26,118 bases of DNA from a virus, in the IMG/VR virus record IMGVR_UViG_3300025896_000173, positions 1-26,118 of that record, one strand, 5' to 3'. Position numbers and translations under genes: made by a program. A model generated the notes under the pieces. It was not told the origin of the DNA. It worked only from the letters and a program-made list of their open reading frames with translations, and did no database searches. Shown here in pieces: positions 1 through 26,118 of the stretch; positions within the stretch are counted from its first letter, which is position 1; each line of letters opens with the position of its first letter.

Positions 1-134
1 GCTTTTCATTCATCCAAAATTTATTTGAGTGAAATATTAATCCTTCAAAATTAATAAATTTATAAGCAATCATATCTAAATTTTTATTTAATAATCAATG
101 TTTTATTTAACAAAAAAGTTCTTATATCCAATAG
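1..134. other. No supported gene at left edge
   Basis: AT-rich sequence. Two ATGs on the minus strand near 9-13 are open to the window edge, so a truncated downstream gene could begin here, but the frame is too short to support. Confidence 0.3.
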
Positions 135-293
135 TTATACGCAATTTGGAAACTGCTCCGTAAATGCTTTCAGTATTTTAGGTAAGTCAATTTCATAAAT
201 CATTGTGTACTCTTGTTCACCTTGTTCTTTCTGAAACTTCTGTGTTTGCCACCATTTCCATATTTCAACATTGTCAGGAAAACTGCGTATAAC
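134..293. repeat. 14-bp inverted repeat within last gene
   Basis: GTTATACGCAATTT (134-147) and the reverse complement of 280-293 (GTTATACGCAGTTT) agree in 13 of 14 bases, with 10 consecutive perfect matches. The left arm covers the stop codon of the 70-aa gene and the right arm is in the middle of that gene. Confidence 0.55.
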
Positions 294-347
294 ATCGGTT
301 TTGTGCAATGCCGAGTTCTGTGCTTCATTCAACTTTTGTTCTTTCAT
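135..347 (-). CDS. Unknown 70-aa protein amid inverted repeats
   Basis: A 70-aa ORF downstream of the replication gene: MKEQKLNEAQNSALHKTDVI, then FPDNVEIWKWWQTQKFQKEQ and an IDLPKILKAFTEQFPNCV end. It is soluble and helical, with an aromatic WKWW cluster. I do not recognise it. It is the last gene of the window and its coding region is tied to two inverted repeats, so it may belong to a small mobile or exchanged cassette. The left 134 bases hold no gene I can support. Confidence 0.4.
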   Translation of the reverse strand: MKEQKLNEAQNSALHKTDVIRSFPDNVEIWKWWQTQKFQKEQGEQEYTMIYEIDLPKILKAFTEQFPNCV

Positions 348-404
348 TTTACTTTGTTTTTAAATTAAACATTTGTGCATTTTATTCGGCACTGCACAAA
401 GCCG
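296..404. repeat. Imperfect 19-bp inverted repeat around a start
   Basis: CGGTTTTGTGCAATGCCGA (296-314) and the reverse complement of 386-404, CGGCTTTGTGCAGTGCCGA, agree in 17 of 19 bases. The repeat encloses 71 bases including the ATG at 347. The arms flank the start of the 70-aa gene and begin two bases after the repeat ending at 293. Confidence 0.6.
372..400 (-). terminator. Hairpin after replication gene
   Basis: TTTGTGCA (372-379) and TGCACAAA (393-400) form a perfect 8-bp stem with a 13-base loop, 12 bases beyond the replication gene's stop. The following minus-strand sequence is TGTTTAATTT, a poor U-run, so termination is weak at best. It overlaps part of a larger inverted repeat (296-314/386-404). 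Confidence 0.35.
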
Positions 405-411
405 TTTTCCG

Positions 412-1146
412 TTAAGTATTTTCATCGTGTATCATATTAAGTGCCTCTTTAGCTGAATTAACCATTGATTCCATTTTGCTCGGTTGACCATTGGACAAAT
501 TTTGTCCTTTTTTATTAAAGTCTTTTTTAACCCATCGTTCTAATCTACTCTTTACACTCCAAGTTTCTTGAAGTTCTTGTTTGAATTTAGTATTAGATTT
601 ATTAGGTTCAGTCCAGTATTCATAAAATTCTAATAAAGTTTCACGACCATAAATTTCTAAATAAGGTTTGAGTGTGTCAGCAAATTTTAATTTGCGGTCT
701 TCTATATCATTTACTTTAATTTCTTTTTCTTTTATTTCCTTTAATTTCTTTTCCTTTATAGCATTGCTATTGGATTGCGTTGGCAATGCGTTCGCATCAC
801 TTTTATTTTTATCCCATCTATAACGTGCTGATTCGCTTGCTTTTTTACTTTTAGCATCTCGTTCATCTAATCTTTTTTGAACTGACATTGAACCAAAAAT
901 ACCATCATTAATAACAAACAATTCAAAGTCATTTATAATGCTTTTTACTAATTCATTTGTGGTTCTTAAATCATAGGCTATAATATCGTAATCCAATTGC
1001 AATGCGTTCGCATTATTATAAAGGTCTTCAACTATTGCCCAAAATAAACCATAACCCAAATACCCATGCTTAGATATTAGTTTTTTTATTTTTTGGTCGT
1101 TTCTTGTATTATAATCGTGACTAAAGTAAAAAGTGTCTTTGCTCAT
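412..1146 (-). CDS. Replication initiator-like protein (DUF4373 type)
   Basis: A 244-aa protein from the ATG at 1146. The frame is open to a TTG at 1191, but MSKDTFYFSHDYNTRNDQKI is the expected start of a DUF4373/Lin1244-like N-terminal domain. That domain (about 1-95) reads HGYLGYGLFWAIVEDLY and is probably a DNA-binding winged helix. A Lys/Glu-rich linker follows (about 130-150), then a C-terminal domain with EFYEYWTEPNKSNTKF, QELQETWSVKSRLERWV, the common end of such proteins. In Bacteroidota phages these are the putative initiators or helicase-loader proteins. The gene contains two identical palindrome-bearing repeats and a pyrimidine-rich tract (plus strand), like the lambda O-gene origin. 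Function is inferred from family and position. Confidence 0.75.
   Translation of the reverse strand: MSKDTFYFSHDYNTRNDQKIKKLISKHGYLGYGLFWAIVEDLYNNANALQLDYDIIAYDLRTTNELVKSIINDFELFVINDGIFGSMSVQKRLDERDAKSKKASESARYRWDKNKSDANALPTQSNSNAIKEKKLKEIKEKEIKVNDIEDRKLKFADTLKPYLEIYGRETLLEFYEYWTEPNKSNTKFKQELQETWSVKSRLERWVKKDFNKKGQNLSNGQPSKMESMVNSAKEALNMIHDENT
783..797. repeat. Palindrome-bearing 15-bp repeat, copy 1
   Basis: The plus strand reads GCAATGCGTTCGCAT and includes the perfect palindrome ATGCG-TT-CGCAT. An identical copy lies at 999-1013, also inside the replication gene. It is a candidate initiator-binding site, but there are only two exact copies. Confidence 0.5.
999..1013. repeat. Palindrome-bearing 15-bp repeat, copy 2
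   Basis: Identical in all 15 bases to 783-797 and in the same orientation, 216 bases apart. The protein context reads ANAL in both places, so codon coincidence is a partial alternative explanation. Confidence 0.5.
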
Positions 1147-1147
1147 C

Positions 1148-1246
1148 TTACTGCATAAAAAAAGCATCGCTACTTTCTCTGTTTGACACAATCCCGAATG
1201 AAGGATTACAGATACTTATAACGATGCTTAATTTAAATTTCTTCAT
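1148..1246 (-). CDS. Possible 32-codon leader ORF
   Basis: ATG at 1246 to TAA at 1148, ending one base before the replication gene's ATG. The predicted peptide begins MKKFKLSIVISICNPSFG. It spans three arms of the inverted-repeat leader, so its translation would affect the folding. It has no recognised homologue and could be a chance ORF. Confidence 0.25.
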   Translation of the reverse strand: MKKFKLSIVISICNPSFGIVSNRESSDAFFMQ

Positions 1247-1272
1247 ATTCTCATTTTGGCAAGGTGTCAAAC
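1162..1272 (-). promoter_or_regulatory. Leader with two interleaved inverted repeats
   Basis: Four arms lie in transcription order: GTTTGACAC (1272-1264), AAGCATCG (1229-1222), GTGTCAAAC (1189-1181) and CGATGCTT (1169-1162). The first pairs with the third (9 bp), the second with the fourth (8 bp). The two stems cross, so they could form a pseudoknot or exclude one another. The last arm is followed by further T residues to 1157, like a terminator. Together they suggest an attenuator. Confidence 0.4.
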
Positions 1273-1294
1273 TTGTTGCTCCAATTTTCTTTTA

Positions 1295-1302
1295 CAAATA
1301 TA
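1295..1302 (-). promoter_or_regulatory. Candidate -7 box (TATATTTG)
   Basis: TATATTTG on the minus strand matches TAnnTTTG and lies about 150 bases upstream of the replication gene ATG. No convincing -33 box is seen. A start near 1289 would give a leader of about 145 bases containing the interleaved inverted repeats at 1162-1272. Confidence 0.4.
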
Positions 1303-1389
1303 CAATCTACTTAATGAAATAATAGAATAATTTTAAGAGATATTTTTTCACAAATAATTCCCATACTGTTATAGTTATGATTATCTTTA

Positions 1390-1653
1390 TCATTGGTAAC
1401 TATTGATTAGCTTTTTAGATGTCTTTTTGAAGTCAAGCGAATACTCAATGAATGAACAACTATTGCCAAATATTGACAATTTAGTAACTCTTTCTTTTTT
1501 GATTGAGAATCCCAGTGCAATGATGTCAGCTATTCTTTGAGGTAACTTGGTGCAGTACCCAAATTGCTTTTGAGTAGCTTGAATTGATGTGATTTTGTTG
1601 CCTGCTATCAAGTAGCAGATGATTGATTCGGTTTGTGTTTTTGGTTTTTTCAT
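1390..1653 (-). CDS. Small helix-turn-helix protein (HTH_39-like)
   Basis: An 87-aa probable DNA-binding protein. The stretch TQTESIICYLIAGNKITSIQ followed by a CTKLPQRIADIIALGFSIKK segment matches the winged-HTH pattern of Bacteroidota phage proteins (HTH_39-type): a short N-terminal helix, an HTH with QATQKQFG, then IADIIALGF. Its basic N-terminus (MKKPK) fits DNA binding. It precedes the replication gene and is separated from it by about 240 bases containing a candidate -7 box and inverted repeats, so it could act there. Confidence 0.72.
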   Translation of the reverse strand: MKKPKTQTESIICYLIAGNKITSIQATQKQFGYCTKLPQRIADIIALGFSIKKERVTKLSIFGNSCSFIEYSLDFKKTSKKLINSYQ

Positions 1654-1673
1654 GTGTTTATTGGTTTGGTTTT

Positions 1674-1916
1674 TTAAAATAAATTTAATTGTTGTTTAGG
1701 TCTTGTGCAAGTTACTTCTGAAACTATTGATATGTTTTCCTTTAATAATGGTAAATAATAAGTATTATCTTCTTTATAACTATGACAATATTTGCAAGGT
1801 TTTGATTTTAATTCAGAATGACCAGTGCATAATACACTACCAATTTTTATGTCATTGTATAACTCGCATGGTTTTATATAAACTCCTGAATCAAATTCTG
1901 CAATTTCAGTTATCAT
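1674..1916 (-). CDS. Small cysteine-rich protein
   Basis: An 80-aa protein with a possible zinc site: C30, H33, C41, C44 and H45 in the order CTGH ... CKYCH. Residues 1-29 are acidic and 46-80 include YYLPLLKENISIVSEV and a final RPKQQLNLF. Function unknown; the metal site could be structural. It ends 20 bases before the HTH gene begins and starts one base after the alpha-CTD-like gene ends. Confidence 0.65.
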   Translation of the reverse strand: MITEIAEFDSGVYIKPCELYNDIKIGSVLCTGHSELKSKPCKYCHSYKEDNTYYLPLLKENISIVSEVTCTRPKQQLNLF

Positions 1917-1917
1917 T

Positions 1918-2265
1918 TTATTTATTTAGGTTTTTTAAAATGTATTGTAATTCACTAAGACATTTGTTGCCGAAATTTCGGATTCTCAAAAGGTCTCTGT
2001 CGCTTAATTGCTCTAAGTCTTTTAAGGTGTAGATTTTGTTATCAAGTAAGCAATTCTTAGTTCTTACCGACAAATCCATGTCTTTTATGTAGACTTGTTG
2101 TTCAGGTTCTTTTTTCTCATTATTTTCTTCGTTGTGCTTTAATAAGCCTGCAAATAGATTCTTTTCATGATACCTAAGCATTCCTAATGCTTCAAGTGGT
2201 GTAACTTCATCAGTCCATTTAATAGAGGTCTGTAATCCATTGTATTCTATTGTTATTGTTTTCAT
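1918..2265 (-). CDS. RNA polymerase alpha-CTD-like protein
   Basis: A 115-aa protein whose C-terminal part (about 58-115) closely resembles the DNA-binding C-terminal domain of bacterial RNA polymerase alpha. In E. coli alpha numbering, R265 corresponds to R68, N268 to N71, C269 to C72, N294 to N97, G296 to G99 and K298 to K101; S299 is replaced by C102 and K291 by R94. These are the residues that contact UP-element DNA. The start of the domain reads DLSVRTKNCL and the second helix-hairpin region LLRIRNFGNKCLSEL. Residues 1-50 are a separate domain (TITIEYNGLQTSIKW, then a helix) of unknown function. It may bind promoters or the host polymerase; this is an inference. It overlaps NinG by four bases. 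Confidence 0.82.
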   Translation of the reverse strand: MKTITIEYNGLQTSIKWTDEVTPLEALGMLRYHEKNLFAGLLKHNEENNEKKEPEQQVYIKDMDLSVRTKNCLLDNKIYTLKDLEQLSDRDLLRIRNFGNKCLSELQYILKNLNK

Positions 2266-2789
2266 TTTATTTTGTATTTGTTTTTAATTAATTGTAATTC
2301 TTCTATTGTCCATTTCTTTGTTCGTGTTTCATTTGCTAATTCTTCAAGTGCGATAACCTGCTCAAGTCCTATTTTGTTAATCAATCCTTGTCGGTATGCT
2401 GCGGTGTTCCCATCTAAGTATTGGTTACAATAGCTGCATTGTTTATTCACGTTCCTTTCATCAAATATAACTCCGCTGTATATCTCCGCTTTCAAGTAAT
2501 GCCCACCATCCCATTTAGCTTCGGTCGTTCCACAACTTATACAAGGCTCTTTTATATCTCGTAATCTTACCCACTTTTGAAAGTGTAACTTAATCGGATT
2601 GCGTAATTGTGCTTGCGTTTTAAGTTTCTGTTTAGCTTCGGATTTGATTTCGGAATTAACCCTCTTAATACTTGTTTTCTTTGGGTGCAATTTACCCCAC
2701 TCAATAGAATGTTCGAAAGAGCAAATTGATTGTAGTGGTTTTTTTGGTATAAAATATTCTTTACAATATTTACATCTCTTTTTTTTCAT
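2262..2789 (-). CDS. ninG: NinG-like recombination endonuclease
   Basis: A 175-aa NinG/Rap-like protein, in lambda a Holliday-junction resolving endonuclease. It has an N-terminal zinc site (C6-x2-C9, C23, H27), then KWVRLRDIKEPCISCGTTEA (about 92-111), the conserved DGGHYL (114-119) and the VNKQCSYCNQYLDGN segment with further cysteines (134-148), ending in a basic helix. These are the family's key elements and spacing. It is encoded next to the recombination pair, consistent with resolving branched intermediates, and it overlaps the next gene's start by 4 bases. Confidence 0.88.
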   Translation of the reverse strand: MKKKRCKYCKEYFIPKKPLQSICSFEHSIEWGKLHPKKTSIKRVNSEIKSEAKQKLKTQAQLRNPIKLHFQKWVRLRDIKEPCISCGTTEAKWDGGHYLKAEIYSGVIFDERNVNKQCSYCNQYLDGNTAAYRQGLINKIGLEQVIALEELANETRTKKWTIEELQLIKNKYKIK

Positions 2790-3318
2790 AATATGCTACA
2801 TCGTGATTATTATTATAAACCCCACTCAATGCCCTACAAATATTTGACGAATCAATTTTTCTATCTTTACTAAAATCACTTATAGAATCATATATTTTAC
2901 CAGTTCTTAAACATATAACCTTTTTAGCAACTAATTTTTTTCTCTCTTTTAATCCATCATCCATTAATCCATTTTTATAAGCATGTCGCATATTTTCAGA
3001 TTTAGTAACCCATTCTAAATTTTCTACCCTATCATCAGCCTTGTTACAATTAATATGATTTACCTCTTCCTTATTATCTTTATTTTCAATAAATGCAATA
3101 GCTACAAGTCTACAAATTCTTTTGTTTATATAATTTAAACTAATGCAATTGTAACCCTTAACATATTTTGGCTTCATTATTTTTTCTTTTCTTACTCTAA
3201 AAAATTCTTTGCCAGTCGTGTTATGCTTATAAGGTATTTTCTTTTCAAGAACCTTTACTCTACCTAAATTACTGACCATGTAATTTTCAAAACCATCAAT
3301 TAATTTCCATATTTCCAT
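2770..3318 (-). CDS. Free-standing NUMOD4/HNH homing endonuclease
   Basis: A 182-aa homing-type endonuclease. It begins with a NUMOD4 motif (EIWKLIDGFENYMVSNLGRV), followed by an HNH_3 nuclease core at about 60-112 (RLVAIAFIENK, VNHINCNKADDRVENLEWVT, SENMRHA); H88 and N100 are the likely catalytic or metal-site residues. Residues 131-180 look like a partial NUMOD1-type DNA-binding module (TGKIYDSISDFSKD, IDSSNICRALSG). It makes a site-specific DNA cut that spreads its own gene. It is inserted between exonuclease and NinG genes, overlaps NinG by 20 bases, and is preceded by a 107-base gap unlike the tight packing elsewhere. Confidence 0.88.
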   Translation of the reverse strand: MEIWKLIDGFENYMVSNLGRVKVLEKKIPYKHNTTGKEFFRVRKEKIMKPKYVKGYNCISLNYINKRICRLVAIAFIENKDNKEEVNHINCNKADDRVENLEWVTKSENMRHAYKNGLMDDGLKERKKLVAKKVICLRTGKIYDSISDFSKDRKIDSSNICRALSGVYNNNHDVAYYEKKEM

Positions 3319-3322
3319 ACTA

Positions 3323-3330
3323 CAAATATA
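3323..3330 (-). promoter_or_regulatory. Candidate -7 box (TATATTTG)
   Basis: The minus strand reads TATATTTG, matching the Bacteroidota -7 consensus TAnnTTTG, five bases upstream of the endonuclease ATG. No clear -33 TTTG is present. A GGTTAACC palindrome lies nearby (around 3342-3349). If real, the mRNA would have almost no leader. Confidence 0.3.
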
Positions 3331-3425
3331 TGCACAATTAGGTTAACCCTATTGTTTAATTTTACACAATTTATACCTTGTTTAAGCTATTGAATTGAGT
3401 GAATTGTTTTTTGCAGAATTTGCAC

Positions 3426-4088
3426 TTAGCCATTCAGTTGTTTTAAAAGTTTATCACGATAATTTGAAGCAGCGTTTATCTTATCCATTAAAAGTTCAAC
3501 CCTGCCATAGTCGTATGGAATAGTTACATAATGAACTTGATTATCGTGTTGCTTTATTCTTGGGTCGTAACTCATTAAAATTGCCTCTTTTCTTTGCGTT
3601 AGGAACATATTTAATTGACACTGGTCATAGTACATCGGATATTCTTTTTGGATGTTGTCAGCGTTCACAAATAACTTATTATAAAGGTGTGTATCTGAGT
3701 TTGGGCATTTGATTTCAACTATCTTATCTTTTAAGATGACATCAGGAGTTCCGCCACATATTCCCATATAAGTAAAGAAAACAAAACCACCAACCGAAGT
3801 ATAGATAAAGTCATTATCATTCACATCCAATCCGTTATCCTCAGCATATCGTAATACCGCTTGGCTCTCATTTTCTAATCCCCATTCAATAGCTGCGTTA
3901 AAGATGTCGGGTTTTGGCTCGCCTACCTGGTCATTGATTGTTTCTAATATGTAAGATACTGCACCAACTGAAAGTCCTGTTTCGCTCTTTCCATTAGCTG
4001 TTAATTTGTTGATATTGGATGCTGTGAATAAACCTTTGCGGTATTCTTTCCATTGTTCCTTTGTTTCGAAAATAAATCTCTCTATCAT
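3426..4088 (-). CDS. YqaJ/lambda-Exo-type exonuclease
   Basis: A 220-aa PD-(D/E)xK exonuclease that degrades dsDNA from the end to leave ssDNA for annealing. Expected motifs: an N-terminal WKEYRKGLFTASNINKLTAN (substrate-contact helix, with the conserved R and S), E73/E75 in the NAAIEWGLENE helix, GGTPDVI with D115, EIKCP with E124 and K126, and a Gln/Tyr segment YYDQCQLNMFLT (153-164) in the position of the family's QxxxM motif. The length is typical. It is operonic with the annealing protein, a RecET/Red-like two-component system. Confidence 0.88.
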   Translation of the reverse strand: MIERFIFETKEQWKEYRKGLFTASNINKLTANGKSETGLSVGAVSYILETINDQVGEPKPDIFNAAIEWGLENESQAVLRYAEDNGLDVNDNDFIYTSVGGFVFFTYMGICGGTPDVILKDKIVEIKCPNSDTHLYNKLFVNADNIQKEYPMYYDQCQLNMFLTQRKEAILMSYDPRIKQHDNQVHYVTIPYDYGRVELLMDKINAASNYRDKLLKQLNG

Positions 4089-4627
4089 ATATTTTTCTCC
4101 TTATTTGATTTGATGAAGTTCAATGTATCTGCATCCACTTTAAATTCGATTGTATCACGTCTGTTTAAGTTAGCACCAAATAAGTTTCCGAACATATCGC
4201 AGGCGTCTTTTATCGCTATGGTCTTAGCTATTGGATAAGCCATTTGTAATGCTCCATTATTGATATTAGCAAGGTCGGCAGGTGATGTATCTTTTTTGGT
4301 TTGTAATTGACAAGCACCAATCCCATCATGAAAATTCCACTCATTGTTGGTTGGGTTTAAATAGTGAACTCGGACCGTTACCCATACACCATTAAAGGCT
4401 GTACCTTGATTAGTAATCTCAATTTTGTACTGCTTAAAGATTTTCTTTAATAAATGTTCAACCTTGTCAATAGGAAGGTAATTGTAATCTCGAATGTAGG
4501 GATGTTTCTTCACCCACGTTGCAGGCGGTTGCTGGCTTAGTAATAAATTAAAAGCATCATTCTTGTAGCTTAATTCAACATCTTGTGTTAAATCGCTAAG
4601 TGTTGGTAGTGTTTGTTTGTCTGTCAT
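4085..4627 (-). CDS. Single-strand annealing protein (Rad52-like)
   Basis: A 180-aa protein with the features of small phage annealing proteins of the Rad52/ERF superfamily: YLPIDKVEHLLKKIFKQYKI near 51-70, GVWVTVRVHYLNPTNNEWNF near 80-99, DGIGACQLQT and then GALQMAYPIAKTIAIKDACD (about 126-145) with a GNLFGANLNRRD tail, a segment order I associate with such recombinases. It should bind ssDNA and anneal complementary strands with the help of the neighbouring exonuclease. Its stop overlaps the exonuclease ATG by four bases, so the pair is translated together. The exact subfamily is not certain. Confidence 0.72.
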   Translation of the reverse strand: MTDKQTLPTLSDLTQDVELSYKNDAFNLLLSQQPPATWVKKHPYIRDYNYLPIDKVEHLLKKIFKQYKIEITNQGTAFNGVWVTVRVHYLNPTNNEWNFHDGIGACQLQTKKDTSPADLANINNGALQMAYPIAKTIAIKDACDMFGNLFGANLNRRDTIEFKVDADTLNFIKSNKEKNI

Positions 4628-4854
4628 TTTAGTAGTTCATTAATTTGGTTAATGGTCTGTTTGTATTGTTTCTCGTTATGTTTGATTTGGGCTTCGCAGT
4701 TTGTGATTTGAGTAAGAAACAATCTACTACTTTGTGTATCTTGTACTTGACTCCATTTCTCCTGCAAGTATATAATTTGCTCTTTATAATCCCTTATTAA
4801 ATTTAAAATTTGTCTTAAATTAGTGGTTAAATCTTCAATTAATTGGTAGTTCAT
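4624..4854 (-). CDS. Small coiled-coil protein
   Basis: A 76-aa protein, mostly helical with heptad-like Leu/Ile spacing (LTTNLRQILNLIRDYKEQII, CEAQIKHNEKQYKQTINQIN). It is likely a coiled coil or a small oligomeric accessory protein. It overlaps the annealing-protein gene by four bases (ATGA), so it may be a partner in recombination; this is inferred from position only. Confidence 0.55.
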   Translation of the reverse strand: MNYQLIEDLTTNLRQILNLIRDYKEQIIYLQEKWSQVQDTQSSRLFLTQITNCEAQIKHNEKQYKQTINQINELLK

Positions 4855-5048
4855 TTTAGTTCTTTTAGTAATTGGTTAAATAATTCTGTTGCCTCTTTTG
4901 TTGATGATCGGTACTGGACTATGCCGACCCCTTTCTTATAATGGATTATTCGATAATTAGCATTGGTTAAATCACGTTCTAATGCTAATTGCTCTGTTTT
5001 ACCCCATCTATATTGTAATCGCTTGTGGGTTGGCTTTTCTCTACTCAT
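4851..5048 (-). CDS. Small basic early protein
   Basis: A 65-aa basic protein: MSREKPTHKRLQYRWGKTEQ, LERDLTNANYRIIHYKKGVG and an EATELFNQLLKELK helix. It might be a nucleic-acid-binding protein, but no motif is recognised. It overlaps its neighbours by 4-8 bases. Confidence 0.55.
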   Translation of the reverse strand: MSREKPTHKRLQYRWGKTEQLALERDLTNANYRIIHYKKGVGIVQYRSSTKEATELFNQLLKELK

Positions 5049-5274
5049 AATTCAAACCTCCTTTGTTCGTTAGTGCGGTGTATTCAATCTGCAAACGTGC
5101 GACTAATTCGGTTTGTTTATCCCACTCGTTGAGTGCTGCGGTGCATTCTTTGTATGCTTCATCGGTCTCATACAAGTATCTTCTATTCAATGCTGCGGTG
5201 TGGTTTCTTTGGCACTCAAATAATCGGTTCTTTTGCCTTTGCAATTCTCTGTATTCTATGCTTATTTCTCTCAT
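5041..5274 (-). CDS. Small coiled-coil protein
   Basis: A 77-aa protein, charged and almost wholly helical (EYRELQRQKNRLFECQRNHT ... EWDKQTELVARLQIEYTAL), so probably coiled coil. It overlaps both neighbours by 4-8 bases. Its function is unknown. It may be an oligomeric partner of other early proteins. Confidence 0.55.
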   Translation of the reverse strand: MREISIEYRELQRQKNRLFECQRNHTAALNRRYLYETDEAYKECTAALNEWDKQTELVARLQIEYTALTNKGGLNYE

Positions 5275-5534
5275 ATTATTTTAGTTATTAGTGGGAATGA
5301 TTCGTTTACTTTAAATTCGTTTATTCGTTCTTGCGTTTCTGCCATTAATGTTTCTAAGTACTTTCGTGCATCTGATTCTTTTACAAATAATGTTCTATCA
5401 ACTACATCAGCCCTTCCATTATGATGGCTGTGGCATACTTCAAATAGTTTCTTTTCATAAAGATATTGCAATCTGAAACCATTTGCACCTATGGAGGTCT
5501 GCTCGAGTGTTTTTATATTTCTTGGTCTGCCCAT
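5271..5534 (-). CDS. Unknown small early protein
   Basis: An 87-aa protein from the ATG at 5534, chosen because it overlaps the upstream stop as TAATG; the frame is open upstream to 5585 but that would overlap by 52 bases. It begins MGRPRNIKTLEQTSIGANGF, contains HSHHNGRADV and ends with a helical ETLMAETQERINEF segment. The basic N-terminus and His-rich stretch could bind nucleic acid or metal; no family is recognised. Confidence 0.6.
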   Translation of the reverse strand: MGRPRNIKTLEQTSIGANGFRLQYLYEKKLFEVCHSHHNGRADVVDRTLFVKESDARKYLETLMAETQERINEFKVNESFPLITKII

Positions 5535-6139
5535 TATGGTTCTATTATTATTGGTTGTCCACCCATGTTTAAATATGCTTGGCAAATTTCTTCTAATGAC
5601 ATATCGTTCAAATCATACATTACTGGTATCTCTTTATGTTCAGGTACTCCAAAATCGCAGGTGTCAATTAGTGCGGTGTCTTTGTATTCGCTAATTGCGG
5701 TTAATACTTGGTCATAATTAAGGATTGAATTGAATATAAAATTAGATTGCTTAGGTGTGTATTGGACCTCTATGATATGTCCTAATGTATCGTGTATTGT
5801 ACTTACTGCATACTCAACTTCAAATCCATAATTTCGACTAATATCTATTGCTGCTAATAACTTGTCAAAATCTGACTTGTCAAGTTTTAATTCAAAGCTA
5901 TGTTTCCACATCTTGCGAATAAACCAATCCATTTTATCGGGGCAATGTTTCATCATACTTTCGTAAATATCTGAAAACATTTTGCGGGCTGTTTCAACCT
6001 CATACAATACAATTATCATGTCTGTTGCAATATTGAATAGTGAACGATAGTTTGGTGATGTAAAAGTTTCTTCGCTGTCTAATTGCTCTTGAAAATTGCG
6101 AATTAGGCATTCTTTAGTAGTTTGGTGTGGTGTTGTCAT
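5534..6139 (-). CDS. Unknown 201-aa early protein
   Basis: The largest gene of the early cluster, 201 aa. The first 115 residues are helical (LFNIATDMIIVLYEVETARK, WFIRKMWKHSFELKLDKSDF), followed by a more mixed region and an acidic end (MYDLNDMSLEEICQAYLNMGG). There is no obvious active-site motif, signal peptide or membrane helix. I do not recognise it. It overlaps the next gene by one base (TAATG), indicating coupled translation. Confidence 0.6.
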   Translation of the reverse strand: MTTPHQTTKECLIRNFQEQLDSEETFTSPNYRSLFNIATDMIIVLYEVETARKMFSDIYESMMKHCPDKMDWFIRKMWKHSFELKLDKSDFDKLLAAIDISRNYGFEVEYAVSTIHDTLGHIIEVQYTPKQSNFIFNSILNYDQVLTAISEYKDTALIDTCDFGVPEHKEIPVMYDLNDMSLEEICQAYLNMGGQPIIIEP

Positions 6140-6140
6140 T

Positions 6141-6428
6141 TTATAGCGGTTTATTTGATAAAATTAAATATAAATCTTCAAGTTGTTTTTGTGTTTGAAT
6201 GTGAAATAATTTAATAGATGTACAATCAAAATCATATTTTTTTTGTTCGCAACTATCTAATCGAACTATAACTTCACCATCTTCAATGCTAATAAATATT
6301 TCTAATTCCTTAGTTATTTTTTCATCCCAAAAACCAGTATAAGTATAGCTTAATATTTTTTTTAAATATTCGCAATGTGATTCGATAGTAAACCCTTTAC
6401 TAATTAAATAATCTTTAGTAATTTCCAT
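6141..6428 (-). CDS. Unknown small early protein
   Basis: A 95-aa acidic protein, alpha/beta in look: ITKDYLISKGF, YLKKILSYTYTGFWDEKIT, LEIFISIEDGEVIVRLDS and a C-terminal helix TQKQLEDLYLILSNKPL. I do not know a family name; proteins of similar size and pattern are common in Bacteroidota phages. Gaps of one base on either side place it firmly in the operon. Confidence 0.55.
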   Translation of the reverse strand: MEITKDYLISKGFTIESHCEYLKKILSYTYTGFWDEKITKELEIFISIEDGEVIVRLDSCEQKKYDFDCTSIKLFHIQTQKQLEDLYLILSNKPL

Positions 6429-6429
6429 T

Positions 6430-6657
6430 TTAGTTTAAGTTTAAAGTTTGATATGAATTGATTTGATTTAATTTGATTGTGAGTTCTTTTAGCAGCCTAT
6501 TAGCTTGGTAAACCTTGCAGAATGTGTTATCATCTATTGCAATATTTCGCAGCCTTTGAACACGCTCGTAACGTGCAAGGATAGTGTTTGATTTTGATTT
6601 GTTCTGCATGGTCGTAATTTGTTCGCCATACATCATTCGTCTTAGTAGTTTTTCCAT
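6430..6657 (-). CDS. Unknown small basic early protein
   Basis: A 75-aa basic protein (MEKLLRRMMYGEQI, ARYERVQRLRNIA, a helical ANRLLKELTIKLNQI end). It is probably all-helical and could bind nucleic acid because of its Arg content, but no motif is recognised. It is packed between neighbours with gaps of 4 bases and 1 base. Confidence 0.55.
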   Translation of the reverse strand: MEKLLRRMMYGEQITTMQNKSKSNTILARYERVQRLRNIAIDDNTFCKVYQANRLLKELTIKLNQINSYQTLNLN

Positions 6658-6661
6658 TTTG

Positions 6662-6844
6662 TTATCTGATTTGTAAAGCTGTGATAAATCTTGTTATTGA
6701 AAATTTTTTGTTGAAGTAGATGACCCAAAAGTCAGGCGGTGTAAATCCAAATGTTGGGTCTCCCCATCTGCAATGGTCAATCAATTCAGGCATAATCTTT
6801 TCGATGTATTCCTTTTCTTCTTTGGTGGCTAATGCTCTTTCCAT
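6662..6844 (-). CDS. Unknown small early protein
   Basis: A 60-aa ORF with a charged N-terminal helix (MERALATKEEKEYIEKIMPEL) and an aromatic second half (GFTPPDFWVIYFNKKFSI). The DPTFGFTPPDFWVI stretch is distinctive but I cannot tie it to a family. It lies in the early operon 3 bases after the HTH gene. Soluble; function unknown. Confidence 0.55.
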   Translation of the reverse strand: MERALATKEEKEYIEKIMPELIDHCRWGDPTFGFTPPDFWVIYFNKKFSITRFITALQIR

Positions 6845-6847
6845 AAT

Positions 6848-7081
6848 TTAATGTTCGATTAATTGGTTAATTTTGATTTCTTTGGTTAATGGTTCGGTGT
6901 AGTTAGCGTGTTTCTTAAAGTAGCTGAGGAATGAATCTGTTGTCAATTTAGGGCTGTTAGATGTTGCCCACCTTTGAATGGTTCGCTCATTGCAGCCTAA
7001 ATCTATACTTAGCTTAATTCGTAAGTTGTAGTCTGTGGCTAATTGGTCTCTGTTCTTCTTTGTCATTTCTGTTCTTGTCAT
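6848..7081 (-). CDS. Small HTH DNA-binding protein
   Basis: A 77-aa protein with a probable helix-turn-helix: residues about 17-47 (TDYNLRIKLSIDLGCNERTI ... RW) match the pattern of an HTH recognition segment (LSIDLGCNERTIQRW), with a C-terminal helical tail. It could be the regulator of the dyad upstream of the early operon, or of the late genes. Length suits a small Cro-like protein. It is part of a tight operon (2-3 base gaps on each side). No ligand-binding domain is visible. Confidence 0.65.
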   Translation of the reverse strand: MTRTEMTKKNRDQLATDYNLRIKLSIDLGCNERTIQRWATSNSPKLTTDSFLSYFKKHANYTEPLTKEIKINQLIEH

Positions 7082-7083
7082 TA

Positions 7084-7323
7084 TTATATGTATTTTTCTA
7101 AGTATTCAAATGTATAGGTAGCAGAATTATCTCCCTCTCGCACAACTAATAGCATATCTTTTTTATTGAATTTAACTATTTCGCCACCATTACGAGACCA
7201 AGAATCGTTTAATCTTTGCAATTCAGTTCTTAGTGCTGTTTTAGTTGTAAATGCTTCATAAATTCTACATTGAGATGAGAAGCCTTCTTTTGATTTTAAA
7301 ATTTGATGTTTAGCTGTTGTCAT
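7084..7323 (-). CDS. Unknown small early protein
   Basis: A 79-aa protein from the ATG at 7323 (open further upstream to 7365, which would overlap the previous gene). It contains SSQCRIYEAFTTKTALRTEL, RNGGEIVKFNKKDMLLVV and YTFEYLEKYI, a mixed alpha/beta pattern without membrane segments. I do not recognise the family. It sits in the early operon two bases before the HTH gene. Start choice is uncertain. Confidence 0.6.
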   Translation of the reverse strand: MTTAKHQILKSKEGFSSQCRIYEAFTTKTALRTELQRLNDSWSRNGGEIVKFNKKDMLLVVREGDNSATYTFEYLEKYI

Positions 7324-7349
7324 TTTGTTTTGATTTAATTGGTTGTTAA

Positions 7350-7565
7350 TTATTGATTTCCCCATTTTCTGTTACCATATTCTTTTCCTGTAAATCCATA
7401 CTGATAAGTACCTGATCTTTCTTGCATTGCTGCAATTTTGTCTACCATGCTTTCTTTTTTGTTTGAAGATTTTTTCTCTCTTCTAATACAATCAAATGAT
7501 TCTGACATTGTAAAACCTACTTCCATGTACTTTGCAATTCTGTTTCTAATTTCTTGTGTGTTCAT
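7350..7565 (-). CDS. Unknown small protein, first early gene
   Basis: A 71-aa protein from the ATG at 7565; the frame is open to a TTG at 7592 but the ATG is a more ordinary start. It begins MNTQEIRNRIAKYMEVGFTM, continues with a basic stretch (RREKKSSNKKE) and ends with a glycine/aromatic-rich tail (YQYGFTGKEYGNRKWGNQ). It is soluble and basic. I do not recognise a family. It is the first gene after the operator-like dyad, a place often used for takeover or regulatory proteins; that is only context. Confidence 0.6.
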   Translation of the reverse strand: MNTQEIRNRIAKYMEVGFTMSESFDCIRREKKSSNKKESMVDKIAAMQERSGTYQYGFTGKEYGNRKWGNQ

Positions 7566-7594
7566 AATTTTGTTTCGTTTATCTGAGTTCAAAA

Positions 7595-7612
7595 GTCGTA
7601 TGTTTATACGAC
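7595..7612. promoter_or_regulatory. Perfect 18-bp operator-like dyad
   Basis: GTCGTAT, a 4-base spacer (GTTT) and ATACGAC form a perfect inverted repeat 30 bases upstream of the first early gene. This looks like a repressor operator, or a hairpin in the 5' leader. The nearest candidate binder is the HTH protein encoded at 6848-7081. A -7 box is only poorly matched here (ATGTTTTG just upstream). Confidence 0.5.
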
Positions 7613-7683
7613 ATTACAAAACATTTATTAAAAATAAATCATAACTTACTATAAATCAAGCTAATATTTTTTAGACTAAACGT

Positions 7684-7715
7684 AAAAAAAGCCCCAAAAT
7701 GTAACTTTTGAGGCT
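7684..7715 (-). terminator. Intrinsic terminator after spanin gene
   Basis: On the minus strand AGCCTCAAAA and TTTTGGGGCT form a 10-bp stem (one G-U pair) with loop GTTACA, followed by T7. It ends the late transcription unit before the early operon. The stem base and tail (GGGGCTTTTTTT) are the same as in the terminator at 8189-8215. Confidence 0.9.
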
Positions 7716-7739
7716 GTTCATCTGTTCGGAAATCCCGAA

Positions 7740-8174
7740 CTAATCACTCTTTTTATGCGGTATAATGAGGTAGAACCCTAAAAACATTGCTAAAAATCCA
7801 ATCACCGCAAACCAATCCCTCGCTTTTATGTACAAACTTTCCCACCATTCTAATTTTTTAACCTTTGTTGGAACTTGCACCTGTACTAATTTAGTCTTAT
7901 ATATAGTATCTGATTTGCATTCGCCTTGTATAAATATCTTTTCGCCTACTTTTTTATATCTTATCTCTAAGCGGTCTTTGATGATTGTGAAACTATCAAT
8001 ACTTGAATTGAAGAATGTATCTACTTTGATTGACTTTATAATAATTGTATCGTGAACTAATACAGAATAAGGAATGCTATCTGTTATGCAGAATTTCTCT
8101 AAGGCTCGTTTCTTTGTGTATAGGCAGCCACTAAATAGAATAGTGAAGCAAAGTATTGATATAATATTTTTCAT
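7740..8174 (-). CDS. Putative unimolecular spanin (u-spanin)
   Basis: A 144-aa protein with both ends membrane-anchored, the hallmark of one-protein spanins such as T1 gp11. The N-terminus is a lipoprotein signal: basic KN, hydrophobic core and lipobox LFSG-C17 (Phe at -3 is frequent in Bacteroidota lipoproteins). Residues 18-120 would span the periplasm, with beta-like repeats such as VHDTIIIKSIKVDTF. A single C-terminal transmembrane helix lies at about 121-139, followed by a basic tail (HKKSD). It should link the outer and inner membranes and fuse them at lysis. Its gene is flanked by two terminators, so its transcription needs explaining. The nearest alternative, a separate i-spanin/o-spanin pair, is not seen. 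Confidence 0.8.
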   Translation of the reverse strand: MKNIISILCFTILFSGCLYTKKRALEKFCITDSIPYSVLVHDTIIIKSIKVDTFFNSSIDSFTIIKDRLEIRYKKVGEKIFIQGECKSDTIYKTKLVQVQVPTKVKKLEWWESLYIKARDWFAVIGFLAMFLGFYLIIPHKKSD

Positions 8175-8188
8175 GCTTCAAATGTAAT

Positions 8189-8215
8189 AAAAAAAGCCCC
8201 GATTTACTCGAGGCT
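8189..8215 (-). terminator. Intrinsic terminator after metallophosphoesterase
   Basis: On the minus strand AGCCTCGA, a 5-base loop and TCGGGGCT form an 8-bp stem (one G-U pair), followed by T7. This is a standard rho-independent terminator placed between the metallophosphoesterase stop (8282) and the spanin start (8174). Confidence 0.85.
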
Positions 8216-8281
8216 CTTAACCAAATTAATGAAACGAAATCTACAAAAAACTACTCCTGCAAATATACTAAACTTTTAAAC

Positions 8282-9277
8282 CTAAAAAATTTTTCCTTCT
8301 ATTATTGATTTTTGATAAAATTTATAATCTCCATTTTGACTAAGTTCTAAATACCCAAATCCATGTGTCCACATATTAACGGGGAGATAGGTCGGAAATA
8401 AATCACAAAGGCAGCCGATTGAATAGCAAGAATAAGGGTGTTCATCTAAGTTCTTCCCCATGTCTTTTGTTTCCCTATGAAAGTGTGATGTAACTGCGCT
8501 TTTATTTAACTTTAATCTCAATGACCTTGCAGGATTTACACCGCCACTTGTTAATCCAGTTTCGTGACCATGAAATATTGCCAACTTACCTGCATAGATA
8601 TATTGAGTTGAATCTACTTTGATAATGTTTAAGTCTTGAAGTTTTAAAAGTTCATGCAGTTTTATAAATTCAATGTCATATACCTCAGGTGCTTTCTGCA
8701 TGATATACTTATCGTATCTTATACAATGATTGCCATAACTCCACACTATTAACGATTTTGGAAACATAGCCCTTAAACCTTTTAAGAATACTCTGGTGCA
8801 ATCAATCTCATATTTGACTGACCTCTTTCTCATATCCTTTTCATGTCTCGATATGGTCGCAAAATCAATTAAATCACCATTGATGATAATAGTATCTACT
8901 TGTTGTTCTAATCCATATTCTAATGCTGCGAATAGTGCATCATCATTGTGGTAAGGGATGTGCAAATCACTTATAATTAATATCTTTTTACTTGCTTTTG
9001 GTAGTGTGTACGGTTGTATTCTTTCGCTTTCGCCTTTTGGCAGTTCTTTTTTTAGTGTTTCAAATTGTTTGCGAAATTCAACGTGAGTTTCTTGTTTACT
9101 TTTAACACCATAAACCCCTTTTAAAGTTCTTATATGACTTCTTACTTGCTCGAGGTCTTTGTAAACACTTTTATTTTCAGCATAAATCTTTTTTGCTAAG
9201 GTTAAATTCGCAGTATTTGGGAATTTTAACAAATACTCTTTTGCAATATCTGATTTAATAGTTGGTTGACCTGCCAT
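8282..9277 (-). CDS. Metallophosphoesterase with HTH-like N-terminus
   Basis: A 331-aa calcineurin-like metallophosphoesterase. Metal-binding motifs are in order: D104-L-H106 (ISDLHIPYH), GD at 134-135 (INGDLIDF), GNH at 182-184, H236/H238 (FHGHE) and H265/H267 (SHFHRE). Residues about 8-60 look like a small helical, possibly helix-turn-helix domain (PNTANLTLAKKIYAENK ... VRSHIRTLKG) and 65-90 form a linker. The substrate cannot be told; nuclease, phosphodiesterase or protein phosphatase are all possible. It lies directly after the lysozyme, abutting it. The terminator at 8189-8215 follows it. Confidence 0.85.
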   Translation of the reverse strand: MAGQPTIKSDIAKEYLLKFPNTANLTLAKKIYAENKSVYKDLEQVRSHIRTLKGVYGVKSKQETHVEFRKQFETLKKELPKGESERIQPYTLPKASKKILIISDLHIPYHNDDALFAALEYGLEQQVDTIIINGDLIDFATISRHEKDMRKRSVKYEIDCTRVFLKGLRAMFPKSLIVWSYGNHCIRYDKYIMQKAPEVYDIEFIKLHELLKLQDLNIIKVDSTQYIYAGKLAIFHGHETGLTSGGVNPARSLRLKLNKSAVTSHFHRETKDMGKNLDEHPYSCYSIGCLCDLFPTYLPVNMWTHGFGYLELSQNGDYKFYQKSIIEGKIF

Positions 9278-9706
9278 TTATAAGTGGAATAATTGTGCCT
9301 CTGCTTTTCTGCGATTTACTAAGCCTTGTAATACCTTACCGCCTCCAGTTGTATAGTGTGTTTCCCACCATTGTTTTAAGTCCTTAGACTTACTATTAAC
9401 TAACTTAAATAAGGTTTCAGACTTTCCGCAATTCCACGCAAATGAAACTAAGGCATCAAATTGATATTGGGTTAAATCTATCTTAATATTCTTGTTTACT
9501 ATTGCTTCGAATTGTGGCAATAAATCCATCAATAATTCTTCCGCTTGTTGTTGTGTTATCTTATCACCTAACTTGATTTTAGAACCATCTTTGTAAAAGG
9601 TATTTCCGTAACCTATCGTTACTTTATTTGCAGGACAAGTATAAGCAGTTAGTTTGCAGCCTTCAAATTTCTTTATTAATCCAAGTCCTTTAAGTCCTAT
9701 CTTCAT
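9278..9706 (-). CDS. Endolysin, GH24 lysozyme (E-C-T type)
   Basis: A 142-aa muramidase that cleaves the glycan strands of peptidoglycan. The T4-lysozyme-like triad is spaced correctly: E15 in FEGCKLTAY, C24 at the Asp position (YTCPANK) and T30 in VTIGYG. Glu-Cys-Thr is a known variant, reported for phage P1 Lyz. The core also has QYQFDALVSFAWNCG (about 81-95), a helix typical of the family, and ends NRRKAEAQLF. There is no N-terminal signal or SAR sequence, so export should depend on a holin. It overlaps the upstream holin candidate by 17 bases and abuts the metallophosphoesterase gene. Confidence 0.93.
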   Translation of the reverse strand: MKIGLKGLGLIKKFEGCKLTAYTCPANKVTIGYGNTFYKDGSKIKLGDKITQQQAEELLMDLLPQFEAIVNKNIKIDLTQYQFDALVSFAWNCGKSETLFKLVNSKSKDLKQWWETHYTTGGGKVLQGLVNRRKAEAQLFHL

Positions 9707-9893
9707 TGCTAAATAAATTAGTTAGTTCATCTATAACTGCACCTCCGACTAATATCCAAAAAGCTATCTTTTCGTTGCCATTCACATAAGCAGAAACCGA
9801 GATGGTCGCTAATATTGATTTAATTGCTAATAGCCATCTTTTGACATTCTTCGGTGTTGGCTCAAAGTAGTTTTTAAGTGATATTTTTGTCAT
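9690..9893 (-). CDS. Small membrane protein, possible holin
   Basis: A 67-aa protein with likely membrane segments near 20-36 (WLLAIKSILATISVSAY) and 42-60 (KIAFWILVGGAVIDELTNLF). The basic N-terminus (KNVKRW) and acidic C-terminus (SNEDRT) suit a small two-pass class II-like holin. It overlaps the membrane-protein gene before it by four bases and the lysozyme gene after it by 17 bases, so the three are surely one lysis cassette. Because the lysozyme has no signal peptide, a holin is needed, and this protein and its partner are the only nearby candidates. Confidence 0.6.
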   Translation of the reverse strand: MTKISLKNYFEPTPKNVKRWLLAIKSILATISVSAYVNGNEKIAFWILVGGAVIDELTNLFSNEDRT

Positions 9894-10084
9894 TTTTTTA
9901 ATCCCTTTTCAAAATCATCAATAGATTTATCGGTTATCATTTTTATAATCCAACTGAAAAAACGATAAAGCCAATAAATAATCGTACATATTGAAGCTAT
10001 GGAAGCGAATAAAAAATTATGTTTCTCAAGCAAGGCTAAGAAGCCAAGTAATGAAACGAATATGTCTAAAAATCTATGAGGCAT
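9890..10084 (-). CDS. Small membrane protein, possible holin
   Basis: A 64-aa protein with two hydrophobic stretches, about 7-19 (DIFVSLLGFLALL) and 25-44 (FLFASIASICTIIYWLYRFF), followed by a charged C-terminal tail (ITDKSIDDFEKGLKK). It lies just ahead of another small membrane protein and the lysozyme, where holins or antiholins are usually found. It overlaps the next gene by four bases. Holin is the most likely role but not proven; it could equally be the antiholin of the pair. Confidence 0.55.
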   Translation of the reverse strand: MPHRFLDIFVSLLGFLALLEKHNFLFASIASICTIIYWLYRFFSWIIKMITDKSIDDFEKGLKK

Positions 10085-10098
10085 ATATGTAATGAGGT

Positions 10099-10329
10099 TT
10101 ATATTTTTGGTTGTGGAATGTCTATTGAATCGTAATCAACTAATTTACTTTCATCAACTAAACTTAAAACTTCTTGATTGGCAATAAAAAAGTAATCTCC
10201 TTTTGTATTAATTAATGGCGTACAATAACTATCATTCCCATTGCCATCAGGTAATCCTAATAAATCATTTGCTTGTTTTAGCAATGTTTCAAACCCTTTT
10301 TTAGTTGTTTTTAGATATTTAGAAGGCAT
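10099..10329 (-). CDS. Small unknown protein after fibre gene
   Basis: A 76-aa ORF overlapping the fibre gene's end by 11 bases. It starts MPSKYLKTTKKGFETLLKQA and later has GDYFFIANQEVLSLVDESK and an IPQPKI end. There is no signal peptide or membrane helix. I do not recognise a family. Its place between a fibre gene and the lysis genes allows a fibre accessory role or a spillover gene of unknown function. The overlap and clean ATG support it being translated. Confidence 0.55.
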   Translation of the reverse strand: MPSKYLKTTKKGFETLLKQANDLLGLPDGNGNDSYCTPLINTKGDYFFIANQEVLSLVDESKLVDYDSIDIPQPKI

Positions 10330-11761
10330 TGTTATTCATTGTTTTTAATAAGTTATAAATAGCAGTTCTAATAGTTGAATCCGTTGTCATATTTAACATA
10401 AAGAATGATGTTAAACTTGTGTTACTTGGATTGCCACCATCGGGTCTTGACAACATACTTACCCCAGTTGTTGTACTTGGTGTTATTGTTCCACTTGTTA
10501 CCGCAGTTCCATTATTATATTGAATAGATTGAGTACTTGCACCAACAAATGCAGTGATTAACTTTATGGTATTGATACTACCCGTCGCTACATCTGTAGC
10601 TACTGCACCTGTATTCAAGTATATCCTTGCGACTTCACCAGTTGATTTAACAATTCCATTTCTGATAGGTGTTACACCATCATCAATCACATAACTAAAT
10701 CCACTACTATAAGCGTTGAAACCTAAAAATAATGTTCTATTAGATATTGCACTAAATGTTGAACTTAACAATACTGGTACTGATGTTGTTCCAAGTGATT
10801 GCACTATCGTTCTATTAACTAAAACACCTTTATATCCTGTTGTTGTTGTTCCTGTATTAATTGTCCACGTTGCACCGCCACCTGTCCATGATGTTTGACT
10901 TGAACTTGCTAAATAATTTGAAGCATCAAAAGTAATTGTGCTTGAAGTTGTTGAATTATTTAAAATTACTGAATAAATCTTACAAACATTTGCCGTGCTA
11001 TTTGCACTTCCTCCTATGGTTAATGTTCCTGTTGTTCCAAATGTAGGTAGTGTTATTCCACTATCTAAAGTAGTATAGGTAATTCCATCTGCACTCCAAG
11101 CATAAGTAATATTAGCAGTTGTAATTGTTACTCTTACAAAATGTGGGTTTGTTGCACTTGGGGTATAAGATGTACTTGCTGCTGCTGCGGTTGTAGCATT
11201 TATTCTTATCTTTTTTGCAGTTCCATTATTTTGAATCTGCAATCCAAATAAAGTATTTTGAACTACAATATTATCCCAACTTGCTGTCGTTTGATTGTTA
11301 GTCAATATTTTAGCAGTAATTATTAAAGTATCTGTTGCTGCTGTGTATGTTAAAGCAGTTCCACTTGTAACTGAATTACTTGCCACACATGGGTTGAAAT
11401 AATAATTTCCATCTGTACTATTCCACGCTAATAACAATGGTTGATTTGCTACTGTATTTTGAACAACATCAAACCCACTACCACCTATTGCATATAGCTT
11501 TTGGGTTGCTTGTCCTAATGTAACCCCACTTCCTGTTCCTAACTTATAACCTAAGTATTCAGGGTCATAACAAGTTGCAGATGCTGTTAAGTAGCCACTA
11601 CCTATCGCTAATTGTAATTGATTAAAAACAAAATTAACTCCTGTTAATCCTTGTGGCACAACTCCTCCGTCAGCAATTACTCTGTCGTAAAACGCTTGTG
11701 CTTGTGGGTCTATGCCACCATATCTTGTTGCGTCAACTGCTATTTTAATTCCTATACTCAT
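10319..11761 (-). CDS. Putative receptor-binding tail protein
   Basis: A 480-aa Thr/Ser/Asn-rich protein after the tail-tip gene. The N-terminal part (about 1-100) contains DPQAQAFYDRVIADGG and a region like LGYKLGTGSGVTLGQATQKL, a pattern I associate with attachment domains of Bacteroidota phage fibres. The rest is beta-rich with two concanavalin/LamG-like passages: one near 140-265 (TLIITAKILT, LFGLQIQNNG, VRVTITTANITYAWSADG) and one near 310-470 (NRTLFLGFNAYSSGFSY, NTIKLITAFVG). This suggests sugar-binding receptor recognition, which is an inference. It overlaps the following small gene by 11 bases. Confidence 0.7.
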   Translation of the reverse strand: MSIGIKIAVDATRYGGIDPQAQAFYDRVIADGGVVPQGLTGVNFVFNQLQLAIGSGYLTASATCYDPEYLGYKLGTGSGVTLGQATQKLYAIGGSGFDVVQNTVANQPLLLAWNSTDGNYYFNPCVASNSVTSGTALTYTAATDTLIITAKILTNNQTTASWDNIVVQNTLFGLQIQNNGTAKKIRINATTAAAASTSYTPSATNPHFVRVTITTANITYAWSADGITYTTLDSGITLPTFGTTGTLTIGGSANSTANVCKIYSVILNNSTTSSTITFDASNYLASSSQTSWTGGGATWTINTGTTTTGYKGVLVNRTIVQSLGTTSVPVLLSSTFSAISNRTLFLGFNAYSSGFSYVIDDGVTPIRNGIVKSTGEVARIYLNTGAVATDVATGSINTIKLITAFVGASTQSIQYNNGTAVTSGTITPSTTTGVSMLSRPDGGNPSNTSLTSFFMLNMTTDSTIRTAIYNLLKTMNNNAF

Positions 11762-11762
11762 T

Positions 11763-14120
11763 TTATCCGTTACTTATTTTTAAATTATGTGAACCATCTC
11801 TATATACTCTGCCATTTATACGAGGATCTGATGTTGGTATTCCATCAAAACTTAAATTCCCATCAAACATAGCCAATCCATTAACTCGCAAAGTATCTAA
11901 TACTGGTTTATTGAATGGTACAAATATAAGACTACCTGCAGGAATATCTTCTGTAAAAGTTTGTGAAATAATTGGGATTTCACTATTACTTACTGCAATA
12001 TCTGCGCTTAATTCGCATTCTACTATATCGCCTGAAAAACTTGGGATTAGTATTATTTTATCGCCATCTTTTAAAGCCCTTAAAACACTTGCTTTTATCG
12101 CTGTTTTAGTTCCTGTTAATGTTTCTGTAATTGGTGCTATTACTCTTTCAGCATCATAGTAGCTTTCTCTCCTTTGCTCGTTTCTTATACCCTGATTTAA
12201 ACTTGCAAATGCAGCGGTAGTATTACCACCTTCTTCAATCTCTACCCCACCATGAGTATCTATTGTTGATATATTTCGATAAATCTTAAACCACTCCCCA
12301 CTCCACTCCATACTTTCAAGATTCAATTCTCCACCATTTAAGATATACGAATCACCTTGGTACAAATATCTATCGTAAGGATGTCCATTTGTAATTAGAT
12401 TACCTTGATAACGTGGGTTAGGGTAGTATTGTGGTCCTATTGTTTCAATTAATAACAATTCGTTTATATCATAAGCAGTACCACCACCATCAGTCTTCCA
12501 ACTTGCTGTACTTATTAATGGAGCAAATTTACTTCCAGTATATAATGAACCATTTGCCCCTTTGTTGTTATCGCCTATAAAACTTTCAGGCAATTCAATG
12601 TCTTCACTATTTATTAATCCGCTTATACTATCAACTTCATAACTAATATAATTACTATCTATATTGCTATTAAAGAATTTAAAAATTGATGTATTTGGTA
12701 TAGATGCAAAATGCCATATACCTACTGATATTTCCTCCCAAATATAAGTATTTTGAGTCATTGTCCAAGAACTAAAACTACTATAATAAACCATATTAGT
12801 TGCTAATATTTCTGCATTTATATGAGTTCCACTTGGTAATGCTGGTGTAATTATATTTAAAGAGAAAATATAGTCATATGATATTACAGGAATGTCTAAA
12901 ACATATCTATTACCACTATTTGTGGACCAACTTAAAACATTGTTGGAAGTATTTAAATTCAAATAATAATTACCAACTTTAATTTTTATTTGAATTCTAA
13001 AATAGTCACCCCGAGTAAAAAAACCAACAGGATTAATTTTCTTTAAATTAAAATCACCTAAAATTTGCATTTGTTTACCACCAATAATATCTCCTACATG
13101 AGATGGATTGAGGGTATTATCAAATACATTTGAACTTGCATAAACTAAGTTTACATTAGTTGTATTAAAATTTCTTCTTACTGATTTTATTGCAGGGAAA
13201 TACTGCCAACAATTCTGACCACTTGATGCCCATTCTGTTGATTGGTTTATATTACTATCCCATGCTACTAATGTCTGCGCTTGATAACTTCCATCAGCCA
13301 AATAAGTTCTTTCTTTCCAACTTGCATTATTATAATTATTTCTTGATATAATTCTAAAATATGGCTGTGCTAAAATTATCCGAGCATCAAATAACATTAA
13401 AATTTGCTCTAATATATCGTAAAAACTAAATGCCTCTAACTGCCCATTTGATATTGTTTTGCAAAATGCTTTTGGATATACAGTAGTTTGGTCTAAGGGG
13501 TCTACATTTGTACTCCAATGTGTGCCACTTGTAACCATGTTGTATTCATAGAAATTTACTGATGTTCCATAAAATTGAGTGCCTGCCGATACCCTAGAAT
13601 AAAAAGGAGTTCTTTTTAAACATTCGTATAAATACCAATTTAATGTTTGTGGAGTGTAACTAAGTGCATTAGTTGTATCTGCTAATTCTAAAAATTTAAA
13701 GTCTTTTAAACGTGCTAAACCATCGGTAAATTTAAGTTCGTATGTATAAGGATAAGCAGCATCTTCACGTTGGTTTAAATCATGCAATAATACACCTATC
13801 CAATATAATTCATATATGCTTGTTGATGTGTTCCATTTGTATAAATGGGCATAAAACCTTTCTTCTTTTGCTAACTGAACATCATTAAATAACCAATTTT
13901 CTAAAGTAGAATTATCAACTATAATAGGTACACTTAAACTACTGCCTTTTATTGAAGCATATCGTTTGTCATTTTGACTTTCATAGTTTAATATTGGGGG
14001 ACTTGATGTCGCTATTTCAGTACTTGGACCAGTAATATAATTTGTATCCCATATTTCTACTTTCCATTTTTCATTAAACTTAGTAGATTGAACATAACTT
14101 ATATATTTTGGATTACTCAT
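11763..14120 (-). CDS. Large tail-tip / baseplate protein
   Basis: A 785-aa protein directly after the tape measure, where distal tail and tail-associated proteins are encoded. The N-terminal part (about 1-160) is beta-rich with WKVEIWDTNYITGPSTEI and ELYWIGVLLHDL, plausibly a Dit-like or baseplate-hub-like fold. The middle (about 160-600) is long and Asn/Tyr/Ser-rich. The C-terminal 160 residues include EGGNTTAAFASLNQGIRNEQ and a terminal VNGLAMFDGNLSFDGIP ... YRDGSHNLKISNG, a beta-type attachment or fibre-docking end. A tail-tip hub that anchors the next gene's fibre is the most likely role, inferred mainly from position. I do not see a clear peptidase or lysozyme motif. Confidence 0.7.
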   Translation of the reverse strand: MSNPKYISYVQSTKFNEKWKVEIWDTNYITGPSTEIATSSPPILNYESQNDKRYASIKGSSLSVPIIVDNSTLENWLFNDVQLAKEERFYAHLYKWNTSTSIYELYWIGVLLHDLNQREDAAYPYTYELKFTDGLARLKDFKFLELADTTNALSYTPQTLNWYLYECLKRTPFYSRVSAGTQFYGTSVNFYEYNMVTSGTHWSTNVDPLDQTTVYPKAFCKTISNGQLEAFSFYDILEQILMLFDARIILAQPYFRIISRNNYNNASWKERTYLADGSYQAQTLVAWDSNINQSTEWASSGQNCWQYFPAIKSVRRNFNTTNVNLVYASSNVFDNTLNPSHVGDIIGGKQMQILGDFNLKKINPVGFFTRGDYFRIQIKIKVGNYYLNLNTSNNVLSWSTNSGNRYVLDIPVISYDYIFSLNIITPALPSGTHINAEILATNMVYYSSFSSWTMTQNTYIWEEISVGIWHFASIPNTSIFKFFNSNIDSNYISYEVDSISGLINSEDIELPESFIGDNNKGANGSLYTGSKFAPLISTASWKTDGGGTAYDINELLLIETIGPQYYPNPRYQGNLITNGHPYDRYLYQGDSYILNGGELNLESMEWSGEWFKIYRNISTIDTHGGVEIEEGGNTTAAFASLNQGIRNEQRRESYYDAERVIAPITETLTGTKTAIKASVLRALKDGDKIILIPSFSGDIVECELSADIAVSNSEIPIISQTFTEDIPAGSLIFVPFNKPVLDTLRVNGLAMFDGNLSFDGIPTSDPRINGRVYRDGSHNLKISNG

Positions 14121-15850
14121 TATCTTACTCTGCCCCTTTCATAACCGCTTCTATTAACACTTACTAAAAGATTATTACCTCTAATTTCGCCACCTACTTG
14201 CAATACTCCAAAATTGCTATTCATACCACCATTCCCAAATGTACCTGCATTAATTACTGAACCGCCACCACCGCCACCACCTGAACTTACACCGCCACCG
14301 CTTGCACCTGCACCTAATACCCCTGCTGCTATATTTAATCCTATACCTGCTGCGGTTGCTGCTGCTCCATGAGCATAATCTTGAATAGCAAAATAACCTG
14401 CTGCCATTGCATACATAGTCATTGCCATTGAATTACATACATCTGCTAACATTGCTTTTAATGCTGCGCCTCCATCAATATTATCCCCACCCAAAGCTTT
14501 ACCAAGTGTATTCCCAAAATTTTGAAGTGCAGGTACTATCATACCCTTCAAAGTTTCCCCCATCTTTTTCATTCCATCATTTAAAACTACCATTCTTTGA
14601 CCTGCTTTTTGAATGTCATCTAATCCTTCTGCTTTAAACGTAAATGTAACTGTTTGTGGTACATTTAATTTTGCTGCTTCTAAATTTTTTATTATTCCCT
14701 GCCTTAATTCATCATTGCTTTGAGCACCAAATGATACTCCAGTTGCTTTTTTTCTTTGAATTAAATAAATGCCTTGGTCTGTTCCACCTCTTGCACTCAT
14801 TTCCCGATTCATTTTCTGAATTTCTTCTAGGTGCTTCTTTTGCTCATCTTCTTTTTGTTTATTATTTTTCTTTAAATCATCTAAAATTCCTTTTTCAATG
14901 TCGTTTATTTTGTTTTTATAAATTTCAGTTAATGATTTTAATGTGTCTCTATAACGCATTTGGTCAAATATATTTTTTTGACTTTCCAAATACGTTTTAC
15001 GATTAGCTTCAACTGCAATTTCATAATCTTGTTTTGCCTTTTCTCTTTCTAATGTACCTTTATCTCCAGTTGCCTCTGCTTGTAATAATGCTAATGCCCT
15101 TTGTTTTGTAACACTATCTTGAATTGCTGTATTTAAACTTGCTTGCGCCCTTGCTGCTTCATTAGTTAGGTTAATGTAATCTTCTTGCGCTTTCTTAGTA
15201 TCACCCATCGTTTGAATGGACAAAGCAACTAAAGCACCCAAAACTAATGTCAGACCACCAGTTGCTATTGCTGTGGTAGCTCCGATTGAAGTTATTGCAG
15301 GAATTACATCTGTTAAAATTACTGCTTTTAAAACCCTAAAAGAATCACCTGCATCTTTTAATGATTGTAAACCTTGAGTTAATGCCATTGCGCCTTGCAA
15401 TTTTACCATTGTTTCTTGCAACGCTTTACTATCAGTCCCAAATAACGCTGCTGCTCCTTGCGCTGCACTAAAAGCCCCTGCCAATGATTGCATAACTCCA
15501 ACTGTTGCACTTAATACTGGGGCATCGCTTGAAAATGCCTTAATTGTACTATTAGTTAAATCTAATCTATCTTTTAACTGACCTGCTGTTTGCGCTGCTA
15601 CTCTAAACCTGTCTGATGTTTCACCAAATTGTAATGCTGCCTCTCTAGCCTCTCTCGCTGCTGCCCTATATGCTGATTGTAAATTCTCGCCTGCCCTCTT
15701 TGAACTTGATGACATCTTATCGGATGACTGAACAACTGCATCACCCATTTGCTGACCTGCACTCTTTACGATTGCGGCTGCATTATCCATGTCCTTTTTA
15801 AGTCCTGATGTATTTGCTCCTAATCCTATGCTAAGTATTTTGTCAGCCAT
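14120..15850 (-). CDS. Tape measure protein
   Basis: A 576-aa tape measure protein that sets tail length and is ejected during infection. The N-terminal GLGANTSGLKKDMDNAA pattern is typical. Helical Ala/Gln-rich coiled-coil stretches follow (about 20-110, 215-345), with hydrophobic segments near 110-140, 175-210 and 470-515. The C-terminus has a Gly-rich run (near 516-530) and ends RSGYERGRVR. By the usual rule of about 0.15 nm per residue the tail would be roughly 85 nm, a short siphovirus tail. It abuts the tail-tip gene (TAATG) and follows the chaperones. The GGG-rich C-terminus could be a flexible linker. Confidence 0.9.
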   Translation of the reverse strand: MADKILSIGLGANTSGLKKDMDNAAAIVKSAGQQMGDAVVQSSDKMSSSSKRAGENLQSAYRAAAREAREAALQFGETSDRFRVAAQTAGQLKDRLDLTNSTIKAFSSDAPVLSATVGVMQSLAGAFSAAQGAAALFGTDSKALQETMVKLQGAMALTQGLQSLKDAGDSFRVLKAVILTDVIPAITSIGATTAIATGGLTLVLGALVALSIQTMGDTKKAQEDYINLTNEAARAQASLNTAIQDSVTKQRALALLQAEATGDKGTLEREKAKQDYEIAVEANRKTYLESQKNIFDQMRYRDTLKSLTEIYKNKINDIEKGILDDLKKNNKQKEDEQKKHLEEIQKMNREMSARGGTDQGIYLIQRKKATGVSFGAQSNDELRQGIIKNLEAAKLNVPQTVTFTFKAEGLDDIQKAGQRMVVLNDGMKKMGETLKGMIVPALQNFGNTLGKALGGDNIDGGAALKAMLADVCNSMAMTMYAMAAGYFAIQDYAHGAAATAAGIGLNIAAGVLGAGASGGGVSSGGGGGGGSVINAGTFGNGGMNSNFGVLQVGGEIRGNNLLVSVNRSGYERGRVR

Positions 15851-16184
15851 TATCTAAGTTCCACTTTTGTTTAAGTTCTTCAATCTTTTCTTTTGTCAAT
15901 CCGCTTGATTCATCTTTGGTTTCCCATTCAAATTTAATCAAATCTTGGGCTTTTAAAGGTTTTGTTACATGACAATTTACAAGCCATGTTGTTTGCCACC
16001 TTATGCGCTCCCATTCGTTTTGGTCTTTAAATTTTAACTGCTCTAAATATTTGTGATTTATTGCATAAAATTCGCAAGGTTGTATTATCCAAAATTCAAC
16101 TGCACTCATGCCTATCTGACCTAATGCAGTTGAATAATGGTCTAATATTAAATCAAAGTTGGGGGCTACTTCGCCCCCTTGTCG
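15843..16184 (-). CDS. Tail chaperone T-domain, made by -1 frameshift
   Basis: The -1 frame downstream of the slippery site codes for 113 residues to the stop at 15843. Added to the first 101 codons of the G gene this gives a fusion of about 214 aa, equivalent to lambda gpGT. The fused part starts RQGGEVAPNFDLILDHYSTA and continues GQIGMSAVEFWIIQPCEFY, the pattern expected of T-domains. The ATG at 16109 lies inside this reading frame and is probably not the main start, although an 88-aa product from it cannot be excluded. The stop overlaps the tape measure start by eight bases. It links the chaperone to the tape measure or tube during tail assembly (known for lambda; inferred here). Confidence 0.88.
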   Translation of the reverse strand, partial: RQGGEVAPNFDLILDHYSTALGQIGMSAVEFWIIQPCEFYAINHKYLEQLKFKDQNEWERIRWQTTWLVNCHVTKPLKAQDLIKFEWETKDESSGLTKEKIEELKQKWNLDNG

Positions 16185-16190
16185 TTTTTT
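16161..16190 (-). promoter_or_regulatory. Programmed -1 frameshift signal
   Basis: On the minus strand the zero frame reads CCA AAA AAC, giving the classical slippery heptamer A AAA AAC at 16190-16184. A 5-base spacer (GACAA) leads to a perfect 6-bp stem GGGGGC/GCCCCC at 16178-16173 and 16166-16161, with a 6-base loop. The zero-frame stop TAG straddles the loop and stem. A shift at this site enters the -1 frame, which is open without stop through 15843. Confidence 0.93.
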
Positions 16191-16486
16191 GGCGCAAAAG
16201 CATTTGTTAATGACTTGTTCATCTCCATTGATACCTCATAAAAGGCTGATAAATTTTGATTGAAGTAGTCTTCACATTCTTTCACGCTGATTGGCATTTC
16301 TGTAAGGTTAGAATCCTTAATAATTGCCCCACCAAAAATACCACTCGCCAAATAAATAGGTGCATTCTCTAACGCATCTAAGTTGCCAATGTCGAATATC
16401 TTAGTATTCGTTAATTCTTGGATTTTTTTTAATGCAGTGTAGTTAAAAACTACATCAAACTTTACTTCTTTTATTGTTACTTTCAT
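16166..16486 (-). CDS. Tail assembly chaperone (gpG-like)
   Basis: A 106-aa protein upstream of the tape measure gene, occupying the lambda gpG position. It has the YTALKKIQELTNTK and AFYEVSMEMNKSLTNAF helices typical of small tail-assembly chaperones. The last codons contain an in-frame A AAA AAC slippery heptamer and a stem-loop, so a fraction of ribosomes should shift to -1 and make a longer G-T fusion. The unshifted product ends at 16166. The chaperone should bind the tape measure protein and recruit tube subunits; this is inferred from position and the frameshift design. Confidence 0.85.
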   Translation of the reverse strand: MKVTIKEVKFDVVFNYTALKKIQELTNTKIFDIGNLDALENAPIYLASGIFGGAIIKDSNLTEMPISVKECEDYFNQNLSAFYEVSMEMNKSLTNAFAPKNDKGAK

Positions 16487-16509
16487 ATTGCTTTTTAGTA
16501 TTGTTGGTA

Positions 16510-16549
16510 TGGCAAAGGCAATAGCTTAAAAAGCTAAAAGCCAATGCCA
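16510..16549 (-). promoter_or_regulatory. Imperfect hairpin after tail-tube gene
   Basis: In the 74-base gap between the tail-tube stop and the chaperone start, TGGCA/TGCCA, GGC/GCC and AGCTT/AAGCT pair in succession around a 3-base loop. There is no U-run. It could be an attenuator or an mRNA-stability element that sets tube protein above chaperone levels; that role is an inference. Confidence 0.35.
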
Positions 16550-16560
16550 ATGCCACCCAG

Positions 16561-16977
16561 TTAGTTAGTTGCTTTAGTTATTGCTCCAGTGCCTTCAAAT
16601 GATACTGTATAAGTCGCTGTATCTTCTACTGGTGCGCCTTGTTTAATTGATTTGATAAATGCTGAACCTTCATAGTACACATCTCCACTTACTGAACTAC
16701 CTACTCTTACAGTTACTGCAGAACCAGTATTCCACGCATCATACAAATCAACAAAGAATTGATAAGTACTACCAGTCTTTTCTTCATAAAATCCATTTGC
16801 AGAAAAGTTGAATGATTTTTTATAAACTAAAATCTCTCTCCATCCTGCACTTTGCTTTGTTGTTACATCTTTTACTTCACGTTCTAAATTAAAATCGTTT
16901 GAAGTTAATCGGGCTATTACTTTGGTTGCTACCTTAATTGTAATATCCGTTCCGTTTACCATTCCTGTTGTTGCCAT
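16561..16977 (-). CDS. Tail-tube protein, compact paralogue
   Basis: A 138-aa probable major tail protein, the subunit of the tube through which DNA passes. It shares both terminal halves with the 269-aa protein immediately upstream but lacks the inserted domain; a short EKTGSTYQFFVDLYDAWN turn takes its place. The DNA is also similar in places (around AAATCATTTGAAGTTAAT and its partner AAATCGTTTGAAGTTAAT on the plus strand), indicating tandem duplication. The compact size suits a main tube subunit. It precedes the tail-assembly chaperones, as expected, and an imperfect hairpin follows its stop. Confidence 0.88.
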   Translation of the reverse strand: MATTGMVNGTDITIKVATKVIARLTSNDFNLEREVKDVTTKQSAGWREILVYKKSFNFSANGFYEEKTGSTYQFFVDLYDAWNTGSAVTVRVGSSVSGDVYYEGSAFIKSIKQGAPVEDTATYTVSFEGTGAITKATN

Positions 16978-16989
16978 GTTCTTATATAA

Positions 16990-17799
16990 TTATATCGTTG
17001 TTTTACTTAAATCTGCTGTTCCTTCAATTGAGCAAGTAAAAGTTGATGTATCTTCTACTGGATCTGTATGCTTTAAACTCTTTATATATCCAAATCCTGA
17101 ATATTGTTTGTTGCCATCTATTTGGTCTGAAATTCTCATTGTAATTTTAGTACCATTATTTTGCAAATCATAAAGTTCATCAAATGTATAGCCGCTTCTT
17201 GTATATGGTAATGCTGTTTGACCTATGTTTACCATTATGTTTGCCACTGTTGCACTTGTTGCAGTTCCTTTGTATATTTTAACGGTTACATCATTACTAT
17301 CATTAGATAACAATGTCACTGAATATCTTGTTAATGTTCCGCTAAGTGTTATTGTTTGTGATGAATTATAATCTAAATTTTCAACTCTAATTACCATTGT
17401 TCCACTACCTTTAGCATATAGTGAGAATGTAACATAATCATCAATTTGAACATAGTCTATTGATTGTGTTATTTCTGCAGTTGTAAAGGTAATTAAATCG
17501 GCTGTTTTTCTACCAAAAGCATCAACCGCACTATTACTTGTTATTGTGTTTGTTCCTTTGCTCCAATTAGTCGCATTTGCTAAATTTTCACTTGACCTTA
17601 CCAAGTTAATTCCTACTCCTTTTATAAATCCATTTGCAGAACCATTAAAACTTTTCTTCATTGGTTTGCATTCTCTCCATCCTGCGCTATCTTTACTTGT
17701 AATGTCTTTTACATCCACTTCGCAGTTAAAATCATTTGAAGTTAATGCTGCGATTGGGTCATTGTCTATTAATAAAAGTATATCCGTTCCGTTTGTCAT
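16990..17799 (-). CDS. Tail-tube protein with jelly-roll-like insertion
   Basis: A 269-aa tail-tube paralogue. Residues about 1-60 and 205-269 match the 138-aa protein encoded next to it: both share LTSNDFN, VKD(I/V)T, SAGWRE, KKSFN and SANGF at the N-terminus, and YIKSLK/FIKSIK, DPVEDTSTFT/APVEDTATYT and a closing EGT motif at the C-terminus. Between these halves sits about 140 residues resembling carbohydrate-binding jelly-roll modules of phage fibres: SSENLANATNWSKG, a QSIDYVQIDDYVTFSLYAKG strand, LTRYSVTL, and an ending IGQTALPYTRSGYT. It therefore looks like a tail-tube subunit displaying a lectin-like domain. Which paralogue forms most of the tube cannot be told from sequence. Confidence 0.85.
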   Translation of the reverse strand: MTNGTDILLLIDNDPIAALTSNDFNCEVDVKDITSKDSAGWRECKPMKKSFNGSANGFIKGVGINLVRSSENLANATNWSKGTNTITSNSAVDAFGRKTADLITFTTAEITQSIDYVQIDDYVTFSLYAKGSGTMVIRVENLDYNSSQTITLSGTLTRYSVTLLSNDSNDVTVKIYKGTATSATVANIMVNIGQTALPYTRSGYTFDELYDLQNNGTKITMRISDQIDGNKQYSGFGYIKSLKHTDPVEDTSTFTCSIEGTADLSKTTI

Positions 17800-17803
17800 G
17801 TTC

Positions 17804-18205
17804 TTAATTTTTTATTCTTAAAATATAATCTTGCTGCCATCCATAAATGCCATCCAAATCAACATTATCATTGTACATCTCGCCTTCATTGTCAAAAACT
17901 ATTGATTGAACATTAACACCGCCATAAGTTCCTGATGTCTTTCGTTCTAATGCTGTTCTTATTGCATCTGCTACATTGCTTAGTGTATCGTAATTATTAT
18001 GCAAAATATTAATCTGAACCCTAATAACATCTAGTTTACTTGGTCCATCTTTATCAATCGTTGGTACTAAACTAACTTGCTCATAAACTACATAAGGGAA
18101 TTGAGCTAAATTATTCGCTTTTAAGGGCGATATTCTAGTACTTACATAGCTTGTTACTGCCGATGTATTAGTTAAAATATTATATATTGCTTTACCTGCC
18201 TTCAC
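17804..18205 (-). CDS. Tail completion protein (DUF3168-like)
   Basis: A 133-aa protein resembling DUF3168/tail terminator proteins. It begins with a helix (KAGKAIYNILTNTSAVTSYV), then an ISPLKANNLAQFPYVVYEQV strand, VIRVQINILHNNYDTLSNVADAIRTALE and a C-terminal GWQQDYILRIKN strand; this order is usual for the family. It probably caps the tail tube where it meets the head. It overlaps the gp10-like gene by 14 bases and is followed a few bases later by the first tail-tube gene, the classical order. Confidence 0.85.
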   Translation of the reverse strand: MKAGKAIYNILTNTSAVTSYVSTRISPLKANNLAQFPYVVYEQVSLVPTIDKDGPSKLDVIRVQINILHNNYDTLSNVADAIRTALERKTSGTYGGVNVQSIVFDNEGEMYNDNVDLDGIYGWQQDYILRIKN

Positions 18206-18740
18206 TAAATACTCCAGTTTTTTTACCTGCTTCTATTATTACTTTTTCGTACCCTTTTTTTAACTTTTCAAGCATTGAGTTCTTCATCTTATCATAAGTA
18301 GGTCTAATGAATGGATGCGCTGTCATTCTACCTTTAAATCCTTGCTTAACACCTGCCTTTGCTAAATTCGCAGCTACATACTTACTTCGACTTCCAACAT
18401 ATCTATCAACTGTTCCATACTCAACTAAATGTGCATGATTACCTCCTTCAAACATACTTTTTTTACTCGAATATTTAGGACCTACCCATAAGAAATTTGC
18501 ATTTTTCTTGCTATTAAACGATTCTATGCTATCTCTTAAATTCCCTTTGTCTACTGGAACTGCCGACCTTAAAGCTATTATTAAATCATTTGCTACTGAT
18601 TGATTAACTTTTGCAATATCTTGAAAGTTCTGTTCATTTGACAATAGTTTGATTCCATTAACAATATCATCAATCCCATCAATGGTACAATTCATTGATA
18701 TTCCATTTGGATTATTTGTATTTCTTGTTAATGTACTCAT
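18192..18740 (-). CDS. HK97 gp10-like tail completion protein
   Basis: A 182-aa protein resembling the HK97 gp10 / tail-component family, which acts at the head-tail interface. Supporting segments are the N-terminal GIDDIVNGIKLLS, ALRSAVPVDKGNLRDSIES (about 56-74, a strong family mark), a VGPKYSSKK stretch, HAHLVEYGT (about 101-109) and the conserved MTAHPFIRPTYDK near 139-151. The gene overlaps the upstream stop by one base and the downstream gene by 14 bases. The annotated ATG is kept, though an internal ATG at residue 16 is possible. Confidence 0.88.
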   Translation of the reverse strand: MSTLTRNTNNPNGISMNCTIDGIDDIVNGIKLLSNEQNFQDIAKVNQSVANDLIIALRSAVPVDKGNLRDSIESFNSKKNANFLWVGPKYSSKKSMFEGGNHAHLVEYGTVDRYVGSRSKYVAANLAKAGVKQGFKGRMTAHPFIRPTYDKMKNSMLEKLKKGYEKVIIEAGKKTGVFSEGR

Positions 18741-19078
18741 TATTTCAATACTTCACCAACTATTCTAACTGCATTTCTTCTACCATATTCAGGTGCTTCA
18801 AAAAATGTTACAATTGAATATTCAAGTCCTTCATATTGAAAGTGCCATTCGTTTGTAACACTTGTTACATCGTTAAATCGCACATCAATAGTCAATTTAT
18901 CATCTACGTTTCTTTTACCTTCAATGAACTGCTCTGTATTCGCTCTAGTATTAACATAGCACCAAATTGTATCTTCCTCTGTATATGTATATGAGGTTGC
19001 ACCACTTGATGTACTTTGATTTGCTACTGGGCTATACAAAGTTATTTGATTGTCAAATTTACCGCTAATTATATCCAC
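18740..19078 (-). CDS. Head closure / head-tail adaptor protein
   Basis: A 112-aa probable head-closure protein (SPP1 gp16 / phage head-tail joining family). It has the typical N-terminal KFDNQITLYSPVANQSTSSG loop, then a DTIWCYVNTRANT strand, the EGKRNVDDKLTIDVRF segment, WHFQYEGLEYSIV and a final RNAVRIVGEVLK strand, in the order seen in this family. The length is usual. It lies between the connector-region genes and the gp10-like gene and overlaps the latter's start by one base. It should seal the head after packaging and receive the tail. Confidence 0.85.
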   Translation of the reverse strand: MDIISGKFDNQITLYSPVANQSTSSGATSYTYTEEDTIWCYVNTRANTEQFIEGKRNVDDKLTIDVRFNDVTSVTNEWHFQYEGLEYSIVTFFEAPEYGRRNAVRIVGEVLK

Positions 19079-19630
19079 TTAATATATACAAAGAATATTT
19101 GTTGCTGTTGTATTTGTGCTAAATACTTTTTTCACATCATAAGGAAATGGACCTACTGGAACATTCTTGAATAATTGCGCTCCTCTACTCGCTGCCGTTG
19201 CTGTATCTGTATCAGGATGACTTGACATTAAAACATTTACATCTCCACTTACACCTATATACAATGAACCGCCTACTCTTTGAGTTGTTCTTTTAAATAT
19301 CCTATCAACTGTTGGGGCTGTGGTAGCTGCTCCAGTTAAATCAACTGCTGAACCGCCTAAACTTAAAGATACTTGGAAGGTATTTGTTGCACTACCTACT
19401 ATGAAATAATTATCAGTAGTTGTGATACCGGTAACTGTTCCTAAACTTGTAAAAATTACTATGTCACCATCACTATAACCATGTGCATTTAATGTAAATG
19501 TATCGGTGGCTAATGTTACGCTTGTAATTACTTTTTCAGGTTCAGCTACTTGTAATGGTAAACTATCTGTTATATAAGCGGTATTGCTTGCTGTTACTGC
19601 TACTGCGTTTGTTCCTATTAAATTTCTCAT
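19079..19630 (-). CDS. Virion protein with inserted beta domain
   Basis: A 183-aa protein between connector and head-closure genes, of unassigned function. It appears to be two parts: a small beta-rich core made of residues about 1-32 plus 110-183 (GGSLYIGVSGDVNVLMSS, then a KNVPVGPFPYDVKKVFST end), and an intervening segment of about 75 residues (33-108). That segment has the pattern TFTLNAHGYSDGDIVIFTS ... NYFIVGSATNTFQVSLS, a beta repeat I associate with phage and adhesin-like surface proteins. The context suggests a minor head or connector decoration protein. The gene is flanked by overlapping or abutting neighbours, so it is very likely expressed. The domain split is my reading of the sequence. 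Confidence 0.7.
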   Translation of the reverse strand: MRNLIGTNAVAVTASNTAYITDSLPLQVAEPEKVITSVTLATDTFTLNAHGYSDGDIVIFTSLGTVTGITTTDNYFIVGSATNTFQVSLSLGGSAVDLTGAATTAPTVDRIFKRTTQRVGGSLYIGVSGDVNVLMSSHPDTDTATAASRGAQLFKNVPVGPFPYDVKKVFSTNTTATNILCIY

Positions 19631-20211
19631 ATACTTATTGTTCTATTATATCTGTTATGGTCGATGTCTAAAAGTGTATAAACTCCAAATGGCAATTCTA
19701 TTGCATTTTGTGTGCTTACTTGATTCCTATTGTCATACAAACTTGTAATGATTAAATACATTGCTTGCTTATAGTTTGAAGGTACATTAGCTGCACTTGT
19801 ATAGCCTGCTACAAACCTAATTTTAAAAGCATTTAAGCTATCTTTCATAGTCGGCACTTCACTAAGTCTAATTCTACAAACTGGACTTATTAAATCAACT
19901 TCATAAGTGCTTGAATTAATAGTCTGTTCAGTTCCATTTGCATCAATATACTTAATACTTGTAATTGATTGAATTGGAAACTTATTTAAACTAATATCCA
20001 CTATTTGCACATCTTGTTTGTCAAAATTAGCTTGTAATGTTTGTGTCATTAATGGTCTCCATGTAAACCCTTCTACCCACTTACGAGCAGCAGTTATTAA
20101 AGATGTAATTAAAGCATCTTCTAAGCTATTAGTAACCCTTAGATTTAGCTTTGCTTCAGCTAATGTAATTGGCTCGCTTGATGGCTCTGTTATGACTGAA
20201 TATGATTGCAC
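19627..20211 (-). CDS. Head-tail connector (HK97 gp6-like)
   Basis: Connector (adaptor) protein, 194 aa, predicted to form the ring under the portal. The N-terminal half has the family signature: EPITLAEAKLNLRV (about 11-24), DALITSLITAARKWVEGFTWR and a TQTLQ segment. The C-terminal half has FVAGYTSAANVPSNYKQAM followed by a helix and an LLDIDHNRY end, all typical of phage_connect/gp6-like proteins. The length is usual. Its stop overlaps the next gene's ATG by four bases (ATGA-type), consistent with translational coupling within the head-completion operon. Confidence 0.9.
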   Translation of the reverse strand: MQSYSVITEPSSEPITLAEAKLNLRVTNSLEDALITSLITAARKWVEGFTWRPLMTQTLQANFDKQDVQIVDISLNKFPIQSITSIKYIDANGTEQTINSSTYEVDLISPVCRIRLSEVPTMKDSLNAFKIRFVAGYTSAANVPSNYKQAMYLIITSLYDNRNQVSTQNAIELPFGVYTLLDIDHNRYNRTISI

Positions 20212-20402
20212 TATTTAACCGCTTTTTCTGTTTTAGATTCTTTTACTGCCTTTTCAATTTTAGGCTTCGATTCTTCAATTAATTCTGCTATGCCTAATTG
20301 AATTAATTCATCTGCTTGGCTTGATTCAAATTCTCCTTCTTCGCCTTGAGAATAGCCTAATCCAAAACCCATTGGACTAGATAAAAATTTTATTTTTTTC
20401 AT
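20211..20402 (-). CDS. Small head protein next to capsid gene
   Basis: A 63-aa protein between the capsid gene and the head-tail connector. It begins MKKIKFLSSPMGFGLGYSQG and continues with an acidic, helix-like segment (ADELIQLGIAELIEES) and a charged Lys/Glu tail with two copies of EKAVK. Small proteins with this N-terminal pattern are frequent just downstream of HK97-type capsid genes; their function is mostly unknown, with head decoration or connector assembly as possibilities. It overlaps the connector gene's start by one base (20211), suggesting coupling. The hairpin upstream may lower its expression relative to capsid protein. Confidence 0.75.
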   Translation of the reverse strand: MKKIKFLSSPMGFGLGYSQGEEGEFESSQADELIQLGIAELIEESKPKIEKAVKESKTEKAVK

Positions 20403-20417
20403 TGCTTTTATTTTTAG

Positions 20418-20450
20418 AAATAATGAGGGGAGTCGAACCCCTCATTATTT
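20418..20450 (-). terminator. Perfect 13-bp hairpin after capsid gene
   Basis: The arms AAATAATGAGGGG and CCCCTCATTATTT pair perfectly around a 7-base loop, TTCGACT on the minus strand. It lies 14 bases past the capsid stop and 16 bases before the next start. There is no clean U-run after it, only CTAAAAATAAA, so it may be a weak terminator, an attenuator or an RNA-stabilising or processing element. Loop and stem proportions match a tRNA acceptor plus T-arm. Confidence 0.6.
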
Positions 20451-20463
20451 GACATTGTTAAAA

Positions 20464-21777
20464 TTAACCAGTAATCAAATCCAATGTTTTCACTATTGTA
20501 CCTGCACGCTTGATAGTAGTATCCCAATAAGTGTTACAGATTATTCTTGTTTGTCCTTCCGCTGCCGCTGTGTATGGATCAATAACTATATCCAAACCGC
20601 CCCACTGACATACTTTTAAGTTACTGAAATCACCTGCGATAACTGCCGAACAATTAGAACTTGAAGTACCTTTTGTTAAGTTATTTGGAAGGTTTGAAGT
20701 TACTAGATAAGGAATGTTATTGATAAATCCAGTTGCTCCATTGAAATATGAACCATAAGGAATTAACATAGCACCTGAACCAGTATCTACTGGAGTTGCC
20801 ATCAATAATGCTTCTGTATTCGGATTGATTAACCAAAATATTTTGCTTGCATCTACGTTGCCATTCAACAATGTTTTTCTCATGTTCTGAATGTAAGTTA
20901 AAGATGGTGCGCCACCATTAGTACCTAAAGCTAAAGTAGCTGCGGTTGCATTTGCGGTGATACCAGTCATTGCATTAGATGTTCCAGTTCCAGTTAATAC
21001 TTTTCCCTCAACATACGGGTATAAAGCATTTTGTAATGATTGCAATAATTTTGCATCCATAGTTGGATCTTGAATCATCAATTGATTTGATAATAAGATT
21101 TTACCTGCAATTCTCTTAGGTGATACTGCACGATTTACAGTTACTGCATCTGCATCGGCTGCGGTTGCGTTTTCCGCTGCATCGGCAAAAGTCCATCCAG
21201 TTGAGAATCCAGTGTAATCTACATTAGGAACCATACCCATTTCCCATTCTGCACCTACTTTGTCTAATACTCTGTTTGCTCTTAGCACATCAAAGAAACC
21301 CATTTTATCAGTTTGGATAAAGTTTCCACCTGCACTTGATGAACCTGCACTCATTGCACGTTTTTGGATTGCGTTTAATGCTTTCAAGTTAATGTAATGA
21401 CCATTACTTGATGCACCTAATGAACGTGCTTCTGTAACACCTTCATCTAAAATCTCACGCTCTAAACCAGTAATAGGCTCATTACGATTGATTGAGTTGA
21501 AGAATTTTGTCATTGAGAAATTACTCATTTCTCTTTCTTCTGCATTCATGCCATCGTTTAACTTTTTGCCTTCAACGCTTTTCTTTGCAAATTTCTCACG
21601 TAATTCAGCATCTTTGATTTGATTTTCAAAAGCTTCAACTTCTGTTTGGATGTTTCTAAGAATGGTAGTTTCATCTGCTGATAACTCACGTTTTTCAGTT
21701 TCTGCTTTATTTACCAAATCAACACCTTCTGTTCTTTTTAGAGACTGTAATTGTCTCAATTCTACACTTGTTTTCAT
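20464..21777 (-). CDS. Major capsid protein (HK97 fold)
   Basis: Major head protein, 437 aa. Residues about 1-75 are charged and coiled-coil-like, resembling the HK97 delta (scaffolding) domain that the prohead protease removes. The mature shell domain probably begins around residues 130-150, after a basic stretch and a Ser/Gly/Ala-rich linker (KRAMSAGSSSAGGN). The rest has the look of a phage_capsid family protein: a GKILLSNQLMIQDP segment, ALYPYVEGKVLTGTGTSNAMTG-like text and a C-terminal IICNTYWDTTIKRAGTIVK strand. It follows the protease and precedes the connector genes. A strong hairpin lies just after its stop. The cleavage site is inferred, not demonstrated. Confidence 0.95.
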   Translation of the reverse strand: MKTSVELRQLQSLKRTEGVDLVNKAETEKRELSADETTILRNIQTEVEAFENQIKDAELREKFAKKSVEGKKLNDGMNAEEREMSNFSMTKFFNSINRNEPITGLEREILDEGVTEARSLGASSNGHYINLKALNAIQKRAMSAGSSSAGGNFIQTDKMGFFDVLRANRVLDKVGAEWEMGMVPNVDYTGFSTGWTFADAAENATAADADAVTVNRAVSPKRIAGKILLSNQLMIQDPTMDAKLLQSLQNALYPYVEGKVLTGTGTSNAMTGITANATAATLALGTNGGAPSLTYIQNMRKTLLNGNVDASKIFWLINPNTEALLMATPVDTGSGAMLIPYGSYFNGATGFINNIPYLVTSNLPNNLTKGTSSSNCSAVIAGDFSNLKVCQWGGLDIVIDPYTAAAEGQTRIICNTYWDTTIKRAGTIVKTLDLITG

Positions 21778-21787
21778 GTTGTTTATT

Positions 21788-22363
21788 TTATATTAAGTTA
21801 AATTTATGCTTATTTATAAGATAGTAATTTGAATTAATATCTGTTGGTCTTACTTGTTTTTTTCTTGCTTCAATATTACGCTTACACGCTTCTATTTCTG
21901 TTTCTTCATATGCAGGATTAACCACTGGTCCTACATCATACAATTTATCAATTTTAGTTATAGTTCTTATACAAGTACCATCTTCAAAATCTTCAACCAT
22001 TTGCTCGGCAACTGTGAATGCAAATGAACATCCTCTTATATTTTGAAGTTTTACGTTTTCTAAAACATCATTTCCAATAGTTGTATTTGGTGCTTCAAAT
22101 TCAAAATATAAACCTTTCTCGTCTACTACTAATTTCAATGTGCCTTCACCATCTTTTAAACGTGCTAATAAATATTCAGATTCATGATTGAATAAAGCTA
22201 CTACATCGCTCATATCACACTCACTAAATGCACCTTCAGCAATAGTTTCTTTATAACCATCCCACATTTCGTAAAATGAATTAAAAACAGCACTATAACC
22301 TTTTATAGTCCTACCTTCTTCACTTACTATGTTGCTTTCTCTTATGTTAAATCTTCTTTCCAT
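21788..22363 (-). CDS. Prohead protease (HK97 type)
   Basis: Capsid maturation serine protease, 191 aa from the chosen start. It cleaves the N-terminal scaffold segment of the capsid protein during head maturation. The likely catalytic His is H60 in FNHESEYLLAR and the likely Ser is S113 in RGCSFAF, with the family's N-terminal GYSAVFNS and the later DVGPVVNPAYEET motif. The frame is open upstream to 22432, but the ATG at 22363 is preferred because it overlaps the portal stop as TAATG and begins with the usual MERR-type N-terminus. It sits between portal and capsid genes, as in HK97-like phages. Confidence 0.93.
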   Translation of the reverse strand: MERRFNIRESNIVSEEGRTIKGYSAVFNSFYEMWDGYKETIAEGAFSECDMSDVVALFNHESEYLLARLKDGEGTLKLVVDEKGLYFEFEAPNTTIGNDVLENVKLQNIRGCSFAFTVAEQMVEDFEDGTCIRTITKIDKLYDVGPVVNPAYEETEIEACKRNIEARKKQVRPTDINSNYYLINKHKFNLI

Positions 22364-23658
22364 TATTGTTGCTGCCCTCCGATTGGCTCTGATTGTGTTA
22401 ATTGTAAATTCTTTTCTGCTTGACCTTTCCAAAATTCAATAGCTTCGTTTGCAGGTATCATGTTACTTGGAACATAATTTATATTACTTGCCTCATTGTC
22501 TATTGTATTCTCTCCCCACATTTTTCTAACTTCATTTGGTGTTATACCACCGCTTGTAAACATTGTTCTTGTTTTACGTTCCATCGCTGCACTATCACCT
22601 CTATAATATACTTGAGTATCAAAATACCCATCTAATGTTTCACGCTCGTTTATTGCAAATAGTTTCTTATCTGCTTCTTGTTCAAATCTTACTATCCAAG
22701 GCATCAACGTATCTGTTAAATACTTAATATCTGTTTGTTCTAATGAACTATTATTAGTATCTGATAAATCCGATAGTTTGCTTAATGGCATTCTGAACCA
22801 TCGTGCAATTTCGCCTCTTATCAAATTTTCAGTTTCTATAAATTGAGATTTTTGAGGATCATAATTCATCTGCTCGAATTTCATTCCACTTGGACCGCCA
22901 CCTATACCACCTTTCGAGAATGAATTGAGAAACATATTAATATACGTTTGCAGTTTCTTTTCATCATTTACACCCTCGAAAGTTAGCAAGCCACTCATTG
23001 CTGCACCTTCTTTAAAATAATTGCTTGAATAGTCTTGAATTGCTAATGCTTTGCCTAATGATTGCAGTTGAAATCCTAAAACAGATTGCCCCACCATTGT
23101 ATTACCTGCACCTTTGATATGAAATACTTCTTCACTCGAATAAATACCTGCTAATTTTAAAGGCTCATAGTTTATAGTGTACCATAAATTTTTAGTATCA
23201 GTATCGTATTGAGGATATACGAAATTAGAATCTACATAGTGAATTTCTTCTACAAATCCGCTTGAATTTCTTACTATATAACCATAACCATTACCCCTAC
23301 CAATTGCATCTTTTAAAATAGAGTATTTTATATCAAATGGAATTGCATAACCATTAGGTTTTTTGTTTAGTAATTGATAAGCATTGTTTTTTGTAATCCT
23401 TGTTTTGTTACCATTAGATTCTGTTTTGATAACTACATAAGGTAACTTACTAATGTCTTCGCAGATGTTACGAATACAAGCATAATAAGTAGCTAATTGA
23501 TTTACTGACCTCTCATTTACTACTTCACCACTTTTTGCATATCCGCTAAAGAAATTAGATTGAGGCATTCCATTAATACCCGTTGCAGGCATTAAATTTG
23601 TAGGTGTTTTCTTCCTAAAATTAATTATTGGTAAATACTTTGTAAAAAAGTTAGCCAT
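22363..23658 (-). CDS. Portal protein (HK97 family)
   Basis: Portal protein, 431 aa, which forms the dodecameric ring at one capsid vertex through which DNA enters and leaves. The sequence matches the HK97/phage_portal pattern: an N-terminal AYxACIRNICEDISKLPY-type helix (about 55-72), a central IHYVDSNFVYPQYD segment, FHIKG, and the C-terminal stretch with GGITPNEVRKMWGE typical of the family. The length is normal. Its stop overlaps the ATG of the prohead protease by one base (TAATG), suggesting translational coupling. The Gln-rich C-terminus (GGQQQ) is also common in portals. Confidence 0.95.
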   Translation of the reverse strand: MANFFTKYLPIINFRKKTPTNLMPATGINGMPQSNFFSGYAKSGEVVNERSVNQLATYYACIRNICEDISKLPYVVIKTESNGNKTRITKNNAYQLLNKKPNGYAIPFDIKYSILKDAIGRGNGYGYIVRNSSGFVEEIHYVDSNFVYPQYDTDTKNLWYTINYEPLKLAGIYSSEEVFHIKGAGNTMVGQSVLGFQLQSLGKALAIQDYSSNYFKEGAAMSGLLTFEGVNDEKKLQTYINMFLNSFSKGGIGGGPSGMKFEQMNYDPQKSQFIETENLIRGEIARWFRMPLSKLSDLSDTNNSSLEQTDIKYLTDTLMPWIVRFEQEADKKLFAINERETLDGYFDTQVYYRGDSAAMERKTRTMFTSGGITPNEVRKMWGENTIDNEASNINYVPSNMIPANEAIEFWKGQAEKNLQLTQSEPIGGQQQ

Positions 23659-23704
23659 ATACGCTACAAAATTGCAGTATATTTAATTAACTCAAGTTAA
23701 CTAT

Positions 23705-23911
23705 TTAATATAGCCCAAAAAACTTTGATTTTGAAGCCTTAAAGGAGTTATAAGACTTGTATTTATACTGTCTATACTTGCTGTAATACTCGCTTTCAAG
23801 ATGATTATAGGCTTCCTCTCCATTCTTAAAGTATGGTAATAGGTTGAAGAATCGACTAAAATAGCCTTTGATTTGTGTTAAATCGTGTTTGTTTTCAGGT
23901 ATTAGACTCAT
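23705..23911 (-). CDS. Small protein between terminase and portal
   Basis: A 68-residue ORF starting one base after the large terminase stop and about 46 bases before the portal gene's position in the cluster. It is rich in Tyr, Lys and Phe, with a likely amphipathic helical middle (EEAYNHLESEYYSKYRQYKY). It has no signal peptide or membrane segment. I do not recognise a named family; small ORFs of this kind are often seen at this position in HK97-type phages. A role in head assembly or packaging is inferred only from position. Tight linkage and an ATG start favour a real gene. Confidence 0.6.
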   Translation of the reverse strand: MSLIPENKHDLTQIKGYFSRFFNLLPYFKNGEEAYNHLESEYYSKYRQYKYKSYNSFKASKSKFFGLY

Positions 23912-23912
23912 A

Positions 23913-25580
23913 TTATCTTACTTTAATAAAAAAATATTCCTTTTCTACTGGTTTCTCCACTTGTGATTGCATATAAGCAGCTATCGCCATTACATTAGCT
24001 ATCGGTCCATCCACTTTATTTTCATGGTTTGATTTGTCAATCTTCATGTTGCCTGCCGCATCCCTTAATATTAATATGTTGCCCATCATCCACCGCATAA
24101 CTGGATTGAAACCATGATTTAATTCTTTGTTTAGTATCATGCGCTCAAATTCGCTTGTAGGTGCGCCCATGCTCATAAAACCTTGTGCAAATGGTGTCAT
24201 TTCTATTCCATCTTGAGTTAATTCGGTTACTAATGTGGTGGCAAATGCCCTATCATAGTTTATAAACTTGATTCTAAAATTTTCATTACAGAAATTAATT
24301 GCATTTCTTATAAGTTGATGGTCTATAACATTGCCATCTGTCAAGTTAATTAATCCATTTTCTGACCATTCTAATAGGTTTGAATAGTTTCTCTTATGCC
24401 TTTCTTTTGCTGTTAACTCAGGAAGCCAAAAATAGTACAAACATTTAAAGTCCTTTTCATCATTTATTGGTGGGAATAACAAACATAAAGAACTAAAATC
24501 TTGCGATTTACTTAAATCTAATCCACCATAACAATCTCGACCTATTAAATCTTGAGCATCAAAGTGAGTACCACATAACATATAGTTTTCATCACTTATC
24601 CATGTTGTTGCTGTGTCGGTCCATACGTTCAAATACTTGGTTTTAAAGTTTATTTCTTTTGTTCCACTTGCAAGTGCATCTATTAATTCAGATTGTAAGA
24701 ATGATTGCTTAACAGATACACCTAAATTTGGATTTGCTTTTGCCCATGTTTTAGGGTCTTTCCAATCATCGCCTTCATCAATTGTGAATATAATAGTAAA
24801 GTACCTATCATTCTGTATTTTGTTTTCTAAAATGTCAATACAATATTTTCTTTCTCTAAAGCATGGAGAGTTTTTATTGAAACCTGCAGTTGTAATTACA
24901 TAAAGTAGTGGGTCTATTGTTGCACCCATACCCGATATTATTACATTGTATATGTCATCTGTTTTATGTGCGTGAAATTCATCTATAATAGCTATACTTG
25001 GTTTTAATCCATCTAAGTTATTAGAATCACTTGCAAGTGCCTTCATGTTATTAGTATCGTAACCTTCAGAAATATTAAACATCTCATATTGTGTTATTCT
25101 TACTATACCTTCATCTTTTTCTGTTAGCCATGAATTTCTAGCCATTTGTTTAGCTGCATTATAACAGATATTTGCTTGGTCCTTTGTTGTGGCTGCTACA
25201 TAGATATGTGCATCTTTCTTTTCATCATCTGCTAATCCTAACAATCCAATGGCTGCTAACTTTGCTGTTTTACCATTCTTTCTTGGCACTTCTTCATACG
25301 CTTTAATAAATCGCCTTTCGCCATTGTTATAATAGAAACCAAATACATTTACTAAACAAAACTTTTGCCATGATTCTAAAATAAATTGTGTTCCATCAAC
25401 ATGATTAATTGATTGAATAAAATTAATTGCAAAGTTTGCTTTCTCCCAATCCAAATAAATGTCCTTTCGCTTTAAATCTTTATTAAATCGTTTGACAGCT
25501 AACTTCACATACTTGCATGATATGATAGTATCATTTAAGACATCTTTACAATAGTTTTGTATTTCGTTTTGTAGTATCAA
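23913..25580 (-). CDS. terL: Terminase large subunit (HK97-type)
   Basis: Packaging motor ATPase and nuclease, 555 aa, a full-length HK97/Terminase_1-type protein. The ATPase half shows a Walker A-like PRKNGKT (99-105), Walker B IAIIDE (196-201) and a TTAG coupling motif (230-233). The nuclease half shows three likely metal-binding aspartates: D355 in GGLDLS, D443 in NYDRAF and D524 in KVDGP. It lies between the small terminase and portal. The start is unusual: the frame is closed by TAA immediately upstream and no ATG occurs near the N-terminus, so the best start is TTG at 25580. The alignable N-terminal region (NYCKDVLND) begins right after it, which supports that choice. Confidence 0.95.
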   Translation of the reverse strand: MILQNEIQNYCKDVLNDTIISCKYVKLAVKRFNKDLKRKDIYLDWEKANFAINFIQSINHVDGTQFILESWQKFCLVNVFGFYYNNGERRFIKAYEEVPRKNGKTAKLAAIGLLGLADDEKKDAHIYVAATTKDQANICYNAAKQMARNSWLTEKDEGIVRITQYEMFNISEGYDTNNMKALASDSNNLDGLKPSIAIIDEFHAHKTDDIYNVIISGMGATIDPLLYVITTAGFNKNSPCFRERKYCIDILENKIQNDRYFTIIFTIDEGDDWKDPKTWAKANPNLGVSVKQSFLQSELIDALASGTKEINFKTKYLNVWTDTATTWISDENYMLCGTHFDAQDLIGRDCYGGLDLSKSQDFSSLCLLFPPINDEKDFKCLYYFWLPELTAKERHKRNYSNLLEWSENGLINLTDGNVIDHQLIRNAINFCNENFRIKFINYDRAFATTLVTELTQDGIEMTPFAQGFMSMGAPTSEFERMILNKELNHGFNPVMRWMMGNILILRDAAGNMKIDKSNHENKVDGPIANVMAIAAYMQSQVEKPVEKEYFFIKVR

Positions 25581-25670
25581 TTATTTTTAGTTTGTCTTAC
25601 CTATGGATGAATCGCATTTTAATCAATAAAATCAAAGTAGTATGTTTAACAAGGTAGCCCAATAAAAAGT

Positions 25671-26060
25671 TTATCCTATTTTGCTTTCTTGTTTCAATGC
25701 TGCTAATTTTGTAATCTTAGCTTTTGCACCGCTCTTTATTTTAGTTTTAGGTGTTAATCCTATCTGCATTGCTGCTTTCATCATTGAATTGAAATAACCT
25801 TGTTGCAATCCAAATAAAGGATTTGGAATTGGTGTTCCATTGCCTGCGTAAGTAATTAAACCTTCTTGTTGAAGTCTTATTTCGGCTGATACCCAGTTCC
25901 CATAATTAGAACAGTAAGTAATTAATACCCACTTTTCTGCATCACTTAATTTGCCTGATTTTATAAATTCATCATGCTTTTCAATCCATTCAATTTTACC
26001 ATACTGGTTGTTTTCTAAAATGCTTGGAATCTCTATGTTTTTATCTGTTTTTTTGCTCAT
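25671..26060 (-). CDS. Terminase small subunit (P27-like)
   Basis: Probable small terminase subunit, 129 aa, which recognises phage DNA and hands it to the large subunit for packaging. The central part (about residues 30-100) has the helical character and the conserved-looking stretch NPLFGLQQGYFNSMMKAA seen in P27-family small terminases; the C-terminus is basic (KTKIKSGAKAKITK), suiting DNA contact. It is the first gene of the structural cluster and directly precedes the large terminase, the usual position. The ATG at 26060 follows an A-rich stretch with no Shine-Dalgarno motif. A 90-base gap separates it from the next gene. The family call rests on memory of the motif and on context, not on a search. 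Confidence 0.8.
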   Translation of the reverse strand: MSKKTDKNIEIPSILENNQYGKIEWIEKHDEFIKSGKLSDAEKWVLITYCSNYGNWVSAEIRLQQEGLITYAGNGTPIPNPLFGLQQGYFNSMMKAAMQIGLTPKTKIKSGAKAKITKLAALKQESKIG

Positions 26061-26118
26061 TTTTGTTATGTAATTGATTTTGACCCACCTATACCGACAT
26101 AATATATATAAAATAAAT

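Follow-up and report, generated by a model that had tools for sequence, protein, structure and literature searches.

A phage protein pairing a predicted RNA polymerase alpha C-terminal domain with an N-terminal domain of its own

What use might a bacteriophage have for a detached piece of RNA polymerase? The C-terminal domain of the alpha subunit (alpha-CTD) is the part of the polymerase that connects promoters with activators, and its helix-hairpin-helix surface is the grip of alpha on the minor groove of AT-rich UP-element DNA. The same fold is also used by repair and recombination proteins. The question is raised by a 115-residue protein encoded in the stretch of DNA analysed here, called the window, which comprises the 26,118 nucleotides of IMG/VR virus record IMGVR_UViG_3300025896_000173. 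This 26-kb record carries genes for a terminase, portal, major head protein, endolysin and metallophosphoesterase, in keeping with an earlier description of the protein as phage-encoded, and the virus infects Bacteroidota-type bacteria. On its left lies a block consisting of a YqaJ exonuclease, NinG, the alpha-CTD protein, an HTH_39 protein and a Lin1244-type replication protein. At only 115 amino acids, the protein makes activation, masking or competition by a free alpha-CTD directly testable.

Identity and conservation of the two domains

The gene occupies 1918..2265 on the minus strand, read from an ATG at 2265 to 1918, and its annotation draws on a Pfam RNA_pol_A_CTD match, 13 viral relatives and an AlphaFold model. 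A preliminary description, made by eye, had assigned residues of about 58-115 to the alpha-CTD and proposed a profile search and a structural superposition as checks; both agree with it. In Pfam, residues 47-111 align with positions 2-66 of the 67 in RNA_pol_A_CTD (PF03118) at 65.3 bits (E 4e-18), above the curated cut-off of 23.8 bits, with the listed contact residues aligned and no other helix-hairpin-helix family near that score. Profile-profile comparison pairs the CTD with Bacteroidota RpoA at 99% probability, and matches among PDB sequences are alpha subunits down to an E of about 0.03, the lower ones being unrelated, chance-like chains. The AlphaFold model (mean pLDDT 79 for the whole protein) consists of a beta-hairpin, a helix spanning residues 23-48, a weak linker and a four-helix alpha-CTD. 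In structural comparison, model residues 54-114 fit solved alpha-CTDs at a Z of about 12 and an rmsd of 0.8-1.4, the best VIA-align matches being 9dvt_A (Z 12.1, rmsd 1.4 over 61 residues) and 7vpd_S (Z 12.0, rmsd 0.8). The top solved structures are alpha-CTDs, some of them solved on DNA, while RAD51-type N-terminal domains also match the modelled fold at Z 9. By sequence profile and predicted fold, the C-terminal half is a true alpha-CTD.

The remainder of alpha is absent, as had been claimed. NCBIfam RpoA models align with essentially the C-terminal part and score far under their full-length equivalog cut-offs, and the 115-residue protein has no alpha-NTD assembly domain, the part that dimerises and binds beta and beta-prime. 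One caveat is that the N-terminal part is weakly co-linear, at the edge of significance, with the last strand and helix of the alpha-NTD.

The alpha-CTD part, residues 58-115, lies at 1921..2094 (minus strand) and is delimited by alignment, VIA-align and dN/dS. Eight alpha positions that contact the UP element have the following equivalents (E. coli residue first): R265=R68, N268=N71, C269=C72, N294=N97, G296=G99, K298=K101, S299=C102 and E302=E105. Seven of the eight are identical to alpha, S299 being the exception. When E. coli RpoA and 38 Bacteroidota RpoA sequences were aligned with nine phage CTDs, R265, N268, N294, G296 and K298 fell where the preliminary description had placed them. R265, C269, N294, G296 and K298 are present in all nine phage CTDs, and N268 and E302 in eight. 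The S299-to-Cys change, also pointed out earlier, is real in the window protein but is not a feature of the family: position 299 is Cys in seven of the nine sequences compared but Ser in L013 and L015, the relatives furthest removed from it. The RpoA sample has 17 invariant columns, among them the seven positions kept in eight or all nine phage copies. Those changed in every phage copy are A273 and V282, which lie off the DNA face, and the activator-side positions 271-274 and 282-287 differ from host RpoA. The protein therefore resembles the polymerase alpha-CTD in fold, profile and nearly all DNA-contact residues, and differs from alpha in its missing alpha-NTD, its phage-only N-terminal domain, its changed non-DNA surfaces and, in most copies, Cys299.

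The CTD evolves under strong purifying selection, with a dN/dS of 0.08 among eleven close relatives against 0.28 in the N-terminal part. Compared with the two most distant relatives, it is the N-terminal part that is better kept, with 69-73% identity against 56% and 44% for the CTD. Since the CTD is under purifying selection and the N-terminal part is better preserved at a distance, both halves are functional, one as a conserved DNA-type surface and the other as a conserved private domain. Taken together, homology, predicted fold, contact residues and selection make DNA binding by the protein likely. The preliminary description also raised the possibility that the protein lures or reprogrammes host polymerase or masks host promoters.

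The N-terminal domain, residues 1-52 at 2110..2265 (minus strand), is defined by the alignment of relatives and modelled with a pLDDT of 85. It is a beta-beta-alpha unit, a beta-hairpin followed by a long helix, with the motif TPxExLGxLRYHEKN. The preliminary description had called it a short unknown domain, and it has no confident relative by sequence or fold: searches of viral contigs, a phage collection and 395 Bacteroidota genomes returned nothing outside its own family, a fold search of the PDB gave no confident match, and the N-terminal part alone found no RpoA among PDB sequences. PHROG 11210 was considered as a relative and set aside; all six members match weakly (best E 0.005), and a search of 296 genomes for it gave one marginal match.

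Genomic slot and a nearby intergenic element

The same two-domain protein occurs in 13 viral contigs and in a contig from one Bacteroidetes MAG (L015). Wherever the flanks can be read, the order NinG, alpha-CTD gene, HTH_39 is kept, while around this fixed trio the upstream recombination and downstream replication genes are exchanged. The constant upstream neighbour, a NinG/Rap recombination nuclease (2262..2789, minus strand; Pfam NinG 1e-38, PHROG 171, synteny), shares 4 bases with the alpha-CTD gene. The constant downstream neighbour is a winged-helix protein (1390..1653, minus strand; Pfam HTH_39 7.5e-7, synteny). An 80-residue ORF sometimes intervenes between the alpha-CTD gene and HTH_39; in the window it lies at 1674..1916 (minus strand), has Cys/His motifs (CTGHSELKSKPCKYCHS) and matches no Pfam or PHROG family. 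It is also found in L003, L011 and L193 and is absent from most relatives.

Two related contigs keep NinG and HTH_39 without the alpha-CTD gene. Because a DNA methyltransferase fills the slot in L170 and small ORFs fill it in L193, the alpha-CTD gene is accessory, and the phage type as a whole cannot depend on it as an essential switch. Further upstream, a NUMOD4/HNH endonuclease gene (2770-3318, minus strand; Pfam, synteny) lies between NinG and YqaJ. It looks like a homing insertion, since relatives (L001, L004 and L010) list YqaJ and NinG as adjacent genes. In the MAG contig, the gene for the Lin1244-type replication protein (L015:5946-6944) seems to hold an in-frame HNH-like stretch.

In the window, the Lin1244-type replication initiation protein (412..1191, minus strand; Pfam Lin1244_N 2.9e-11, PHROG 2562) lies downstream of a conserved intergenic element at 1145..1302 (minus strand), which comprises a -7-like site (TATATTTG), a hairpin and a terminator-like T run. 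Copies are found in L013 (~6657-6822), L015 (~5804-5970) and L001 (~6725-6890). The hairpin has the form CAAG-(8 nt)-CTTG, and the 8 nt of its loop find their complement in a tail further downstream. Loop and tail covary between phages, as in TTTGACAC/GTGTCAAA, TTTGACCA/TGGTCAAA and ACTGAAAC/GTTTCAG, and a second type is represented by GACTTCAC/GTGAAGTC and GGTCTCAC/GTGAGACC. All 12 promoter-bearing copies of the motif have a complement of 6-8 nt, whereas promoter-less copies nearly all have 6 nt or fewer. The element has no match in Rfam and is a candidate pseudoknotted attenuator RNA; it is possibly a target of the alpha-CTD protein or a site regulated together with it. Matches to sigma70-like promoters in the window are no more frequent than expected by chance. 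The same is true of Bacteroidota -33/-7 pairs, and the sequence therefore singles out no target promoter. Among the candidates, the conserved promoter-like site at 1302-1295, ahead of the structured element, is the best.

Alpha-CTDs elsewhere among phages and hosts

Phage proteins with an alpha-CTD have already been annotated as a class, and what is new here is the pairing with a beta-beta-alpha N-terminal domain. Annotated examples include many BFVD entries (such as A0A6J5QDR9) and proteins of Rhodococcus phage Finch and Mycobacterium phage Mithril, and further proteins ending in an alpha-CTD are encoded by Bacillus phage Goe8 (gp5, QDP42789.1), Microbacterium phages (Mazun gp26) and Mycobacterium phage Zenteno07. 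Like the window protein, these proteins are short with the alpha-CTD at the C-terminus; unlike it, they have other N-terminal parts and other hosts, and the phage collection holds no match to the window N-terminal domain. No paper explaining any phage-encoded alpha-CTD was found among the open-licence literature. An Arg at position 291 in place of Lys (K291R) at first looked like a signature of phage CTDs (15 of 15), but it fails in L122 (Lys), in the Microbacterium phages (Asp) and in Zenteno07 (Glu).

A scan of viral contigs with the CTD alone revealed a second architecture, in which Sigma70_r4 is fused to RNA_pol_A_CTD. Four contigs score above both cut-offs (L035:3344-4210, L037:3590-4276, L039:3341-4258 and L040:1395-2237), while L036:3257-4180 has the RNA_pol_A_CTD match with sigma-4 below its cut-off. 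The L035 and L039 fusions have an additional N-terminal HTH. Such proteins would place a -35 reader and an UP-element reader on one chain without polymerase. The fusion gene of L035 ends a block of RecT, replication and DnaC-loader genes, so these proteins share with the window protein a phage-borne alpha-CTD and, in L035, a recombination and replication block; in contrast, the window protein has no Sigma70_r4 match in Pfam. A search of the fusion contigs for a terminase nuclease found none, and the case for their being viral therefore relies on IMG/VR and on the RecT and DnaC neighbours in L035. L122 (MT835636) looks like another sigma-4/alpha-CTD fusion.

In a tree built from 57 CTD residues, L035, L036 and L039 fall among Bacteroidota RpoA and L040, L037 and Goe8 with a Firmicutes RpoA; the window family stands apart as a single clade. 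This arrangement suggests that phages have captured alpha-CTDs several times independently; since many forks of the 57-residue tree are unresolved and its branches long, no donor species is inferred. Two records labelled as phage (MT835508 and MT839982) carry an ordinary rpoA and are probably bacterial contigs, and CTD-matching Salmonella and Acinetobacter records that carry rpoA look bacterial as well. Several Salmonella, Acinetobacter, Listeria, Staphylococcus and Enterococcus phage records with a CTD match may likewise be bacterial. Most of the 198 Bacteroidota genomes sampled contain just one CTD match, which is RpoA itself. Second matches in seven genomes (L092-L098) were rejected as weak helix-hairpin-helix relatives without the alpha residues, many of which they have lost.

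Other phages are known to act against the same contact between alpha-CTD and UP element. Alt and ModA of phage T4 ADP-ribosylate Arg265 (PMC2988021), and gp67 of Staphylococcus aureus phage G1 disturbs the contact, according to its citation in PMC4495994. Whereas these factors modify or block the alpha-CTD of the host, the window gene supplies one. That phages disable alpha-CTDs and also carry copies fused to new domains suggests a little-studied way of steering host transcription.

Weighing the possible functions

The best explanation, to which we give about an even chance of being right, is that the protein binds DNA as a small transcription regulator, its CTD recognising AT-rich, UP-element-like sequences. 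Its alpha-CTD half was most likely derived from a bacterial rpoA and still presents the helix-hairpin-helix surface with which alpha binds DNA of this kind. The N-terminal beta-hairpin and helix may be a phage-specific protein-contact module, perhaps a dimeriser, that would bring a free alpha-CTD, or a pair of them, to selected DNA. Produced from the recombination and replication block together with the winged-helix protein, the regulator would most likely act on phage promoters of that block, such as the site at 1302-1295. There it would fill, or add to, the UP-element position upstream of host polymerase. Points in favor of a regulator are the profile and structure matches to alpha-CTDs, the retained residues of the DNA face, the low dN/dS of the CTD and the fixed slot between NinG and HTH_39; against it stand the chance-level -33/-7 pairs, the variable content of the slot and the RAD51-type structural matches. 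A transcription role for alpha-CTDs in phages is further supported because a protein joining HTH, sigma-4 and alpha-CTD ends a similar RecT/DnaC block elsewhere.

The retained DNA face would also suit a decoy for host takeover, in which a free alpha-CTD fills host UP elements or soaks up activators that touch alpha, so that host transcription falls while phage promoters independent of the alpha-CTD go on. The T4 and G1 factors set a precedent for action on this contact, and the gene is absent from some relatives, as an accessory takeover gene may be. However, the altered activator-side positions argue against titration of host activators, the gene lies in a recombination and replication block and not in an isolated early takeover region, and the presence of an N-terminal domain with its own conservation hints at something beyond plain competition. 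We consider such a decoy unlikely. The constant adjacency to NinG, with its short overlap, could instead point to a plain helix-hairpin-helix DNA clamp that helps NinG or the replication initiator and has no link to polymerase. The RAD51-type domains and a weak RAD51D_N match in L013 are consistent with a clamp, but the RNA_pol_A_CTD score has no rival among helix-hairpin-helix families, and R265, N268, C269, N294 and K298 are kept, whereas the host relatives L092-L098 have lost many such residues; this reading also seems improbable.

Two further readings concern the N-terminal domain. Its topology resembles the dimerisation domain of Lsr2, which would allow an Lsr2/H-NS-like silencer whose beta-beta-alpha unit oligomerises while the alpha-CTD grips the AT-rich minor groove and the DNA becomes coated. 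Yet the match to that domain (4e1p_B, probability 0.10, E 4.8, 18% identity over 39 columns) is far below significance, and we regard a silencer as highly improbable. A different origin is raised by full-length profile alignments, which continue co-linearly into the end of the alpha-NTD. When the N-terminal columns were compared by hhalign with RpoA lacking its CTD, the highest-scoring placement coincided exactly with the co-linear position. It scored 18.1; 60 column shuffles averaged 11.7 and reached 18.4 at most. This marginal similarity spans window residues 6-41 and is suggestive, though not proof, of descent from the tail of the alpha-NTD. If so, hairpin and helix would correspond to its last strand and dimerisation helix, and a dimer of this reduced alpha could present two alpha-CTDs in trans, read UP elements without polymerase and activate phage promoters or mask those of the host, which we think quite doubtful.
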